The notes under the pieces were generated by a model. The model did not search any database, was not told where the DNA came from, and saw only the letters and a program-made list of their open reading frames with translations. From contig NZ_CP031165.1 of the NCBI RefSeq assembly GCF_003344865.1, forward strand, positions 5,151,910-5,215,909: a stretch of DNA of 64,000 nucleotides. The letters run 5' to 3'. Source of the DNA: Euzebya pacifica (GTDB lineage Bacteria > Actinomycetota > Nitriliruptoria > Euzebyales > Euzebyaceae). The position numbers and the translations under genes are program-made. Positions 1 through 64,000 of the stretch are shown here, one piece after another (within the stretch, counting starts at the first letter, position 1; each line of letters begins with the position of its first letter).

Positions 1-1792
1 GGAACCAGTCGTGGTCGTGGACAGACTCGGGCGTGACCGTGAAGGCGCCACCGTTAGCACCGGGCAGGGTCACGTCCAGTCCGTTGGTGCTGCGGTAGGC
101 GATGTCGCCGTCGGCACTCCACTCGGGGTAGGCGAAGTCGCCCGGTGCGAGGTCCACGAGCTCGAGGGTCACCTCGTCCTCGTACCGGACGATCCCGCCG
201 TCGGACAGGGTCAGCAGTCCGCGATGGTCGTAGGGGTCGGAGGACAGCTGGGCGGATCCGCTCTCGGTCAGGCTGATGGTCCCGCCCTTGGCGCTGTGGA
301 CGAGGACCTCGACGAGGGGGTCCCCCTCACCTCGATCGAAGGTGATCTGCTCGAAGGCGATCTCGACGGACTTCGTCACCCGTGGGTTGACGGCGACGTT
401 GCCGATGGTGGTCTGCCCGCCCCCGACGGGTTGTGCCACCGAGTGGAGGATCTCGCGGCGGCCGTCGAGCCACACCTGGGCGATGGACTCGGCCAGGCCG
501 TCACCGTCGGTGTCCTCCGGTGCCACGACCCACGAGGCGGTCGGGTCCCACGACGGCAGGCCGTAGAAGTCACCGGCCCGCAGCAGTCGGGGGTTCGCAC
601 CCGAGGTCTCGGCCACGTACAGGCCCGGCGTGGACCCGGCCTCGGGGTCCAGCACGTCGTCCACCACGAAGACGAGGGTCTCGGCACTCCCCGCGACGGG
701 CTCGCCGTCACACGAGCCCGTGGCCATGGCGGCCGCCGCAGCGTCGAGGACCTGGGGGAGCATCAGGAGCTCCGGGCCGATCCCGGTCGCGTGCTGGGCC
801 CGTTCGTCCACGAGGTGGGCGCAGGCCGAGTCGATGAGCACGTCGCCGAAGGTGTAGACCTGCGGCGTCCGGTCGACGGCGGCCGTGGGGGCGGCGGCGA
901 AGGCGTAGGCCCAGCCGAGCTCGGCATAGCCGTTGACCAGCTGCCGGCCGGTCCCGGCGTCGTTGCCCCACAGCTGGGTCTCGATGGCCAGCGCGGTCAG
1001 GTCGCGGGCGGTCCCCGCGACGCGGTTGGTGTCGGCATACGCGGCGATCTCGTCCTCGACCCCCGCGCTGATGGCGGCCGTGCCGCCGAGGACGTGGGCC
1101 CGGCTGGTCGCCGGAAGGCCGGAGAACCCGGGCTCGGCAAGGAAGGCCTCTGCGGCGGGATGCAGCGAACCGGTGTCGGTCACGAGGATCGGCACATCGG
1201 CGAACGCCGCGTAGGCCCCACCGGTGGCGGCGTCGGCCCAGTCGTCGGCCCGGGCGATCAGGACCTCCTCGGATCCGAACCGTCGACGGACCTCGCTGGC
1301 GATCGCGGCCGCGGTCTCGTAGCGGCTGTCCCCAGCCAGGCGGAAGACGCAGTAGTTCGCGTCGACGAGCTGCTGCTCGGCCGTCGCGGACACCGCGTTG
1401 GTGCCCCCGACGAGGTAGACGTGGAATCCCTCCTCGGCGTCGGCCGTCGTGCAGGTGGAGTCCAACGGCGCGACGACCCGTTGCAGCTCGACCAGCGTCT
1501 CCGACCGAAGGTACGCGGTCGCACCGCCCGTGGTGTACAGCAGCGGGCCGCGCGTCCCTGCCAGGGAGGTTGCCGCCAGGTTGTCGGGGAAGCTGTCGTC
1601 ACGGCCGATGACGGCGTACTCCGCCGCACCGTGGGAGAAGGTTGCCCGCGACACGTCGACGGCGGCCAGGACCACGTCCGTGCTGTCGCCGAGCCGTGCG
1701 GTCGTCGGCGGCTGACCCACCACCGGCTGGACGGAGAGGGCCAGCAGCAATGCTGCGGCAAGGACGGTCGCGAGCGTTCGACGGGTAGCCAT
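1..1792 (-). CDS. Secreted CWB2-repeat and beta-propeller protein (partial, C-terminus outside window)
   Basis: The minus-strand frame is open from an ATG at 1792 to the window edge, giving at least 597 residues. The N-terminus MATRRTLATVLAAALLLALS is a typical Sec signal peptide. Residues about 30-270 show cell-wall-binding repeat 2 (PF04122) features: a YAVIGRDDSFPDNLAA-type opening, then YLVGGTNAVS and HVLGGTAAIS motifs. The second half has SGANPRLL, GLPSWDP and YPEWSADGDIAY stretches typical of TolB/PD40 beta-propeller blades. It is probably attached non-covalently to the envelope, and the propeller ligand is unknown. A TAGGGT hexamer 8 nt upstream of the ATG suggests a leaderless transcript. 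The long plus-strand ORF across this region is its antisense shadow. Confidence 0.85.
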   Translation of the reverse strand, partial: MATRRTLATVLAAALLLALSVQPVVGQPPTTARLGDSTDVVLAAVDVSRATFSHGAAEYAVIGRDDSFPDNLAATSLAGTRGPLLYTTGGATAYLRSETLVELQRVVAPLDSTCTTADAEEGFHVYLVGGTNAVSATAEQQLVDANYCVFRLAGDSRYETAAAIASEVRRRFGSEEVLIARADDWADAATGGAYAAFADVPILVTDTGSLHPAAEAFLAEPGFSGLPATSRAHVLGGTAAISAGVEDEIAAYADTNRVAGTARDLTALAIETQLWGNDAGTGRQLVNGYAELGWAYAFAAAPTAAVDRTPQVYTFGDVLIDSACAHLVDERAQHATGIGPELLMLPQVLDAAAAAMATGSCDGEPVAGSAETLVFVVDDVLDPEAGSTPGLYVAETSGANPRLLRAGDFYGLPSWDPTASWVVAPEDTDGDGLAESIAQVWLDGRREILHSVAQPVGGGQTTIGNVAVNPRVTKSVEIAFEQITFDRGEGDPLVEVLVHSAKGGTISLTESGSAQLSSDPYDHRGLLTLSDGGIVRYEDEVTLELVDLAPGDFAYPEWSADGDIAYRSTNGLDVTLPGANGGAFTVTPESVHDHDWF

Positions 1793-1800
1793 GGCGCCCG

Positions 1801-1806
1801 ACCCTA
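1801..1806 (-). promoter_or_regulatory. Candidate -10 box (TAGGGT), leaderless start
   Basis: TAGGGT reads on the minus strand and ends 8 nt before the ATG at 1792. No Shine-Dalgarno sequence lies between them. The same hexamer and spacing recur before other genes in the window (22400, 61135). Confidence 0.45.
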
Positions 1807-1875
1807 GGAGATCGTCGCTCTCGAAACGAGATCGGGTCAGGAAGTCGTAAGGGACGAGTGTCGCCCCGAACGACA

Positions 1876-1909
1876 AGGGACCCCGTGCGCCGGAGCGGAC
1901 GGGGTCCCT
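1876..1909 (-). terminator. Intrinsic terminator of the first nuo operon
   Basis: An 11-bp perfect stem (1876-1886 with 1899-1909, AGGGACCCCGT) and a 12-nt loop lie 17 bp past the nuoN stop. On the minus strand it is followed by TTGTCGTT. It separates the nuo operon from the CWB2 gene. Confidence 0.7.
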
Positions 1910-1925
1910 CGACGAGCTGTGCCTG

Positions 1926-3413
1926 CTAGCTGCCAGCAGCGACCAGGGTCGACATCTCCGCGAAGCCGGCGAACGCCTGGGGCAGCAGGCCGAGGACGAC
2001 CGCGGCGACGGCGAGGCCACCGATGGCGACCCACAGCGGGGCACCCGGACGAACGCGCTCGACACCCTCCGGCGGGGCGTCCATCCACATCGTGCGGGCG
2101 ACCCGCAGGTAGTAGAAGGCGCCGATCACGGAGTTGACGACGATCGCGGCCGCAAGCACCACACCGATGGCGTTGAGCGGTTGCGCAACGGCCAGCAGGA
2201 TGACGAACTTGGCGTACCAGCCGACCAGCGGCGGGATACCGGTCAGGGCGACCAGGAACAGCGTCAGCGGGACGGCCAGCCCGGGCTGGGTCAGCCCGAG
2301 GCCCGCGAAGTCACTGATCTGCTTGCCGGGCCGCGTGCGGGCGACCGCGGTGACCACGGCGAACGCGCCGATGTTCATCACCGAGTACACCAGCAGGTAG
2401 ACCATGACGGCGGAGAACGCCTGGCTGTTGATGTCGGCCGCACCCGTCTGCACGATGCCGAAGGGCACCAGGATGAACCCACCGGTGGAGACCGAGGAGT
2501 AGGCCAGCAGGCGAACGATGTTGGACTGCTGCATCGCGGTCAGGTTGCCCAGCGTCATCGTGACGATGGCGATGATGGCCAGGATCGGTGCCCACACGTC
2601 AGCCAGCGGTTCGAAGGCGATGAAGCAGACCTGCAGCAGGCCGGCCATACCGGCGGCCTTGGACAGCACCGACAGGAACGCGGTCACCGGGAGGGGCGCA
2701 CCCTCGTAGGTGTCGGGGGCCCAGAAGTGGAACGGCACCGCAGAGATCTTGAAGCCGAAGCCGACGATCACGAACAGCAGCGCGGCCAGCACCATGGGGT
2801 CACCGGCGAAGGCACCGAGCCGTTCACCGAGCAGCACCAGGTCGGTGGTGCCGGTGAAGCCGTACACGATCGAGGCGCCGAACAGCAGGACGGCAACGCT
2901 CAGCACGCCGAAGAGGAAGAACTTCAGGGCACCCTCGTTGGACTTGAGGTCGAACTTCCGCAGGCCCGCCATGACGAAGCCGGGGACCGAGACGATCTCC
3001 AGCGCGATGAAGACCATCACCAGGTCACGCGCCGACGGCATCAGCAGCATGCCGACGTAGGAGGCCAGCAGCAGGAAGTAGTACTCGCCCTGGTAGGTGC
3101 GGATCTCCTGGAAGTACCGCCAGCTGAGCAGGAGGATCAGCAGGCCACCGGCCAGGAAGAACCCCTTGAACAGCAGCGCGTAGTTGTCGACGACGAACAT
3201 GTTGCCGAACGACCGGCGGTCGGTGCCGTCGATGGCGAGGCCGATGACGGCGGCCAGCGACCCGAGCACCCCGATGATCGAGATCGGGTTGACGATCCAG
3301 ACCTTGTTGCGCGGCAGGAACGGTTCGGTCAGCAGCACCACGAACGTGGTTGTGAGCAGGATCAGCTCGGGTGTCAGCGACACCCAGTCGATCAGCTTCG
3401 GGTCGAGATCCAT
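1926..3413 (-). CDS. nuoN: NADH-quinone oxidoreductase subunit N (first complex I)
   Basis: A 495-residue antiporter-like membrane subunit of complex I, about the family's usual length, with roughly 14 hydrophobic helices. It forms one of the proton channels in the membrane arm. Conserved features include a LTELILL-like N-terminus (LTPELILLTT), the AALLFVIVGFGFKISAVPFHFWAPD segment containing the channel lysine, and GIPPLVGWYAKF near the C-terminus. It is the last gene of the 11-subunit operon, 49 bp after nuoM, and is followed by a clear terminator. The ATG at 3413 has a GGAG about 10 nt upstream. Confidence 0.95.
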   Translation of the reverse strand: MDLDPKLIDWVSLTPELILLTTTFVVLLTEPFLPRNKVWIVNPISIIGVLGSLAAVIGLAIDGTDRRSFGNMFVVDNYALLFKGFFLAGGLLILLLSWRYFQEIRTYQGEYYFLLLASYVGMLLMPSARDLVMVFIALEIVSVPGFVMAGLRKFDLKSNEGALKFFLFGVLSVAVLLFGASIVYGFTGTTDLVLLGERLGAFAGDPMVLAALLFVIVGFGFKISAVPFHFWAPDTYEGAPLPVTAFLSVLSKAAGMAGLLQVCFIAFEPLADVWAPILAIIAIVTMTLGNLTAMQQSNIVRLLAYSSVSTGGFILVPFGIVQTGAADINSQAFSAVMVYLLVYSVMNIGAFAVVTAVARTRPGKQISDFAGLGLTQPGLAVPLTLFLVALTGIPPLVGWYAKFVILLAVAQPLNAIGVVLAAAIVVNSVIGAFYYLRVARTMWMDAPPEGVERVRPGAPLWVAIGGLAVAAVVLGLLPQAFAGFAEMSTLVAAGS

Positions 3414-3462
3414 GTGCGAGGGGCTCCGGTGGGGAGTTGCAGGTGAGGGGCGTTGACCGAGG

Positions 3463-4992
3463 TCAGCCGCTGAAGAACGACATGATCTCGTTCACGTCGG
3501 GGGTGGTGATGCCCCAGACGAGGAACGGGAGGACGCCCAGCAGCAGCGTCATGGCCAGCAGGGGCAGCCAGGTGCCCCACTCGATGACGGAGATGTCGGC
3601 CAGGCCGGCCTCGAGCCACCGCTTGGGGGCTGAGCCCATGTTGATGCGCTGCAGCATGTAGAGGAAGTAACCAGCGGTCAGGACGGTGCCGAAGGCCGCC
3701 AGGACCATGAGCACCCGGTAGAGGGTCAGCAGGCCGCCGGCCTCGAGGGCCGCCGCGGGCTGGAAGGCCGACAGGAGCGCACCGAACTCGCCGGGGAACC
3801 CCGCGAGGCCCGGCAGGCCGAGCGATGCGATCGACACGAAGGTGAACACCGCGGCCATCTTCGGCATCGTCTGCAGCACCCCACCGCCGATCTCGGCGAT
3901 GTCACGCGTGTGGTAGCGCTCCTTCATGGAACCGACCACGAAGAACAGCATCCCGGTGATGACGCCGTGGGCGATCATCCCGAAGATCGCGGCGTTGATG
4001 CCGACGGGGGTCAGCGTGGCGATGCCGAGCATCACGAAGCCCATGTGGCCCACCGAGGAGAACGCGATGAGGCGCTTCAGGTCGGTCTGTGCCAAGCAGC
4101 ACAACGCGCCGTAGATGATCGCGATGACGCTGAGCACACCGATGATCGGCGCGAAGTCGATCGCACCCTCGGGGAGGATCGGGATGGCGATGCGGACGAA
4201 CCCGTAGGTGCCCATCTTCAGCAGGATGCCGGCCAGCAGGACCGAGCCGACCGTGGGCGCCTCGGTGTGGGCGTCGGGCAGCCAGGTGTGGAACGGCCAC
4301 ATCGGAACCTTGATGGCGAAGCCGAGGAAGATGCCGAGGAACGCCAGGCGCTGGAAGGTCTCGCTGAACGCGCCGGACTGGCCGAGCTCGGCGAGCTCGA
4401 CGATGTCGAAGGTGTTGCCGGTGAACCGCAGGGCCAGGAAGGCGACCAGCATGAAGACCGACCCGAACAGCGTGTAGAGGAAGAACTTGACCGCGGCGTA
4501 CTCACGACGCGGGCCACCCCAGACGCCGATCATGAAGTACATCGGGACCAGGACCAGCTCCCAGAAGATGAAGAACAGGATCAGGTCGAAGGCGATGAAC
4601 GTCCCGGCCATGCCCGTCTGCAGCAGCAGCATCAGCGCGAGGAAGGCCTTGGGCTTCCCCGGCGACTCGATGTGGTGGTAGGCGTACACGCTGCACAGGA
4701 ACGTCAGCAGGTAGCTCAGCACGAACAGCGGCAGGGAGATCCCGTCGATGCCGATGTGGTACCGCGCCCCGACCGCATCGATCCAGGGGATGTTGACCTC
4801 GTACTGCAGCCCGGAGGCGCCGAAGTCGTAGCCGGCGAGGATCCCCAGGCTCAGCGCGAAGCCGATGATGGAGACGACCAGCGCAACGGGCTTGGCGGAC
4901 TCCTCTGACTTGCTGGGGATCAGCGCGATGGCGATCGCGCCGATCAGCGGCGTGAAGAGGGTGAGGGTGATTGCCCAGTCGGACCAGAACAT
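3463..4992 (-). CDS. nuoM: NADH-quinone oxidoreductase subunit M (first complex I)
   Basis: A 509-residue antiporter-like proton-pumping subunit. The family signature is present: FWELVLVPMYFMIGVWGG, with the conserved glutamate of the fifth helix, then FAIKVPMWPFHTWLPDAHTEAP and LKMGTYGFVRIA. It sits between nuoL and nuoN in the standard order. Length and motifs match bacterial NuoM, and no truncation is seen. Confidence 0.96.
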   Translation of the reverse strand: MFWSDWAITLTLFTPLIGAIAIALIPSKSEESAKPVALVVSIIGFALSLGILAGYDFGASGLQYEVNIPWIDAVGARYHIGIDGISLPLFVLSYLLTFLCSVYAYHHIESPGKPKAFLALMLLLQTGMAGTFIAFDLILFFIFWELVLVPMYFMIGVWGGPRREYAAVKFFLYTLFGSVFMLVAFLALRFTGNTFDIVELAELGQSGAFSETFQRLAFLGIFLGFAIKVPMWPFHTWLPDAHTEAPTVGSVLLAGILLKMGTYGFVRIAIPILPEGAIDFAPIIGVLSVIAIIYGALCCLAQTDLKRLIAFSSVGHMGFVMLGIATLTPVGINAAIFGMIAHGVITGMLFFVVGSMKERYHTRDIAEIGGGVLQTMPKMAAVFTFVSIASLGLPGLAGFPGEFGALLSAFQPAAALEAGGLLTLYRVLMVLAAFGTVLTAGYFLYMLQRINMGSAPKRWLEAGLADISVIEWGTWLPLLAMTLLLGVLPFLVWGITTPDVNEIMSFFSG

Positions 4993-5041
4993 GATTCGAA
5001 CTCAGTCTTTCTGCGTATTGAGAGGCTGCTGCTGCGGTGGG

Positions 5042-7276
5042 TTATGCAGCCGCTGCGAACAGCACTGCGAAGACGAAGACGCCGATGAACATCGCGCCGG
5101 CATAGAACTGCACGTTGCCTGACTGTGCGAACTTGATCAGGCCACCGGTCCAGTTGGCGCCGGTTCCGGCACCGTTGATCGCGCCGTCGATGACCTTCTG
5201 GTCCACGACCCGGTACACGCCACGGCCGAGGCTGCGGGTGCCGATGCCGGCCAGGTACACGACCCGGTCGATCACGTTGTCGTTGATCCAGTAGACGGCC
5301 GGGCTGATCCGGTCGCGGACGGTGGTCATGATCAGGCCGGAGTACAGGTCGTCCAGGAAGTACTTGCGCTGCAGGACGGTGGTGACCAACCCGAGGTTGT
5401 TGAACGGGTCCTCGGCCGGGGCCTTGTAGGTGCGGTACATGAAGTAGCCAGCGGCGAGGCCGGCGACACCGAGCACCGTCGAGCCGACGGCGAGGCTGAG
5501 GAAGAAGTGCGGGGGGTGTCCCTCGAAGTACTCCAGGGACGGCATCGTCCAGGCCGCGAACCCCCACGAGTGGGCGAAGTCGAACGGCAGGTTGATGAAG
5601 CCGATGGCCAGCGCCGGCACCGACAGGGCGATCAGCGGCCACTTCATGGACCGCGGCGACTCGTGCGGCGCCGGGTGCGTGTCGTCGATCTTGCCGCGGT
5701 AGTCCCCGAAGAAGGTCATCGTGGTGGCGCGGGCCATGTAGAAGGCCGTCACGAACCCACCCAGGCCGCCGAGGATCCAGACGAGGTTGCCCGTGTAGCC
5801 CATCGAGTCGAAGGCACCGGCCAGCACCTCGTCCTTGGACCAGAACCCGGCCAGCGGGAAGATCGCGGACAGGGCCAGCGTGCCGATGATCCAGGTCCAG
5901 AACGTCGCCGGCATGTACTTGCGCAGCCCACCCATGTTGACCATGTCGTTGGAGTGCACGGCGTGGATGACCGAGCCGGAGGCAAGGAACAGCAGCGCCT
6001 TGAAGAACCCGTGGGTGAAGAGGTGGAAGATGCCTGCCGTGTAGCTGAAGGCCAGCGCCGCGACCATGTAGCCGAGCTGCGACACCGTGGAGTAGGCCAG
6101 GACACGCTTGATGTCGTCCTGCACCAGGGCGAGGAAGCCCATGGAGAACAGCGTGATGGCGCCGATGACCGCGATGACGGCAAGGGCCGCCGGGGACAGC
6201 TGGTACACGGGGTAGATCCGCGCGACGAGGAAGATGCCCGCGGTCACCATCGTGGCCGCGTGGATCAGGGCCGACACGGGCGTCGGGCCGGCCATGGCAT
6301 CGGGGAGCCAGGTCTGCAGGGGGAACTGCGCGGACTTGCCGATGGCGCCGATGAACAGCGAGATCAGCCCGAAGGTCAGCAACCCCGTCTCGAGGGGTGC
6401 ACCACCCGCCTGCTCGGCGTGGGTGGCCATGTCGATGATCTCGCCGATGTTGAAGGTGCCGAACTGCGCCCACAGGGAGACCACACCGACCATCAGCCCG
6501 ACGTCACCGAACTTGGTGGTCAGGAAGGCCTTCTGGGCGGCGTGCTGGTTGGAGCGGCCCTCCCAGTAGAAGCCGATCAGCAGGAACGAACAGACACCGA
6601 CCAGCTCCCAGCCGACGAGCAGCTGCAGCATGTTGTTGGCGATCACCATGATCAGCATCGACATGGTGAACAGGCTGAGGAGCGTGAAGTAGTAGGTGTA
6701 CCGGGGCTCGCCCTTCATGTAGCCCGTGGAGTAGATGTGCACCATCAGGCTGACGAAGGTGACCAGCAGGAACATCATCGCGGCCAGGCCGTCGATGCGC
6801 TGGCCGGCTTCGAGCTCGAAGTCACCGCCGAGCTGGCCGAGCGACAACGATCCCTCGTTGACGAAGCTCGAGATGCCCTCGGGGATCTCGATCGCCTCCC
6901 CACCCGCGGCCGCGAGGTCGAGGCCCTCGAGTCCTGCGGCGGCCACCATGATCCCGTCGAGCGGGGACCCCGATCGCAGGGACGTCTCTTCGGTGTGCGC
7001 CTCGTCGGCGGCCTCACCGTCCTCGGCGTGGTCACCCTCCTCGGCGTGATCGGCGTCCTCGGCGTGGGTCTCGTGGTACTCCTCGAGATCGGCCACGGCC
7101 TGGACGTTGGCGGAGAACACCTCGACGGCGACCAGGACCGACAGGGCGAAGGCAAGGGCCAGCGCAGTGATGCCGAACTCGGCGCCCTTGCCCTTCATCT
7201 TCTTGCCGAAGAGCAGGGTCAGGACCGCCGAGACCGCCGGCAGCACCGGGATCAACCATGCGTAGTCAGAGATCAT
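5042..7276 (-). CDS. nuoL: NADH-quinone oxidoreductase subunit L (first complex I), with His/acid-rich external loop
   Basis: A 744-residue NuoL, longer than the usual 610-680. Core motifs are normal: [40 protein letters not shown] and the long C-terminal lateral helix with the final transmembrane anchor. The loop between helices 2 and 3 (about residues 56-158) is enlarged and carries a stretch at residues 64-99 built of repeated H-A-E-D/E units, rich in His, Asp and Glu. By topology this loop faces outside the membrane. The second NuoL of this window lacks it. Start ATG at 7276, 14 bp after the nuoK stop. Confidence 0.96.
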   Translation of the reverse strand: MISDYAWLIPVLPAVSAVLTLLFGKKMKGKGAEFGITALALAFALSVLVAVEVFSANVQAVADLEEYHETHAEDADHAEEGDHAEDGEAADEAHTEETSLRSGSPLDGIMVAAAGLEGLDLAAAGGEAIEIPEGISSFVNEGSLSLGQLGGDFELEAGQRIDGLAAMMFLLVTFVSLMVHIYSTGYMKGEPRYTYYFTLLSLFTMSMLIMVIANNMLQLLVGWELVGVCSFLLIGFYWEGRSNQHAAQKAFLTTKFGDVGLMVGVVSLWAQFGTFNIGEIIDMATHAEQAGGAPLETGLLTFGLISLFIGAIGKSAQFPLQTWLPDAMAGPTPVSALIHAATMVTAGIFLVARIYPVYQLSPAALAVIAVIGAITLFSMGFLALVQDDIKRVLAYSTVSQLGYMVAALAFSYTAGIFHLFTHGFFKALLFLASGSVIHAVHSNDMVNMGGLRKYMPATFWTWIIGTLALSAIFPLAGFWSKDEVLAGAFDSMGYTGNLVWILGGLGGFVTAFYMARATTMTFFGDYRGKIDDTHPAPHESPRSMKWPLIALSVPALAIGFINLPFDFAHSWGFAAWTMPSLEYFEGHPPHFFLSLAVGSTVLGVAGLAAGYFMYRTYKAPAEDPFNNLGLVTTVLQRKYFLDDLYSGLIMTTVRDRISPAVYWINDNVIDRVVYLAGIGTRSLGRGVYRVVDQKVIDGAINGAGTGANWTGGLIKFAQSGNVQFYAGAMFIGVFVFAVLFAAAA

Positions 7277-7290
7277 GAGAACAGGAGTTC

Positions 7291-7605
7291 CTAGTAGCGC
7301 ATCAGGTCAGCGTCGTCGATGTTGACGCTGGCGCGGTTGCGGTAGAGCAGGAGGATGATGGCCAGGCCGATGCCGACCTCGGCCGCGCCGACGGCCAGGA
7401 CCAGCAGCGCGAAGATCTGACCGGTCAGGATCAGGTCGCCGTTGGATGCACCGAAGGCGCCGAAGGTGACCAGGTTGATGGTGACGGCGGAGAGCATCAT
7501 CTCCACGCTCATCAGCACCAGCACCGCGTTGCGGCGGGCCAGGACGCCGTAGACGCCGAGGCAGAACAACAGGGCCGCGAAGGCCAGGGGGAACACGGCA
7601 AGCAC
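7291..7605 (-). CDS. nuoK: NADH-quinone oxidoreductase subunit K (first complex I)
   Basis: A 104-residue protein with three transmembrane helices. The two channel glutamates are visible in LMSVEMMLSAV (second helix) and GAAEVGIGLAII (third helix). The start is GTG at 7605, sharing one base with the TAG stop of nuoJ (TAGTG), which implies translational coupling. Typical length for NuoK. Confidence 0.96.
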   Translation of the reverse strand: MLAVFPLAFAALLFCLGVYGVLARRNAVLVLMSVEMMLSAVTINLVTFGAFGASNGDLILTGQIFALLVLAVGAAEVGIGLAIILLLYRNRASVNIDDADLMRY

Positions 7606-8243
7606 TAGGAGTCCGCCTTTCCGCTGATCGCCGCGGGGGACTGGCTGTCACGGACGAACGCGCCGGGCTCGGCCCAGCTGTCGCCCTCACGGGCAGCCGG
7701 GACCTCGGAACGGTCGATGTAGTCGCCGTCGACCGGGTCGGGGCCCTCGCCGACCTCCTGCCGGGCGATGATGATCGCACCGACCAGGGAGACGGTCAGC
7801 AGGAAGCCGAGCGCCAGCAGCGGGAAGGCCCACTCGACGTAGAGGAAGCTGGCCAGGTCGATCGTGAGCGTCGGCACGAGCTCCAGGCGGGTGTCGCCGA
7901 AGCTGCCGATGATGACGACCATCATGAACACGAACAGCGCGGCCGCCACGCCGAAGGCCAACCGAGTGTTCTCGGTGTCCTCCCGGATGGGGCCGATGGG
8001 GGCTCGCGTCAGCATGAGGCCGAACAGGATCAGGACGATCACGGCACCGGCGTAGACCAGCACCTGGGTCCAGGCGAGGAACTCCGCGCCGAGCAGCAGG
8101 AACACCCCGGCCACGCTCAGCAGTGCGATGACGAGGTACAGCGCGGAGTGGACGACGTTCTTGCTGACCACCACGAGCAGCGCTGCGGCGCCGCCGAGGA
8201 TGAAGGTCAGCAGCATCCAGTAGTCAGCGAGCTGCAGATCCAT
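7605..8243 (-). CDS. nuoJ: NADH-quinone oxidoreductase subunit J (first complex I)
   Basis: A 212-residue membrane subunit with five predicted helices. It has the NVVHSALYLVIALLSVAGVFLLL segment and LVYAGAVIVLILFGLML, which match the NuoJ helix 3 region that forms the pi-bulge switch in complex I. A polar tail of about 45 residues follows the last helix. The ATG at 8243 overlaps the nuoI stop by one base (TGATG). Confidence 0.95.
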   Translation of the reverse strand: MDLQLADYWMLLTFILGGAAALLVVVSKNVVHSALYLVIALLSVAGVFLLLGAEFLAWTQVLVYAGAVIVLILFGLMLTRAPIGPIREDTENTRLAFGVAAALFVFMMVVIIGSFGDTRLELVPTLTIDLASFLYVEWAFPLLALGFLLTVSLVGAIIIARQEVGEGPDPVDGDYIDRSEVPAAREGDSWAEPGAFVRDSQSPAAISGKADS

Positions 8244-9040
8244 CAGGAATCGCCTCCCTCGGAGCCCTGCTGCTCGGCAAGGATCCGCTTCTTCTCGGCA
8301 CGCACGTACGCGGCCTTGGCCTTGGCCCTGGCGACGCGTTCGGACTTGCCCTCGGCGACCAGCTTGTCGAACACGGCTTGGTCGATCTGCGCCTCGACGT
8401 GGATGTCGTCCTCGGGACGCTTCTTCACCTCGGGCTTGGCCTCGGCGGCCGGGCCGGCGTCACCAGCGGCCGGTGCGGCCTTGGCGACGGCGGCTGCGGC
8501 GGTGGCGGCCTTCTTGCGTGCCGCATCGAGACCCTGCTGGATCTCCTTGGGCAGCTCGGCCCCGTACTCCAGCTCGGGCGGCGGCGGCACCGTGTCCATC
8601 CACTTGCGCAGCTGCTCCTTCTCGTGGGTCAGCTCCTGGATGGTGACCGTGGAGTACTCGAACTCCGGCGACCAGAACAGGGCGTCGAAGGGGCAGACCT
8701 CCACGCAGATGCCGCAGTACATGCACAGCGCGAAGTCGATCGCGAAGCGGTCGAGGATGTTGCGTGTCCGGGCGCGTCCGCCGTCCTTGGGCGGCACCGT
8801 CTCCTTGTGGGAGTCGATGTAGATGCACCAGTCGGGGCACTCGCGGCTGCACAGCATGCAGACGGTGCAGTTCTCCTCCATCAGCGCGATCACACCGCGG
8901 GTACGCGGCGGGAGGTCGGGCTTGGTGTGGGGGTACTGCACGGTCGTCGGCTTGGTGAACATGGTCTTCAGCGTGATGCCGAGACCCTTCAGCAGGCCGA
9001 TCTGTGGGGCGCCGCGCTTGGGCTTGGTGGGGGTACTCAT
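8243..9040 (-). CDS. nuoI: NADH-quinone oxidoreductase subunit I (first complex I), extended C-terminus
   Basis: A 265-residue two-[4Fe-4S] ferredoxin-like subunit that carries electrons along the peripheral arm. Ligands are Cys 58, 61, 64, 68 ([12 protein letters not shown]) and Cys 106, 109, 112, 116 ([12 protein letters not shown]). The usual protein ends near residue 165. Here about 95 more residues follow: an Ala/Lys/Pro-rich linker and then a charged helix with many Arg and Lys (residues about 215-258). The extension is encoded at 8243-8533. Because this operon lacks nuoEFG, the tail could dock an alternative electron donor. That is inference. Confidence 0.95.
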
Positions 9041-9043
9041 CAG

Positions 9044-10072
9044 CTATGCGACCACCTTGAAGATCGCCACGACGACGATCTGCAGGATTGCGAGGGGGAT
9101 CATGACGGTCCACGCGAACTTCTGGAGCTGGTCCTCGCGGAGACGTGGGAAGGTGGACCGCAGCCACGTCATCACACCGACCAGCAGGAGGATCTTGCCG
9201 AGCGTCACCACCGTGCCGAGCAGGTTGGCGAGCAGCGCGTTGTCGGGCATCGGGATGCCCGGCCAGATGTACCAACCACCCAGGTACATCACGACGATGA
9301 AGGCGCTGAAGACGACCATGCCGGCGAACTCGGTCAGCAGGAAGAAGGCGAAGCGCAGGCCGGAGTACTCCGTCATGTGCCCCGCGATCACCTCCGAGTC
9401 GGCGATCGGCATGTCGAAGGGCGGCCGGTTCAGCTCGGCGAGGACGGCGCAGGAGAACACGAACAGGCCGATGACCTGTGGCACGGCGTAGGGCACGGGG
9501 ATGCCGAAGGCGGTGTAGTTCGCCTGGGCCTCGACGATGCCGACCATGGACATGGTGCCGGCCTGCATCACGATGGCGGCCGCGGCCAGGAACAGCGGGA
9601 TCTCGTAGGCGATCAGCTGGGCTGCTTCACGCAGGCCACCGATCAGGGAGTACTTCGACGCCGAGCCCCAGGCGGCCATCATCACGCCGACCACCGACAC
9701 CGACGACACCGCGAGGGCGAAGAAGATGCCGATGTCGAGCGCCTCGGCGAAGCCGCCGGGCGACAACGGGATGACGACGATCATCAGGAGGGTGGGGATC
9801 AGCACCACACCGGGGGCGAGGTTGAACACCCACTTGTCGGCCGTGGCCGGGCGGATGTCCTCCTTCTGGATGAACTTGATGCCGTCGGCGACGAGCTGCA
9901 GGGCACCGAACGGACCGGCTTCCATCGGCCCGAGCCGGTTCTGCATGAACGCCATGACCTTGTGTTCCTGGTACCCGGCCACCAAGGGGATGGTCAGGAA
10001 GAACACGACACAACCGGCCAGCTTCAGCAGAAGCGCAAGCCAGAAGTTGTCGAGTGCGAGGACTGATTCCAT
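9044..10072 (-). CDS. nuoH: NADH-quinone oxidoreductase subunit H (first complex I)
   Basis: A 342-residue membrane subunit that forms the quinone entry channel at the junction of the two arms. Signature stretches include MAFMQNRLGPMEAGPFGALQ, ADGIKFIQKEDIRP, and NRPPFDMPIADSEVIAGHMTEYSG with the conserved acidic residues. Length is normal. The stop lies 3 bp before the nuoI start. Confidence 0.96.
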   Translation of the reverse strand: MESVLALDNFWLALLLKLAGCVVFFLTIPLVAGYQEHKVMAFMQNRLGPMEAGPFGALQLVADGIKFIQKEDIRPATADKWVFNLAPGVVLIPTLLMIVVIPLSPGGFAEALDIGIFFALAVSSVSVVGVMMAAWGSASKYSLIGGLREAAQLIAYEIPLFLAAAAIVMQAGTMSMVGIVEAQANYTAFGIPVPYAVPQVIGLFVFSCAVLAELNRPPFDMPIADSEVIAGHMTEYSGLRFAFFLLTEFAGMVVFSAFIVVMYLGGWYIWPGIPMPDNALLANLLGTVVTLGKILLLVGVMTWLRSTFPRLREDQLQKFAWTVMIPLAILQIVVVAIFKVVA

Positions 10073-10124
10073 GAGTACGTGTGTTTCCTGATCCGACTAG
10101 CGGGCGGTGGCGTTGGCGATCGCG

Positions 10125-11306
10125 CTAGCGATCGACGTCACCGACGACGAAGAACACCGAGCCGAGGATGGCGATCATGTCGGCCATGAGCTGGCCCTCG
10201 AGCAGGTACGGGATGGCCTGGACGTTGGAGAACGACGGCGTGCGCATCTTCATGCGCCACGGGGTCTTCTGCCCGTCGCTGACCAGGTAGTAGCCGCCCT
10301 GGCCGAGGGGGTTCTCGGTGCGGACGTGGATGGCGCCCTCGGGCGCCTTCACGATCTTGGGCAGCTTCACGTTGACCGGGCCCGCGGGGATGTTGTCGTG
10401 GACCTGCTCGATGATGTTGACGCTGGCCTTCATCCGCTCGATGAGGCAGTAGAAGCGGTCGTAGCTGTCGCCGTTGGTGCCGGTCGGCACGTGCACGTCG
10501 ACCTTGTCGTAGGCGGCGTAGGGCTGCGAGACGCGGACGTCCTCGTTGATGCCGGTGGCGTGCAGGGCACAGCCGCTGACGCCGTAGTCCAGCGCCACGT
10601 CCTGCGGCAGGATGCCGACGTTCTTGGTGCGGGCGATGAAGATCTCGTTGCCCATCAGCAGGTCTTCGTACTGCTGGATGGCGCCCTTCATGCGCTGGGC
10701 CATGCCGGCGCTGGCCTGCAGGAACCCGCGTGGCAGGTCCTCCTTCAGGCCGCCGACACGGGTGTAGGTGTAGTGCAGGCGCCCACCGGTGGCGGCCTCG
10801 AGGATGTTCTGGATGTCCTCGCGCTCACGGACCGTGTAGAACATCGGCGTCAGCGCACCGAGCTCCAGGGCGTAGGAGCCCAGCAGGAGCAGGTGGTTGA
10901 GGATCCGGTTCCACTCCGCCATCAGCACGCGGATCCACTGGGCCCGCTCGGGGACCTCGAGCTCCATCATGGTCTCCACCGCGATGGCGACGCCGAGCTC
11001 GTTGCAGAACGCGCTCAGCCAGTCGTGGCGGTTGACCAGGGCGATGATCTGGCGGTAGTCACGCGCCTCGGCGAGCTTCTCGAAGCCGCGGTGCATGTAG
11101 CCGATGACCGGCTGGGCCTTCTTGATCTGCTCGCCGTCGAGGTCGATGACCAGGCGGAGCACACCGTGGGTGGCCGGGTGGGCGGGGCCCACGTTGAGGT
11201 TCATCGACGTGGTGTCGAGCTCCGCACCGCGGAACTCCACCAGCATGCCCTCCTGCGGGCCGCCGGGGATGACCGGGGCGTTGGGGCGGGCCAGGGTCTC
11301 ACTCAT
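10125..11306 (-). CDS. nuoD: NADH-quinone oxidoreductase subunit D (first complex I)
   Basis: A 393-residue 49-kDa-type subunit that lines the quinone site with NuoB. The quinone-binding GPAHPATHG motif (usually GPQHPSTHG) lies near residue 28, and the C-terminus ends VVGDVDR as usual. I chose the ATG at 11306, which overlaps the nuoC stop by 8 bp. The frame stays open upstream, but that part is antisense-like read-through of nuoC. The stop is followed by a 52-bp gap before nuoH. Confidence 0.95.
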   Translation of the reverse strand: MSETLARPNAPVIPGGPQEGMLVEFRGAELDTTSMNLNVGPAHPATHGVLRLVIDLDGEQIKKAQPVIGYMHRGFEKLAEARDYRQIIALVNRHDWLSAFCNELGVAIAVETMMELEVPERAQWIRVLMAEWNRILNHLLLLGSYALELGALTPMFYTVREREDIQNILEAATGGRLHYTYTRVGGLKEDLPRGFLQASAGMAQRMKGAIQQYEDLLMGNEIFIARTKNVGILPQDVALDYGVSGCALHATGINEDVRVSQPYAAYDKVDVHVPTGTNGDSYDRFYCLIERMKASVNIIEQVHDNIPAGPVNVKLPKIVKAPEGAIHVRTENPLGQGGYYLVSDGQKTPWRMKMRTPSFSNVQAIPYLLEGQLMADMIAILGSVFFVVGDVDR

Positions 11307-12606
11307 CGGTGCTGCCCTTCTCATCGGGGTTCTCGTCGTCGGTGGAGCCGGCGTCGCCGACCCCGTCCTCGGCAGCGGTGTGGCCGGTGTCGACGGGGGT
11401 GCCGCCACGGGAGACGTCTGCTTCGTCGGGTCGAGTCGGCTCGGCGAACGTGCCGGTCCCGGCCTCGCCGACGCCGGCGGCCTCGCGTGAAGCAGCGTCA
11501 TCGGGGTGCGCCTCGTCGGTGACCGACGCGGTGCGCGCGGTGGAGTCCTCGAGGTCGTGGGTGCCCTCGGCCTCCACGCCCGGCGTGCCGCCGGACTCCG
11601 CCGGACCACCCTTGGCGAGCTGGGCCTCGACGTCGGGGTCGATGTCGGGTTCTCCGGAGTCCTTCTTGTCCCCCGGGGCCGGCATGCCGCTGCCCACGGT
11701 GGAGCCGGCCGCGGCGTCCTTGGCGACCGCCGTGTCGGCGATCTCGGCCGCACCCTCGGGCGTGGTCGGGTCCGGGGTCCCCGGCGAGGTCTCCCTGCCG
11801 GCAGCAGCCTGGGCGGCTTCGCGCGCGGAGCCCGGCTCGGCGTCGTCGACGCCACCGTCGGCCGCAGGGGCCGGTCCGGCCTGCGCCGCAGCCCTTTCTG
11901 TGTCCTCTGGCTGCGGCGCCGAGCCGGCCGCCTCCGAGCCAGTGGGATTCTCGGCGGCCTGCGCCGCAGCCTTTTCCTCTGCCTTCCGCTTCCGAGCCTC
12001 CGCAGCCTTCGCCTTGGCGCGTTCGGCCTTGGCCTTGGCGGCCGCGGCGCGGTCGCCGGGGTCGGCACCGGGGGCGGGCGCGGCGGCCTTGGGCTTGGCG
12101 TCGCCCTCGTCGTCGCCACCGGGCTCCTTGGCGCCCGGCCACGGCTTGACCTCACGGGAGGCCAGCAGGAACTCCTTGCGCAGGGGCCAGCCCTCGAAGT
12201 TCTCCACCGTCAGGATCCGCGGCAGCAGGCCGGGGTGGCCCTCGAACACGATGCCGAACATGTCGTAGGCCTCGCGCTCGTGCCAGTCGGCACCGCGCCA
12301 CACGTCGGTGAGGGTGGCCACGCGCGGCTCGTCACGGCCGCCCGGGACCATGGTCTTCAGCAGCACGCCGTCGCGGGTGATGTGGTTGTAGACGCGCACC
12401 ACGACGCTGAAGCCGTCCTCGCGCTCGTCGACCCCACCGAGGAAGTCGAAGAAGGTCATGCCCAGGGTCTGCTTGCAGAACCGGGCGACCTGCGGGTAGG
12501 CCTCGGGGTCGACGGTGAGGGTCAGCTGGTCGTGGGCGACGTCGGCCGCGAGCACGCGTTCGCCGAGCTCGTCGCGGAAACGATCCGCCAGTGCGTTGGG
12601 AGTCAT
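11299..12606 (-). CDS. nuoC: NADH-quinone oxidoreductase subunit C (first complex I), with long disordered C-terminal tail
   Basis: Residues 1-160 form a normal 30-kDa-type subunit, with DWHEREAYDMFGIVFEGHP and the LPRILTVENFEGWPLRKEF segment. About 275 further residues follow (encoded at 11299-12126), made mostly of Ala, Glu, Asp, Pro, Gly, Ser and Thr, with a Lys/Ala-rich helix-like stretch at the beginning. The tail is predicted to be disordered and has no recognised domain. The start is ATG at 12606, 13 bp past the nuoB stop; upstream codons in frame overlap nuoB and are rejected. Total 435 residues, against about 200 in ordinary NuoC. Confidence 0.93.
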   Translation of the reverse strand: MTPNALADRFRDELGERVLAADVAHDQLTLTVDPEAYPQVARFCKQTLGMTFFDFLGGVDEREDGFSVVVRVYNHITRDGVLLKTMVPGGRDEPRVATLTDVWRGADWHEREAYDMFGIVFEGHPGLLPRILTVENFEGWPLRKEFLLASREVKPWPGAKEPGGDDEGDAKPKAAAPAPGADPGDRAAAAKAKAERAKAKAAEARKRKAEEKAAAQAAENPTGSEAAGSAPQPEDTERAAAQAGPAPAADGGVDDAEPGSAREAAQAAAGRETSPGTPDPTTPEGAAEIADTAVAKDAAAGSTVGSGMPAPGDKKDSGEPDIDPDVEAQLAKGGPAESGGTPGVEAEGTHDLEDSTARTASVTDEAHPDDAASREAAGVGEAGTGTFAEPTRPDEADVSRGGTPVDTGHTAAEDGVGDAGSTDDENPDEKGSTDE

Positions 12607-12619
12607 GTGGTCAGCGGGC

Positions 12620-13168
12620 CTACATCGGGTCCGACAGCGGGTGGCGGGTGGGGTCGCCACCGCCGACGACGATCGGCTGGCGGGCGTCGCGCTCGGCGTA
12701 GCGGTCCTTCAGGGACTCGTTGCCGATCAGCTCCTGCAGGTGGACGATGCCCTCCAGCAGGGCCTCCGGGCGCGGCGGGCAGCCGGGGACGTACACGTCG
12801 ACGGGGATGATCTGGTCGACGCCCTTCGTCACCGAGTAGCTGTCCCAGTACGGGCCACCGCAGTTGGAGCAGGACCCGAAGCTGATGACGTACTTCGGCT
12901 CGGGCATCTGGTCGTAGAGCCGCTTGACGGCCGGGGCCATCTTGTCGGTCAACGTCCCCGCGACGATCATCACGTCGGCCTGCCGGGGGGCGTGGGCGAA
13001 CGGGATGACCCCGAAGCGGATGAAGTCGTGGCGGGCGGTGGATGCGGCGATGAACTCGATCGCACAGCACGCCAGCCCGAAGTTGTAGACCCAGAGCGAG
13101 TACTTGCGTCCCCAGTTGAGGACGAAGCGCAGCGGCTTCGGGACTTCTACCTGGTCGCTCAGACCCAC
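12620..13168 (-). CDS. nuoB: NADH-quinone oxidoreductase subunit B (first complex I)
   Basis: A 182-residue subunit that binds cluster N2, the last cluster before quinone. Ligands are the tandem Cys 34-Cys 35 in [10 protein letters not shown], the cysteine of ISFGSC and the one in [10 protein letters not shown]. An additional cysteine follows in SNCGG. Start is GTG at 13168, inside the last codons of nuoA (10-bp overlap). Confidence 0.96.
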
Positions 13169-13542
13169 TTCAGCACACCCTTCTTGTATTCGTACGGCAG
13201 CGTGACGGTCACGAAGAACAGGAAGACCAGCATCACACCGAGCACGAAGCCCTGGTCCGGACCAGCCGTCTCGAGGTAGTTCGCCCAGGGGAACACGAAC
13301 AGCGTCTCCACGTCGAAGATGACGAACATGAAGGCGAACATGTAGTACCGGATGTTGGTCTGGGACCAGCCGAACCCGACGGGGTCGATGCCTGACTCGA
13401 AGGCCACGCGCTTCTCGCCGTATCGGCCGTACTCGCGCTTGGGGCTGACGAGCCGGCCGAGCGTGAAGGCAACAGCGACGAGCGCGATGCCGGCAACCAG
13501 CAGCGCGATCACCGTGCCGTAGGCCTCGTAGTACTCGGTCAT
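13159..13542 (-). CDS. nuoA: NADH-quinone oxidoreductase subunit A (first complex I)
   Basis: A 127-residue, three-helix subunit and the first gene of the operon. It has the conserved [20 protein letters not shown] loop and [16 protein letters not shown] in the second helix. The ATG at 13542 is preceded by AGGAG at good spacing, so the longer frame upstream is not used. The subunit helps form the loop around the quinone cavity. Confidence 0.95.
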
Positions 13543-13641
13543 GATTCTCCTGTGGAGGGGGACGTCACGCGCGGCTCGATGGGTGTCGCCGGGTGCAGAG
13601 GGCACCGACGCGTGCACCCCATGAGGGGCCGCGGGGGCATG

Positions 13642-13647
13642 AGTCTA
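13642..13647 (-). promoter_or_regulatory. Possible -10 box for the first nuo operon
   Basis: TAGACT on the minus strand, about 95 bp before the nuoA start, is the best -10-like hexamer in the 230-bp gap between nuoA and the subtilase gene. No good -35 is seen. The gap has no copy of the CRP-like site used by the second nuo operon. Confidence 0.25.
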
Positions 13648-13772
13648 CGAAATGGGTAGAGGGGCTGCCGAATCCTCGCCCCGGGCTGGCGGCAACGGGG
13701 CACCCTCGGTGACAGGCAAAGGGGTGTCGCGCACCGCCTGCAGCCGTCCGGGGCGCCCCGTTCCTGCGGGGA

Positions 13773-15140
13773 TCACATGTCGTCGCGCCGGATCGCGTAC
13801 CCGAAGTCTCTCGTGCGGCGACCCCTCCCACGCAGCCACGTCACGGCGTCCTGGGCGGGAACGGAGGGGTCCTCGGCCATCCTCCGGGCCAACCAGCCGG
13901 CGATCAGCGGCGCCGCGAAGGAGGTGCCGGACCACAACGCGAGGGGGTCGGTGCCGAAGGTCTCCGGCTGCGGGTCGAAGCGCGGGTTCTCCTCCCCCGG
14001 CACATGGGTGCTGACGAGTCCCTCGCCGATCGTGGAGAAGTCCACCCAGCTGCCACGGGTCGACCAGGTGGAGGGAGTGACCCCGTCGTGGGCCAGCGCC
14101 GCGACGCCGAGCGCACGCTTGGACGCCCCCGGCCACTTGGGTTCGGTGTTGCCGACGTTGCCCGCGGCCGCGACGACGAGGATGTCGGGGGACAACGCGT
14201 CGAGGGCCTGCTCGATGGCGATGGGCGGGTTCCCGTCGACGGTGGTGGTGCCGAAGGAGAGGTTCAGCACCCCCCGGGGGCGGGCCCAGCCGTTGGCCGC
14301 CGACACCGCCGCGATCCAGCCGGCCGCCCGTTCGATGGCTTCGACGACGTCGACCTCACTGCCGCCCCCGACCGCCGTGAGGGCGCGGAAGGACCCGAGG
14401 TGCACGTCGGGGTAGGCCTGGCGCACCATGCCCAGCGCGAAGGCGCCGTGGCCGGCAGCGGGGTCGAGCATCGGCGGCGCGGTGACGGTGACGTCGGCCA
14501 TGGTGATGCGGTCGACCGCCGAGGTGCCGTGCTCGACGTGGGCGAGCCACCCACCGGGACCGGCGTGCACGCCCTCCGGAACGCCGGTGTCGACCACGGC
14601 GACGGGGGTGGCGGACTCGTCATCGCCCTTGGCCGGGTCGTGGGGCTGCATCCGGGAGGTGGGGTGTTCCGGGCTGGCCCCGGCCTTGGCGGTCCATCCG
14701 CGCAGGGCCACGAAGTGGTTGGCCGATCCACGGATCCCCTTGTCGGCCATGACCTCGAGGGCCTTCGCCAGGTCCGCGGGGTCGCCGCTGAACGTGACGA
14801 TCGCATCGCTGCGGCTGCGCTCTCGGTAGCCGACGGCCGCGAGGGCGTCGACGGCCTCCTGGTGGTCGGTGGGATCGCTCGTGTGGACGACCACCTGGCC
14901 TGCCACCACCGGAACCGGGACGACGGAGCGTCCGGGCGCGTCCATGAGCTGCAGCCGGGGGATCTCCAGGCCGTTCACCGCCCGGCCCGCCCACTCGTTG
15001 TGCGCGGCCACGCTGTCGCGCATCACCCGGGCATGCCACTCGTCGTCGGCGAGCCGTTCGAGCGCCTCGGCCTGCCTGGCCACCTGCGCCTTCTCCTCCG
15101 GCGTGCGGTCATCGGTCTTGTCACTGGCCACGTCAGTCAC
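13773..15140 (-). CDS. Intracellular subtilisin-like serine protease (S8) paired with CHAT protease
   Basis: A 455-residue S8 peptidase. Catalytic residues are visible: Asp184 (AVVDTGVP), His231 (AGHGAFALGM), the oxyanion Asn328 (AAAGNVGN) and Ser407 (SGTSFAAPLIAG). There is no signal peptide or membrane segment, so it should act in the cytoplasm. The first 170 residues form an unidentified N-terminal region that could be an inhibitory or recognition domain. Start is GTG at 15140 with TACGAC 9 nt upstream. It is divergent from the TPR-CHAT gene, with 121 bp between the start codons, suggesting joint control and possibly a protease cascade. The function is inferred from neighbourhood only. Confidence 0.85.
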   Translation of the reverse strand: MTDVASDKTDDRTPEEKAQVARQAEALERLADDEWHARVMRDSVAAHNEWAGRAVNGLEIPRLQLMDAPGRSVVPVPVVAGQVVVHTSDPTDHQEAVDALAAVGYRERSRSDAIVTFSGDPADLAKALEVMADKGIRGSANHFVALRGWTAKAGASPEHPTSRMQPHDPAKGDDESATPVAVVDTGVPEGVHAGPGGWLAHVEHGTSAVDRITMADVTVTAPPMLDPAAGHGAFALGMVRQAYPDVHLGSFRALTAVGGGSEVDVVEAIERAAGWIAAVSAANGWARPRGVLNLSFGTTTVDGNPPIAIEQALDALSPDILVVAAAGNVGNTEPKWPGASKRALGVAALAHDGVTPSTWSTRGSWVDFSTIGEGLVSTHVPGEENPRFDPQPETFGTDPLALWSGTSFAAPLIAGWLARRMAEDPSVPAQDAVTWLRGRGRRTRDFGYAIRRDDM

Positions 15141-15149
15141 CCCTCAGGT

Positions 15150-15155
15150 GTCGTA
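15150..15155 (-). promoter_or_regulatory. Candidate -10 box (TACGAC) for the S8 protease gene
   Basis: TACGAC reads on the minus strand, 9 nt before the GTG start at 15140. No usable ribosome site fits between them, so a leaderless transcript is likely. Confidence 0.35.
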
Positions 15156-15162
15156 TGTGTGT

Positions 15163-15182
15163 GCGATGGCGGTCGCCATCGC
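15163..15182. promoter_or_regulatory. 20-bp palindrome between divergent protease genes (candidate operator)
   Basis: GCGATGGCG and CGCCATCGC form perfect 9-bp arms separated by GT. It lies between the S8 and CHAT genes, beyond the S8 -10 box, where one bound protein could control both promoters. Confidence 0.4.
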
Positions 15183-15245
15183 GGGACGATAGACGTCCAC
15201 GGGACACTCCGGAGCGACGACGGGCGCTGGTGATACGTGCTGGTC

Positions 15246-15251
15246 TAGCGT
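15246..15251 (+). promoter_or_regulatory. Candidate -10 box (TAGCGT) for the CHAT gene
   Basis: TAGCGT ends 10 nt before the ATG at 15262. No Shine-Dalgarno sequence is present, which fits leaderless initiation. Confidence 0.35.
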
Positions 15252-15261
15252 GCGGGGCGCG

Positions 15262-17916
15262 ATGGCCGTTTCCACCCCCCTCCCAGACCGTGCCGACGCC
15301 GTTGCCGAGCTGGTCCTGGCCGACCCCCATGCAGGACTGGCCCTTGCCGAGGAGGTTGCCGCGGAGGCACGGGCCGCAGGCGCCGACGAACCGCTGGCCG
15401 TGGTGCTGCGCGCCGCCGCGTGGGCCGCTCGGGAGGTCTTCAGCCACGACCGCGCCGAGGCCCTGCTCGACGAGTGCATCACCGTCTGCGAGCACGCAGG
15501 ACTGGCCGAGCGGCTCGTCGAGGCGTTGGTGACCCGGTCGGCGATCCACCTGGAGCGGGGTCGGACGGACCTGGCCAGGGCCGACGTCGCGCTGGCCGGC
15601 CAGTCCGCGAGCCCCGCCCAGCAGGCCGAGGTGGCGTTCGCCGATGCGCTGGTCCTGCAGACCGCCGGCGACACCCTGGCTGCCGTCGCCGGCTACGAAC
15701 GCGCACGGGACCTGCTGACCGGAGGAGACGCCAACCTGGCCGGCAAGATCGGCAACAACCTGGGCGAGCTGCTGACGATGCTGGGGCAGCACGAACGGGC
15801 CGAGGAGGTCCTGGCCGACGCGGCGAGGACGGCGGCCCCGTTCCGTGGCGGCCTGTACCTGGCCATCACCGCCAACCGGGCCGAGCTGGCCCTGCGTCGC
15901 GGGGCCCCGGCGCTGGCGATGACCCGCTACGCCGAGGTCGAGCAGCTGTGCATCGAGCTGGACGTGCCGTTGGCCGAGCTGTACCGCGAGAAGGCCGACG
16001 CGTTGTCGTCGATGTACCTGCTGGACGAGGCTGCCGATGCCGCCGCGATGGCTGTGGCCGAGGTCCGCCGGGCCGGCGGAGTGCCCATCCTCCTCGTGGA
16101 CACGCTCCTTCCCCTCGCCCGGGCAGCGCTGGCCCGTGGACGCCTGGAGGAGGCCGCCGATGCCGCGTCGGAGGCCGCGGCGCTGGCGGCGGGACAACAA
16201 CGGGCGGGACGCGAGGCCGAGGCCACGTTGCTCTCGCTGCGGGCACGGGCCGGCCGCGCCCCCTCCCCCGACCTGCTCGAGGAGATCGAGGTGACCGAGG
16301 CCCGGCTGCGCACCCTGGGACATCGGCTGGCCGCCGTGGACGCCGCGTTGCTGCTGGGCGATGTCGCCTTCGCGGTCGGGGCCCCAGGGGTGGCCGCCGA
16401 GGCCTGGCGACGTGCGGCCGATGACGGGGCCGGCACCGATGACGGCTCGGCCATGATGCGGGTGCAGCGGCATCGGGCCCTGGCGGGCGCGGCGCGGGTC
16501 GACGGGGACGTGGCCGCGTGCCTCGGACACTGTCGTGCGGGGCTGGCGGAGCTGGAGGGGTACCGGGCGACCGTGGGGTCAGCGGAGCTGCGGTCGCGGG
16601 CCGCGGCCCACGGGACGGTGCTGGCGTCCACGGGGCTGGCCGCCGCCGTCCACGCGGGTGACGTGACGCTGGTGTGGGAGTGGATGGAGCGCAGCCGATC
16701 GGTACCGGTCGCCGGGCCGACGGGCGCCGACGCGCAGGTGGCCACGTGGCTGGCGGAGATCCGCGCCCTGGAGGCGGCGCTGTCGGACCCCGAGCTGGCC
16801 GAGGACGGCCGGGCGGCGGCACGGGTCCACGAGCTCGGGGCCCTCGAACGGCGTGTACGCGAACGGCTGTGGGCCAGCGACGAAGGGCCGACCCCCGGCG
16901 GGGCGACCGCCGACGGTGACGCCGGAGGGTGGTTGGACCGCCTGCACGAGCGGCTCGGGGCCGACGGCGCGCTCGTGCAGGTCCAGCGACACGGCGAGGC
17001 GTTGCTGGCGGTCGTGGCGTTCGGCGGCGACCTCGCCCTCGTCGAGCTGGGCCCGGCTGACGCCATCACCCAGGCAGCGGTCCAGCTCGGCGAGGCCATG
17101 CGCCGCGTGACGGCATCGCGGTCGACCCGGATGGTCGACAGCGCCCGCCGTGGTGCCGAGCGGCTGGTGGAGGACCTGGCCGGGCGGGTCTGGACGCCGC
17201 TGGCACCGTTGCTGGACAGGGCCAGCGACGTGGTCGTGGTGCCGCCCGCGGACCTGCTGGCCGTGCCGTGGTCGGTGCTCGGCGGCCTGGCCGAGGTCCC
17301 GGTCACCCTCGACGTGTCGGCACGGTCGTGGATGGCGTCGGTTGACCGGCAGGCCGCGTCGGACCGGGTCGTCCTGGCCGCCGGACCGCGGCTGGAGGCC
17401 GCCGAGCACGAGACGGCCCTGCTGGCCGAGGTGTTCCCCGACGCCACGCTGCTGGTCGGTGAGGCGGCGACGGGGCAGGCCGTCCTGGCCGCCGCCGAGG
17501 GTGCCGGGCTGGTGCACCTTGCCTGCCACGGTCGGCTGCGGACCGACTCCCCGTGGTTCTCCTCCATCGAGCTGGCCGACGGCCCGGTCACCGTGCACGA
17601 GGTGACCGCGCTGTCACGGCCGGCCCACCGGTGGGTGCTGGCCGCCTGCGAGCTGGGCCACCCGGGCGACCTCGTCGGACCGGAGCTGGAGGGGATGGTC
17701 GGGGCGTTGCTGGCCAGCGGCGCCGGTGCGGTCGTGGCGTCGACCGCGAACCTGCCCGATGACGTGTCCGGCCCGGTCATGGCCGCCCTGCACACCGAGC
17801 TCGCGGCCGGCGCCACCATGGCCCGCGCCCTGTGGTCGGCCCGCCGCACCCTCGACCCCTCCTCCCCCCACGGGTGGGCAGCCGGGCTGATGCTGGTGTG
17901 CTACGGCGGCGGTTGA
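15262..17916 (+). CDS. TPR-CHAT caspase-like cysteine protease
   Basis: An 884-residue cytoplasmic protein. Residues about 1-460 are Ala/Leu/Glu-rich helical repeats of the tetratricopeptide type (for example AEEVLADAARTAAPFRGGLY). The C-terminal part, from about 650, is a CHAT domain. Its catalytic pair is seen as His756 in LVHLACHGRL and Cys796 in WVLAACELG, followed by EGMVGALLASGAGAVVAS and a GWAAGLMLVCYG end. CHAT proteases belong to the caspase clan and usually cut a partner when their TPR part senses a signal. Divergent from an S8 protease. The ATG at 15262 fits the nearby TAGCGT; a GTG at 15250 is the alternative. The substrate is unknown. Confidence 0.88.
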   Translation: MAVSTPLPDRADAVAELVLADPHAGLALAEEVAAEARAAGADEPLAVVLRAAAWAAREVFSHDRAEALLDECITVCEHAGLAERLVEALVTRSAIHLERGRTDLARADVALAGQSASPAQQAEVAFADALVLQTAGDTLAAVAGYERARDLLTGGDANLAGKIGNNLGELLTMLGQHERAEEVLADAARTAAPFRGGLYLAITANRAELALRRGAPALAMTRYAEVEQLCIELDVPLAELYREKADALSSMYLLDEAADAAAMAVAEVRRAGGVPILLVDTLLPLARAALARGRLEEAADAASEAAALAAGQQRAGREAEATLLSLRARAGRAPSPDLLEEIEVTEARLRTLGHRLAAVDAALLLGDVAFAVGAPGVAAEAWRRAADDGAGTDDGSAMMRVQRHRALAGAARVDGDVAACLGHCRAGLAELEGYRATVGSAELRSRAAAHGTVLASTGLAAAVHAGDVTLVWEWMERSRSVPVAGPTGADAQVATWLAEIRALEAALSDPELAEDGRAAARVHELGALERRVRERLWASDEGPTPGGATADGDAGGWLDRLHERLGADGALVQVQRHGEALLAVVAFGGDLALVELGPADAITQAAVQLGEAMRRVTASRSTRMVDSARRGAERLVEDLAGRVWTPLAPLLDRASDVVVVPPADLLAVPWSVLGGLAEVPVTLDVSARSWMASVDRQAASDRVVLAAGPRLEAAEHETALLAEVFPDATLLVGEAATGQAVLAAAEGAGLVHLACHGRLRTDSPWFSSIELADGPVTVHEVTALSRPAHRWVLAACELGHPGDLVGPELEGMVGALLASGAGAVVASTANLPDDVSGPVMAALHTELAAGATMARALWSARRTLDPSSPHGWAAGLMLVCYGGG

Positions 17917-17957
17917 GGACCCGAGTCGGCGACGAAGGAGCCTCACGAGGCCCGGAA

Positions 17958-18010
17958 ACCGCCGCGGGGGTCGAAGGGGGCGGAGCCCCCTGGGCAAACA
18001 CGGCGGCGGT
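17958..18010 (+). terminator. Nested hairpin after the CHAT gene
   Basis: An inner stem AGGGGGC/GCCCCCT (17975-17981 with 17985-17991) sits within outer arms ACCGCCGC (17958-17965) and GCGGCGGT (18003-18010). The last 16 bases spanning the CHAT stop codon (17903-17918) recur exactly at 18000-18015. The 407-bp gap 17917-18323 contains no credible gene, only this structure and the repeats described next. Confidence 0.5.
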
Positions 18011-18032
18011 TGAGGTCTTGGTGCTCGTCTGG

Positions 18033-18162
18033 GATGGAATCGCCTCCACCGTGGGATGGAATAGCCCCAGCTGGGCGTGCTGAACCGCGTTTCGGCGGGG
18101 TCCAGCTGATGGAATCGCCTCCGACACGAAGGGTGGGGCGCCGTCTCGGAGGCGATTCCATC
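18033..18162. repeat. GATGGAAT repeats with 17-bp inverted repeat
   Basis: GATGGAATCGCCTCC occurs at 18033 and again at 18108, with a shorter copy (GATGGAAT) at 18055. The copy at 18108-18124 is matched by a perfect 17-bp inverted arm at 18146-18162, separated by 21 nt. It may be a hairpin, an intergenic repeat element or a protein-binding site. Confidence 0.6.
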
Positions 18163-18255
18163 CGTCGGGGTGGCGGAACTCGACCCAGCCGACGGCGGAT
18201 CGGTCCCCGCCCCGTGGCCCTCGACGCGTCGGAGCGGGGCCGTCCCCGACGGATG

Positions 18256-18295
18256 TTGACCCACTCCGGGCCCGAACTACACCGGAGTGGGTCAA
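18256..18295. terminator. Bidirectional hairpin between convergent genes
   Basis: Arms TTGACCCACTCCGG (18256-18269) and its perfect complement (18282-18295) with a 12-nt loop. It lies between the CHAT gene and the convergent membrane-protein gene ending at 18324. It has no strong T-run. Confidence 0.55.
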
Positions 18296-18323
18296 GAACC
18301 GCCAGGGGGAGGGGTGCCGGGGG

Positions 18324-18986
18324 TCAGGCGCGGCGGGCGGCCAGGAACGGGATGGCCAGGACGGCGCCGAAGACCAGGCGGGAGGCGAGGAGGAGGGGCG
18401 CGTCACGCAGCTCGAGGACCGGGGACAACGCGGGCGAGAGGGCGTAGAGGTCCACCGCGAACACGCCAGCCGCGAACACGAGGGCCCCGACCAGCACGGC
18501 CCGGGGACCACGCAAGCGGGGGGCGACGAGGGCGAAGAGCACGCCGAGGACCATGCCGATAGCGGTGTTGACCGCGATCCCGAGCAACGGGTTGCCGCCG
18601 GCCAGACCGCCCCCGCCCTCGACGAGCACTGTCAGCAGGCGGAGGGGACGGACGGCCTGGTCGCCGCCCTGGGCCGACGCCCACATCTGCAGCAGCGTGG
18701 CCGCACCGATCGCGACCGGTCCCCACAGCACCCCCGCCAACAACCGTCGAGGTGCACCGACCGGTTCCGGGGCGTGCGGGGCCTGCGATGCGTGCGGCGC
18801 CGAGGACGAGGGGGCGGCCGTCGGTCGGGCGGAGGGCCGAACGGGCGTGGGCTGCGCGGCGGGTGGGGGTGCGACGGGCACGGGCTGCTGGCTGACCCCG
18901 GTCCCCGGCGCGGGCGGGGGCATGCGAGCCGGCGCAGGGGGCGGCGGGTCGAGCCTGATGGTGCGGGTGGAGGTGTCGGTGGCCAT
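18324..18986 (-). CDS. Hypothetical proline-rich membrane protein
   Basis: A 220-residue protein that I do not recognise. The first 85 residues are rich in Pro, Ala and Ser and probably disordered in the cytoplasm. They are followed by four hydrophobic segments (from LLAGVLWGPVAIGAATLLQM onwards). I chose the ATG at 18986 because GAGGA lies 5 nt upstream; an ATG 24 bp earlier lacks such a site. The proline-rich tail plus small integral domain resembles many uncharacterised actinobacterial envelope proteins. Confidence 0.6.
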   Translation of the reverse strand: MATDTSTRTIRLDPPPPAPARMPPPAPGTGVSQQPVPVAPPPAAQPTPVRPSARPTAAPSSSAPHASQAPHAPEPVGAPRRLLAGVLWGPVAIGAATLLQMWASAQGGDQAVRPLRLLTVLVEGGGGLAGGNPLLGIAVNTAIGMVLGVLFALVAPRLRGPRAVLVGALVFAAGVFAVDLYALSPALSPVLELRDAPLLLASRLVFGAVLAIPFLAARRA

Positions 18987-19081
18987 GGGATGTCCTCGTC
19001 GAGTCGTCACTAGTCCTTCGGAGCCGACCCGTCATCGTCTTGCCACCCGATCGAGAAATCGTCCCCAGCGGCGCGCGTCGG

Positions 19082-19087
19082 TACAAC
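19082..19087 (+). promoter_or_regulatory. Candidate -10 box (TACAAC)
   Basis: TACAAC ends 7 nt before the ATG at 19095, with no ribosome site between. It fits the leaderless pattern of this window. Confidence 0.35.
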
Positions 19088-19094
19088 TACGGCC

Positions 19095-19538
19095 ATGACC
19101 GACACCCTCACCGCATCCGCATCCGCCGTCGTCGACGCCCCGGCCGACGAGGTCTTCGCCTACATCTGCCGACCGACCGCCCACCCCGCCATCAGCGGCG
19201 ACGGGTCGGTGCGGGGCATCGTCACCGGGCCCGAGCAGCTGTCGGGCAAGGGCGACCGGTTCGGCACGAGGATGAAGATGTACGGCCTGCCGTACCGGAT
19301 CACCAACACGGTCGTGGAGTTCGAGCCCGGCAAGCGGATCGCGTGGTCGCACCCCGGCAAGCACCGCTGGCGTTGGGAGGTGGAGGCCCTGCCGGACGGC
19401 CGTTCGACGGTGACGGAGACCTTCGACATGTCGCCCTCGCCCCTCAAGCCGGCCCTGCGGCTGCTGGGGTACCCGGGCGCTCACCAGTCCAACGTCGAGC
19501 GAAGCGTCGCCAACGTCGCCAGGCACTTCGCCGACTGA
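19095..19538 (+). CDS. SRPBCC (START-like) family protein
   Basis: A 147-residue soluble protein of the polyketide cyclase/dehydrase (SRPBCC) fold. It starts with a beta strand carrying VDAPADEVFAYI, the common family opening, and has EFEPGKRIAWSHPGKHRWRW in the middle and a long C-terminal helix. Members bind small hydrophobic ligands, and the ligand here cannot be told. It stands alone between a divergent membrane-protein gene and a hydrolase gene. Confidence 0.8.
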   Translation: MTDTLTASASAVVDAPADEVFAYICRPTAHPAISGDGSVRGIVTGPEQLSGKGDRFGTRMKMYGLPYRITNTVVEFEPGKRIAWSHPGKHRWRWEVEALPDGRSTVTETFDMSPSPLKPALRLLGYPGAHQSNVERSVANVARHFAD

Positions 19539-19580
19539 CCCGTCCGCGACCATCACGGGCCGGCCATCCCTCCACCGCGT

Positions 19581-19602
19581 TACTGTTGGGCCGATGAGGT
19601 AA
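19581..19602 (+). promoter_or_regulatory. Promoter with two-codon mini-ORF (ATG AGG TAA) touching the next start
   Basis: TACTGT (19581-19586) is followed 7 nt later by ATG AGG TAA (19594-19602). The stop overlaps the ATG of the hydrolase gene (TAATG). GAGG inside the mini-ORF may also act as the ribosome site for the real gene. Confidence 0.4.
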
Positions 19603-21041
19603 TGGCGGGCCGACAACCGAGCGGCCGACCCCGAGCAGGACTCCCCCGAACGATGGTCTCCCGAGACGCCGACCGTGTCGTCGTCGTGTTGGCAGCAGCG
19701 ATCCTGTCGCTGCTGCTCGCCGGTGTGCTCGTGCTCCAGCAGTCGACGCCCGCGCCCGCCCTCAGCCTGATCACCCTCAACCGCGACCTGCCCGAGGAGG
19801 CCGAGACAGCCCTGGCGGAGGTACCACCGTCGCTGCCGCTCGTGGACGCCGAGGACGTGCCGGCACCCACTCCGACCGCCGTGCCGGCGCCGACCGCCCA
19901 GCCGACGCCGGTCGTGACCGCTGCCCCCACGCCGCAACCGCCTGCAGCGACCGGACCGAGCTTCCCCTCCCCCATCCGCGGCGTATGGGTCCACGTGCTC
20001 GACGGCACCCTGCTGACCCGCGGTTCCATCGAGGCGATGCTCGACGACGTGGTCAACGCCGGCGGCAACACCGTGGTGGTGGAGGTGGCGCGCCGCTACG
20101 ACTCCTACTACGCCTCGGACTTCCTCGACCGCGGACAGGACGCCGGCTTCGAGCCCGGCCTCGATGTCCTGCAGGCCGTCATCGACGGGGCTGCCCCCCG
20201 GGGCCTGAGCGTGCACGCCTGGTTCACCGCGATGCCGGCATGGCAGCCCGAGACCGCCAACACGCCCGAGCCGCACAACTGGACCTACACCCAGCACGGC
20301 GCCCCGGCCCCGGACGACCAGAAGTGGCTGACGCGCAGCGCCACCGGCGAATGGGGCGAGTACCTCGACCCCGGCCATCCCGACGTGCAGAACCTCGTCA
20401 TCGCGACCGCGGCCGAGCTGGCCACCTACGACGTCGACGCCGTGCACGTGGACTACCTGCGCTACCCGGGGGCGGAGTGGGGCTACAACCCCGTCGCGCT
20501 CGGTCGCTTCCAGGCCGACACCGGCCGCACGGACATCCCGGCCCCCTCCGACCAGCAGTTCTCCGACTGGCGCCGACAGCAGACCACCGACATCGCCATC
20601 CGCATGCGCGAGGCCGTCCAGCAGGTGGACCCCACGGTCGGGGTCTCGGCGGCGCTGATCGCCTGGGGCGACGGCCCGGTCAACGGCCGCGTGTTCGAGC
20701 AGACCCCGGCGTGGAGCCAGGTCTTCCAGCCGTGGCCGCAGTGGATGGCCGCGGGGATCATCGACGTGGCGATGCCGATGGTGTACTTCCGCGAGTCACG
20801 CCACGCCAGCTTCCACCGCAACTGGATGTCCTACATCGCCGGGCTGCGGCAGGCGACCGGCGTGATGACCGCGCCGGGCCAGGGGTCGTGGCTGAACGAC
20901 GTCGACCAGTCGCTGCTGCAGCTGAGCGAGGCCGCCCCGTTCATGGACGGCGAGGTGCTGTTCAGCTACCAGCAGACCGCCGCGGGCGAGGACCCGAAGG
21001 CGCTGCTGCCGGCGCTGGCGGGCTCCCTCTGGGGCCAGTGA
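19602..21041 (+). CDS. Exported GHL10-type glycoside hydrolase
   Basis: A 479-residue protein. An N-terminal hydrophobic segment (VVVLAAAILSLLLAGVLVLQ) acts as signal anchor. A Pro/Thr/Ala-rich linker follows (about residues 85-120), then a TIM-barrel domain of the DUF187/GHL10 family: RGVWVHVLDGTLLT, GGNTVVVEVARRYDSYY, the VDAVHVDYLRYPG strand with its conserved Asp and Tyr, and a late VAMPMVYFRES strand. Related proteins are thought to act on peptidoglycan or exopolysaccharide. Convergent with a lipoprotein gene, with only 10 bp between the stops. Confidence 0.8.
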   Translation: MAGRQPSGRPRAGLPRTMVSRDADRVVVVLAAAILSLLLAGVLVLQQSTPAPALSLITLNRDLPEEAETALAEVPPSLPLVDAEDVPAPTPTAVPAPTAQPTPVVTAAPTPQPPAATGPSFPSPIRGVWVHVLDGTLLTRGSIEAMLDDVVNAGGNTVVVEVARRYDSYYASDFLDRGQDAGFEPGLDVLQAVIDGAAPRGLSVHAWFTAMPAWQPETANTPEPHNWTYTQHGAPAPDDQKWLTRSATGEWGEYLDPGHPDVQNLVIATAAELATYDVDAVHVDYLRYPGAEWGYNPVALGRFQADTGRTDIPAPSDQQFSDWRRQQTTDIAIRMREAVQQVDPTVGVSAALIAWGDGPVNGRVFEQTPAWSQVFQPWPQWMAAGIIDVAMPMVYFRESRHASFHRNWMSYIAGLRQATGVMTAPGQGSWLNDVDQSLLQLSEAAPFMDGEVLFSYQQTAAGEDPKALLPALAGSLWGQ

Positions 21042-21060
21042 CCCGTCCAGGTCAGACGGG
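21042..21060. terminator. Short hairpin between convergent genes
   Basis: CCCGTC (21042-21047) pairs with GACGGG (21055-21060). It is a weak stem with a 7-nt loop that overlaps the end of the lipoprotein gene. Confidence 0.3.
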
Positions 21061-21756
21061 CGGCTCGCTGTAGAGCTCCCGGACCGTCTCGACGTCCTCT
21101 CCCGACAGGTCGACGATCGTGGCGGTGACGACCTGCTCGACCGAGGCGTTGGACAGGCGCGCGGAGTTGGCGACGGCCTGTGACACCAACCGCTGGGCAT
21201 CCGCGAGGTCGAAGCGCCAGCGGTTGTCCTCGAGGTGGAACCGCCACCGCAACGACGTCGGCTCGAGGGTGCGGTTGGACAGCACCTCGGCGACGGCGAG
21301 GTCCTCGTTGACGCGGCTGATGTCGCCCAGCTCGCCGAGCGACCGATCCTGCCCGGCAAGCCCCGCATCGACCAGGGCGGCGTAGGGGTCCTCGGCCTCC
21401 AGCAGCTGCGGCCGCAGGCGGTAGGTCAGGACCAGCAGCTGTTCGGCCGCCGGCAGCTGGCGGACCGTCTCCTCGTCGGCGCTGCGTGCCAGCTCGACGA
21501 CACGGGCCTGGTCATCGAGGGACTCTGTGGTCACGTGGGCCATCGCCGCGTCGGCGTCCCCACGGGTCACCGCCGCCCGGTAGGTGATGAACGACGCCGT
21601 CACCTCGGCGTTCAGCTGGGGGTCGGTCGGCAGCTCCGCCGGCGTGGCGTCGGTCAGCTCCTGGCCGTTCCCTGCGCACCCCGCGAGCACGAGCAGCACG
21701 AGCAGCAGGAGGCTCGCGGGCGTCGGTCGTCCGCTGCGGGACAGGCACGGCGTCAT
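21052..21756 (-). CDS. Hypothetical lipoprotein
   Basis: A 234-residue protein with a lipobox (LLLLVLLVLAGC) after a short basic N-terminus, so it should be lipid-anchored outside the membrane. The mature part has alternating helices and strands with FITYRAAVTRGDADAAMAHV near its start. This resembles small NTF2-like or Mce-associated folds, but no family can be named with confidence. Start is ATG at 21756; TACAGT lies 8 nt upstream, and an ATG 42 bp further upstream would place the signal peptide badly. Confidence 0.65.
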   Translation of the reverse strand: MTPCLSRSGRPTPASLLLLVLLVLAGCAGNGQELTDATPAELPTDPQLNAEVTASFITYRAAVTRGDADAAMAHVTTESLDDQARVVELARSADEETVRQLPAAEQLLVLTYRLRPQLLEAEDPYAALVDAGLAGQDRSLGELGDISRVNEDLAVAEVLSNRTLEPTSLRWRFHLEDNRWRFDLADAQRLVSQAVANSARLSNASVEQVVTATIVDLSGEDVETVRELYSEPPV

Positions 21757-21764
21757 GACTGGGA

Positions 21765-21770
21765 ACTGTA
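21765..21770 (-). promoter_or_regulatory. Candidate -10 box (TACAGT)
   Basis: On the minus strand, 8 nt before the lipoprotein ATG at 21756, with no ribosome site. Leaderless pattern. Confidence 0.4.
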
Positions 21771-21809
21771 GCGCCGCGGTCTGACACTCGAGAGACACAC
21801 GGTGCCGCC

Positions 21810-22400
21810 TCAGGGTGCCACGGGCAGGAGCTCGCCGGGCAGCAGGCCGAAGACGTGCATGTCGGCCCGGGGCGCCGCCGTGCTGCCGGCAGGACCGTCG
21901 ATGGCGGCGAGCCGAAGCGTGCCCTCCTGGACGAAGCCGATGCGGCGGGCCACCTCGACCGAGCCCGGGTTGTTCACCGCGGCCTGCAGGTGGATCCTCC
22001 CGAGCCCCAGCCCGAATCCGAAGCGGCAGAGCTCGCTGCCCACCCGTGTGGCGATCCCCCTCCCCCGGGCGTTGGCGTGCAGCCAGTACCCCAGCTCGGC
22101 GACGCCGTCACGCCAGTCGATCTCCAGACCGCAGGCCCCGTACAGCTGCTCGCCCGGGGGATCGGTCACGAGCAGCCTGATCGCGTCGCCGCGCTCGAGC
22201 CCCTCCCTGGCGCTGCGGACGTACTGCTCGGCATCGTGCACGTCGTAGGGCGACGGCACCCTTGTGAACCGCTGGACCTCCACCGACTGCAGCGCCTCGG
22301 TGAGGGCCGGGACGTCCCGGGGTTCGGGGGGACGCAGGCGGTACTCGCCGAGCACCCATGGGTGAGGCAGGACGATCTCGGGTGGCGGCGGGTACGGCAC
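21810..22400 (-). CDS. GNAT-family N-acetyltransferase (RimJ-like)
   Basis: A 196-residue acetyltransferase. It has the RLRPPEPRDVPALTEAL opening of the RimJ/RimL type, ELGYWLHANARGRGIATRVG (acetyl-CoA-binding motif A with the RGRGIA turn) and LQAAVNNPGSVEVARRIGFVQEG (motif B). The substrate is likely an N-terminal amino group or a small amine. I prefer the GTG at 22400, since TAGGGT ends 7 nt upstream; GTG at 22409 would overlap that box. Confidence 0.8.
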   Translation of the reverse strand: MPYPPPPEIVLPHPWVLGEYRLRPPEPRDVPALTEALQSVEVQRFTRVPSPYDVHDAEQYVRSAREGLERGDAIRLLVTDPPGEQLYGACGLEIDWRDGVAELGYWLHANARGRGIATRVGSELCRFGFGLGLGRIHLQAAVNNPGSVEVARRIGFVQEGTLRLAAIDGPAGSTAAPRADMHVFGLLPGELLPVAP

Positions 22401-22407
22401 GTCGGCC

Positions 22408-22413
22408 ACCCTA
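22408..22413 (-). promoter_or_regulatory. Candidate -10 box (TAGGGT)
   Basis: Minus strand, 7 nt before the GTG at 22400. The same hexamer occurs at 1801 and 61142. Confidence 0.4.
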
Positions 22414-22470
22414 CGACTTCCCGACCCGATCGTGCCGGTACCCACGTATGGGTGGGTTGGGCCCCGATCG

Positions 22471-22559
22471 CGCCGGAGACCACCGCCGGAGACCACCGCC
22501 GGAGACCACCCGCGACGACCACCCCGACGACCACCCCGCCGGTCACCGCCGGCCGGTCG
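22471..22559. repeat. Tandem 13-bp repeat array
   Basis: CGCCGGAGACCAC occurs three times head to tail (22471-22509). Degenerate 12-13-bp copies follow (CGCGACGACCAC, CCCGACGACCAC, CCCGCCGGTCAC) up to the stop of the prenyl synthase gene. It occupies the gap downstream of the second nuo operon. Confidence 0.75.
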
Positions 22560-22561
22560 GG

Positions 22562-23599
22562 TCAGCTGGCGCGGTCGGCGGCGTAGGCGGTGAGGTAGCG
22601 GAGGCCGTCGAGGGCGGCCTGGCGCTCGGCCGGGACGACCAGCTCCGACAGCGCGTCGGTCGCCGCAGCGGCCTCGTCCCGGGCTGACTGGCGGGCGCGC
22701 TCCAGCGCAGGGTGGACCCGCAGGATGTCCAGGGCCTTGTCGACGTTGGCGTCCGTCGGGTCCTCCAGCAGCGCGGCCAGCGGGGAGTCCGGTCCGTCGT
22801 CCTCCAGCGCCATGAGCACCGGGAGCGTGTGCACGCCCTCCCGCAGGTCAGTACCGGGCACCTTGCCGGACTCCGTGGACATCGACGCGATGTCCAGCAC
22901 GTCGTCGGCCAGCTGGAAGGCGAGTCCGAGGTGGGTGCCGAAGCTGGTGAGGGTGTCCACGGCGTTGGGGCCCTGCCCCGACAGCAGCGCACCGAGACGG
23001 CACGACGCGCGGATCAGCGAGGCGGTCTTGCCGTCGAGGACGGCCATGTAGTGCTCGCGGCTCGGGGGAATGCGGACCGCGCCGTGCGTGGCGGCCTCGA
23101 GCGACCCCTGGACCTCCAGCACCTGGCCCTCGCACAGCTCGGCGATCGTGCGGGCCATGACGCGGGTGACCTCGACCCCGAGGGTCGCCGACAGCTCCGA
23201 GGCGCGGGCCAGCAGGAAGTCGCCGGTCAGGATCGCCACGGTGTTGGACCACTTGATGTGGCTGGCCGGGGTCCCGCGGCGTGTGTCGGCCGCGTCGATC
23301 ACGTCGTCGTGGTACAGCGTCGAGAGGTGCACCAGCTCCACGATCACCCCACCCGAGATGAGGTCGGGGTGGGTGGCCTGGGCCCCGCCGAGCATGCCCG
23401 ACAGCAGCACCAGCATCGGTCGGAACCGCTTGCCACCGGCATCGATCAGGTAGCGGGCGGCGTCCTCGACGAACGGGTTGGTCGCGTGGACCGTCTCGCG
23501 CATCTGGGCTTCGACGGCCAGCAGGCCGGGGCGCAGGTCGACGCCACGATCGGCGCCCTTCGCGGTCAGGTCATCCAGGGCAGCAGCGGAGATGGCCAT
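22562..23599 (-). CDS. Polyprenyl diphosphate synthase, likely for menaquinone side chain
   Basis: A 345-residue trans-isoprenyl diphosphate synthase. The first aspartate-rich motif is DDVID at residues 98-102 (YHDDVIDAADTRRG) and the second is DDVLD at 232-236; GGKRFRPML binds the pyrophosphate. It elongates allylic diphosphates with isopentenyl diphosphate. The gene follows nuoN by 64 bp in the same direction, so it is probably the last gene of the 14-subunit complex I operon. That suggests it makes the tail of the menaquinone used by that enzyme. The chain length cannot be told by eye. Confidence 0.88.
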   Translation of the reverse strand: MAISAAALDDLTAKGADRGVDLRPGLLAVEAQMRETVHATNPFVEDAARYLIDAGGKRFRPMLVLLSGMLGGAQATHPDLISGGVIVELVHLSTLYHDDVIDAADTRRGTPASHIKWSNTVAILTGDFLLARASELSATLGVEVTRVMARTIAELCEGQVLEVQGSLEAATHGAVRIPPSREHYMAVLDGKTASLIRASCRLGALLSGQGPNAVDTLTSFGTHLGLAFQLADDVLDIASMSTESGKVPGTDLREGVHTLPVLMALEDDGPDSPLAALLEDPTDANVDKALDILRVHPALERARQSARDEAAAATDALSELVVPAERQAALDGLRYLTAYAADRAS

Positions 23600-23663
23600 C
23601 AGCGGATGATCCTCGGGACCGGACCCATGGGAGTCCGGTCAGCGGCGGTCGGGGCGTGGTCGG

Positions 23664-25436
23664 TCACCCAGCAAACGTACCTGCCTGCTGCGCGAGGCTC
23701 ACCAGCGCGCCGGGCAGGACACCCAGCACGACGACGGCCACGGCAGCCAGGCCGATACCGAGCATGGCCGCGTCGGATCGGGGCGGGTCGGCGATGGCCA
23801 GCGACGTCGCCGTCTCGTCCTCCACGAACATCGAGGCGATGATCCGCAGGTAGAAGAAGGCGGCGATCACGCTGGAGACGACACCGACGATGACCAGCAG
23901 CAGCTGACCGGCGTCGATGCCCGCCCGGAAGATCGCGAACTTGGCGGTGAACCCGGCGGTACCCGGGATGCCGGCGAGGGAGATCAGGAACAGCCCCAGC
24001 GCCATGGCGGGTTGCGGATACCGGCGGCCGAGGCCACGGAGGTCATCGAGGGTCACGGACTTCTTGAGGCGACGCTCGAAGAACGCCACGACCCCGAAGG
24101 AGCCGACCGACATGAACGTGTAGACCAGCAGGTACAGCAGGATCGCGCCGACGGACTCACGACCGGCGGCCCGTGTCCCGTCCGCCCCGAGCGGGCTGAT
24201 GGAGACCAGGCCGATGGCCACGTAGCCAGCGTGGGCGACCGCGGAGTAGGCGAGGATGCGCTTGACGTCGGTCTGCACGATCGCCAGGACTGCGCCGCCG
24301 ATCATGGTGACGACGGCCACGCCGATGATGACGGGCGCCCAGATCCACTGGAGGGGGGCCAGCGCACCGACGAAGACCCGGACGAACGCGGCGAACGCAG
24401 CAGCCTTGGTGGCCGCGGCCATGAAGCCGGTAACCGGGGTCGGGGCGCCCTGGTAGACGTCCGGGGTCCAGAAGTGGAACGGCACCAGCGCGGTCTTGAA
24501 CGCGAAGCCGACCAACAGCATCACCAGGGCCACGACGGTCAGGCCGTCGGGGGCGGTCAGCGAGGCAAGCGCCCGGCCGACCTCAGGGATGTTGGTGGAG
24601 CCCGCCACGCCGTAGCACAGGGCGATGCCGTACAGCAGCAGGGCGGAGGAGAACGCCCCCAGCAGGAAGTACTTCATCGCCGACTCCTGGCTGTTCAGGT
24701 CACGCTTGGCGAGGCCAGCCATGACGTACAGCGCGAGGGAGAGGATCTCCACGGCGATGAAAACGAGGATCAGGTCGTTGGCGGCGGCCAGCAAGGTCAT
24801 GCCGGTCGCAGCGAACAGCAGCAGCGGGTAGTACTCGCCGCGGTGGATCTGGCGCTCCTCCATGTAGGCGAAGCCGATCGGGATGGTGATCATGCCGGCC
24901 AGGCACACCGAGAAGCGGGTGAACAGGGCGACGCCGTCGACGGCTGCCATGCCCGCGAGCAACGAGTCGGTGCCGACCAGCGCCACGGCGTCCTGCCCAC
25001 CGCTGACGGCGACGAGCTGTCCGGCGTAGGTCTGCCACTGCCAGATGGTCACACCCAGCGCGGCGGCGAAGCCGAGGAAGGTGATGACGGCGCCGAGGCG
25101 ACGAGGGGTGTCCTTCAGCCAGGCCGTCAGGCCGAACTGCACGACCGCGCCGACGGCGACGATCCCTGCCAGCAACGGCACGTTGGAACCGGTGGTGGAG
25201 GCGTTCTGCCAGTAGGCCGCGCCACAGCAGGCGAGGATGACGCCACCCGCGACGAAGGAAGCCTGCAGGCGGTTGCGGTTGTTGCGTCCGGTCGGGGTGA
25301 CGCCGGCGGTGTCCAGCAGCAGGGCCAGGATGCCGACGCCGAAGAGCACCAGCTCGGGGCTGATCGCCGCCCACGGGAAGTCGACGATCTGTGCGCCCGT
25401 CTGGGCCAGCACGGGATGCGCGAGCAGGGAGGTCAC
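23664..25436 (-). CDS. nuoN: NADH-quinone oxidoreductase subunit N (second complex I)
   Basis: A 590-residue antiporter-like subunit, about 100 residues longer than usual. The extra length comes from additional hydrophobic and loop material near the N-terminus and in the middle (SGGQDAVALVGTDSLLAGMAA). Core motifs are present: EILSLALYVMAG, VGFAFKTALVPFHFWTPDVYQGAPTPVTG and GIPGTAGFTAKFAIF. Start is GTG at 25436, overlapping the nuoM stop by 4 bp (GTGA). Confidence 0.95.
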   Translation of the reverse strand: MTSLLAHPVLAQTGAQIVDFPWAAISPELVLFGVGILALLLDTAGVTPTGRNNRNRLQASFVAGGVILACCGAAYWQNASTTGSNVPLLAGIVAVGAVVQFGLTAWLKDTPRRLGAVITFLGFAAALGVTIWQWQTYAGQLVAVSGGQDAVALVGTDSLLAGMAAVDGVALFTRFSVCLAGMITIPIGFAYMEERQIHRGEYYPLLLFAATGMTLLAAANDLILVFIAVEILSLALYVMAGLAKRDLNSQESAMKYFLLGAFSSALLLYGIALCYGVAGSTNIPEVGRALASLTAPDGLTVVALVMLLVGFAFKTALVPFHFWTPDVYQGAPTPVTGFMAAATKAAAFAAFVRVFVGALAPLQWIWAPVIIGVAVVTMIGGAVLAIVQTDVKRILAYSAVAHAGYVAIGLVSISPLGADGTRAAGRESVGAILLYLLVYTFMSVGSFGVVAFFERRLKKSVTLDDLRGLGRRYPQPAMALGLFLISLAGIPGTAGFTAKFAIFRAGIDAGQLLLVIVGVVSSVIAAFFYLRIIASMFVEDETATSLAIADPPRSDAAMLGIGLAAVAVVVLGVLPGALVSLAQQAGTFAG

Positions 25437-26956
25437 TGGTCCTCACCCTCCAGGGCGGTCTCCGCCTCGGTCGCGGCGGCGTCCACGGCAGCCAGATCTG
25501 CATCCACCTGCTGGATCACCGCCTCCACCGAAGGGTTGACGATGTCGTACAGGGGCTTGGGGTACAGGCCGATGGCCAGCATCAGCACCACGAGCGGGGC
25601 CATCACGGCGATCTCGCGGGTGTTGAGGTCGGTCATGGTCTCGGCGTGGCCGCCGATGGGGCCGTGGAACATGCGCTGGTAGGCCCAGAGCAGGTACAGG
25701 GCGGCGAAGATCACGCCGAACGCGGCAGCGATCGCCGCCCACGGCACCGTCTGGTAGGTCCCCATCAGGATCGGGAACTCGCCCACGAAGCCGTTGAGGC
25801 CGGGCAGGGCGATCGAGGACATCGTGCTCACGAGGAACAGCCCACCGAAGATCGGCGTGGCCTTCATCAGGCCGGAGTACGCCGCGATCTCACGCGAGTG
25901 CGTGCGCTCGTACATGAACCCGATCAGCAGGAACAGCGCACCGGTGGTGATGCCGTGGTTGACCATCTGCACGACCGACCCGCTGGCTGCGGTGGGCTGC
26001 AGGGCGAAGATGCCGATGGCGACGAAGCCGAGGTGGGCGACCGAGGAGTAGGCGACCAGCTTCTTGATGTCGGACTGCACCAGGGCGACCAGCGCCCCGT
26101 ACAGGACACCGATCACGCCGGCGGCCAGGATCGGCCCGACGTAGAGGTCGGTGGCCTCGGGGAACAGCGGCAGGTTGAACCGCAGGAAGCCGTAGCCACC
26201 GATCTTCAGCATGACCGCCGCCAGCACGACCGAGCCGACGGTGGGCGCCTCGGTGTGGGCGTCGGGCAGCCACGTGTGCAGCGGGAACAGCGGCAGCTTG
26301 ATCGCAAACGCCAGGAAGAAGGCCCAGAAGAGCCAGATCTGCTCGCCGCGGGTCAGGTCGACCGCCAGCACGTCGGCGTAGGCGAAGGACCCGCCGGCCT
26401 GGAACGACAGGTACAGGATGCCGACGAGCATCAGCAGGCCGCCGACCAGCGTGTACAGGAAGAACTTGACCGATGCGTAGCGCCGGTTGGCGCCACCCCA
26501 CACCCCGATCAGGGCGTACATGGGGATCAGCATGATCTCGAAGAACAGGTAGAAGAGCACCAGGTCCAGCGCCATGAAGACGCCGATCAGGGCGGACTCG
26601 AGGACCAGGAGGGCGATGAAGAAGCCCTTGGTCCGGTCGGTGTGCTCCCAGGATGCCAGCACGACCAGCGGGAAGATGAAGGTCGTCAGCAGGACCAGGA
26701 GCACGCTGATGCCGTCGAGGCCGAGGACGTAGGTGATGCCCCACTCGGGGATCCACGCCTTGGACTCGATCATCTGGACCTCGGCCGTGCCGACGGCGAA
26801 GTCGGCCATGACCACGATCGACACCAGGAAGGTGGCGACGGTGCCGACCGCAGCGCCGATCCGGAACAGGCCGGTGTTCTCGCGTGGCACGAAGGCCAGC
26901 AGCAGCGCCGCGACCGCGGGGATCGCGACCAGCAGGGTGAGGATGTTGCCGGACAT
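25433..26956 (-). CDS. nuoM: NADH-quinone oxidoreductase subunit M (second complex I)
   Basis: A 507-residue proton-channel subunit with FFEIMLIPMYALIGVWGG, FAIKLPLFPLHTWLPDAHTEAP and LKIGGYGFLRFN. A tail of about 30 acidic residues extends past the last helix. The start is ATG at 26956, one base overlapping the nuoL stop (TGATG). The frame stays open for about 800 bp upstream, but that stretch is read-through across nuoL and not coding. Confidence 0.95.
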   Translation of the reverse strand: MSGNILTLLVAIPAVAALLLAFVPRENTGLFRIGAAVGTVATFLVSIVVMADFAVGTAEVQMIESKAWIPEWGITYVLGLDGISVLLVLLTTFIFPLVVLASWEHTDRTKGFFIALLVLESALIGVFMALDLVLFYLFFEIMLIPMYALIGVWGGANRRYASVKFFLYTLVGGLLMLVGILYLSFQAGGSFAYADVLAVDLTRGEQIWLFWAFFLAFAIKLPLFPLHTWLPDAHTEAPTVGSVVLAAVMLKIGGYGFLRFNLPLFPEATDLYVGPILAAGVIGVLYGALVALVQSDIKKLVAYSSVAHLGFVAIGIFALQPTAASGSVVQMVNHGITTGALFLLIGFMYERTHSREIAAYSGLMKATPIFGGLFLVSTMSSIALPGLNGFVGEFPILMGTYQTVPWAAIAAAFGVIFAALYLLWAYQRMFHGPIGGHAETMTDLNTREIAVMAPLVVLMLAIGLYPKPLYDIVNPSVEAVIQQVDADLAAVDAAATEAETALEGEDQ

Positions 26957-28971
26957 CAGACGGAGCCTCCGATGAAGGCGAACGCGACGAGCGCGCCGAG
27001 GAAGATGGTGCCGGCGACGATGCCCAGCGCGTAGGAGCGGACGTAGCCGGTCTGGGTGCGACGGGCCTGGCCGGCGAAGGACCGGGTCACGCCGGCAGCG
27101 CCGTTGACGATGCCGTCGACGCCGCCCTTGTCCACCCGGGACAGGCCACGGGCCAGCGCGCCACCGACCTTGACGGTGAAGAACTCGTAGAACTCGTCGA
27201 CGTAGAACTTGTTGCGGGCGATCGACACGAGGCCGCCGCCCACGCCGATGGTCTGGACCTTCTTGGCGTCGGTGCCGCGGAACATCCAGATGGAGATCGC
27301 GACGCCGATCGCGGCGACGGCCAGCGCGGCCGGCAGGTGCCAGGACACGGGGATGATCTCGCTGGTGTGGTGGAACGCCTCGACGGTGTTGCCGAGCCAG
27401 CCGTGCAGCCAGCCGTCCTCGGGCGAGGTGTTCAGCAGTCCACCGAAGGCCGCCGCGACGGCCAGCAGGAGCAGGGGCAGCGTCATGGACGGCGGCGACT
27501 CGTGCGGATGGAAGACCGCCTTGCCCGCGTCGTCGGTGACCCCCTCCCAGCGCTTGGGTCCGGTGAAGATCAGCAGGAACCAGCGGACCATGTAGAAGGC
27601 GGTCATGCCGGCGACCAGCAGGCCGAGCACCCAGAGCGCCTCGGTGCCAGCGGTCTCGGCCGCGGCGGCGAGGATCTCCTCCTTGGAGTAGAAGCCCGAG
27701 GAGAAGGGGAACCCGGCGATCGCGAGGACCGCGATCAGCGAGGTCGTGCCGGTGATCGGCATCTTGCGCCACAGTCCGCCCATCTGGCGGATGTCGGTGC
27801 GGTCGGCCATCGCGTGCATGACCGAACCGGCGGCGAGGAACAGCAGCGCCTTGAAGAAGCCGTGGGTCAGCAGGTGGAAGACGCCGGCGGTGTAGTCGCC
27901 GACCCCCACACCGATGAACATGTACCCCAGCTGGCTGACGGTGGAGTAGGCGAGGATCTTCTTCAGGTCGACCTGGGCGCAGGCGATGGCGGCCGCGACG
28001 AACGCGGTGGCGCCACCCACCCAGGCGACGATCAGGCCGATGTCGGGGATCGCGGCGTACAGCGGCGAGGTGCGGGCGATCAGGTAGACACCCGCGGTCA
28101 CCATCGTGGCCGCGTGGATCAGGGCCGACACGGGGGTCGGACCGGCCATGGCGTCGGGCAGCCAGACGTACAGCGGGATCTGCGCGGACTTGCCGGTCGC
28201 GCCGACGAACAGCAGCAGCCCGATGGCGACCAGCGTCCCGGTCGCGGCGGTGCCGATCGCGGGGAGGACCTCGGCGAACTCCAGGGACCCGAAGGTCGCG
28301 AAGACGATGAACATCGCGACCATGAAGCCGACGTCACCGATGCGGTTGGTGACGAACGCCTTCTTGGCGGCGGCGGCGTACTCCTTCTTCTCGAACCAGA
28401 AGCCGATGAGGAGGTAGGAGGACAGCCCGACGAGCTCCCAGCCGACGAACAGGACGAGGAAGCTCGAGCCGAGGACCAGCACCAGCATCGAGGCGGCGAA
28501 CAGGTTCAGGTAGGCGAAGAACCGTTCGTACCGCGAGTCGTGTGACATGTAGCCCAGCGAGTACACGTGGATCAGCAGGCCGACCCAGGTGACCAGCATC
28601 AGCATCACGGCCGACAGCGGGTCGACCAGCATCGACCAGTTCACCGTGAACCCGGCGATGTCCAGCCACGCCGCCACGTCCACGACGAACGTGCGGTCGC
28701 CTGACGGGTGACTCAGCAGCTCGAGCAGGACCAGGGTCGCCATGGTGGCGGAGAAGCCGATGGCAGTGATGGCCACGCCGGAGGTCAGGCGACCCAGGCG
28801 ACGGCCGAACAGCAGCAGGAGCCCGGCGCTGATCGCCGGCACGACCGGGATCAGCCAGGCCAGGTCGATGACCGACCCGGCGGCTGCGGTGGAGATGTGC
28901 TCGAAGGGGTGCCCGCCGCCCTCGGTCGCGAGGACGGGGACGAGCAGCGGGGACAGCAGGGAGCCGGTCAC
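26956..28971 (-). CDS. nuoL: NADH-quinone oxidoreductase subunit L (second complex I)
   Basis: A 671-residue NuoL of normal size. It has [40 protein letters not shown] and the C-terminal lateral helix region. It lacks the His/acid-rich insert of the first NuoL. Start is GTG at 28971, in a GTGA overlap with the nuoK stop. The longer open frame upstream reads through nuoK out of frame and is rejected. Confidence 0.95.
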
Positions 28972-29285
28972 GAGCGGAGCCGATCTGCGTCGTCGGCGTC
29001 GATGGACGCCCGGAGTCGGAACAGGTTCACGATCAGCGCGAGGCCGACGGTGACCTCGGCCGCAGCGACGACCATCACGAAGAAGGACAGGACCTGCCCG
29101 TCGAGGTTGCCGTTGATGCGGCTGAAGGCGACCAGGGTCAGGTTGACCGAGTTCAGCATCAGCTCGATGCACATGAACATGACGATCAGGTTCCGGCGCA
29201 CGAGGACGCCGACGATCCCGATCGAGAACAAGGCAGCGGCCAGCAGCAGGTAGTAGCCGGCCGGGATGCCTGCAGCGGGGCTCAT
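28968..29285 (-). CDS. nuoK: NADH-quinone oxidoreductase subunit K (second complex I)
   Basis: A 105-residue, three-helix subunit. Channel glutamates are visible in [16 protein letters not shown] and [14 protein letters not shown]. The ATG at 29285 overlaps the nuoJ stop by 4 bp (ATGA). Confidence 0.96.
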
Positions 29286-30061
29286 TGGCCTTCCTCCCCG
29301 TGGGTGTGGTCGTCGAGCTCGGCGGCCGGGGTTGTGGTCTCGCCAGCGGGGATGGACACGGGCTCGTGGGGGACGCCCGGTTCGGCCGCGGTGCCGGAGT
29401 CGACGAGGTCGGTCATGTTGTCGGTGCGTCGGCCGAGGACCATCGCGCCGATGGCGGCGATGACCAGCAGGACGCTCGTGACCTCGAAGGGCCAGACGTA
29501 GCGGCCGAAGATGAGCCGGCCGATCTGGGCGACGTTGCCGCCCTCGGCGGCGTTCTGGCCCTCGAGGCCCACACAGGGCCGGGCGGCCGCACCCTGGTCG
29601 GCGATCGACTCCTCGACCGCGCCGGAGATGTTGCAGGCGCTGTCGGTGCCCATGTACGGGCCCGCCACCGTGGCGGTCAGGCCCATGAACAGGCCGATGC
29701 CGAGCACGATCGCCGCGACCTTCTGGCCACGGATCCTGCCCGGTCCGGACTCGACGCTCTTGTCGACGCCGAGCAGCATCAGCACGAACAGGAACAGGAT
29801 CATGATCGCGCCGGCGTAGACGATGACCTGGATGGTGGCCAGGAACTGCGCCTGCAGCACCGCGTAGAACACCGCGAAGGTGAAGAAGTTGATGACGAGC
29901 ATCAGGGCGGCGTGGACCGGGTTCTTCAGCACCACGACGCTGATCGCGGCAGCCAGCGAGAGGGGGGCGATCAGCCAGAACACCCAGAACTCGGCAGCAC
30001 CCGAGGTGGACTGGGTGGCCGTCTGCGCAAGCGTGACGACGGCCGGGGCCAACGCACTCAT
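29282..30061 (-). CDS. nuoJ: NADH-quinone oxidoreductase subunit J (second complex I)
   Basis: A 259-residue membrane subunit with [21 protein letters not shown] and [20 protein letters not shown]. An external loop of about 55 residues lies before the last helix, including two cysteines (TDSACNISG and ARPCVG). The polar C-terminal tail is about 50 residues long and ends in His/acid residues. ATG at 30061 in a 4-bp overlap with nuoI. Confidence 0.94.
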
Positions 30062-30726
30062 GCCACGACCTCGCCGTCGTCGTCGATGCCGTCCTCGTTG
30101 CCGGGCCGGGTCTGGGTGCCGGGAATCGGCTCGGTGGCGACCGCGCCCATGGTCTCGCCGTCGGCAGCCTTGGTCATGCGCTTGTCGTAGACGTAGGCGC
30201 TGCCCTTGCTGACCAGCGGCTGCTGGCCGGCGAAGTTGTTCTCGTAGTACTCCAGGCCACGGGCAGCGACCTCCGCGTCGGTGTGCGGGGTCTCCTGCGC
30301 GCCGTCGGGGAGGGGGGCCAGCAGCTGGTCCTTGGTGAAGATCAGGTCGTCGCGGTTGTCCCCGGCGATCTCGTACTCGTTGGACATCGTCAGCGCCCGG
30401 GTGGGGCAGGCCTCGATGCACAGGCCGCAGAAGATGCAGCGCAGGTAGTTGATCTGGTAATCCACGCCGTACCGCTCACCGGGCGAGAAGCGGGCGTCGG
30501 GGCTGTTGTCGGCGCCCATCACGAAGATGGCGTCGGCGGGGCAGGCCCATGCGCACAGCTCGCAGCCGACGCACTTCTCCAGCCCGTCGGGGTGCCGGTT
30601 CAGGACGTGACGCCCGTGGAAACGCGGCTGGGTGGGCCGCTTGACCTCGGGGTACTGGGTGGTGACTGGCGGCCTGAACATCGTCTTGAAGGTCAGACCG
30701 AAGCCCTTGAGCATCGCGTTGAACAT
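30058..30726 (-). CDS. nuoI: NADH-quinone oxidoreductase subunit I (second complex I)
   Basis: A 222-residue two-cluster ferredoxin subunit. Ligands are Cys 52, 55, 58, 62 ([12 protein letters not shown]) and Cys 97, 100, 103, 107 ([12 protein letters not shown]), and the N-terminus is a FGLTFKTMF amphipathic helix. The tail after residue 180 is acidic and short compared with that of the first NuoI. The ATG at 30726 lies 4 bp after the nuoH stop; upstream in-frame codons belong to the nuoH tail region. Confidence 0.95.
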
Positions 30727-30730
30727 CGCG

Positions 30731-32137
30731 TCAGGCTCCCACGGGTTCGGGGGCGGAGGACTCGTCGTCGCTGCTGGCCGGATCGGCCGGGGTGGTCGCG
30801 ACGGGGTCGGGGTCGGGTGTGGCCGTGGCACCACCGCTGGGGCCGGCGGGTGGGGTCGGGCGACGGGTGCCGCCGCCCCCGCCACCGGAGCCTTCGTCGG
30901 ACACCGTGGCCTCGTCCTCGCGTGCACCGGCGAAGACCGGGGCGACGAAGGCGAGGAAGGCCAGGGCACCGAAGATCAGCGCCCCGAAGGGGGCGATCTG
31001 GCCGATGGCGTCGTCGGTGGTGGACACGTAGCTGCGGACGACGACGGCGAAGCCGGTCAGGAAGACCCAGACGATGCCGAGCGGCAGCATGACGCGCCAG
31101 CCCAGGTCCATCAGGCGGTCGTAGCGCATGCGGGGCAGGGTCGCCCGGAGCCACACGAAGACGAAGATGAAGATCATGACCTTGCCGGCGAAGTAGCCGA
31201 TCGGCAGCAGCAGCTGCAGGGCGATCTGCCACCACGCGTCACCGGAGGGGACGGGGCCGGAGGGTCCGCCGAGGAACATGGTGACCACGAGCGCGCTCAT
31301 GGTGATGACGTTCATGAACTCGGCCAGGAAGAACATCGCGAACTTGGCGGCCGAGTACTCGGTGTGGAACCCGGCGACGAGCTCTCCTTCGGCCTCGGGG
31401 AGGTCGAAGGGCGGGCGCTGGGTCTCAGCGATCGCGCTGATGAAGAACAGCAGGAACGCCGGGAACATCGGCACGATGTTGAAGGCTGGGATCAGGTCGA
31501 GGCCGGGGATCACGACGCCGAAGACGCTGCCCCCCGGGATCAGGGAGCCGGCTTGTCCGGCAACGATGTCGGATGAGCGGAGCGAGCCGGTGTAGATGAA
31601 CACCGCCGCAGCGCCGAGGCCCATCGCCAGCTCGTAGGAGACCATCTGGGCCGAGGAGCGGACGCCACCGAGGAGGGGGTACTTCGAACCGGACGACCAA
31701 CCGGCGAGCACGATGCCGTACACGCCGATGGACCCCATGGCGAGGGTCCACAGGATGCCGATCGTCGGGTCCCACACCTGCAGGCTGACGACCCGGTCAC
31801 CGATCTCGATCCCCCGGCCGCCGAACGGGATGACCGCGAACGTCATCATCGCGACGATGGCGCTGACCAGCGGGGCGGTGAAGTAGACGATCTTGTCGGC
31901 GTTCCTCGGTGTGATGTCCTCCTTGAAGAAGAACTTCGCGCCGTCGGCAACGGTCTGCAGCATGCCGAACGGCCCCAAGCGGTTGGGGCCGATGCGGGAC
32001 TGCATCTTGGAGACCAGACGTCGTTCGCCCCAGATGAGCATGGCGGTGGACAGCAGCCACAGCACGAATGCCGCGATGACCACCCCCAGGACGAGAAGGA
32101 AGTCGACCCAGTCGTTGATCTGTGGGACGGGCAACAT
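30731..32137 (-). CDS. nuoH: NADH-quinone oxidoreductase subunit H (second complex I), Pro/acid-rich tail
   Basis: A 468-residue quinone-channel subunit. Core motifs: [31 protein letters not shown] and [23 protein letters not shown]. After the last helix about 65 residues follow, with a run of six glycines and many Pro, Thr, Asp and Ser. The start is ATG at 32137, overlapping the nuoG stop by one base; the much longer open frame upstream is nuoG read in another frame. Confidence 0.95.
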
Positions 32138-34575
32138 CAGCTCTCGCCTCCGTTGGAGTTGGCGGATCCCGCGGCCACGGGTTCGGCAGGCTGTGCGTCG
32201 GCGATCGTGATGCCGTTGCGGCCGATGTCCCCGGCGTGGATGCGCGGAAGGACGACGGTCCCGGGGGCCACGGCAGGCGTCACGCGGAGGACCAGGTCGA
32301 CGCTGCCGCGGTCGCCGGTGACGGCCACGGTGTGCCCGTCGATGGCGGTGCCGGCATCGGCCGGGTTGACCCAGATCGACGGGGCAGGCCGGCTGTCGAC
32401 GAGCTCCTTGGCGCCGGTCAGCATCGTGCCGCCCTGCAGCAGGATCGGCAGGTAGACCGCGGTGAGGCCGTCGGTGTCGGCCGGCTGGTCGATCTCGGTG
32501 GCGGTGGCCGTGGAGGCGCCGCGTTCGGGGGTCGGGGCCATCAGGGGTGCGGCCTCGCGACGGACGTCGTTGGCGGTCTCCCAGCCGAGGTCGGTACCCA
32601 TGCTGCGGGCGACCTGTCGGACGACGTCCCAGTCCTGCAGGGACTGGCCGACGGCGCCCACTGCCTGGGGCCAGGCCTGGCGGCGGCCCTCCCAGCTGGT
32701 GAAGCTGCCGACCCGCTCCGGCGGTGCCGTGACGGGGAAGACGACATCGGCGCGGCGCACGGACTCCGTCGGCAGCGTGTCGCTGGCGATGACGGTCGGG
32801 GCGACCTCGAGGGCCCGACGAGCCAGGTCCGGATCGTCGAAGTCGGCGACGGGGTCGACACCGATCAGCCACAGGGTGGTGATCGTGCCGTCCACGACGG
32901 CCTGCAGGATGCCGGTGGCGTCGAGGCCCGGTTCGGTGGGGACACGACCCCAGGCCTCGGCGACGGGGCCGGGCGCGTCCAGCGGGCGACCGCCGGGCAG
33001 GGTGCCCGGCAGCAGGCCCGCTTCGATCGCACCGCGGGCACCGGGACGGCGGGGGACCCAGGCGAATCCGGCGCCGCGGGCCTCGGCCAGCGCCTTGGCC
33101 GCGGGCAGCGCACCCGGGCTCGCGGCGAGCCGCTCACCGGCCAGCACCACGGCAGGTGCCCTGGACAGGTCGGTGCCGTCACCGAGGACGTCGATGATCG
33201 GGGCGAGCTCCTCCGCACCGTCGGCGAGCGCCTGCAGGGCCGCAGCCTCGCCGCCGGCCTCCGTGGGGATCCACTGCCAGGCGATCTCCTCGAGACGACC
33301 GAGGACCGGGCCGACGACGACGATCTTCTGGTTGTGCTGGCGCCACGCCTTGCGCATGCGCAGGAACAGCAGCGGCAGCTCTTCGTGGGGTTCGAGGCCT
33401 GCCACGACGACCACCGGGGCCTGCTCGACGACGTCGTAGGTGACGTCGTGGTCACCGGCGATGGTCGGGAGCACGGCGAGGTCGTCGGCCTGCGGGCTGG
33501 TCCTGAAGTCGACGTGATCGGTCCCGACGACGTCGCGGGCGAACCGGCTGACGGCGTAGGCGTCCTCGTCGGTCAGGCGACCGCCCGTCAGGATGGCGAC
33601 GGAGCCGGGGCCGTTGGCGTCGATGGCGGCGGTCAGCTTCTCCGCGGCGGTGTCGACGGCGGAGACCCACGTGGCGCGCTCCAGCGCACCGGTGCCGCCG
33701 CGGACCAGGGGCGCGTCCAGCCGGTCGGGGTGGGAGACGAACGCGTAGCCGTAGCGGTTCTTGTCGTCCAGCCACGCCTCGTTGACGGCGAGGTTGGTCC
33801 GGGCGAGCGTGCGCTGGATGACCCCACGGCGCACGTCGTGGCGGACGTTGGCGCCCGACGCGTCGTGGAAGGCGATGCCGGGGATGCGGCGGATGTCGAA
33901 CGGCCGGGCGCCGAAGCGGTAGCTGTTGGACGTCAGGGCGCCGACCGGGCAGATCTGGACGACGTTGCCGGCGAAGTAGGACTCGTAGGGCTGGTCGCCG
34001 TAGATCGAGACCTGCTCCAGCGCACCGCGCTCGAACAGCTCGATGAACGGGTCACCGGAGATCTGCTTGGAGAAGCGGGTGCAGCGAGCGCACAGCACGC
34101 AGCGTTCGCGGTCAAGCGCGATCTGGGCGTTGATCGGCAGGGCCTTGGAGAAGACGCGCTTCTTCTCGTACATGCGCGATTCGCCCGGCCCGTGCTTGAG
34201 GGCCTGGTCCTGCAGGGGGCACTCGCCACCCTTGTCGCACTGCGGGCAGTCCAGGGGGTGGTTGACCAGCAGGAACTCCAGCTGGGACTCCTGGTACTGC
34301 CGGGCCACCTCGGAGGTCTCCTGGGTGCGGATGACCATGTCGGGGCGGACGGCCTCGGAGCACGAGGCCACCGGCTTGCGGGCCCCCTCGACGTCGACGA
34401 GGCACTGACGGCACGCGGCGACGGGGTCCAGCAAGGGGTGGTCGCAGAACCGCGGGATGGTGATGCCGATCTGCTCGGCAGCACGGATCACCAGGGTCCC
34501 GGGCTCGACCTCGAGGGCCTGGCCGTCGATCGTGATCGGGATCAGCTTGCTCTTGGCCTCGGTGGCATCAGACAT
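32137..34575 (-). CDS. nuoG: NADH-quinone oxidoreductase subunit G (second complex I), lacks cluster N7 ligands
   Basis: An 812-residue subunit. The [2Fe-2S] N1b ligands are Cys 44, 55, 58, 72. N5 uses His106 with Cys 110, 113, 119, and N4 uses Cys 159, 162, 165, 209. After that comes the molybdopterin-oxidoreductase-like region, which in many bacterial NuoG proteins begins with a fourth cluster (N7). Here the matching stretch (AFHDASGANVRHD, about residues 235-247) has Ala, Asp and Ala in place of cysteines, and the later cysteine position reads LDDKNRYG. Three main-chain clusters are intact, so electron transfer should work. Confidence 0.95.
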   Translation of the reverse strand: MSDATEAKSKLIPITIDGQALEVEPGTLVIRAAEQIGITIPRFCDHPLLDPVAACRQCLVDVEGARKPVASCSEAVRPDMVIRTQETSEVARQYQESQLEFLLVNHPLDCPQCDKGGECPLQDQALKHGPGESRMYEKKRVFSKALPINAQIALDRERCVLCARCTRFSKQISGDPFIELFERGALEQVSIYGDQPYESYFAGNVVQICPVGALTSNSYRFGARPFDIRRIPGIAFHDASGANVRHDVRRGVIQRTLARTNLAVNEAWLDDKNRYGYAFVSHPDRLDAPLVRGGTGALERATWVSAVDTAAEKLTAAIDANGPGSVAILTGGRLTDEDAYAVSRFARDVVGTDHVDFRTSPQADDLAVLPTIAGDHDVTYDVVEQAPVVVVAGLEPHEELPLLFLRMRKAWRQHNQKIVVVGPVLGRLEEIAWQWIPTEAGGEAAALQALADGAEELAPIIDVLGDGTDLSRAPAVVLAGERLAASPGALPAAKALAEARGAGFAWVPRRPGARGAIEAGLLPGTLPGGRPLDAPGPVAEAWGRVPTEPGLDATGILQAVVDGTITTLWLIGVDPVADFDDPDLARRALEVAPTVIASDTLPTESVRRADVVFPVTAPPERVGSFTSWEGRRQAWPQAVGAVGQSLQDWDVVRQVARSMGTDLGWETANDVRREAAPLMAPTPERGASTATATEIDQPADTDGLTAVYLPILLQGGTMLTGAKELVDSRPAPSIWVNPADAGTAIDGHTVAVTGDRGSVDLVLRVTPAVAPGTVVLPRIHAGDIGRNGITIADAQPAEPVAAGSANSNGGES

Positions 34576-35911
34576 GCCCGACTCCCACCTTCATCTCGGG
34601 ACGATCGGTCTGGGCGTTGTCGGTGATGACGCCCGCGTGCGGCTCGATGTGCTCGGGCAGGCGACCGTTGGCGATCACGTACTCGTACTCGTCACGGAAG
34701 TACTTGATGCCGGACTTGACCGAGCTGGTCGCGCCGTCGGCCAGCGCGCAGAACGAGCGGCCGAAGATGTTGTCGGCCAGCTCGTCGAGTGTGGCGATGT
34801 CCTCGGGTCGACCGCGGCCGCCGAGGATGCGCTCCAGGATCTGGCCGACCCAGAAGTTGCCCTCGCGGCACGGGGTGCACTTGCCGCAGGACTCGTGCTC
34901 GTAGAAGCGGATCCAGTTGAGGGTCGCTTCGATCACCGAGGTCTTGTCGGAGTACATCATCATCGCGCCGGTGCCCATCAGGCTGCCGGCGGCGGCGATG
35001 GAGTCGAAGTCCATCGGGATGTCGTAGTGCTCGGCGGTCAGCAACGGGGTCGAGGACCCGCCGGGCGCCCAGAACTTGAGCTCCCGTCCGTCGAGCATGC
35101 CGCCGCAGGCCTCCTCGATGATCTGCCGGGCGGGCGTGCCCATCGGATACTCGTAGTTGCCGGGCCGGTTGACCTCACCGGAGACGCAGAACAGCTTGGT
35201 GCCGGGCGACCGTTCGGGCCCCCACTGCTTCCACCAGTTGGCGCCGTGCTCGATGATGTGGCCGGCAGCGGCGATGGACTCGACGTTGTTGATGACCGTC
35301 GGGCAGGCGTACAGGCCCGCGACGGCGGGGAACGGCGGACGCAGGCGCGGCTGGCCACGACGGCCCTCCAGCGCCTCGAGCAGCGCGGTCTCCTCGCCAC
35401 AGATGTAGGCGCCGGAGCCGTAGTGCAGCGTGATGTGGTGGGAGAAACCCGACCCCATGATGTCGTCGCCGAGGTACCCGGCGGCGTAGGCCTCGGCCAG
35501 GGCCTCCTCGATGCGGATGCCCGACCAGAGGTACTCACCGCGCAGGAAGATGAAGCTGCGGGGGGAGTTCAGCGCGTACGCCGAGCAGATGATCCCCTCG
35601 ATCAGCTGGAACGGGTCGCGCTCCATGAGCTCGCGGTCCTTGAAGGTCCCGGGCTCGCCCTCGTCGGCGTTGATGACGAGGTAGATCGGCTTGCCGGTGT
35701 CCTGGGGCACGAACGACCACTTGAGGCCCGTCGGGAACCCTGCGCCGCCGCGGCCGCGCAGGCCCGAGTCCTTGACGACGTCGCGCAGCGCGGCGGGGTC
35801 CTGGTTGAGGGCGCGCTTGAGGGCCTTCCAGCCGTCGGTGCGCGTGTAGCCCTCGAGGGTGTGGGCGTCGGGGACGTCGTAGCGCTTGGACAGCACCTTG
35901 ACCTGCGGCAT
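34568..35911 (-). CDS. nuoF: NADH-quinone oxidoreductase subunit F (second complex I, NADH/FMN site)
   Basis: A 447-residue subunit that oxidises NADH with FMN and passes electrons to cluster N3. It has GLRGRGGAGFPTGLKW (FMN-binding glycine-rich loop), GEETALLEALEGRRGQPRLR (NADH/FMN) and ESCGKCTPCREG plus a downstream cysteine for N3. Its presence, with E and G, shows that this second operon encodes a true NADH-dependent enzyme. The start ATG at 35911 overlaps the nuoE stop by one base. Confidence 0.97.
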   Translation of the reverse strand: MPQVKVLSKRYDVPDAHTLEGYTRTDGWKALKRALNQDPAALRDVVKDSGLRGRGGAGFPTGLKWSFVPQDTGKPIYLVINADEGEPGTFKDRELMERDPFQLIEGIICSAYALNSPRSFIFLRGEYLWSGIRIEEALAEAYAAGYLGDDIMGSGFSHHITLHYGSGAYICGEETALLEALEGRRGQPRLRPPFPAVAGLYACPTVINNVESIAAAGHIIEHGANWWKQWGPERSPGTKLFCVSGEVNRPGNYEYPMGTPARQIIEEACGGMLDGRELKFWAPGGSSTPLLTAEHYDIPMDFDSIAAAGSLMGTGAMMMYSDKTSVIEATLNWIRFYEHESCGKCTPCREGNFWVGQILERILGGRGRPEDIATLDELADNIFGRSFCALADGATSSVKSGIKYFRDEYEYVIANGRLPEHIEPHAGVITDNAQTDRPEMKVGVGHV

Positions 35912-36807
35912 CAGCTGATCCCTTCCTCTTCACCGATCGTGGAGTCGTCGGCGTCGTCGGGGGTGGTGGTGTCGTCGGCGACCGGCTGGGCCTGGGGTTC
36001 GGCCTGCGGGTCGGTGTCGGCGGGTTCGGCCACGTCGGCGTCGCCCGGCTCCGCCGGCGGTTCGGTGTCGGTGACCGTGCCGGCGTCGTGCTCGGGAGCG
36101 GGGACCTCGTCGGGCGTCTGACCGTTGGGGGCCTGTGCCCCCGCGCCACCGAAGCTGATCACGCCGACGGACCCGGATCCCACGCCGGCGTCGGGCGTCG
36201 GCACGGCACCGTCGTCCTTGGTCGCAAGGCCCAGGCGCTGTCCGGGACCCTCGGGGTCGATCGGGCCGATGCCGGCCAGGCGGTGGCTGGCGGCCTTGAT
36301 GCCGGGGGGAACCATGCCTCGGGTGGGCTGGGGCGGGTTGCCCGCACGGACGGCCTCGACCAGCTCGACGGCGGCGTCGGGGTCGACCCACTCGTAGTTG
36401 AGGTAGTCGACGGTGACGACCGGGGCACCCTCGCAGTTGCCCAGGCACTCGGCGTGCTCGAGGGTGATCCTGCCGTCCTCGGTGGTCTGGTCGTGACCCA
36501 CGCCGAGGTGCTCGCGCAGCCGGTCGTAGGTGGCCTGTCCCCCGCGCACGGCGCAGGAGAAGTTGGTGCACACGCTGACCAGGTGCTCGCCCATGGGCTC
36601 GCGCTTGTACATCGTGTAGAAGGTCGACACGGCGGCGACCTCGGCCTTGGTCAGGTCGAGCAGCTCGGCGCACTCGGCGACGCCGTCATCGCTGACGAAG
36701 CCGTCCTGGTGCTGCACGAGGTGCAGCAGGGGCAGCAGGGCGCTCCGCTTCACGGGGAAGCGGTCGACCAGGGCTTCGGCCTTCGCGCGCAGCTCTGGGG
36801 AGAACAC
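35911..36807 (-). CDS. nuoE: NADH-quinone oxidoreductase subunit E (second complex I), acidic tail
   Basis: A 298-residue subunit. Residues 1-160 form the 24-kDa fold with the [2Fe-2S] N1a ligands in VSVCTNFSC and AECLGNCEGAP. The rest is a Pro/Asp/Glu/Thr-rich tail of about 135 residues that looks disordered. Start is GTG at 36807. Unlike the tight spacing elsewhere in the operon, a 258-bp gap separates it from nuoD, and that gap holds its own promoter with a CRP-like site. Confidence 0.94.
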   Translation of the reverse strand: MFSPELRAKAEALVDRFPVKRSALLPLLHLVQHQDGFVSDDGVAECAELLDLTKAEVAAVSTFYTMYKREPMGEHLVSVCTNFSCAVRGGQATYDRLREHLGVGHDQTTEDGRITLEHAECLGNCEGAPVVTVDYLNYEWVDPDAAVELVEAVRAGNPPQPTRGMVPPGIKAASHRLAGIGPIDPEGPGQRLGLATKDDGAVPTPDAGVGSGSVGVISFGGAGAQAPNGQTPDEVPAPEHDAGTVTDTEPPAEPGDADVAEPADTDPQAEPQAQPVADDTTTPDDADDSTIGEEEGIS

Positions 36808-36940
36808 GACGGTGCCAGGCCTTTCGGAGGTGGGTGACGAGGGGTCCGCGGTTCGGAAGGCGGTGTTTCCGAGGGCAGTGTGCTCAACGTGGGATGACAG
36901 CCCCGGGGGCAGTATTCAATCGCCTCAGCGCGGGTTCCGC

Positions 36941-36980
36941 AGGTTAGCAGCGCGACCCTGCATATGTGAAGCCGTTCACA
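36941..36980 (-). promoter_or_regulatory. Internal promoter before nuoE with CRP/FNR-type site
   Basis: TGTGAAGCCGTTCACA (36965-36980) is an exact TGTGA-N6-TCACA palindrome. A minus-strand -10 box TAACCT (36946 to 36941) lies 18 nt from it. Spacing and flanking bases match the copy upstream of nuoA. The leader to the nuoE GTG is about 125 nt. A cAMP-receptor or FNR-like regulator is the likely ligand. Confidence 0.65.
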
Positions 36981-37065
36981 AGGGCACAGGCGAGGTCAGG
37001 AACCCGCGATCGGCACACCCGGCTGGCGCATCCCCACGGAGGGACGAGCACGAGGCCGAGGGGGA

Positions 37066-38439
37066 CTAGCGGTCGACGCCGCCCATGACGGGGTCGAGGG
37101 AGGCGACGGCAGCGATGACGTCGGCGACCTGCAGCCCGCGAGTGGCCGCGGGGATGGCGCCGATGTGGATGAAGGAGGGTTCGCGGACGTGGACGCGGTA
37201 CGGCTTGTTCGTGCCGCTGGACGTCACGTGGTACCCGAGCTCGCCACGAGGGGACTCCACGGGGACGTAGACGGTGCCCTTCGGCACCTCGAAGCCCTCG
37301 GTCACCAGCTTGAAGTGGTGGATCAGGGCCTCCATCGACTGGCCCATGATCTTGCCGATGTAGGACTTGGCGTTGCCCAGCCCGTCGGGGCCGAGCGCGA
37401 GCTGCGCCGGCCAGGCGACCTTCTTGTCGGCCACCATCACGGGACCGCCGGGCAGCGACTTCAGCGCCTGCTGGACGATCTTGATGGATTCGCGCATCTC
37501 GCGGACGCGGATGAGGAACCGGCCGTAGGCGTCGGCGGTGTCGGTGGTCTGGACCTCGAAGTCGTACTGCTCGATACCGCAGTAGGGGGCGGACTTGCGC
37601 AGGTCGTGGGCGACACCGGCAGAACGAAGGACCGGGCCGGTGATACCCAGGTCGAAGCACTGCTCGGCGGTCAGCACACCGACGCCGACGTTGCGCTCCT
37701 GCCAGATCGGGTTCTCCGTCAGCAGGTCCTCGAGCTCGTCGATCTTGCCGGGGAGCTCGTCGATGACCTCGCTGACCCGGGACACGAAGTCCTCGGGGAC
37801 GTCCTGTGCCAGGCCGCCGGGGCGGATGTAGGCATGGTTCATCCGCAGGCCGGTCACGTACTCGAAGATGTCGAGCAGCGTCTCGCGCTCACGGAAGCCG
37901 TAGATCATCGCCGACAGCGCGCCGAGCTCCATGCCGCCGGTCGCCAGCGCCACCTGGTGGGAGGTGATGCGGTTGATCTCGGTCATGATGACGCGGATCG
38001 CCTGGGCGCGTTCGGGCACGTCGTCGCCGATGCCCAGCAGCTTCTCCACCGCCAGGCAGTAGCCCAGCTCGTTGTGGAGCGGCGCCAGGTAGTCCATGCG
38101 GGTGACGAAGGTGACGCCCTGCACCCAGGGACGGAACTCGGCGTTCTTCTCGATGCCGGTGTGCAGGTAGCCGATGACCGGCTGGTTGTCGACGATCATC
38201 TCGCCGTCCATGGTCAGCAGCATCCGCAGCACGCCGTGTGTGGACGGGTGCTGCGGTCCCATGTTGATGACCATGAGGTCGTCCTCGACGGCGTCGGGCA
38301 GGTTCTGCCACTCGCCGGAGCCGGCGACGGTGAACTCACCGTCGACGGGCTCGAGGGTTGCCTGGGAGGCGGAGCGCTCGGGGACGATGTCGCTGGTCTC
38401 GTCGGCCCACGCGCCGGCCTGGGGGTCCTGGTCAGCCAT
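37066..38439 (-). CDS. nuoD: NADH-quinone oxidoreductase subunit D (second complex I)
   Basis: A 457-residue 49-kDa subunit. It has the quinone-site motif [15 protein letters not shown] (near residue 60), [10 protein letters not shown] and a C-terminal [10 protein letters not shown]. The N-terminal extension of about 50 residues is acidic. The ATG at 38439 overlaps the nuoC stop by one base. Confidence 0.96.
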
Positions 38440-39080
38440 CAGTAATCACGCTCGTCGGGGGGCGACACGGTGTGGCCCTTGTACATGACCTCCACGCCAC
38501 CCAGGGGGTAGTCCTTGCGGTGGGGATGCCCGTCCCAGTCGTCGGGCATCATGATGCGGGTCAACGCGGGGTGGCCGGTGAACTCCACGCCCATCAGGTC
38601 GTAGACCTCGCGCTCGAGGAAGTTGGCCGAGGAGTACTGCGGCGTGGCGCTGGCCACCACCGGGTTGTCGTCGGGCAGCGAGACGCGCAGGCGGAACCAG
38701 TGGGACTTGCTGACCGAGCGGAGGATCCAGGACACGTCGATGTGGCCGGAGTCCTCGACCTCGGTGTAGGTCGGCCAGCCGGTGGTCTCCTGGCTGTTGA
38801 CCTCCGCCGCCCCGGCGGGCCAGTGCACCGCGGAGACGTCCGACAGCAGCTCGCACGCCGCGACCGGGTCGGCCTTGCAGAAGGCCAGGACCTGCGGCAC
38901 GTGCTCGGCGGTGGTCTCCAGCGTCAGCTCGCCGCGGAACGCCGTGGCGGTGACGCCGTCGAGGTTGGCGACCAGGTGGTCGCGCAGCGCCGCGAGGCCG
39001 TCGCTCAGGGCGTCCACCTCGTCGGGCAGCTGCCGGTCGTCGGGGATCTCGGCTTCGGGGGTGTGGGTGGTGTCGCTCAT
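38439..39080 (-). CDS. nuoC: NADH-quinone oxidoreductase subunit C (second complex I)
   Basis: A 213-residue 30-kDa subunit of normal length, with [24 protein letters not shown] and [14 protein letters not shown] near the end. It lacks the very long tail of the first operon's NuoC. It starts 6 bp before the nuoB stop region in transcription order, with ATG at 39080. Confidence 0.95.
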
Positions 39081-39086
39081 CGGTCC

Positions 39087-39794
39087 CTACCTGGCCCAGG
39101 AGCTGCCGGGCTTGCCCGCAGCGATTTGTTCCTGCCGCCGCTGGACGCCTTCGGCCTTGGTGTGGCCGCCGCCGGCGACGGTCTCCTTGGGCATGATCCG
39201 GTGCAGCGCGGGGGCGGTCATGTCGGGCGATCCGGTGACGCGACCGGGGTCCTCGATGGTCTCGCCATCGACCCAGCCGGTGCGCTTGCGGAAGTCCGCC
39301 ATCGACTCGCCCTTGCGGGGACGCTCGACGAGCTGCTCGTTGCGGATCTTCTCGTGCAGCTTGAGGATGCCGTCCATCAGCAGCTCGGGACGCGGCGGGC
39401 AGCCCGGCACGTACATGTCGACCGGGATGATGTGGTCGACGCCCTGCACGATGGCGTAGTTGTTGAACATGCCGCCCGAGGACGCGCAGACGCCCATGGA
39501 GATGACCCACTTGGGGTCCGCCATCTGGTCGTAGAGGTTGCGCACGATCGGGGCCATCTTCTGGCTCACGCGACCGGCCACGATCATCAGATCGGCCTGG
39601 CGCGGAGAGGCACGGAAGACCTCCATGCCGAAGCGGGCCAGGTCGTAGTGGGCGGCACCGGTCGACATCATCTCGATGGCGCAGCAGGCAAGGCCGAAGG
39701 TGGCGGGGAACAGCGACCCTGCGCGGGCGATGCCCAGCAGCTTCTCGGCGCTGGTCAGCAGGATGCCGTCGGGCAGACGGGACTCTATGCCCAT
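39087..39794 (-). CDS. nuoB: NADH-quinone oxidoreductase subunit B (second complex I)
   Basis: A 235-residue N2-cluster subunit. Cys 37 and 38 lie in [11 protein letters not shown], then come the cysteines of [11 protein letters not shown] and [12 protein letters not shown]-terminal extension of about 75 residues is basic and absent from the other NuoB. The ATG at 39794 lies 4 bp after the nuoA stop; upstream codons in the frame cover nuoA and are not used. Confidence 0.95.
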
Positions 39795-39798
39795 GTGA

Positions 39799-40164
39799 TC
39801 ACTCCCAGTCCAGGCCGCCCTTGCGGACGACGTAGTAGTAGGACTCCAGCAGCAGGGCGATGAACACGCCCATGGTTGCCAGGCCGTACCACGACAGCTC
39901 CGCCAGGACCGTGGCCCACGGGTAGAGGAAGACCGCCTCGACATCGAAGATGATGAAGAGCATCGCGATCAGGTAGAACTTCACCGGAAACCGCTGGCCG
40001 GCGATGGCCGTCTCGGGCTCGGGGATGATGCCGGACTCGTAGGGCGCTTCCTTCGCCGGGCTCGGGTTCTTCGGCCCGAGCTTGGCCGACACCAACACGG
40101 ACGCGACCACGAACAGCGTGGCGACAGCGAAGAGCAGCACGATGGGCAGGTACTCGACCAGCAC
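39799..40164 (-). CDS. nuoA: NADH-quinone oxidoreductase subunit A (second complex I)
   Basis: A 121-residue, three-helix subunit with [23 protein letters not shown] and [17 protein letters not shown]. It is the first gene of the 14-subunit operon. Start is GTG at 40164, with GGAGG about 20 nt upstream and no closer ribosome site, so the true start could be debated. Confidence 0.94.
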
Positions 40165-40233
40165 GGGTGGTGACCTTCTTCCTTGGAGGTGGGGGCGAGG
40201 GGTCCGGATCCGCCACGGGGCGACACCATTGAA

Positions 40234-40254
40234 GCGCCTCCGTACGGGAGGCGC
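40234..40254. promoter_or_regulatory. Palindrome next to the -10 box of nuoA (possible second operator)
   Basis: GCGCCTCC (40234-40241) and GGAGGCGC (40247-40254) are perfect 8-bp arms with 5 nt between. They cover the expected transcription start of the nuoA promoter. The duplicate promoter at 36941 has diverged here and lost the palindrome. Confidence 0.4.
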
Positions 40255-40294
40255 AGGTTAGCAGCCGCCGCGAGGGCATGTGAAGTCGTTCACA
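40255..40294 (-). promoter_or_regulatory. nuoA: Promoter of the second nuo operon with CRP/FNR-type site
   Basis: TGTGAAGTCGTTCACA (40279-40294) is an exact TGTGA-N6-TCACA palindrome. The -10 box TAACCT reads on the minus strand from 40260 to 40255, leaving 18 nt between, the same distance as at nuoE. The site centre is about 39 bp upstream of the inferred start, near the class II activator position. The site is also about 105 bp upstream of the MFS gene on the other strand. Confidence 0.65.
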
Positions 40295-40386
40295 AGTGCA
40301 CGACGCGGGTTCTCGTGGGGATCCGCGGCCGAGGCGACCCGGTCCGCCGGGCACGGCCGACCGGTCCGGCCGTCACCCCTCGCCGG

Positions 40387-40392
40387 TACGCT
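40387..40392 (+). promoter_or_regulatory. Candidate -10 box (TACGCT)
   Basis: TACGCT ends 6 nt before the ATG at 40399, with no ribosome site between. Leaderless pattern. Confidence 0.4.
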
Positions 40393-40398
40393 TCCGCC

Positions 40399-41853
40399 AT
40401 GAGCTCCTCCGCCCCGCCGACCGGTCCCTCGTGGGACGGTTCGACGGACGGAGTCGAGCCACCGGAGGGCAACGGTTTCGGCCCCTACGGCCCCGGCGGC
40501 GACATGCTCCTGCCGTCGGAGGAGGACCGGGCCAAGCGCCAGCAGAAGGCCGGACGGCGTGTGGCCCGGGCGACCGGCAAGGCCGTCGTGACCCGGGTGC
40601 AGGACATGTTCTCCGCCGGCGGACCGGCGTTCAACAAGCTGGCCAACGCCCATGCCGCGTCCACTGCGGGCGACACCCTGATCGCCATCGCACTGGCCAA
40701 CACGCTGTTCTTCTCCGTGCCCTCGAGCGAGGCGCGGGGCAACGTCGCGTTGTACCTGCTGATCACCGTCGCTCCGTTCGCGGTGATCGGACCGGTACTC
40801 GGGTGGGTGATGGACCGGCCCGGGGCCGAGCGGTTCACGCTGGTTGCCTCCTCCCTCCTCCGCCTCGTGGCCGCGATCGGGCTGGTGTTCGAAGCCGACT
40901 CGTTCTGGCTGTTCCCCCTGGCGTTCGTGCTCATGGTGCTCTCGCGCGTCCACGGCATCAGCCGGTCGGCCCTGCTGCCGATGGCGCTGACCAACGCGGT
41001 GGCGCTCGTGACCGCCAACGCCCGGCTGGCGCAGGTGGGCGTGTTCGCCGGCGGCCTGATCGCCCCGATCGGTGCCGGGCTGGCTGCGTTCGGCCCCGCC
41101 CCGGTGCTGATCGCGGCGAGCGTGCTCTTCGGGGTCGCCGTGTGGCAGTCGATGGCCCTGCCCGACGTCACGGGCGCACCCCCTCGCCGACCGATCATCG
41201 CCTCGGAGATGATCGTGCCGCTGGACCCCGACGCGCCACCGGGTCCCGACGTGGAGGAGGACGCGGACGACGAGCAGGAGCTCGAGGACACCCCGGAGGA
41301 CCACCCCGCAAGCGACGCCCAGCTGCGGCTGGCCCGGTTCGCGACCGCGGTGGTGCGCCTGCTGAACGGCTTCCTCGTCCTGGTGCTGGCCTTCGCCTTC
41401 CGGGACGTCGACGCCCCGCTCGCCGACTTCGGTGCCGTGCTCGGTGCCGCTGGCGGCGGGTACGCCCTCGCGTCGTTCGCCGCCCCACGACTGGAACGGG
41501 CGCTGCGGGAGGAACCCATGGTGGTCGCCGCGCTGGCGGTAGAGGCCGCCGCCGCCTTCATCGCCGGGCAGTTCTTCGGCCTGCCGGCGGCCATCTTCCT
41601 TGCGCTGGCGGCCGGCTACGCCTGGGGAACCGCCAAGTTCGCCTTCGACGGCTTGCTGCAGGCCACCCTCCCCCAGTCCCTGCGCGGCCGTGCGTTCACC
41701 AAGTCCGAGACGGTCTTCCAGGTGGCATGGGTCATCGGTGCGGTCATCCCCACCGGACTGACGATCGACATCCGCATCGGGCTGGTCATCGCCGGCTGCG
41801 TCGCCCTGCTGGCCCAGACCCTCTACGTCTCGCGCCTCCTCCAGCGCATCTGA
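40399..41853 (+). CDS. MFS-type transporter
   Basis: A 484-residue protein with a polar N-terminus of about 75 residues, then roughly 12 hydrophobic helices split by a long acidic cytoplasmic loop in the middle (about residues 275-305). AGDTLIAIALANTLFF, GPVLGWVMDRPG (the MFS loop 2-3 motif) and SRVHGISRSALLPMAL resemble multidrug or macrolide-type MFS exporters. The substrate is unknown. I chose ATG at 40399 because TACGCT lies just upstream; the frame is open to 40183, but that stretch covers the nuo promoter. Confidence 0.8.
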   Translation: MSSSAPPTGPSWDGSTDGVEPPEGNGFGPYGPGGDMLLPSEEDRAKRQQKAGRRVARATGKAVVTRVQDMFSAGGPAFNKLANAHAASTAGDTLIAIALANTLFFSVPSSEARGNVALYLLITVAPFAVIGPVLGWVMDRPGAERFTLVASSLLRLVAAIGLVFEADSFWLFPLAFVLMVLSRVHGISRSALLPMALTNAVALVTANARLAQVGVFAGGLIAPIGAGLAAFGPAPVLIAASVLFGVAVWQSMALPDVTGAPPRRPIIASEMIVPLDPDAPPGPDVEEDADDEQELEDTPEDHPASDAQLRLARFATAVVRLLNGFLVLVLAFAFRDVDAPLADFGAVLGAAGGGYALASFAAPRLERALREEPMVVAALAVEAAAAFIAGQFFGLPAAIFLALAAGYAWGTAKFAFDGLLQATLPQSLRGRAFTKSETVFQVAWVIGAVIPTGLTIDIRIGLVIAGCVALLAQTLYVSRLLQRI

Positions 41854-41891
41854 TCCCGGGGGCCTTGCGTTCCACCTGCGGTCGCTGCAAA

Positions 41892-41901
41892 ATGCATGCA
41901 T
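41892..41901. promoter_or_regulatory. ATGCATGCAT palindrome over the antitoxin start (possible operator)
   Basis: A 10-bp perfect palindrome overlaps the first bases of the antitoxin ATG (41900). A CAAAAT -10-like hexamer ends at 41893. Autoregulation at such a site is typical for toxin-antitoxin operons. Confidence 0.3.
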
Positions 41902-42133
41902 GCCGTCGATCACCATACGGGACGTACCCGAGGACGCTCGCAACGAGCTGGCGGCTCGGGCTGCCTCGAGCGGACGATCGCTGCAGGAGTACCTGCTGGC
42001 GCAGCTCATCGAGCTCGCCCGCCGGCCATCCCCTGACGTGCTGATGGCCAGGGTGCGCGAACGCAAACGGGTGACGGGCAGCACGCTGGAACCCGACGTC
42101 ATCCTCTCCCACCGGGATGCGGACAGGCGGTGA
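41900..42133 (+). CDS. VapB/FitA-type antitoxin
   Basis: A 77-residue ribbon-helix-helix protein. PSITIRDVPEDARNELAARA is the beta-strand and first helix of FitA/VapB DNA-binding domains, and SGRSLQEYLLAQLIELA is the second helix. The C-terminal part should wrap the toxin. It overlaps the toxin gene by 4 bp (GTGA), so the two are coupled. No ribosome site is seen; a leaderless start is plausible. Confidence 0.85.
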   Translation: MPSITIRDVPEDARNELAARAASSGRSLQEYLLAQLIELARRPSPDVLMARVRERKRVTGSTLEPDVILSHRDADRR

Positions 42134-42531
42134 CCGCGGTGCCGGACGCCAGCGTCGTCGTGGCTGCGCTCGTGGATGGCGGCCCGGTTGGCGCCTGGGC
42201 AGAGTCGGTCCTGGCCGACAACCAGCTGGCCGCCCCCCACCTGCTGCTGGTCGAGGTCGCCAACATCCTCCGACGGACCAGCCTCGCCGCACAGCTGTCG
42301 CAGGATGCCGCAGACCTGGCCCACGCTGACCTGCTGGATCTCCGCGTGGCCCTGTTCGACTACGAGACCGTCGCCGACCGCATCTGGCAGCTGCGTCACA
42401 ACGTCACCACGTACGACGCCTGGTATGTCGCCGTCGCCGAGCGGCTCGACGCCCCACTCGTCACCCTGGACCGCCGACTCAGCACCGCGGCAGGACCGAC
42501 CTGCACCTTCGTTCTGCCGCCAGCGGCCTGA
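42130..42531 (+). CDS. VapC-type PIN-domain toxin
   Basis: A 133-residue PIN-domain ribonuclease. Acidic metal-binding residues are Asp6 (VPDASVVV), Glu42 (LLVEVANIL), Asp96 (TTYDAWYVAVAE) and Asp114 (VTLDRRL). VapC enzymes cut specific tRNAs or rRNA when released from the antitoxin. Start is GTG at 42130. A free-standing module between the MFS gene and the CWB2 surface-protein gene. Confidence 0.88.
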   Translation: MTAVPDASVVVAALVDGGPVGAWAESVLADNQLAAPHLLLVEVANILRRTSLAAQLSQDAADLAHADLLDLRVALFDYETVADRIWQLRHNVTTYDAWYVAVAERLDAPLVTLDRRLSTAAGPTCTFVLPPAA

Positions 42532-42708
42532 TCCAGCCGGCTTACGTGTCGGTCGGGCACTGTCCGGACGTGGCATACGGCCACCCGTCCGCGGGACGTC
42601 TCCTCCTGTGACGGCGCACGGTCTGCAGTCACATCGACGATCGGCGCCGGCCCGGCGGGCCCATGGCCCTGCCGACCCCCAACTCCCGAGCAAGAGGAGC
42701 ATCACCGC

Positions 42709-44988
42709 ATGTCCATCTCTGCCACCTACCGACGGATCACGGGCGTCCTCGCCCTGCTGGTCCTGACCGCGTTGTTGCCGCTCACCGCGGCAAGCGCACA
42801 GGACGAGCGCACCGTCGTCGACCTCGACCTCGTCGCCGACGACGTCTCCGACCCCGTCGAGACCTCGATCCTGTACAGCCGCCAGACCTTCGGCTCCGCC
42901 GAGCAGGCCCTTGTCGCCACCTCCTTCGACGGTGCCGACGCGCTGGCCTCGGGCTCGCTGCAGTCCGGCGTCGGCGAGGCCGCCGCCACCGACACCGAGG
43001 GCACCGCCGTCACCGGCCGTCCGCTGCTGTTCGTCGACCCGACCGCAGGCCCCGAGCAGGCGCTCTTCGACGAGCTGTCCCGCCTCGGCGTCACCTCGAT
43101 CATCCTGCTGGGTGGCGAGAGCGCCGTTCCGCCCGCCGTCGCCGACGCCTTCGAGGAGGCAGGGTTCGCTGACGTCCAGCGCATGGGCGGCACCACCCGT
43201 GTCGCCACCGCCAGCCTCGTCGCCGAGTACGTGCTGGCCAACAGCGACACCACCACGGCCTACCTCTCCCGTGCGTTCGGCACGGCCGAGGACACCGACA
43301 CCGCGTACGCCGACTCCTCCGCGCTCGGCGGATGGGCCGCGTCGACCGGCAACCCGATCCTCCTGACGGCCACCGAGAGCCTGTCCCTGGAGACCTCACT
43401 GCTGCTGCAGCAGGGCGACATCGAACGCGTCGAGATCGTCGGCGGCCCCGAAGCCGTCAGCGACGACGTCGAGCAGGCGCTGGTCGACATGGGCCTGGAG
43501 GTCAACCGGACCGAGGGCGACACCCGTGACCAGACCGCCGTGGCCATCGCTGACGCCCGCGGCGCCGCCGACGCCGGCGATGCACCCCGCGTGATCGTGA
43601 CCGAGGGCTTCGCCGAGGACTTCTTCGTCAACGCCTTCGCCGCAGCCGCCCACTCGGGCCTGGCCGACGCCCCGATCCTGCTGACCAACGGTGACGACCT
43701 GTCGCCCGCCACCGCCACCTACCTCGAGGGCGCCGCGTTCGCGATCGCCGACTCCGGGCTGGTCGGCATCTGCGGTACGGACCTGTCCGCCACCCTGTGC
43801 ACCGACGTTGCGACCGCCCTGGACGCCACGGTCACCACCGTGACCCTCGACACCGACCCGACCGACCCCGGCACCGCCGAGCAGGTCGGTGACCTCGCCG
43901 TGACCCCGCAGGAGGAGACCACCACCCAGGTCGCCATCGACGAGGATCGTACGGGCGAGGCCGACGACGCCATCACCTTCACCGCCACCGACCTCGACCC
44001 GGAGACCAACTACCGGGTGACCCTGGTCGTGGCCGACAACGTCACCATCGACGGCGAGGACGCCACGTTCGCCGACGCCGACGACTCGACCCCCGACACC
44101 GAGGAGGACGACGGCCTGGGCAACGGCCAGGCCGACGCCGGTGCCTCGGAGGAGATCGCCCTGATCACCGCGGTCAACGGCGAAGCGCTGGAGACCCCGG
44201 CCAAGACCACCCCGGCCACCGATGACGACCCGGCGGAGCCGCCCGCCCACCAGCCCGACGAGGACGGCACCCTGACCGTCACCGTCGACGGTGTGGAGGA
44301 CTCCAACGGTGGCACCGTGTACGCCGTCGTGTACGTCAACGGTGGCGAGTCCACCTTCCTGGAGGTCGACGAGGACGGCGCCCCGACCGAGGCCTACGGC
44401 GTCTCCGGCGCCTTCACCCTGGACCCGGTCGTCGGTGACCTCGACGTCGCCGACCACGACCCCGTCACCGTCACCGTCGACAGCGTGACCGGCACCGACG
44501 CCGAGGGCGACGAGCGGACCTACACCGTGACTGGCCTCGACGACGACACCGCCTACCGCATCACCCTGGTGCCCGGCGACAACATCACCTTCACCGAGGG
44601 CGACGACGAGGCCACGTTCGTCGAGGCCGTCGGTGAGGACGAGGAGCCCAACGGCCTGGCCGACTCCGCCGGTGCCGAGTCCGTCGCCACGATCGTGGAG
44701 GTCAACGGCGAGGCCGTGGCCGAGGAGGAGCAGGGCCGCACCGTGCCTGCCGGCGACGACGACCCCTCCGACCCCTCCGGCATCTTCCCGGTCGACGGCG
44801 TGATCACCTTCACCATCGACGGTGTCGACTCCGCGATCCTGCCGACCCCCAACCCCGGCGGCACGATCCGTCCGGTCGTCTACGTCAACGGTGGCGAGTC
44901 GACCTTCCTCGAGATCGACGAGGACGGGGCACCCACCGAGGTCTACGGCGTCGGTGGTGCCTTCACCACCTCGCCGTTCCCCGGCTAG
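42709..44988 (+). CDS. Secreted CWB2 surface protein with two novel acidic tandem domains
   Basis: A 759-residue protein with a signal peptide (ITGVLALLVLTALLPLTAASAQ). Residues about 60-380 contain three CWB2-like repeats with ILLGGESAVP, VEIVGGPEAVS and ICGTDLSATL marks. Residues 420-577 and 602-759 are two related acidic repeats of about 155 residues. Each starts with a D-x-(E/D)-T-x-YR-(V/I)-TLV strand, passes through an NGxAD region, and ends YVNGGESTFLE(V/I)DEDGAPTE. These repeats match no domain I know. Very low pI and many Asp-x-Asp patterns suggest calcium binding or a salt-adapted surface. A ribosome site AGAGGAG lies 9 nt upstream. The 177-bp gap before it has no obvious promoter. 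Confidence 0.85.
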   Translation: MSISATYRRITGVLALLVLTALLPLTAASAQDERTVVDLDLVADDVSDPVETSILYSRQTFGSAEQALVATSFDGADALASGSLQSGVGEAAATDTEGTAVTGRPLLFVDPTAGPEQALFDELSRLGVTSIILLGGESAVPPAVADAFEEAGFADVQRMGGTTRVATASLVAEYVLANSDTTTAYLSRAFGTAEDTDTAYADSSALGGWAASTGNPILLTATESLSLETSLLLQQGDIERVEIVGGPEAVSDDVEQALVDMGLEVNRTEGDTRDQTAVAIADARGAADAGDAPRVIVTEGFAEDFFVNAFAAAAHSGLADAPILLTNGDDLSPATATYLEGAAFAIADSGLVGICGTDLSATLCTDVATALDATVTTVTLDTDPTDPGTAEQVGDLAVTPQEETTTQVAIDEDRTGEADDAITFTATDLDPETNYRVTLVVADNVTIDGEDATFADADDSTPDTEEDDGLGNGQADAGASEEIALITAVNGEALETPAKTTPATDDDPAEPPAHQPDEDGTLTVTVDGVEDSNGGTVYAVVYVNGGESTFLEVDEDGAPTEAYGVSGAFTLDPVVGDLDVADHDPVTVTVDSVTGTDAEGDERTYTVTGLDDDTAYRITLVPGDNITFTEGDDEATFVEAVGEDEEPNGLADSAGAESVATIVEVNGEAVAEEEQGRTVPAGDDDPSDPSGIFPVDGVITFTIDGVDSAILPTPNPGGTIRPVVYVNGGESTFLEIDEDGAPTEVYGVGGAFTTSPFPG

Positions 44989-45004
44989 CCACGAACCCTC
45001 GAGT

Positions 45005-45049
45005 GCCGACGGCCCCCTCGCCCCTGCGGTGAGGGGGCCGTCGGCCTTT
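45005..45049 (+). terminator. Strong intrinsic terminator
   Basis: Perfect 15-bp arms GCCGACGGCCCCCTC (45005-45019) and 45031-45045, followed by CTTT. It lies 16 bp past the CWB2 gene stop. Confidence 0.85.
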
Positions 45050-45092
45050 CGGTGGCGTTGACCGGGGCGACCGGCCGGGTGAGGCTCTGCAC

Positions 45093-45923
45093 ATGACCGA
45101 CGTCGATGCTCGCGTGTTCCCCCCGGAGGCCTACAACGCCAGGGGCAAGCTCCGGCGGGAGCCCTACGAGCAGGAGCTGGCCCGCCTGCAGGTCGAGCTG
45201 GTCAAGCTGCAGGCCTGGATCCAGCACCAGGGCCTGCGCGTCGTGGTGATCTTCGAGGGGCGGGACGCCGCCGGCAAGGGCGGGGTCATCAAGCGCATCA
45301 CCGAACCCACGAACCCACGGATCGTCCGTGTGGCGGCACTACCGGCCCCGTCGGACCGCGAGAAGACGCAGTGGTACTTCCAGCGCTACGTCGCCCACCT
45401 GCCCGCCGCCGGGGAGATGGTGCTGTTCGACCGGTCCTGGTACAACCGCGCCGGCGTCGAGCGGGTGATGGGGTTCGCAACCGACACGCAGGTGCAGGCG
45501 TTCATGCGGTCGTGCCCGGAGTTCGAACGCATGCTGATCCGCAGCGGCATCGTGCTGCTCAAGTACTGGTTCAGCGTCTCCGACGAGGAGCAGCAGCGCC
45601 GGTTCCAGGGCCGCATCGACGATCCGACGAAGCGCTGGAAGCTGTCGAAGATGGACATGGCCTCGTGGGACCGCTGGCAGGACTACAGCCGCGCCAAGGA
45701 CGAGATGTTCGCCCACACCGACACCAAGCAGGCGCCGTGGTGGGTGGTCGACGGCGACATCAAGCGCCATGCCCGGCTCAACTGCATCGCGCACCTGCTG
45801 GACCAGGTCCCCTACGAGGACCTGACCCCCGACCCCTTCGAGCTGCCGCCCCGGACCCCGTCCTCACACGGCTACGTCCGCCCGCCGGTCGAGGAGCAGA
45901 CGTTCGTGCCCAGGCGGTACTGA
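45093..45923 (+). CDS. ppk2: Polyphosphate kinase 2 (PPK2)
   Basis: A 276-residue P-loop kinase. Walker A is GRDAAGKGG (residues 56-64) and Walker B is MVLFDRSWYNRAG (Asp113-Arg114), both diagnostic of PPK2. The TEPTNPR and WYFQRYVAHLPAAGE segments form the lid region. It transfers phosphate between polyphosphate and nucleotides, most often making GTP or ATP from polyphosphate. Single-domain length fits class I. Nearby phosphatases, PhnH-like and PHP genes give the area a phosphorus theme. Confidence 0.93.
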   Translation: MTDVDARVFPPEAYNARGKLRREPYEQELARLQVELVKLQAWIQHQGLRVVVIFEGRDAAGKGGVIKRITEPTNPRIVRVAALPAPSDREKTQWYFQRYVAHLPAAGEMVLFDRSWYNRAGVERVMGFATDTQVQAFMRSCPEFERMLIRSGIVLLKYWFSVSDEEQQRRFQGRIDDPTKRWKLSKMDMASWDRWQDYSRAKDEMFAHTDTKQAPWWVVDGDIKRHARLNCIAHLLDQVPYEDLTPDPFELPPRTPSSHGYVRPPVEEQTFVPRRY

Positions 45924-45924
45924 G

Positions 45925-47172
45925 CTACCCGGCCGCCAGGCCGGCGAGACGGCCCGTGACCCACGCCCAGTGGAAGTTGTAGCCACCCAGGCGGCCGGTC
46001 ACGTCGATGATCTCGCCGGCCATGTGCAGGCCCGGGACGAGGCGTGACTCCAGCGTCGTGGTCGACAGCTCGGCGAGCGGGACTCCCCCGCCCGTGACCT
46101 CGGCGGTCCGGTACCCCTCGGTCCCGGTGACGTGCAGCGGGCACTCCTCGAGCAGGGAGACCAGCCGCTTGCGGTCGTCGCGCCGCAGCGCTCCCAGCGT
46201 CGTCGAGGGGTCGATGTCGGCCAGCCCGCACAGGTGGTCGGCCAGGCGGCGCGGCAGTGTGTCGCGCAGCACCGCGGCCACGGGGCGGGCCCCACCCTGC
46301 TGCAGGTGCACGTCCCAGTCGGCCGGGGCGTCCGCGGCGGCCCAGCGGGCGGTCAGGGCCGTGCCCTGGCCCCACGGCGCCGCCACGCGGTACGAGGCAT
46401 CCAGCACGACCGGGCCCGAGAACCCCTTGTGCGTCACGAGCAGGTCGCCTTCGCCCTCCCACACGACCTTGGGGGCCCGGGCGGTCAGGCGGGCCGGGAC
46501 GGCCAGCCCCGCCAGGCGGTCCCAGTCCCCCGTGTCGGTCAGGAGCGGGACCAGCGCCGGGTAGCGGGGCAGGACGGTGTGACCGAGCGTCCTCGCCCAG
46601 CGGTAGCCAGCACCGTCGCTGCCGGTCTTCGGCAACGACAGGCCACCGGTCGTCAGGACGAGCCGGTCAGCGTGGACCGAACGGTCGTCGGTCGTGGTGA
46701 CCGTGAAGCCGCCATCGCCTCGGGTGACGTCGGCGACCCTCGTGTCGGTGGCCAGGGTGACCCCGGCTCGGTCCATCGCCCGGAGCAGCGCAACAACCAC
46801 GTCGCCCGACCGATCGCTGACCGGGAAGACCTTGCCGGTGTCCTCCACCTTCAGGGGGATGCCCAGGTCGTCGGCGAAGAACGCGGTGACGTGGTCCAGC
46901 GGCCAGGATCGCAGCACCTTGCGGACGGCCTTCGACGAACCCTCGGTGTGGAAGTCGCCCTCGTCGACGACGGACGGCAGGACGTTGCAGCGGCCGCCAC
47001 CGGAGACCTTGATCTTGGCGCCCGGCTTGCGGGCCGACTCGAGCACCAGGACGGGGACACCGGTCCGAGCCGCGTGGATCGCCGTCATCATGCCGGCTGC
47101 GCCCGCACCAACGATGACGACCGGCCAGCGCAGGAGGCCGTCCGGCGGGGCAGGGAGAGGACGATCGGACAC
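45925..47172 (-). CDS. NAD(P)/FAD-dependent oxidoreductase, HI0933/BaiN-like
   Basis: A 415-residue flavoprotein. The N-terminal VVIVGAGAAGMMTAIHAA is the dinucleotide-binding loop. KVSGGGRCNV (with the GGGRCN family mark), VLTTGGLSLPKTGSDGAGY, and the C-terminal AGEIIDVTGRLGGYNFHWAWVTG that binds FAD are all typical of the HI0933 family. Function in this lineage is unknown. Start is GTG at 47172 with TACCCT 9 nt upstream; the very long open frame further upstream is antisense to the next gene. The stop lies 2 bp from the end of the convergent ppk2. Confidence 0.88.
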   Translation of the reverse strand: MSDRPLPAPPDGLLRWPVVIVGAGAAGMMTAIHAARTGVPVLVLESARKPGAKIKVSGGGRCNVLPSVVDEGDFHTEGSSKAVRKVLRSWPLDHVTAFFADDLGIPLKVEDTGKVFPVSDRSGDVVVALLRAMDRAGVTLATDTRVADVTRGDGGFTVTTTDDRSVHADRLVLTTGGLSLPKTGSDGAGYRWARTLGHTVLPRYPALVPLLTDTGDWDRLAGLAVPARLTARAPKVVWEGEGDLLVTHKGFSGPVVLDASYRVAAPWGQGTALTARWAAADAPADWDVHLQQGGARPVAAVLRDTLPRRLADHLCGLADIDPSTTLGALRRDDRKRLVSLLEECPLHVTGTEGYRTAEVTGGGVPLAELSTTTLESRLVPGLHMAGEIIDVTGRLGGYNFHWAWVTGRLAGLAAG

Positions 47173-47181
47173 CGACGACGG

Positions 47182-47187
47182 AGGGTA
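47182..47187 (-). promoter_or_regulatory. Candidate -10 box (TACCCT) overlapping the opposite gene's ribosome site
   Basis: TACCCT on the minus strand, 9 nt before the GTG at 47172. On the plus strand the same bases form part of GGAGGG (47180-47185), the ribosome site for the start at 47191. Only 18 bp separate the two divergent start codons. Confidence 0.4.
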
Positions 47188-47190
47188 GCC

Positions 47191-49632
47191 GTGCAGGAAC
47201 TCGGCACGTCCGGGTCGAACCAAGCAGCGATGACTTCGATCACCCACTCGTCCCGGATCACCTCGTCCTGGATCCAGCAGGCGTCCCGCCGGTTCTCCGT
47301 TCGCATCTTCGTCGTGCTGCAGGTCGCCATCGTGGTGGCCGCCACCCTGGCGGGCTTCGCGTCGGGTTCCTCCCCGGCGATGGTCGACCCCCGGCTGGCC
47401 CTGCCGCCGCTCCAGGCGCCCGGTGAGTGGTTCGACTCCCAGCGCTCCATCGACGGCCAGGCGATCGACTACGCCGGCGCGCTGGACCAGGCCGCCGAGC
47501 TGCGGACCGACGCCATCGACGGCGAGTGGACCAACCTCGGGCCCTCCAACATCGGCGGCCGGGTCAACGACGTCGTGACCGACGCCGACGACCCGACGAT
47601 CGTCTACGCGGCGACCGCCTCGGGCGGGGTCTGGCGCGGGACCGAGCGCGGCCTGGTCTGGGAACGGGCGTGGCCCGACGACCTCACGCAGGCGATCGGC
47701 TCGATGGCCCGCAACGGCAACATGCTGCTGGCCGGCTCGGGCGAGGCCAACCCCGGTGGCGGCTCGATCGTCTACGGCGGCACCGGCGCGTACCTCTCCA
47801 CCGACGACGGCACCTCGTGGGTGTCCATCGGCCTGGCGGACTCCGGCGCGATCGGCCGGGTCGTCGAACACGCCGACGGCTTCCTGATCGCCGCGACCGG
47901 CAACCTGTTCGTGCCCGGTGGCGAGCGTGGCCTGTACCGCTGGGCCCCCGGAATGGACGAACCCGAGCTGTGGCTCGCCGGCCCGAACGACACCACCGGC
48001 GCGGTCGACATCGCGGTCGACCCGACCGACCCCGACCACGTGCTGGTCGCCATGTGGGACCACCACCGCACCCCCGACGCCCGCTACTACTCCGGCGAGG
48101 GCTCGGGTGTGTACCGCACCCGCGACGGCGGCGAGACCTGGACGCTCGTGGCCGACATCACGACCGGGGACCCGGCCGAGAACGGCCGCATGGCCGTGGC
48201 CTTCGCCCCGTCCGACGCCGACCGGATCTACGCCGAGGTGGCCAACACCGCCAACGGCCGGCACGGCGGGTTCTTCGTCTCCGACGACGGCGGCGAGACC
48301 TGGGCACTGCGGACCAACTCCACGCTGACCGCGACCAACTCCTCCTACGGCTGGTGGTTCGGGCGGATCTACGTCGACCCGGCCGACGCCGACCGGGTGT
48401 TCGTCATGGGCCTGAACCTGACCTACTCCGAGAACGGCGGCACGTCGTTCAGCAACGTCAACACCGGCCTGCTGGGGCTGGCGCCCGGCGGCGACCGGAT
48501 CGACCCCCACTCCGACCAGCACTCGATGGTCTTCGAGACACGTGAGAAGGGGCTGGTCTACCTCGGCAACGACGGCGGCGTGTACCACTCCACCGACAAC
48601 GGCGAGTCGTGGTTGTCCTCCCCCGACCAGGGCTGGACCCAGCACTACTCCGTCGACGTCAGCGACGTCGGGGTCGGCAACGCCATCGTGACCGGCCTGC
48701 AGGACAACGGTTGCCAGATCACCTACAGCCCGCTGGAGGGCGACTGGCTGCCCAACGGCGTGTGCGGCGACGGCCTGGAGTCGGTCTTCCAGCCCGGGAA
48801 CCCGGCCGTGTCGTGGTCGTGCTCGCAATACGGCGGATGCCAGCGCAACGTCGCCGGTGCAGGCGACCTCGGCATCCTCAGCTTCCCGGGCACCAACCAG
48901 GACCGGTGGGGCTGGCTGGCCGACATCGAGTACTCCCCCGCCGACGTGACCAACAACACCCTCTACACCGGGTCGCAGTTCCTGTGGAAGTCCACCAACA
49001 ACGGCGTCAGCTGGACCCGCTTCACCGGCGACCTGTCCAGCGACCCCGCGCAGCTCGACCCCAACACCGGCTACCAGCTGCGCGGCGTCGTCACCGCGAT
49101 CGCACCGGGCCACGAGGGCCGGCTGGTGTGGGTCGGCACCGACGAGGGTCGGCTGTGGACGATCGACGCGAGCAACGGGCAGGACGCCACGTTGGTCGAG
49201 GCCGACGGCCTGCCGGATGCCTGGATCACCTCGGTGACGACCGACCCGACCGACGACGACACCGCGTGGGTGACCTACTCGGGCTTCCGGGGCGGCAGCG
49301 ACGCGGCCCACGTGTTCGTCACCACCGACGGCGGCGTCACGTTCACCGACATCTCCGGCAGCCTGCCCAACGCACCGGTCAACGACATCATCGTCGCCGG
49401 CGACTTCCTGGTCGTCGGGACCGACGTGGGCGTGTTCGCCCTCGACCGGTCCGCCACCGACCCCGACTGGCAGACGCTGGGCACCAACCTGCCGTTGGTC
49501 CCGGTCATCCAGGTCGACGGTGACCACGGGTACGTGACCGCGGCGACCTTCGGCCACGGCATCCAGCGGATCGAGCTGCCCGGCGGCTCGATCACCGGAC
49601 CCGCACCGCTGGCCCTGTCGCTGGGCCAGTAA
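47191..49632 (+). CDS. Secreted Asp-box (sortilin/BNR-like) beta-propeller protein
   Basis: About 813 residues. The N-terminus has a basic stretch and a transmembrane signal (IFVVLQVAIVVAATLAGFASG). The rest is a repeated beta-propeller with many Asp-box signatures S/T-x-D-x-G-x-T/S-W, for example STDDGTSW, TRDGGETW, SDDGGETW, STDNGESW and TTDGGVTF. These are found in sialidases, sortilins and photosystem-assembly-type propellers, so the ligand is open. GTG at 47191 has GGAGGG 5 nt upstream; ATG at 47230 is an alternative (800 residues) that keeps the signal anchor. Its 3' end overlaps the convergent YndJ-like gene by 41 bp. Confidence 0.85.
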   Translation: MQELGTSGSNQAAMTSITHSSRITSSWIQQASRRFSVRIFVVLQVAIVVAATLAGFASGSSPAMVDPRLALPPLQAPGEWFDSQRSIDGQAIDYAGALDQAAELRTDAIDGEWTNLGPSNIGGRVNDVVTDADDPTIVYAATASGGVWRGTERGLVWERAWPDDLTQAIGSMARNGNMLLAGSGEANPGGGSIVYGGTGAYLSTDDGTSWVSIGLADSGAIGRVVEHADGFLIAATGNLFVPGGERGLYRWAPGMDEPELWLAGPNDTTGAVDIAVDPTDPDHVLVAMWDHHRTPDARYYSGEGSGVYRTRDGGETWTLVADITTGDPAENGRMAVAFAPSDADRIYAEVANTANGRHGGFFVSDDGGETWALRTNSTLTATNSSYGWWFGRIYVDPADADRVFVMGLNLTYSENGGTSFSNVNTGLLGLAPGGDRIDPHSDQHSMVFETREKGLVYLGNDGGVYHSTDNGESWLSSPDQGWTQHYSVDVSDVGVGNAIVTGLQDNGCQITYSPLEGDWLPNGVCGDGLESVFQPGNPAVSWSCSQYGGCQRNVAGAGDLGILSFPGTNQDRWGWLADIEYSPADVTNNTLYTGSQFLWKSTNNGVSWTRFTGDLSSDPAQLDPNTGYQLRGVVTAIAPGHEGRLVWVGTDEGRLWTIDASNGQDATLVEADGLPDAWITSVTTDPTDDDTAWVTYSGFRGGSDAAHVFVTTDGGVTFTDISGSLPNAPVNDIIVAGDFLVVGTDVGVFALDRSATDPDWQTLGTNLPLVPVIQVDGDHGYVTAATFGHGIQRIELPGGSITGPAPLALSLGQ

Positions 49633-50464
49633 CCCGGCCAGCAGCCCGTCCCGCGCGCAGCAGGGCGGCCAGCCCGCACCCGACGAAACCCACGGCGTTG
49701 AGCACGCCGTGGGTCGCGGCCATCGTCGGGATCGACAGCACGGTGAACCCCACGACCGTGCCGAACGCCCACCACGCGGCCAGCGGCATCGAGCCCAGCA
49801 CCGCCAGCCGAGCGACCGCCCACAGGGCTCGCTCCAGCGGAGCTGCGGTTGCCGGGACGACGCCGCCCGCGCTGGCCGACCAGGTCCACAGCGCGCCGGT
49901 GATGACGACCGCGCCGAGCACCTGCATGGCGGGGACCGCTGCGAACCCGAGGGCGGTGATCGGTGGGCCCACGAGGGCGAGGGGCAACGCGACCGCCAGG
50001 CCGTGGCCCGCCCGCCCCGCCGCTGTGGCCCGCCGGAGTGATTCGGTCAGGACCGCGGCGGTCGCCGCCCCCGCGTAAGCGAAGTGCACCGCGGTCAGCC
50101 GGATGATGGTGCTGCCGACCCCGACCGGGTCGATCCCCAACCGGTGCTGGAGCAGGAACACCACCGCGACGAGGGCGTAGGCAGGGACTGCCAACCGGCC
50201 GACCGCCAACAGCCAGTCGGCCACCCCGTGTCCCGTGGTGGCTGCGCGCAGGTCGCGCGCCGTGCGGACACCGATCGGCAGCAGGACGACCCCGAGGGGA
50301 ACGGCGAGCAGCGCCGCGGCAGGCCCTGCCGGCAGCACCGCCGCGATCCCGGCCAGGGCCGCAGCGGCCCCGACGGCCCGTCGGTCGAACGCCACCGCGA
50401 CCGACATCAGGGCCAACGGGATGACCACCCCGAACCCGACCACCAGCACGACCCCGACAACCAC
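49592..50464 (-). CDS. YndJ-like membrane protein
   Basis: A 290-residue protein with about eight to nine hydrophobic helices. HFAYAGAATAAVLTESL and MAATHGVLNAVGFVGCGLAALL match the C-terminal half of YndJ-family proteins (PF14158). Their function is not known. It follows the PhnH-like gene (105-bp gap) but has its own well-formed promoter and a palindrome over the start point. GTG at 50464 is preceded by AAGGGAG 7 nt upstream. Confidence 0.6.
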   Translation of the reverse strand: MVVGVVLVVGFGVVIPLALMSVAVAFDRRAVGAAAALAGIAAVLPAGPAAALLAVPLGVVLLPIGVRTARDLRAATTGHGVADWLLAVGRLAVPAYALVAVVFLLQHRLGIDPVGVGSTIIRLTAVHFAYAGAATAAVLTESLRRATAAGRAGHGLAVALPLALVGPPITALGFAAVPAMQVLGAVVITGALWTWSASAGGVVPATAAPLERALWAVARLAVLGSMPLAAWWAFGTVVGFTVLSIPTMAATHGVLNAVGFVGCGLAALLRAGRAAGRVTGPATGPAVRVR

Positions 50465-50476
50465 TCCTGAGCTCCC

Positions 50477-50496
50477 TTGTTCGATCGGTCGATCAA
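50477..50496. promoter_or_regulatory. TetR-like operator palindrome over the yndJ-like start
   Basis: TTGTTCGATCGGTCGATCAA is a 20-bp imperfect palindrome (8 of 10 positions symmetric). It covers about +1 to +20 of the promoter at 50503-50531, a repressor position. Confidence 0.45.
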
Positions 50497-50502
50497 GAAC
50501 GG

Positions 50503-50531
50503 ATGGTACGCCTGCCGGGGCCGCCTGTCGA
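50503..50531 (-). promoter_or_regulatory. Promoter of the yndJ-like gene (TCGACA-17-TACCAT)
   Basis: On the minus strand, -35 TCGACA (50531-50526) and -10 TACCAT (50508-50503) are 17 nt apart. This is the best -35/-10 pair in the window. Inferred start near 50496. Confidence 0.55.
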
Positions 50532-50569
50532 GCAGAGTGCGTGCCGCGAGCCGAGCCGGCGGCCAGCCG

Positions 50570-51088
50570 TCAGGCGAATGCGATCCTGGTGGTGCGGGGC
50601 AGGCCCATGACCGACCGACCCTGGATCACGATCAGGTCCAGGCCCATCGGCGGGAACGCGCAGCGTCGGTTCCGCTGCACGATCGCCTCGACGGTCATCG
50701 GCAGGATCGTTCGCCGCACCGTCGGCAGCCCGGGCCCGTCCAGGACGACCGCGGTGTGCACGTCGACGGGTTCGACGAGCACCGTGGCGGCCAGCTCGGG
50801 GGTGGTGGTCGTGCCGATGGTGGCAAGGCCCAGTCGGGCGGCGTCGTCCCCGGTGGTGTAGAGCACCGCGGCGTCTGCCGCCCCGACGGGAGAGCCCGGC
50901 AGCGCCTCCAGGTCGGGCGCAGTCCAGACCGGTGTCGTCGGCTCCCAGATGGCCCGCGCGATGGCCTCGGCCAGCCGCCCCTCCCCCAACCCCTGGGGGA
51001 CGGCACACGGCAGCCCGGGCTCGGCGAGGGCCGACACGACGGTCCGGAAGAGGATGTGGTCGATCGCGGACAACCGCGGCGTCGTCAT
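50570..51088 (-). CDS. PhnH-like protein (phosphonate C-P lyase subunit family), orphan
   Basis: A 172-residue protein resembling PhnH: HILFRTVVSALAEPGLP near the N-terminus, EPTTPVW, AATVLVEPVDV, LDGPGLP, NRRCAFPPMGLDLIVIQ, and the very characteristic ending GLPRTTRI. PhnH is part of the PhnGHIJ core that breaks carbon-phosphorus bonds. No other phn gene is seen nearby, so this copy may have a different role or serve a distant operon. The ATG at 51088 has GGAGGAGG upstream at fair spacing; an earlier in-frame ATG is less well placed. Confidence 0.7.
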   Translation of the reverse strand: MTTPRLSAIDHILFRTVVSALAEPGLPCAVPQGLGEGRLAEAIARAIWEPTTPVWTAPDLEALPGSPVGAADAAVLYTTGDDAARLGLATIGTTTTPELAATVLVEPVDVHTAVVLDGPGLPTVRRTILPMTVEAIVQRNRRCAFPPMGLDLIVIQGRSVMGLPRTTRIAFA

Positions 51089-51259
51089 GCGCTCGCCTCC
51101 TCCTCGGCCCACGAGGGTTCGATCATCGGCCAGCACCATCGAGGCCCCGTGTTGCCGTCCGACTTCCGGACAGCAAGCGTCAGGTGAACATCGCGGGGCC
51201 GACCAACGAACAGTGAGTGGCCGACCCCACCTGGTGACCGGACGCGACGATCGTGCGGT

Positions 51260-51265
51260 TACCGT
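51260..51265 (+). promoter_or_regulatory. Candidate -10 box (TACCGT)
   Basis: TACCGT ends 11 nt before the ATG at 51277. No ribosome site is visible. Confidence 0.3.
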
Positions 51266-51276
51266 CGCCCGCCGTC

Positions 51277-52989
51277 ATGCAGCATCCACATCGCCCCTTC
51301 GTGTCCCGTCGAGACTTCATGCGTCGCAGCGCGACCGTGGGACTCCTCACCGCTTCCGGCCCGTTCCTCTGGCGGCAGCTGGCCCATGCCCAGGAGGCAC
51401 CCGTCGAGCAGGTCCATGCCCAGTTCGGGGCCGACGCCGCCACGCAGGCCGCGTTCTCGTGGATGACCCCTGCCGCCGTGGCGACCCCCTTCCTGCAGCT
51501 CGGTGAACAGCGACTGCCGGCCACGACCATCCAGTACGAGGGGTACCCGGGCTACTTCCACCACGTCCGCGTCGACGACCTGCTGCCGTCCACGGACTAC
51601 GGCTACGCGATCGGCCACGGCGACACCATCAGGCGCGAGGGGTTCAGCTACCGCACCGGACCGGCCCCCGGCACGCCGTTCACGTTCACGGCCTTCGCCG
51701 ACCAGGGCACCGACTTCCTCGGCGGCGACCTGACGCAGGTCCAGGACTTCGACCCGACGACCCTGCAGACGATCGCCAAGGGCGCCGACCAGCAGCCGCC
51801 GTTCCAGGCGACGCGCAACCGCGACCTGGCCTACAGCTTCGACCCCGCCTTCCACCTGGTCGGTGGCGACACCTCCTACGCCAACGGCAACCAGGACGTG
51901 TGGGACGAATGGTTCCGCGGGTACGAGCAGTACGCGGCGTCCCGCCCGGTGATGCCCGCGATCGGCAACCACGAGATCGAGGTCCAGGGCGTCGGCGTGT
52001 CCGGCTTCGGCACCGGCGACTCGTGGGGTCCGCTGGGCTACGACGCCTACCGTCACCGCTTCGCGCTGCCGGCCAACGGGGACCGCGAGTGGGAGGGATG
52101 CTGGTACCGCTTCCGCTACGGCTCGGTGGAGTTCATCAGCCTCGACAACAACGACGTGAACACCGAGGTCACCGCCAACATCGGCTACTCCGAGGGCCGG
52201 CAGGAGGCGTGGGCCGCCGAGGCGCTGCGAGCGGCCCACGAGGACGAGACCTGCGACTTCATCATCGTGATGATGCACCAGGCGGCCTTCTCCACCGGCC
52301 TGCACGGGTCCGACCAGGGGGTGCGCGACGCCTGGTTCGAGCTGTTCGCCACCTACGACGTCGACCTGGTCCTGCAGGGTCACGACCACCAGTACGAGCG
52401 CACGCACATGATGGTCCGCGACGAGGTGGCGCTGGCCGCCGAGGGGGACTACGTCACCGACATCGGCACCATGTACGTCGTCTGCGGCAACGGTGGAGCG
52501 GTCCAGCGACCGCAGAACCCCCTGCCCAACGAGTTCCCGTGGCAGGCGGCCAAGTCGGTCTTCACGGTGGGCACCGTCAAGGTCGATGTCGTCCCGGACA
52601 CCGGCAGCGGCACCAAACGGCTGGTCCTCGGCGAGTACTCCGTCACCACGGGCGGTCCGGTAGAGGAGGGCATCGTGATCGAACGAACCCGCCAGGCTGC
52701 CACCCAACCGGCCCCCACGCCCACACCGGCGACGACACCGACCGCGACGCCAACCCCGACCCCCGCACCCACGACCGGGGACGGGGGCGGGTCGACGACC
52801 GGCCAGTCGCAGATCGGTCAGCCCTCCACCACCACGGTGCTGCCCGCAACGGGCGGCCCCGCTGGCATCGGGATGGTCGGCGTCAGCGCCCTCGGCGCCG
52901 CGGCGGCCACCACCGCCTGGGTTCGGGGCCGCAAGGACGAAGAGGTCCAGGAGCTCCGGGGGCAGCGCGGCGCCGCCGAGGAGGAGTAG
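51277..52989 (+). CDS. Tat-exported, LPxTG-anchored metallophosphatase
   Basis: A 570-residue protein. SRRDFMRR at residues 10-17 is a twin-arginine signal, with a cut after AHA. An Ig-like purple-acid-phosphatase N-terminal domain is followed by the calcineurin-like catalytic fold: GGDTSYANGNQDVWDEW, AIGNHEIE, IVMMHQAAF and LQGHDHQYERTH hold the metal ligands. A Pro/Thr linker leads to LPATG (near residue 523), a hydrophobic segment and a charged tail, a sortase sorting signal. It likely frees phosphate from organic esters at the cell surface. A phosphodiesterase role is possible. Start at ATG 51277; upstream frame lacks a signal. Confidence 0.88.
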   Translation: MQHPHRPFVSRRDFMRRSATVGLLTASGPFLWRQLAHAQEAPVEQVHAQFGADAATQAAFSWMTPAAVATPFLQLGEQRLPATTIQYEGYPGYFHHVRVDDLLPSTDYGYAIGHGDTIRREGFSYRTGPAPGTPFTFTAFADQGTDFLGGDLTQVQDFDPTTLQTIAKGADQQPPFQATRNRDLAYSFDPAFHLVGGDTSYANGNQDVWDEWFRGYEQYAASRPVMPAIGNHEIEVQGVGVSGFGTGDSWGPLGYDAYRHRFALPANGDREWEGCWYRFRYGSVEFISLDNNDVNTEVTANIGYSEGRQEAWAAEALRAAHEDETCDFIIVMMHQAAFSTGLHGSDQGVRDAWFELFATYDVDLVLQGHDHQYERTHMMVRDEVALAAEGDYVTDIGTMYVVCGNGGAVQRPQNPLPNEFPWQAAKSVFTVGTVKVDVVPDTGSGTKRLVLGEYSVTTGGPVEEGIVIERTRQAATQPAPTPTPATTPTATPTPTPAPTTGDGGGSTTGQSQIGQPSTTTVLPATGGPAGIGMVGVSALGAAAATTAWVRGRKDEEVQELRGQRGAAEEE

Positions 52990-52996
52990 CCTGCCG

Positions 52997-53040
52997 GTTC
53001 ACCGCGCAGTCACGCAGGGGTCATCGAGCCGTCACCCCGT
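52997..53040 (+). promoter_or_regulatory. PHO-box-like array, four 11-bp direct repeats
   Basis: Four consecutive 11-bp units with TCA cores at 52999, 53010, 53021 and 53032: GTTCACCGCGC, AGTCACGCAGG, GGTCATCGAGC and CGTCACCCCGT. Each unit matches the actinomycete PhoP unit G-G/T-TCA-Y-Y-Y-R-G/C-G at 8 or 9 of 11 positions. It ends 38 bp before the PHP phosphoesterase ATG. Confidence 0.5.
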
Positions 53041-53078
53041 GCACGTGTTGGGCTTCCGTGCGGTGTCACCGTGACCTG

Positions 53079-55637
53079 ATGCCTCTCTCCCGCCGCCGCC
53101 TCCTGCGATCCACCGCCGCCGTGGGTGCAGGTGCCATGGTGCTCACCCAGCCCTTCACCAACCTTGCCGCCCTTGCGCTGGACAACGACGACGACTTCGG
53201 GACCTCGCGGGTCTCGCGCCTGTTCCCCGGACCGGTCCTCGTGCACGCCGACCTGCACAACCACTCCCACCTGTCCGACGGCGACGGCGACGCGGCCACC
53301 TTCTACCCCCTGATCCGCGACGCCGGCGTCGACGTGGCCGCGCTGACCGATCACGCCACCCTCCAGTGGGGGCCGGCCGGAACCCCGGGCGCCGACGTCT
53401 GTCAGGCGTTCGGGCCGCTGGCCGGCGACTGCAAGAGCGTTGCCGGCCTGACCAACGACGACTGGGCCTACACCGCCCAGCTGGCCGCCGAGTTCACCGA
53501 CGAGGCCAACGGGTTCCTCGGGGTGCGGGGCTTCGAGTGGTCCAGCCCCGTGCTGGGTCACGTCAACGTGTGGTTCACCGACCACTGGATCGACCCGTTG
53601 CACACCGTCGGCTTGATCGCCCCGGCCGCCGCCGAGTCCTACATCGATCCCGACCAGCTGACCGGACCCCTGCCGGGTCCCCTCGCCACGGTGCTGGAGA
53701 CCATCGTGCAGACGACGGCCGACATCGGTGACACGGCCAGCATGGCCCCGTTCCAGCAGTGGTTGGCCCAGCCGCAGGACACCCCGCTGATCGGCGGTGG
53801 CCAGAACGGCGTGGCCGGCTTCAACCACCCGGGCCGCGAGCCGGGCCGTTTCGGCGGATTCACCCACGAGCCCAGCCTGCAGGACACCATCGTCTCGATG
53901 GAGATCCTCAACAAGCGGGACGACTACCTGTTCGAGGGTGTCGGCGACGGCCGTCCCAGCCCCATCATCGACTGCCTCCGGGCCGGCTGGACGCCCGGGC
54001 TGATGGGTGCCAGCGACGAGCACGGCACCGACTGGGGCAGTCCGCTCGGCAAGGGCCGCGGCGGCCTGTGGATCAACGGTGGCGTGGTGAACAGGGCGGC
54101 CGTGCAGGAGGCCCTGCTGAGCCGCCGCTTCTACGCCGCACGCGTCAAGGGCCTGCGGATGGACACCTCCCTGAACGGGGTCCGCATGGGCGAGACCCTC
54201 GGCCACCCCGACGTGGGCCCGGTGCGCGTGCAGCTCGACCTCGATCGCGGTCCGGCGTCATGGGGCCGCGAGGTCCGCATCCAGGTGCTGGCCACCCCTG
54301 CCGACCCCGACCAGCTCGTCCCCGACCTGCTGCACGTCGAGGTTGCCCCGATCCCGCGGCCCGACCAGCCGGTCATCGAGTTCGTCGTCGACCGTGTCGA
54401 CCCCTCGGTCGTGAAGTGGCTCGTGCTGCGCATCTCGGGCCCCAACGACCTGAACGGCGAATCGCTCGGGATCAACGAAACCGACGGCGAGGCCGGGACG
54501 GCGTTCGCCGGTGGCGACGTGTCGTGGGCCTACTCCAGCCCCGTCCACCTCGACCCCACGCTGGAACCTCCTGCCGAGGACCGCGCCCCGCTGACCCGTC
54601 AGCCCGATCCCGACCCGAACCCGACCGGGCCCCCGACGACGGGAGGGGGAGGCGGCGGGCAGCCCGACCCGCAGCCCAGCCCGACGCCGACCCCCACGCC
54701 CACACCGGGCCCTGACGAGCCCGGCGGGGTACCGGCCACCGTCCGCCGTCGCGGTGGCGACACCCGTGTGGACACCGCCGCGGAGGTCTCGCGCTTCACC
54801 TTCACGGCCGACAGCGACGTCCCGGTGTTCGTCGCCGGCGCCGACGCCCTGGCCGACGCCCTCTCGGCAGGGCCGGCCGCCACCGCCCTCGGCCCCGGCC
54901 CGCTGCTGCTGGTCACCGACGAGGTGCCCGACGCGACCGCAGCCGAGCTCCGGCGGCTGGCGACCACCCGCATCGTCCTCCTGGGGGGTACGGCCGCCGT
55001 GTCGAGCGAGGTCGAGGAGGCGCTCGGCGCCTTTGCCGACGTCGAACGGATCGGGGGACCGACCCGTTTCGCCACCTCGGCCCTGATCAGCGAGGCCGCG
55101 TTCGACACCGACACCGCCGAGGTGTGGGTTGCCAACGGCGAACGCTTCGGCGACACGCTCGCCGGTGGCGCGGCTGCCGCACGGGCCGGCGCGCCCCTCC
55201 TGCTGGTCACCGCCGACACGGTCCCGGCCGAGGTCGACGCGGAGCTGCGCCGACTGGCGCCGGACCGCATCGTCCTGCTCGGCGGCAGCAGCGTCGTCGG
55301 GTCGGGTGTGGAGGCCACGCTGTCCGACGTCGCGCCCGTCACCCGCTTGGCCGGGCCCACCCGGGTGCACACGGCGGCGATGATCGCCGAGCACGCGTTC
55401 CCCGACGCCGACCACGTGATGGTCGTCAGCGGCGAGGCGATTCCCGACGCACTGTCGGCCACGCCGGCAGCGTTCATGCGGATGGCGCCGGTGCTGCTGG
55501 TCGACGTCGACGACATCCCCGACGAGACCGACGCCCAGCTGCGTCGCCTCGGCGCACAGCGGATCACCGTCGTCGGCGGCACCGCCGCGGTGTCGGATGC
55601 CGTGCTGGAGCGGCTGCGCACCTACGACGTCTCCTGA
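53079..55637 (+). CDS. Tat-exported PHP-domain phosphoesterase with three CWB2 wall-binding repeats
   Basis: An 852-residue protein. SRRRLLR at residues 4-10 begins a Tat signal. Residues about 50-330 are a PHP metallo-domain: VHADLHNHSHLSDGDGD, VAALTDHA, AGFNHPG and MGASDEHGTDWG supply metal-binding His and Asp residues. A beta-rich region and a Pro/Gly/Thr linker (about 510-550) follow, then three CWB2 repeats (about 555-850) with IVLLGGTAAVS, IVLLGGSSVVG and ITVVGGTAAVS. It is a surface phosphoesterase anchored non-covalently to the wall. A preceding PHO-box-like array suggests induction by phosphate shortage. Confidence 0.87.
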   Translation: MPLSRRRLLRSTAAVGAGAMVLTQPFTNLAALALDNDDDFGTSRVSRLFPGPVLVHADLHNHSHLSDGDGDAATFYPLIRDAGVDVAALTDHATLQWGPAGTPGADVCQAFGPLAGDCKSVAGLTNDDWAYTAQLAAEFTDEANGFLGVRGFEWSSPVLGHVNVWFTDHWIDPLHTVGLIAPAAAESYIDPDQLTGPLPGPLATVLETIVQTTADIGDTASMAPFQQWLAQPQDTPLIGGGQNGVAGFNHPGREPGRFGGFTHEPSLQDTIVSMEILNKRDDYLFEGVGDGRPSPIIDCLRAGWTPGLMGASDEHGTDWGSPLGKGRGGLWINGGVVNRAAVQEALLSRRFYAARVKGLRMDTSLNGVRMGETLGHPDVGPVRVQLDLDRGPASWGREVRIQVLATPADPDQLVPDLLHVEVAPIPRPDQPVIEFVVDRVDPSVVKWLVLRISGPNDLNGESLGINETDGEAGTAFAGGDVSWAYSSPVHLDPTLEPPAEDRAPLTRQPDPDPNPTGPPTTGGGGGGQPDPQPSPTPTPTPTPGPDEPGGVPATVRRRGGDTRVDTAAEVSRFTFTADSDVPVFVAGADALADALSAGPAATALGPGPLLLVTDEVPDATAAELRRLATTRIVLLGGTAAVSSEVEEALGAFADVERIGGPTRFATSALISEAAFDTDTAEVWVANGERFGDTLAGGAAAARAGAPLLLVTADTVPAEVDAELRRLAPDRIVLLGGSSVVGSGVEATLSDVAPVTRLAGPTRVHTAAMIAEHAFPDADHVMVVSGEAIPDALSATPAAFMRMAPVLLVDVDDIPDETDAQLRRLGAQRITVVGGTAAVSDAVLERLRTYDVS

Positions 55638-55669
55638 CCGCAGCCTCCCTCGCGACCCAGGAGACACTG

Positions 55670-57127
55670 GTGCCGATCCGGCCGGCCCTCCACCTGCCCG
55701 CACGCCGTCCGCCGTGGGCCGGGGCTCCTGCCCGCCTGCCCATCGCGGTGGTCCTCGTCGTGGTGTGCCTCGCCCTGCTGGGTGGAGCCGGTACCGCCGA
55801 CGCCCACCCGCTCGGCCCGCCGCCGGAAGCCACCATCGCCGCTTCCGGGCAAGGAATCACGGTGATGTGGTCGGCCGAGCGCGACGACATCCACGCCATC
55901 GCGCGGGCCGTCGGTGCCGCGGCCGACGAGATGATCTTCGAGGAGGTCAACGGCGAGCTCGTCCAGGTGGCCGGCGACAACGACGTCGCCCTCCTGGCGG
56001 AGGATCCGGCCGTCGCGGGGTACTTCCTCGACCACATACGCGTCGAGCGTGCCGGGGACCGTTGTGATGGTGTGGTGACCGCCCACCCGACCTTCGACGG
56101 CGACCCGGCGGTCGTGGTGTTCACCTGCCCGCAGCCGGCCGGCGAGGTCCGGGTCACCATCACCGCGCTGACCGAGCTGAGCGATCGTTACCGCACGATC
56201 AGCCGGGCCACCCACGCCGACCCGGCCAGCGGCCTGCACACCGCCACTGCCCCCACCGTCGCCTACACGTTCTCGCCGGACGACGGGACCGCCGACGACA
56301 CCGGTTCGACGGCTGGAACGACCAGCGGTTCCGTCCACGACGAACGTGCAGTCCCCGCGCGGGTGTTCGGTCCCCTGGAGGACCGGATGCTCGCCATCAT
56401 CGACACGACGAGCTCCTCGGCCTGGGCGCTGCTCGGCGGCGTGATGCTCGCCCTCGGGATCGGTGCGCTGCACGCCCTCGGCCCCGGGCACGGCAAGGCG
56501 GTGACCGCGTCGTACGTTGCCAGCACCCCCACGGGGCGTCGCGACGCCCTGATGCTGGGGGCGGCGGTCGCGATCATGCACACGGCGAGCGCCTTGGTGC
56601 TCGGCTTCCTCCTGTTCGCCGTCACCTCGGCCACCGGCTGGATCGACGACGCCGGGCGATGGCTCCGGGTCCTGTCCGCCTTGATGGTGCTGGGCGTCGG
56701 CCTCTGGCTCCTGCGGCGACGCTGGCCGTCCCGATCGACTGCCGACCCACACATGCACGACCACGCCCACGCCCACAACCACGGGGTCGGTGGCGATCAC
56801 GTCATGTCCCTGCGAGGCCTGCTGCTGATCGGGGTCTCCGGCGGCCTGTTGCCCTCCCCGTCAGCCCTGCTGGTGCTGACGACCGGCCTGTTCACCGGCC
56901 GCACTGCCTACGCCATGGTGCTGGTCGCAACCTTCGGAGTGGGCATGGCCCTGACCCTGACGGCCATCGCGCTCGGGTCCCGGGAGATACGGGCACGGGC
57001 CAACCGGGCGACCGCCGGACCGCTGGCCCGGCTCGCCGACGCCGCGCCGCTCGTGGGGGCGGCGGTGCTCGTGGCGACAGGCATGATCCTGGTCGTCACA
57101 TCGGTGGCCGCGCTGGAGCTCGGCTGA
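55670..57127 (+). CDS. NicO/RcnA-type metal transporter with secreted N-terminal domain
   Basis: A 485-residue protein. A signal segment (LPIAVVLVVVCLALLGG) is followed by DAHPLGPPPEA and an external domain of about 190 residues with two cysteines. The membrane part has GALHALGPGHGKAV, the family's metal-binding helix, a cytoplasmic His-rich loop (DPHMHDHAHAHNHG) and about six helices. This matches nickel/cobalt transporters of the NicO superfamily. Direction and metal are uncertain. The GTG at 55670 has AGGAG 6 nt upstream. It follows the PHP gene by 32 bp and may share its transcript. Confidence 0.82.
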   Translation: MPIRPALHLPARRPPWAGAPARLPIAVVLVVVCLALLGGAGTADAHPLGPPPEATIAASGQGITVMWSAERDDIHAIARAVGAAADEMIFEEVNGELVQVAGDNDVALLAEDPAVAGYFLDHIRVERAGDRCDGVVTAHPTFDGDPAVVVFTCPQPAGEVRVTITALTELSDRYRTISRATHADPASGLHTATAPTVAYTFSPDDGTADDTGSTAGTTSGSVHDERAVPARVFGPLEDRMLAIIDTTSSSAWALLGGVMLALGIGALHALGPGHGKAVTASYVASTPTGRRDALMLGAAVAIMHTASALVLGFLLFAVTSATGWIDDAGRWLRVLSALMVLGVGLWLLRRRWPSRSTADPHMHDHAHAHNHGVGGDHVMSLRGLLLIGVSGGLLPSPSALLVLTTGLFTGRTAYAMVLVATFGVGMALTLTAIALGSREIRARANRATAGPLARLADAAPLVGAAVLVATGMILVVTSVAALELG

Positions 57128-57205
57128 GCCCGAGCGGCGCACTCCCCGAGGGCCCGATGTGGCCGAACGTGTAGCAACTGGCATGTTGGGGACCCTCAAC
57201 CACCG

Positions 57206-57257
57206 GGCAACCCACGCGCCCCCCTTTTGTTGTGTCCGTCCTTTTCGCGTGGGTGCC
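57206..57257 (+). promoter_or_regulatory. 5'-UTR hairpin ending at the ribosome site of the osmoprotectant-binding gene
   Basis: GGCAACCCACGCG (57206-57218) pairs with CGCGTGGGTGCC (57246-57257) with a single bulged A. The 27-nt loop is C- then U-rich. The stem ends 4 nt before AAGGAGG (57262-57268), so it could tune translation. Confidence 0.45.
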
Positions 57258-57276
57258 ACCCAAGGAGGAACACGTC

Positions 57277-58278
57277 ATCCAACGCTTCACCCCCCGCATG
57301 TTCATCGCCCTCTTCGCGGTCCTCGCGATGCTGGGCGCCGCCTGCTCCGACTCCGGCGACGACGCCGGTAGCGACGGCGGCGACGAGACGACCAGCGACG
57401 GAGGAGGTGAGAGCAGCGGAGACGGTGCGCTGTCGGAGTTCGACCTCGAGGGACAGTCCGTGACCGTCGGATCCAAGGACTTCACCGAGCAGCTCGTGCT
57501 CGGTGAGATCTACGTCCAGGCGCTCGAGGCGGCCGGCGCCAGCGTGACCAACCAGGTCAACCTCGGTGGCACCGCGGTGGCCCGCGAGGCCCTGCTGGCC
57601 GGCGAGATCGACCTGTACCCCGAGTACAACGGCACCGGCTGGACCGTGCACCTCGGCAACGAGGACCCCTCCTTCGACTCCGAGGAGCTGACCACGAACG
57701 TCCGCGAGGCGGACCTCGAGGAGAACAGCATCCGCTGGGTCTCCCAGGCGCCGTTCAACAACACCTACGGCTTCGCCGCCGGCCCCGACTTCGTCGAGGA
57801 GAACGGTGAGCTGGACCTGCAGGGCATGGCCGACTACATCGCCGAGAACCCCAGCGCGACCGTGTGCATGGAGTCGGAGTTCCCGTCCCGCCCCGACGGC
57901 CTCGTCCTGTTCGAGAACGAGACCGGCTTCACCATCCCCCAGGACCAGATCGTGATCCTGGACACCGGCATCATCTACAACGACACCGCCACCGGCGAGT
58001 GCACCTTCGGTGAGATCTTCACCACCGACGGCCGCATCCCGGCGCTGGAGCTCGACGTCATCGACGCCGAGGGTGTCTTCATCCTCTACAACGTGTCCGC
58101 CAACCTCCGCGACGAGGTCTACGGCGAGCACCCCGACGCCTACGAGGAGATCTTCGAGCTGATCCACGAGCCCCTGACCAAGGAGCGCATGGCCGAGCTG
58201 AACAGCTTCGTGTCCGTCGAGGGCGAGGAGCCCGCCGACGTCGCCCGTCAGTACCTCGAGGACGAGGGCCTGATCTAG
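57277..58278 (+). CDS. Osmoprotectant ABC transporter substrate-binding lipoprotein
   Basis: About 333 residues. MFIALFAVLAMLGAAC is a lipobox signal, followed by a Ser/Gly/Asp-rich linker. The binding domain has VTVGSKDFTEQLVLGEIYVQ, the common opening of the OpuC/ProX-type (glycine betaine, choline, carnitine) family, and LLAGEIDLYPEYNGTGW. The start is unclear. AAGGAGG at 57262-57268 points to an ATC codon at 57277, 8 nt downstream, which gives a proper basic n-region; GTG at 57232 or 57253 lies within a hairpin, and ATG at 57298 leaves no basic residues. Convergent with its transporter genes. Confidence 0.88.
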   Translation: MQRFTPRMFIALFAVLAMLGAACSDSGDDAGSDGGDETTSDGGGESSGDGALSEFDLEGQSVTVGSKDFTEQLVLGEIYVQALEAAGASVTNQVNLGGTAVAREALLAGEIDLYPEYNGTGWTVHLGNEDPSFDSEELTTNVREADLEENSIRWVSQAPFNNTYGFAAGPDFVEENGELDLQGMADYIAENPSATVCMESEFPSRPDGLVLFENETGFTIPQDQIVILDTGIIYNDTATGECTFGEIFTTDGRIPALELDVIDAEGVFILYNVSANLRDEVYGEHPDAYEEIFELIHEPLTKERMAELNSFVSVEGEEPADVARQYLEDEGLI

Positions 58279-58292
58279 GCACGACAAGCCAT

Positions 58293-58331
58293 GACGAAGG
58301 GGTGCGACCGATCCGGTCGCACCCCTTCGTC
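58293..58331. terminator. Strong bidirectional terminator
   Basis: A perfect 18-bp stem (58293-58310 with 58314-58331) and a 3-nt loop lie between the convergent binding-protein gene and the permease gene. Followed by GTTGTCT. Confidence 0.8.
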
Positions 58332-58350
58332 GTTGTCTCGTACCGGTCGC

Positions 58351-59157
58351 TCAGCTGAGGCCGCGAGGGGTCAGCGTCCGCTGCACGAGCGCAGCGATCC
58401 AGTCGACGGTGAGGGCGACCAGGGCGGTCATGGCGGCACCGACGACGATCACCACGTCGCGCTGCAGCTTCAGGCCGGTGTTGATGGTCTCGCCGAGCCC
58501 ACCCCCACCGATGAGGAACGCAAGCGCGGCGGTCCCGACGTTGATGACCAGCGCCGTGCGGATGCCGGCCAGGATGACGGGTACCGCCAGCGGAAGCTCG
58601 ATCTTCCGGAGGACCTGTTGCTTGGTCATGCCCATGCCGCGAGCCGCCTCGATCGTGGAGGTGTCGACCTGCTGGAGGCCGACCATGGTGTTCCGCAGCA
58701 CCGGCAGGATCGAGTAGACGATCAACGCGATGACCGCGGAGCGGAAGTTGGTCCCGAAGGTGATGGCCAGCAGCACCAGCAGGCCGTACGCCGGGATGGC
58801 CTGTCCGCTGGAGGCGACGCCCTGGATGAGGGTGGACAGTCGACGGGCCGACGGGCGGGTGACGAAGATGCCCAGCGGGATGGCGATGGCGATCACGAAG
58901 ACGGTGGAGACGCCCGTCAGCTGCAGGTGCTCGAGCAGCTGTCCGCGGATCAGCTCCGCCCGCAGCGCATCGGTCTCGATGGAGCCCAGGTCCTGGGTGG
59001 TGACCCACGTGTAGAGCAGCAGGGACAGCGCAGCGATGGCCACGGGCGCCCCGAGGAGGGACACCCAGGGATTGGTGCGGACCCAGCGATAGGCACGGAC
59101 GAGCGGGCCGTCACCGCCCAGGAGCGAGGTGTCGGCGGTGGCTGTGGCGGTGCTCAC
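58351..59157 (-). CDS. Osmoprotectant ABC transporter permease
   Basis: A 268-residue membrane permease with about six helices. PAYGLLVLLAITFG and IVYSILPVLRNTMVGLQQVDTSTIEAARGMGMT are the conserved ABC-interaction (EAA) loop and its lead-in, as in OpuCB/OpuCD. GTG at 59157 is in a GTGA overlap with the ATPase stop. It is the third gene of the permease-ATPase-permease operon. Confidence 0.92.
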   Translation of the reverse strand: MSTATATADTSLLGGDGPLVRAYRWVRTNPWVSLLGAPVAIAALSLLLYTWVTTQDLGSIETDALRAELIRGQLLEHLQLTGVSTVFVIAIAIPLGIFVTRPSARRLSTLIQGVASSGQAIPAYGLLVLLAITFGTNFRSAVIALIVYSILPVLRNTMVGLQQVDTSTIEAARGMGMTKQQVLRKIELPLAVPVILAGIRTALVINVGTAALAFLIGGGGLGETINTGLKLQRDVVIVVGAAMTALVALTVDWIAALVQRTLTPRGLS

Positions 59158-60362
59158 GACTTGGCAGCCTCCCCGTAGTGGCGGGCGGCGTCGGCCTGCA
59201 TGCGCTTGATGACGTCGGTCAGGGTGTTGATGCTGATCGACCCCTGGTAGGTGCCGTCCCGGTCGATGACCGTGGCCATCGAGGCGGTCGAGTGCAGCAT
59301 CTGCTCGAGCGCATCGCGCAGCGTGGCGTTGGGTTCCACGGTGGCGGTCACCCTGGGGCCGACCTCGTGCAGCGGACGGTCGGTGCGCTGCAGGTGGTGC
59401 TCGCCGATCCAGCGGTGCGGCCGGTTCTTCTCGTCCAGCAGCAGGACCCACCCGTCGTCGGACTGACTCAGCTTGCGCTGCACCTCGTCGCGGCTCTCAC
59501 CGGCGTGGATGGTCAGCACGGGCGTCAGGTCGAGGTCGCGGACCCGCTCGAGGTCCAGGCCCTTGAGGGTCGCGCCGCTGCCGATGAAGTCCTCGACGAA
59601 GTCATCGATCGGATGGGCGAGGATGCGCTCGGGGGTGTCGAACTGGGCGATCTGCGACCGCTCCTTCAGCACGACGATCCGGTCGCCCATCTTGATGGCC
59701 TCGTCGATGTCGTGGGTGACGAAGACGATGGTCTTCTTCAGGTCCGCCTGCACGCGCAGGAACTCGTTCTGCAGGCGGTCGCGCGTGATGGGGTCGATCG
59801 CGCCGAAGGGCTCGTCCATCAGCATGACGGGCGGGTCGGCGGCGAGCGCACGGGCCACGCCGACACGCTGGGCCTGACCACCGGAAAGCTCCTTGGGATA
59901 GCGGTCGCGGTACAGCGACGGGTCCATGCCGACCAGGTCGAGCAGCTCGTCGACCCTGGCCGTGATGCGGTTGTCGTCCCAGCCGAGCATCCGCGGCACC
60001 GTCGCGATGTTGTCGGTGATCGTCATGTGGGGGAACAAGCCGATCTGCTGGATGACGTAGCCGATGCGACGCCGCAGCCGGTCGGCGTCGACGTCGGTGA
60101 CGTCCTCGCCGTCGAAGACGATCCGTCCCGACGACGGCTCGATCATCCGGTTGATGAGGCGGAGGGTGGTGGACTTGCCGCAACCCGATGGACCGACCAG
60201 CACGAGGATCTCGCCCTCGGGGATGTCCAGCGTCAGGTCCTCCACCGCGGGCACCTTCGTCCCGGGGTAGACCTTGGACACCTTGTCCAGGTGGATCATG
60301 GTTCGTGGTGCCGCGTCGGACGTCAGCCCGGACGTGGGCTCGGGGGTCTGTATGGCGGTCAC
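59154..60362 (-). CDS. Osmoprotectant ABC transporter ATP-binding protein with CBS pair
   Basis: A 402-residue ATPase. Walker A is GPSGCGKST (residues 57-65), the signature is LSGGQAQRVGVARALA, Walker B is VMLMDEPFGAIDP and the switch histidine lies in VFVTHDIDEA. The C-terminal region (about 270-395) is a CBS pair, which in OpuA/OpuC proteins senses ionic strength or cyclic nucleotides and gates transport. GTG at 60362 in a 4-bp overlap with the upstream permease. The long frame upstream is rejected as read-through. Confidence 0.94.
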   Translation of the reverse strand: MTAIQTPEPTSGLTSDAAPRTMIHLDKVSKVYPGTKVPAVEDLTLDIPEGEILVLVGPSGCGKSTTLRLINRMIEPSSGRIVFDGEDVTDVDADRLRRRIGYVIQQIGLFPHMTITDNIATVPRMLGWDDNRITARVDELLDLVGMDPSLYRDRYPKELSGGQAQRVGVARALAADPPVMLMDEPFGAIDPITRDRLQNEFLRVQADLKKTIVFVTHDIDEAIKMGDRIVVLKERSQIAQFDTPERILAHPIDDFVEDFIGSGATLKGLDLERVRDLDLTPVLTIHAGESRDEVQRKLSQSDDGWVLLLDEKNRPHRWIGEHHLQRTDRPLHEVGPRVTATVEPNATLRDALEQMLHSTASMATVIDRDGTYQGSISINTLTDVIKRMQADAARHYGEAAKS

Positions 60363-61135
60363 TGGAGTCCCTTCGAGGTGGTGACCTTGGTCAGGAACGC
60401 GAAGAGGCGCTCGAAGACCAGGGCGAGGAGGATGATGAAGACGGTGCCGGTCCAGATGCGCTCGACGGAGGTCGGCAGCGGGAAACGGGCCAGGCCGTCC
60501 TTGATGAAGTCGCCGAGCCCTCCGCCGGCGACGAGCGTGGCGATCGCGGCGATGGAGATGGTGAGCACGGTCGCCACGCGGATGCCGGTCAGGATCACCG
60601 GCCAGGCGAGCGGCAGCTGCACCTTGCGGATGCGCTGCAGGTTGCTCAGCCCCATGCCCTTGGCGGCCTCGACGATGGCCGGGTCGACCTGGTCGAGCCC
60701 CGTGATGGTGTTCCGCAGGATCGGCAGGATCGAGTAGATCGTCAGCGCCAGGTAGGGCGAGGTGAATCCGATGCCGACCACCGGGATGAAGATCGCGAAC
60801 AGTGCCAGCGACGGGATCGTCAGCGCGATGCTCGACAGCGTCAGCGCGACCTGCTTGCCGATCGGGCTGCGGTGCACGGCCACCCCCAGCGGGATGGCGA
60901 TCGCGGCCCCGGTCAACATGGCGCTGACCGTCAGGATCGTGTGCTCGATCGTCAGCTCGATGATGTCGTCGGGCCGGCTGACCACGAAGTCGAACCAGCT
61001 GACCACGCCGTCGAACGCGGTCACCAGCCGCCACACGAGGAGCAACAGCAATACGCCGCCGACTGCGGCGGCGATCATCAGTACTTTTCGTTCGCCTTCG
61101 GGAACAGGCGCGTCGTTGTCGCGTTTTGTGACCAT
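60359..61135 (-). CDS. Osmoprotectant ABC transporter permease
   Basis: A 258-residue permease with six helices. It contains IPSLALFAIFIPVVGIG and YSILPILRNTITGLDQVDPAIVEAAKGMGLS, the EAA-loop region of OpuC-type permeases. It is the first gene of the three-gene operon. ATG at 61135 has TAGGGT 6 nt upstream and no ribosome site. A polar N-terminus with MVTKRDNDAP is cytoplasmic. Confidence 0.92.
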   Translation of the reverse strand: MVTKRDNDAPVPEGERKVLMIAAAVGGVLLLLLVWRLVTAFDGVVSWFDFVVSRPDDIIELTIEHTILTVSAMLTGAAIAIPLGVAVHRSPIGKQVALTLSSIALTIPSLALFAIFIPVVGIGFTSPYLALTIYSILPILRNTITGLDQVDPAIVEAAKGMGLSNLQRIRKVQLPLAWPVILTGIRVATVLTISIAAIATLVAGGGLGDFIKDGLARFPLPTSVERIWTGTVFIILLALVFERLFAFLTKVTTSKGLQ

Positions 61136-61141
61136 GAGCTG

Positions 61142-61147
61142 ACCCTA
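61142..61147 (-). promoter_or_regulatory. Candidate -10 box (TAGGGT) for the osmoprotectant operon
   Basis: Minus strand, 6 nt before the ATG at 61135. Leaderless pattern. Confidence 0.4.
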
Positions 61148-61233
61148 CATGTCGAATGAGCCGCACCCCGGCCCGGCACTTGGGGCCATGCCCACGACAC
61201 CGCCGACCCAAACATCGACACCGGAGCACGACC

Positions 61234-62028
61234 ATGACCCTCACCCTGTCCGACGGCCCGCTCGGCACCAACCCGCCGGAGTCCACGAACTATGCGATCG
61301 ATGGACCGCCACACCGGATCCTGTTCAGCGACTTCCCCCGGCGGGTCCGTGCCGTCGTCGGCGGCGAGGTCGTCATCGACACGACCGCCGGCAAGCTGCT
61401 GCACGAGTCCAACATCCTCCCGGCCCTGTACGTGCCGATCGAGGACGTGCGCATGGACCTCCTCGAGCCCACCGAGCTCTCCACGCACTGCCCGTTCAAG
61501 GGGGACGCCAGCTACTGGTCGGTGACCGTCGGCGACCGCACCGTGGACAACGCCGTGTGGGGATACCCCGAGCCCAACGCCGACGCGCCGTGGCTGAAGG
61601 GCTACGTGGCCCCGTACTTCGACCGCTTCGATGCGTGGTTCGACGAGGACGAGCAGGTCGAGGGGCACCTCCGCGATCCCTACCACCGGGTCGACGTGCG
61701 TCGCAGCAGCCGGACCGTCGTGGTCCGCGTCGGCGACGTGGAGGTCGCCCGATCCGGTCGCCCGATGGTGCTCAGCGAGACGGGAATGCCCAACCGGTTC
61801 TACCTGCCCGAGGCCGACATCCGCACCGACCTGCTCGTCGGGTCGACCACCGGCTCGCACTGCCCCTACAAGGGCGACGCGTCGTACTGGTCGATGGCCG
61901 ACGGCTCGGCCGACGACGTGGCCTGGGGCTACCCCGACCCGCTGGACGACGCCACCCGCGTGGCCGGCCACCGGTGCTTCCTCGGCGACACCGTGACCAC
62001 CGAGGTCGACGGCGCCGTACTGCGCTGA
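61234..62028 (+). CDS. Tandem DUF427 protein
   Basis: A 264-residue soluble protein made of two DUF427 units. Each ends in a closely similar motif: HCPFKGDASYWSV (about residue 88) and HCPYKGDASYWSM (about 209), both followed by a WGYP motif. The family fold is a beta barrel of unknown function, sometimes near nucleotidyltransferases. The ATG at 61234 has GGAG 7 nt upstream. Between the two units, the YVAPYFDRFDAWFDEDEQV linker is acidic. Confidence 0.85.
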   Translation: MTLTLSDGPLGTNPPESTNYAIDGPPHRILFSDFPRRVRAVVGGEVVIDTTAGKLLHESNILPALYVPIEDVRMDLLEPTELSTHCPFKGDASYWSVTVGDRTVDNAVWGYPEPNADAPWLKGYVAPYFDRFDAWFDEDEQVEGHLRDPYHRVDVRRSSRTVVVRVGDVEVARSGRPMVLSETGMPNRFYLPEADIRTDLLVGSTTGSHCPYKGDASYWSMADGSADDVAWGYPDPLDDATRVAGHRCFLGDTVTTEVDGAVLR

Positions 62029-62189
62029 GGAAGGCCACGTACCCCCGGGGCGTACGGCTGGGCATCGACCAGGAGTTGCCCCCGGGGCCCACGGATGGGC
62101 ACGTATCGACCCTTCGGTATCCGGTGAGAAACAGAGGTGTCGGCACAGTCGCCGACATGCTCCCGCCCGCTACAGAAGGGAACACCCAG

Positions 62190-62816
62190 ATGCGACAACG
62201 ACTGACCCACAAGACCTTCACGGCCTTCTTCGCCGCCGTGCTCGGTTCGGTGCTGCTCATCGGCACCGGCGCTGGCGCCGATCCCGTCGCCGACGTCGAC
62301 GGCAACAACATCTCCGCCGCCGGCGACAACCAGGTGAACGCCCAGGCCTGCCACAACCAGGTCCCCGTCAACGCCCTCGGCGTCCAGGTCCCGGTCCAGG
62401 AGGTCGCGCCGGTCGTGGGTGCCGACGCCCTCGGCGACGGAACCGACAGCACCGTCGAGCAGGACGACAGCTGCAACCAGGCTGCTGGCCAGTCCAACGA
62501 CAGCAGCGCGTCCACCGATGACGAGACCGACGAGGCCGACGCCGATGACGCCGACGACGGCAACGACGACGCCGCGCTGGTCGACGCCAGCGGCAACAAC
62601 GTCGGGGTCGCCGACGACAACCAGGTGAACGCCCAGGTCTGTCACAACCAGGTGCCCGTCAACGCCCTCGGCGTCCAGGTTCCCGTGCAGGAGATCGACT
62701 CCGCGCTGGGGCTGGGCCTGCTGAACGACGGCAGCGACAGCACGACTGCCCAGGACGAGCAGTGCAACGCCGAATCCGCACAGCAGAACTCCTCCAACGC
62801 CGAGGACGACAGCTGA
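62190..62816 (+). CDS. Secreted chaplin/rodlin-like two-repeat protein
   Basis: A 208-residue protein with a signal peptide (FTAFFAAVLGSVLLIGTGAGA). The mature part has two repeats of about 70 residues (about 35-104 and 132-201) separated by an acidic DDETDEADADD-type linker. Each carries DNQVNAQ, CHNQVPVNALGVQVPVQE and a second cysteine near its end. Asn/Gln/Val-rich strands with two cysteines recall chaplins and rodlins, the amyloid surface proteins of Streptomyces, but spacing differs and the protein may be new. The ATG at 62190 has AAGGGA upstream. Confidence 0.65.
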   Translation: MRQRLTHKTFTAFFAAVLGSVLLIGTGAGADPVADVDGNNISAAGDNQVNAQACHNQVPVNALGVQVPVQEVAPVVGADALGDGTDSTVEQDDSCNQAAGQSNDSSASTDDETDEADADDADDGNDDAALVDASGNNVGVADDNQVNAQVCHNQVPVNALGVQVPVQEIDSALGLGLLNDGSDSTTAQDEQCNAESAQQNSSNAEDDS

Positions 62817-62835
62817 TCCCGTCCTGATCCATCTC

Positions 62836-62867
62836 CCTGCGGCCCGGTCCTCCGACCGGGCCGCAGG
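62836..62867. terminator. Bidirectional terminator
   Basis: Perfect 14-bp arms CCTGCGGCCCGGTC (62836-62849) and 62854-62867 with a 4-nt loop, followed by TCTTGT. It lies between the repeat protein and the convergent AhpD-like gene. Confidence 0.8.
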
Positions 62868-62900
62868 TCTTGTCCCCCGGCGCTTCCGACGGCTCAGCGA

Positions 62901-63500
62901 CTACGTCTCGGCGATCGGGCGGCCGACGACGAGGGCGTCGCGCAGGGCGGCCGGCATGGCGTCGGCGTAGGCCGCGTCGGGCAGCGTGCCCGTGGCATCC
63001 AGCACCGTGGAGAAGAAGCAGCGTGCGGCGGCGGCCAGCACCACGTCGAAGATCTCGGCGTCGGTCAGGCCCACGTCCCGCAAGGACTGGTGGTCGGCCT
63101 CGGTCACGTTCGTCCCGCCGCTGGCCACGACCTCGGCGAACGCCACGATCGCCCGTTCGCGGTCGGTCAGGTCGGCGGTGCCGGGGTCCTCGGCGATCGC
63201 GGTGACGACGTCTGCCGGCCACAGGTCGTCGGCGACCTTCCGACCGTGGGCAAGCATGCAGTAGGAGGACCGCAGCTGCCGGGCCGCCCCGAGGGTCGCC
63301 AGCTCGTAGCGGCGGAGGTCCGGCTCGTCGTCACCGGCGATCGCGTCGGCCAGGACGTTCCATGCCCGATAGACGTCGGGCCGACGGGCGAACGTCCTCG
63401 TGTAGTTGTGGACGTACCCGTCGGCAGCACGGTCGTGCGCGAACAGCTCGGCGGCCTCGCCCGTGGCGTCCTCGTCGGTGATGGTCTCCAGGTAGCTCAT
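62901..63500 (-). CDS. AhpD-fold / carboxymuconolactone decarboxylase-like protein
   Basis: A 199-residue all-helical protein of the AhpD/CMD superfamily. The core helix carries SSYCMLAHG, in which the first cysteine of the AhpD CxxC active site is replaced by Ser while the second cysteine and the histidine remain. This suggests a peroxidase-related protein of changed activity. DLTDRERAIVAFAEVVASGG matches the second core helix pair. ATG at 63500 with GAGGGGG about 7 nt upstream. Confidence 0.82.
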   Translation of the reverse strand: MSYLETITDEDATGEAAELFAHDRAADGYVHNYTRTFARRPDVYRAWNVLADAIAGDDEPDLRRYELATLGAARQLRSSYCMLAHGRKVADDLWPADVVTAIAEDPGTADLTDRERAIVAFAEVVASGGTNVTEADHQSLRDVGLTDAEIFDVVLAAAARCFFSTVLDATGTLPDAAYADAMPAALRDALVVGRPIAET

Positions 63501-63525
63501 CGTCGGTCCCCCTCAGGGCCGTCGG

Positions 63526-63801
63526 TCAGCCGTCGCCCTCCAACGGGGTCAACGGACGTGGGGCATCCTCGCCGATCACCCACGCCTGCGACACCGCGAG
63601 GTCGTCGGGAAGCTCGCGGATGGTCACGCCCTCCACCACGCAGCCCTCGGCATCGACGGATCCGCCGAGGTGCAGCACGGCCTCCATCGTCTCGTCCAGC
63701 AGGTCGCCGGGGACGTCGAGTCGTCCGACGGCATCCGCCCCGAAGCGGGTGCGGGCGTCGGTGATCAGCTGGCTGACGATGGTGATGGCCGTGGGCTCCA
63801 T
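63526..63801 (-). CDS. Small hypothetical acidic protein
   Basis: A 91-residue protein with no recognised domain and no membrane segment. The sequence alternates short strands and helices (TIVSQLITDARTRFG, then GDLLDETMEAVLHLGGSVD). TACCCT lies 7 nt before the ATG, which supports the start. Its stop is 25 bp upstream of the AhpD-like start, so the two genes may be cotranscribed. Confidence 0.55.
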   Translation of the reverse strand: MEPTAITIVSQLITDARTRFGADAVGRLDVPGDLLDETMEAVLHLGGSVDAEGCVVEGVTIRELPDDLAVSQAWVIGEDAPRPLTPLEGDG

Positions 63802-63808
63802 GTGGGGC

Positions 63809-63814
63809 AGGGTA
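63809..63814 (-). promoter_or_regulatory. Candidate -10 box (TACCCT)
   Basis: Minus strand, 7 nt before the ATG at 63801. Leaderless pattern. Confidence 0.4.
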
Positions 63815-63891
63815 ACGGGACGCCTCCGGTGTGTCCCCGACAGGGATGTCCCCGATGGTGCCCGGCCCAGCTGGGGAGGAGGGTTGACGAC

Positions 63892-64000
63892 ATGATCGTT
63901 CCGTTCCTCACCGTGACCGCCATCGGCCTGTGGACCGCGTTCTCCCGTCGTGGGGGTCGCGTGTCCCCCGGCCCCATCGCCGGAGCCGGCGTCGTCGGCG
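63892..64000 (+). CDS. Start of a gene cut by the window end
   Basis: An ATG at 63892 with GGGGAGGAGGG ending 8 nt upstream opens a frame that runs off the window. Only 36 residues are visible: a hydrophobic start (IVPFLTVTAIGLWTAF) and then a basic, Gly/Pro-rich stretch. Too little to name. Confidence 0.5.
   Translation, partial: MIVPFLTVTAIGLWTAFSRRGGRVSPGPIAGAGVVG

Follow-up and report, generated by a model that had tools for sequence, protein, structure and literature searches.

ECF54 sigma factors of Actinobacteria are described in a gene context made up of an ECF sigma factor, a carboxypeptidase-regulatory-like protein, a subtilase, and a CHAT protein (PMC8999054). In the portions of that review drawn on here, these sigma factors are described as lacking an anti-sigma factor, and neither a promoter nor a division of labor nor a worked-out mechanism is given. 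In the CRISPR type III-E (CASP) system, Craspase, the TPR-CHAT protease Csx29 cuts Csx30, an inhibitor of CASP-sigma (PMC10028731, in the excerpt used). The CRISPR-linked CalpL/CalpT/CalpS system likewise places a protease, an anti-sigma factor, and an ECF sigma factor in a single signaling unit, but its protease is of the Lon type and is triggered by cyclic oligoadenylate (PMC11417357, as excerpted).

The window, the whole 64-kb stretch of DNA analyzed here, carries the subtilase (S8) and CHAT members of the ECF54 cast together (Table 1). Unlike in the described ECF54 context, the sigma factor gene is unlinked from the two proteases. It forms an operon with the gene for THIRD, the name given here to a small helical/beta-sandwich protein of about 155 aa. 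THIRD corresponds to the carboxypeptidase-regulatory-like protein of the ECF54 context and, as in that context, lies next to sigma, at the unlinked site only. We consider it probable that, in this lineage, an ECF54-context sigma pathway has had its sigma/THIRD arm relocated and that the window pair is the protease arm of this pathway; the link to ECF54 is drawn from gene context. The preliminary description of this DNA had proposed that a divergent S8 protease and TPR-CHAT protease might form a two-protease response system. The arrangement itself is as described, with both genes complete and head to head across a gap of 121 bp (15141-15261).

Table 1. Features of the S8/TPR-CHAT locus (positions are those of the window)
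Feature	Position	Strand	Details
S8 subtilase gene	13773..15140	-	455 aa, GTG start; predicted cytoplasmic zymogen
S8 catalytic domain, residues 179-455	13776..14606	-	Pfam, invariant residues, model
S8 flexible linker, residues 146-178	14607..14705	-	Low pLDDT at 149-156 and 162-168
S8 propeptide (inhibitor I9)-like domain, residues 63-145	14706..14954	-	Predicted model; beta-alpha-beta-beta-alpha-beta
Inverted repeat CGATGGCG-2 nt-CGCCATCG	15164..15181		In S8 leader, read from sequence
Promoter GTATCA-N15-GCTCC toward S8	15211..15236	-	Single match in window, 0.04 expected
TPR-CHAT protease gene	15262..17916	+	884 aa from ATG at 15262
CHAT catalytic domain	17164..17886	+	Pfam CHAT, residues 639-879 of 888-aa ORF

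The TPR-CHAT protein, for which a GTG start at 15250 is also possible, matched Pfam CHAT with an E value of 4.3e-22 and TPR_12 weakly. Its H756 and C796 were unchanged in an alignment of 22 family members, and its profile matched PDB 8rot_B (E 3e-13), Csx29 (7y9x_B), and TPR-CHAT (7zoq_A). The S8 protein matched Peptidase_S8 (E 3.9e-17, Pfam), and its catalytic residues D184, H231, and S407, along with the oxyanion residue N328, were unchanged across 23 aligned family members. No hydrophobic signal sequence was visible in its 455 residues. In the predicted structure (pLDDT 84, pTM 0.90), the N-terminal part folds as a helical hairpin followed by a subtilisin-propeptide-like domain. The model thus places an I9-type propeptide ahead of an intact S8 domain, as in propeptide-bearing subtilisins (S8/I9). 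Residues 80-455 superposed on unautoprocessed pro-subtilisin E (3whi_A) with a Z score of 32.2 (304 residues aligned, rmsd 3.2), and the propeptide and catalytic domains of pro-subtilisins with an I9 propeptide (PDB 3whi, 3afg, and 2e1p) align over the model. In contrast with those enzymes, the window S8 lacks a secretion signal, carries the extra N-terminal helical hairpin, and gave no I9 match in the Pfam search. The earlier suggestion that cutting in the N-terminal part might activate S8 is consistent with the modeled I9-like domain, with which S8 would be a zymogen that needs this part removed. The linker that follows this domain in the model is likely the activation-cleavage region; it contains hexapeptide tandem repeats in 15 of 108 S8 ORFs.

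The frequency with which the two proteases are paired bears out the pairing itself. In seven genomes, an S8 gene lay within 4 kb of 10 of 11 CHAT genes, against 0.24 expected (P ~2e-16 under a density model). S8 was present at 75 of 80 named actinobacterial CHAT loci and head to head with CHAT at 70, and at 68 of the 80 loci S8, CHAT, sigma, and THIRD occurred together. In two genomes (G014 and G016), S8 is swapped for a NAL1/trypsin-like protease, again head to head with CHAT; in a further genome (G003), such a protease stands behind the same GTATCA promoter that precedes S8.

Neither sigma nor THIRD gave a hit anywhere in the 64-kb window. The same genome does encode a sigma factor of this family (G000:C1:2657890-2658555), and the sigma and THIRD genes, which overlap at that site, lie ~2.5 Mb from the protease pair. 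This THIRD matched Pfam CarboxypepD_reg at 3e-5, below the curated cut-off, and 5 of 12 THIRD family members matched the same family. Sigma and THIRD were side by side on one strand at 67 of the 68 loci holding both. Among 150 genomes, 26 had CHAT and 30 had THIRD; all 26 CHAT genomes kept THIRD (hypergeometric 3e-25), and the copy numbers of the two were equal in 24 of the 26. A local sigma/THIRD pair was missing from 9 of 31 CHAT-bearing regions, belonging to eight genomes. All eight of these split genomes held THIRD elsewhere, with sigma beside it in seven; the remaining genome (G104) had two unlinked THIRD genes with no sigma nearby. The split genomes clustered in the trees of CHAT (support 100), S8 (98, with G018), and sigma (82). 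The THIRD tree did not recover the split clade, yet did not reject it (p-AU 0.58). The CHAT tree omitted 5 of 38 rows, all of them fragments (G034_2, G018 and its two further pieces, and G041).

The two separated loci share a promoter element. The motif GTATCA-N15-[GC]CTC[CT] was found upstream of both S8 and the unlinked sigma gene, these being two of the six exact copies in the genome. The same element was present at both loci in this genome (G000) and in two others (G005 and G009), while in the sister genome (G002) the S8 promoter has a degenerate -10. Across loci, the motif was enriched ahead of S8, being oriented toward S8 in 33 of 104 and toward sigma in 9 of 101, and toward CHAT in none of the 107 searched. 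Since the motif precedes S8 and sigma, and S8 but not CHAT, expression of S8 probably depends on the sigma factor, and TPR-CHAT probably serves as a constitutive trigger. Among the exact matches in this genome, those before S8, sigma, and a 162-aa cyclic-nucleotide-binding-like gene were convincing, and the last of these genes stands behind the promoter in the sister genome as well. Of the remaining matches, two are followed by poor ORFs and one by a rhodanese-like gene at a distance of 365 nt. Over six genomes, the motif was matched 24 times versus 9 for a reversed control, a modest excess, so most other genome-wide matches probably arose by chance.

These results make it most likely that the pathway acts on S8 through transcription, and not (or not only) by using it as a CHAT substrate. 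A direct cascade, in which S8 is cut by CHAT in its propeptide or linker and acts as the executioner, and sigma is incidental or only tunes supply, would account for the prevalent head-to-head arrangement, the predicted zymogen architecture with its flexible and sometimes repeat-bearing linker, and the retention of the pair in regions that have no local sigma/THIRD pair. Nevertheless, we regard it as unlikely: THIRD is kept in all 26 CHAT genomes, and the promoter common to S8 and the sigma operon ties S8 to sigma. In addition, subtilisin-like zymogens commonly self-process. The two-protease system of the preliminary description therefore stands as a real and very widely conserved pairing, but not as a self-contained cascade.

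Less likely still is a negative feedback in which S8 and CHAT hold the system off by degrading sigma (or THIRD), and in which sigma, by inducing S8, brings the response to a close. Proteolytic regulation has been proposed for ECF54 sigma factors in the review cited above (PMC8999054, in the portions drawn on), and S8 does have a sigma-type promoter. However, such feedback leaves unexplained both a sensor-like TPR protease with no sigma promoter and the near one-to-one retention of THIRD. It is very improbable that the pair no longer belongs to the sigma pathway and acts independently (in defense or cell death, for instance), with sigma and THIRD elsewhere as an inherited coincidence: the window lacks both genes and only one of three other same-genus genomes searched has the pair, but every split genome holds an unlinked THIRD, all but one with sigma, and three genomes carry the same promoter at both loci.

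In the favored sigma pathway, TPR-CHAT would be made constitutively and act as a signal-triggered initiator protease. Once triggered, it would lift a block on sigma, most simply by cutting THIRD, which by analogy with Csx29/Csx30/CASP-sigma may be a soluble anti-sigma factor. The freed sigma factor would read GTATCA-N15-[GC]CTC[CT] (the sites are observed, and we infer their recognition by this sigma), amplifying its own operon and inducing S8. S8, whose predicted structure is that of a zymogen bearing an I9-like propeptide, would be activated by propeptide removal, by S8 itself or by CHAT. It would then serve as the induced protease of the cytoplasm, or would act back on the sigma/THIRD pair as a brake.

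More tentatively, this may be an actinobacterial, CRISPR-free counterpart of Craspase, in which a TPR-CHAT sensor cleaves a small anti-sigma protein and so frees an ECF sigma factor, and sigma induces a subtilisin- or trypsin-like zymogen executor. Both sets hold a TPR-CHAT protease with a His/Cys dyad, an ECF sigma factor, and a small set of partners. They differ in the subtilisin zymogen added here, in Cas7-11/gRAMP, none of which was seen in the window in the preliminary description from sequence alone, and in the size of the partner (about 155 aa for THIRD versus 565 for Csx30). No PDB chain named Csx30 was among the matches of a THIRD profile with E values up to 10. A structure search for an anti-sigma fold in THIRD, whose predicted N-terminal helices have a pLDDT of about 65, gave Ig/FN3-like sandwiches as its only top-ranking hits, and no hit had an E value below 0.001. 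If the comparison holds, transcription links the two proteases, the window lineage shows the unit working with its halves 2.5 Mb apart, and CRISPR type III-E would look like a single case in which a general TPR-CHAT/sigma switch was recruited. The shared promoter, which is oriented one way to the serine protease, together with the split form and the S8-to-trypsin-like swap, turns a vague gene neighborhood into a testable circuit.

A role in defense or programmed death, also put forward earlier, is unproven and drew no support, since PADLOC gave no CHAT match and a weak S8 match in the window and the pair adjoins NADH dehydrogenase (nuo) genes and ordinary enzyme genes; a defense island was rejected on the same grounds. 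The window S8 shares the S8 superfamily with IetAS and the PADLOC "subtilase" defense proteins, with weak matches. Membership in IetAS was rejected (16.7 bits against an IetS/IteS cut-off of 900), and the partner here is CHAT. Within four-gene modules, some S8 relatives look secreted (this genome's own second copy in L067, plus L057, L064, L066, and L068) and do not fit a cytoplasmic effector role. In the S8 leader, the arms of the inverted repeat are kept in the sister genome.

The subtilase (S8) and TPR-CHAT protease (CHAT) genes are divergent, with 121 bp between them; window sequence and Pfam matches bear out the arrangement reported in the preliminary description. In alignments, S8 residues D184, H231, N328 and S407 were invariant (23 S8 relatives), as were CHAT residues H756 and C796 (22 CHAT relatives). 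Because these active-site residues are invariant, both proteins look catalytically competent, and this competence is conserved. The pairing also held when S8 and CHAT neighbors were counted across genomes. S8 (E up to 1e-20) was present in 7 of 150 relatives' genomes; CHAT was adjacent and divergent to it in 6, and the seventh (G007) has both genes at contig ends. In a whole-family scan of 7 genomes, an S8 match lay ≤4 kb from 10 of 11 CHAT matches (0.24 expected from S8 density; P = 1.7e-16), the sole exception being a weak 241-aa ORF. When named genomes were scanned for relatives of CHAT, 80 loci were retained, all of them actinobacterial. S8 was found in 75, head to head in 70 and in tandem in 5; in all 5 loci without S8, CHAT lies at or near the contig start.

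Coordinates of the features discussed (window positions unless a locus, genome or protein is named)
Feature	Position	Strand	Remark
S8 gene	13773-15140	minus	Pfam S8, 3.9e-17
TPR-CHAT gene	15262-17916	plus	Pfam CHAT, 4.3e-22
Sole promoter match in window	15211-15236	S8 strand	0.04 expected
Inverted repeat	15164-15181		near-perfect
nuo-like gene groups	5042-13617; 23664-25436		
tRNA-Ser (act) call	20069-20169		ARAGORN
S8 helical hairpin	residues 14-51		predicted model
S8 beta-alpha-beta-beta-alpha-beta domain	residues 63-145		predicted model
S8 poorly ordered linker	residues 146-178		predicted model; catalytic domain follows
Unlinked sigma gene, own genome	G000:C1:2657890-2658555		~2.5 Mb from window
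Unlinked THIRD gene, own genome	G000:C1:2658552-2659019		~2.5 Mb from window
Second four-gene module, own genome	G000:C1:3849000-3868900		L067
Cyclic-nucleotide-binding-like gene (162 aa)	L188:3657; L191:3922	minus	behind promoter; own genome and G002
NAL1/trypsin-like proteases	L045:8335-9861; L050:11583-13115; L059:15474-16502	minus; plus; plus	beside CHAT (G014, G016) or behind promoter (G003)

Profiles made from genes neighboring the pair recovered an ECF sigma factor, with Sigma70_r2 in 12/12 family members, and a protein of ~155 aa (THIRD), with weak CarboxypepD_reg similarity in 5/12 members and a model that combines a confidently predicted beta-sandwich with three helices of low confidence. 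All four genes occur in 68 of the 80 named loci, and in 67 of these sigma and THIRD are neighbors on the same strand. This neighborhood matches the context of sigma group ECF54 in a review, which lists carboxypeptidase, subtilase and CHAT proteins and proposes proteolytic control of sigma (PMC8999054); the cast of genes is already known as ECF54 context. A literature search mostly outside subscription journals and without the primary ECF54 papers found no paper on the promoter, split form or protease swap described here. Elsewhere in the window's own genome, all four genes occur together in a second module; the S8 of that module has an N terminus resembling a signal peptide.

The 64-kb window contains neither sigma nor THIRD. 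The CHAT-bearing regions number 31: the window plus all but one of 31 other regions, the exception having only G007's S8. Of these CHAT-bearing regions, 22 have both sigma and THIRD locally. Nine lack the pair: the window (G000), regions of G002, G005, G007, G009, G016 and G006, and two loci of G104; in the G006 region a divergent sigma match stands without THIRD. In all 8 genomes behind these regions THIRD lies elsewhere, and in 7 of them it has a same-family ECF sigma beside it; no sigma lies near either of G104's two unlinked THIRD genes. Of the 150 genomes, 26 have CHAT; THIRD occurs in every one of these and in four more, 30 in total (hypergeometric, 3e-25). Copy numbers of the two genes are equal in 24 of the 26. 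The four additional THIRD genomes are G114, which has CHAT and S8 too; G038, where the match is weak; and G011 and G017, in which CHAT was absent at the threshold used. Quick trees united the split genomes for CHAT (100), S8 (98, with G018) and sigma (82); the THIRD tree did not recover them as a group, and a single clade was not rejected.

The hexamers enriched in front of CHAT/S8 and those enriched in front of sigma proved to be one word in two orientations, which reads, toward S8 or sigma, GTATCA, 15 bases, [GC]CTC[CT]. The full pattern occurs 53 times in the 80 named loci (0.8 expected). It was found in the upstream regions of 33/104 S8, 9/101 sigma and 1/99 THIRD genes and of 0/107 CHAT genes. 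The whole own genome has six matches, one being the window's S8 site and another located 140 bp upstream of the ORF of the unlinked sigma; the naive chance of both falling there is 4e-9, for test windows picked after the sites were seen. With the last base free, the pattern is present at both loci in G005 and G009, at sigma in G011 and G006, and at sigma in G002, where S8 has a degenerate -10; the G007 sigma promoter has a 16-base spacer. Since six genomes gave 24 exact matches versus 9 for the reversed control, many of the other matches are likely chance. An inverted repeat lies between the S8 promoter and start, and its arms are identical in G002.

An S8 structure model built from an alignment of the window protein and 29 relatives (pLDDT 84, pTM 0.90) has three elements before the catalytic domain (see the table). 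Its top structural match, with Z 32.2 and 304 residues aligned within model residues 80-455, was 3whi_A, an unautoprocessed form of pro-subtilisin E. These domains and this match identify the N-terminal region, previously left unassigned, as mostly a subtilisin propeptide in the model, and the protein as a predicted zymogen. No signal sequence is visible in the window S8. In 15 of 108 S8 ORFs, the linker carries 4 to 11 exact hexapeptide tandem repeats directly before the catalytic domain (L044, L051, L055, L056, L060, L059, L061, L062, L054, L058, L106, L127 and L152); the units vary among genomes yet retain an aromatic residue. The window S8 lacks these repeats.

Linkage, co-occurrence, active-site conservation and the position and direction of the promoter are observed, and the zymogen fold is predicted. 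In the scheme inferred here, sigma would read the GTATCA-type promoter, THIRD would restrain sigma, and CHAT would act as the trigger and cut THIRD; any target of S8 is likewise inferred. Craspase (PMC10028731) and CalpL/T/S (PMC11417357) offer the closest worked-out logic: in Craspase, Csx30, which inhibits CASP-sigma, is cleaved by the TPR-CHAT protein Csx29. The preliminary description had proposed a cascade in which CHAT might activate S8 by cutting its N-terminal part, or the reverse, and which could serve defense or programmed death; direct cleavage of S8 by CHAT may be a second key on an induced zymogen.

ORFs downstream of the promoter comprise 31 S8, 10 sigma and 1 THIRD. Another 11, near CHAT, encode a conserved ATPase from Streptomyces that has a LuxR-type DNA-binding end (L122, L124, L130, L134, L140, L141, L143, L145, L147, L156 and L160). 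This ATPase is STAND-type and a candidate further target gene; the promoter element lies ~33 nt upstream of its start, and it is therefore probably leaderless. Two ORFs are class III nucleotide cyclases, one is a NAL1/trypsin-like protease (G003) and two are a small cyclic-nucleotide-binding-like protein; the rest are singletons, mostly unconvincing. In G014 and G016, NAL1/trypsin-like proteases (53 percent mutual identity) replace S8 head to head with CHAT; because they occupy its place, the serine-protease slot appears interchangeable. The G014 substitute (L045) carries a 10-residue repeat with a core similar to the S8 hexapeptides.

The window's pair is flanked by two gene groups that, judged by sequence, resemble nuo genes for subunits of NADH dehydrogenase (a profile test covered nuoA), and G002 shows a similar placement. 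The tRNA-Ser call, within a GHL10 glycosidase-like ORF, is probably a false positive.

Follow-up and report, generated by a model that had tools for sequence, protein, structure and literature searches.

A second copy of the nuoA promoter, with a probable Rex operator, between nuoD and nuoE of Euzebya pacifica

The nuo operon and its two promoter regions

The stretch of DNA analysed in this study, here called the window, comprises 64,000 nt of the 6.37-Mb genome of Euzebya pacifica (G000). It contains a nuo operon on the minus strand, with the gene order nuoA, B, C, D, E, F and G, assigned by NCBIfam models, followed by H, I, J, L, M and N, assigned by Pfam domains. The two promoters described below are encoded on the same strand (Table 1). 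The genes nuoC/D, E/F and F/G abut or overlap; nuoD and nuoE are separated by a gap of 258 nt. Everything downstream of this gap, nuoE-N, consists of the EFG genes plus H, I, J, L, M and N and thus comprises NADH-module as well as membrane subunits. Elsewhere in the window, a large secreted-type protein with repeats of the cell wall binding domain 2 (CWB2) is encoded on the plus strand (42709-44988).

Table 1. Coordinates of the nuo genes and promoter elements in the window
Feature	Position	Strand	Evidence or remark
nuoA	39799-40164	-	NCBIfam NF005922, E 5.5e-39, below curated cut-off
nuoB	39087-39944	-	open reading frame, true start probably further in; TIGR01957 above cut-off
nuoC	38439-39080	-	NF005856, E 5.1e-45, below curated cut-off
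nuoD	37066-38439	-	TIGR01962 above cut-off
nuoE	35911-36807	-	GTG start at 36807; NF005721, E 2.6e-76
nuoF	34568-35911	-	TIGR01959 above cut-off
nuoG	32137-34575	-	NF005895 and TIGR01973 above cut-off
nuoH, I, J, L, M, N	23664-32872	-	Pfam NADHdh, Fer4, Oxidored_q3, Proton_antipo_N/M, Oxidored_q5_N
nuoH, I, J, L, M, N, open reading frames	30731-32872, 30058-30969, 29282-30421, 26956-29172, 25433-27772, 23664-25436	-	
Internal promoter, putative Rex operator TTGTGAACGGCTTCACAT	36964-36981	-	exact palindrome; one of two such sites in the genome
Internal promoter, putative -35 box TTCACA (right half of operator)	36965-36970	-	position and 18-nt spacing
Internal promoter, putative -10 box TAACCT within GCTGCTAACCTGCG	36941-36946	-	uniqueness of the 14-mer; identity in G002
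Shared early-leader block GAGGCGATTGAAT	36914-36926	-	aligns with GAGGCGCTTCAAT at 40228-40240
nuoE late leader GGACCCCTCGTCACCCACCTCCGAAAGG...	36808-36847	-	40/40 identical in sister species; first part shared with nuoA leader
nuoA promoter, putative Rex operator TTGTGAACGACTTCACAT	40278-40295	-	exact palindrome; one of two sites in the genome
nuoA promoter, putative -10 box TAACCT in the same 14-mer GCTGCTAACCTGCG	40255-40260	-	18-nt spacer
nuoA late leader, including block shared with nuoE leader	40165-40205	-	alignment

Within the nuoD-nuoE gap the nuoA promoter is repeated, with the operator CTTGTGAACGGCTTCACAT, an 18-nt spacer, GCTGCTAACCTGCG, GAGGCGNTTNAAT and a block late in the leader. 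Both regions have in common CTTGTGAACGRCTTCACAT, with exact palindromes at 36965-36980 and 40279-40294, the spacer of 18 nt from TTCACA to the TAACCT box inside GCTGCTAACCTGCG, and then GAGGCGNTTNAAT. Close to the start codon both leaders read CGGACCCCTCGNC.CCCACCTCC, the nuoA leader being one base shorter there, and on the plus strand GAGGGGTCCG and GGAGGTGGG are present in both. From TAACCT, 133 nt lead to the start codon of nuoE and 90 nt to that of nuoA. The nuoE leader is thus the longer one, as the preceding sequence-only reading had stated, with a difference of 43 nt instead of about 44 bp.

Aligned locally, the two upstream regions scored 65, and none of 1000 Markov shuffles exceeded 34; when the operator and all sequence upstream of it were left out, the score was 40, with at most 38 reached among 5000 shuffles. 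The similarity therefore extends well past the 16-bp palindrome. In the complete genome, exact matches to the operator TGTGAANNNNTTCACA occur only at these two sites, and the same is true for the 14-mer GCTGCTAACCTGCG, which is also found exactly twice in the sister species. By alignment and genome-wide counts of its elements, the repetition of the nuoA promoter before nuoE that the sequence-only reading had claimed, including the spacing, the TAACCT box and the flanking and leader parts, is borne out. We also considered GCTGCTAACCTGCG as a general -10 context of promoters in this genome, which was rejected on the basis of its restriction to these two places. Similarly, the shared late-leader block does not represent a genome-wide motif, having a single further match (2 mismatches) in E. 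pacifica and one in the sister species.

A scan with a strict sigma-70 consensus detected no promoter at the nuoE site nor at nuoA. TTCACA-18-TAACCT is conserved, yet falls below this strict consensus, and the assignment of the -35 and -10 boxes consequently rests on conservation. No Rfam element was found in the leader. In the nuoA leader (window 40165-40230), a well-placed Shine-Dalgarno sequence and an ATG open an out-of-frame reading frame, both in E. pacifica and in the sister species. At the corresponding position of the nuoE leader, the sister species (L137) has an ATG that shares the frame of nuoE and would add 30 codons; the window reads ATA there. A short upstream reading frame and an N-terminal extension of NuoE were considered as possible reasons for the conservation of the leader, against which this ATA speaks. 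The leader could be conserved for translation and not for transcription.

Conservation and occurrence in related genomes

The closest comparison is offered by the sister species (G002), whose NuoE protein is 94% identical and which carries operators and promoters at both nuoA and nuoE. From the operator to the -10 box, the internal promoter is identical at 44/44 positions in the two genomes, and the nuoE late leader at 40/40. The part of the nuoD-nuoE gap upstream of the operator is identical at only 53/78 positions and the four-fold sites of nuoE and nuoD at 74-77%; the spacer of the nuoA promoter has acquired three changes. Because of this difference, the internal promoter is likely to be under selection, as judged from the sequence comparison. 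The occurrence of the internal copy in only two (three with the diverged form) of the four species of the genus and at none of about 95 other loci would fit a functionless, decaying by-product of a local duplication, but its full identity to the sister species, where neutral-like sites reach around 75%, makes such an origin highly improbable.

Whether relatives share the duplication, a question raised by the sequence-only reading, has a divided answer. In contrast to the sister species with both copies, a third species of the genus (G003) has no operator before nuoA and carries, just before nuoE, a diverged operator (2 mismatches) with an 18-nt spacer and TAACCTGCGG. The fourth (G001) has an operator before nuoA only and lacks the internal copy. 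Outside the genus, an operator with at most 2 mismatches in the nuoD-nuoE gap was found in 0/80 named loci and in none of the other order-level loci. Matches with 3 mismatches in two multi-kb nuoD-nuoE gaps may be due to chance. In two other Nitriliruptoria the operator precedes a geranylgeranyl-reductase-like gene, named by eye from its sequence, upstream of nuoA. The further question of a split between nuoA-D and nuoE-N can be answered in that the junction is contiguous as a rule and can be split: nuoD and nuoE lie several kb apart in two Acidimicrobiia MAG contigs (L075, L082) among the surveyed loci.

In a phylogeny based on NuoB, D and E, G003 groups with E. pacifica and the sister species (support 91). 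This is in accordance with a single acquisition of the internal promoter once G001 had branched off, with the nuoA operator probably lost in G003; an older gain followed by loss in G001 is the alternative.

Two peculiarities of the junction were observed in these relatives. In G003 (L139, 5055-6171, with nuo turned to the plus strand), an apiosidase-like frame (PF13204) of 327 codons, read in the direction of the nuo genes, separates nuoD from nuoE; the Rex-type operator follows this insert and lies just before nuoE. In the sister species (L137), two strong GC hairpins directly follow nuoD (z -2.15, no T run), which are absent from the window and might reduce read-through into nuoE.

Rex or CRP as the regulator

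The sequence-only reading had described the palindrome as a CRP-type site. This assignment is probably incorrect, since a Rex operator would agree with the motif, with its placement over the -35 box, with the neighbouring regulon and with the presence of rex alongside it. We interpret the site as most likely a Rex operator (TTGTGAA-N4-TTCACAA) that overlaps the -35 box and clearly prefer Rex to CRP, if not beyond doubt. Both TTGTGAACGGCTTCACAT and TTGTGAACGACTTCACAT match this inverted repeat with one flank base off. More precisely, TTGTGAACGGCTTCACAT fits TTGTGAANNNNTTCACAA except for the last base, a T, which is also found in the footprinted nuoA1 site TTGTGACCTGCTTCACAT of Streptomyces avermitilis. 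There, the Rex footprint is located at the -35 region and includes TTGTGACCTGCTTCACAT; NADH reduces the binding of Rex to DNA, so that the repressor is released (PMC5355995). E. pacifica encodes a canonical Rex with an N-terminal DNA-binding and a Rossmann domain (PF06971 and PF02629 above cut-off; matches to PDB Rex chains down to 5e-47).

The outer bases TGTGA-N6-TCACA match a CRP site, which is equally true of Rex sites. The CRP consensus is without strong preference for the inner AA/TT and the outer T/A bases. We examined these bases at 72 actinobacterial nuo-upstream sites picked on TGTGA/TCACA alone, some of which come from duplicate or closely related loci and are not all independent, and found inner A in 69/72 and T in 70/72, and flanking T in 69/72 and A in 68/72 (94-97%). 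A CRP-like lack of preference was therefore not seen. Both rex and a nuo operator (at most 2 mismatches) are present in 17/18 genomes and neither in G004, a co-occurrence that is weak in that it depends on this single absence. G004 belongs to the same family and has a small genome of 2.1 Mb, without detectable rex and nuo operator. The atp operon is a known Rex target, and a similar operator precedes it in 4/4 genomes of the genus. The genes cydA and rex itself are Rex targets in Streptomyces; no operator was detected within 3 mismatches at cydA, and none was found close to rex.

Further Rex-/CRP-like palindromes were observed before the atp operon (G000:C1:4323080, L189) and before the gene for an ATP-type PEP carboxykinase (G000:C1:827640, L192), both conserved in relatives, as well as before the genes for 6-phosphogluconate dehydrogenase (G000:C1:5456745, L190) and an Rpf-like transglycosylase (G000:C1:5502907, L191).

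If the palindromes were sites for CRP (cAMP receptor protein), the duplicated promoter would respond to carbon status and not to NADH. A Crp/Fnr-type regulator is also encoded in the genome, TGTGA-N6-TCACA fits CRP as well, and one of the other exact sites of this form precedes the Rpf-like transglycosylase gene; in Mycobacterium tuberculosis, rpfA belongs to the targets of CRP. However, exact TGTGAN6TCACA sites occur at only four places in 6.37 Mb, the inner AA/TT and outer T/A bases, on which the nuo sites had not been selected, are strongly conserved as a Rex signature, rex and the nuo operator are jointly absent in G004, and it is Rex that was footprinted on an actinobacterial nuoA1 promoter (PMC5355995). 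We therefore regard control by CRP as improbable.

Proposed function and comparison with known systems

Our preferred explanation, which we consider probable, is that a second, duplicated Rex-type promoter in the nuoD-nuoE gap reads into nuoE-N and would be derepressed by NADH together with nuoA-D. What was directly observed is the duplicated sequence, with no further exact copy in the genome, its conservation in the sister species and a rex gene; a working promoter, binding of Rex and the purpose of the copy are what we infer. In this model TTCACA-18-TAACCT would serve RNA polymerase as the promoter. At a low NADH/NAD+ ratio Rex, a repressor that senses NAD+/NADH, would be bound to TTGTGAACGGCTTCACAT and cover the -35 box, and would do the same at the nuoA promoter; with rising NADH it would leave, and the nuoA and the internal promoter would fire together. 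The distal genes, about ten, of the approximately 16-kb operon would thereby be topped up in step with nuoA-D, and the internal copy would offset the fall-off of transcription along the operon.

The sequence-only reading had offered two consequences, a raised level of nuoE-N or a separate synthesis of the NADH module. The former is plausible from the sequence. The latter is weaker: the unit downstream is nuoE-N, and since the same operator is present at both promoters, joint regulation is the simpler expectation. More generally, the copy might allow nuoE-N to differ from nuoA-D in level or time, beyond a mere boost. The relatives provide the arguments for such a modular regulation, namely the operator of G003 at nuoE and not at nuoA, the gene inserted between nuoD and nuoE in that species, and the hairpins after nuoD in the sister species, which could cut read-through. 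In the window, however, the two promoters have almost the same operator and -10 box and would be expected to react in the same way. No terminator-like site was found there at the end of nuoD or before the internal promoter, the structure of the nuoD end is not unusual (z +0.97), and nuoE-N mixes subunits of the NADH module and the membrane part. For E. pacifica, differential regulation of the two parts thus appears rather unlikely; separate synthesis of the NADH module is not the simplest reading and is more attractive in G003. A tentative extension, somewhat speculative at this point, is that the genus is shifting redox control along the operon: the Rex operator would have been copied from nuoA to nuoE and the nuoA operator then lost in one species, so that NADH would set the supply of nuoE-N independently of nuoA-D.

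The locus represents a clean natural case of an operon that has duplicated its regulated promoter internally, and species with a single operator, with two, or with one in a new place all exist. Such a series offers a way to find out if NADH feeds back on complex I through the entire operon or through the segment beginning with the NADH-binding subunits. A search of the open-access literature for a Rex-controlled internal nuo promoter yielded none, which does not prove its absence elsewhere. The type of switch is well known, whereas its duplicate inside the operon appears to be an uncommon, lineage-specific variant.

The closest known system is the Rex-repressed nuoA1-N1 operon of S. avermitilis, in which an operator of the same type overlaps the -35 box before nuoA and is bound by a repressor of the same family (PMC5355995). 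Only one operator is described there, whereas E. pacifica adds a second copy with its own -10 box and leader before nuoE. Related Nitriliruptoria and further actinobacteria, such as Glycomyces and Actinomycetospora, likewise have one Rex-type operator upstream of their nuo clusters, but it mostly lies 1.2-1.9 kb before nuoA, and the nuoD-nuoE interval has none. Extra promoters inside long bacterial operons, too, top up the distal genes; in E. pacifica, however, the extra promoter can be recognised as a duplicate of the one at the head of the operon, operator included.
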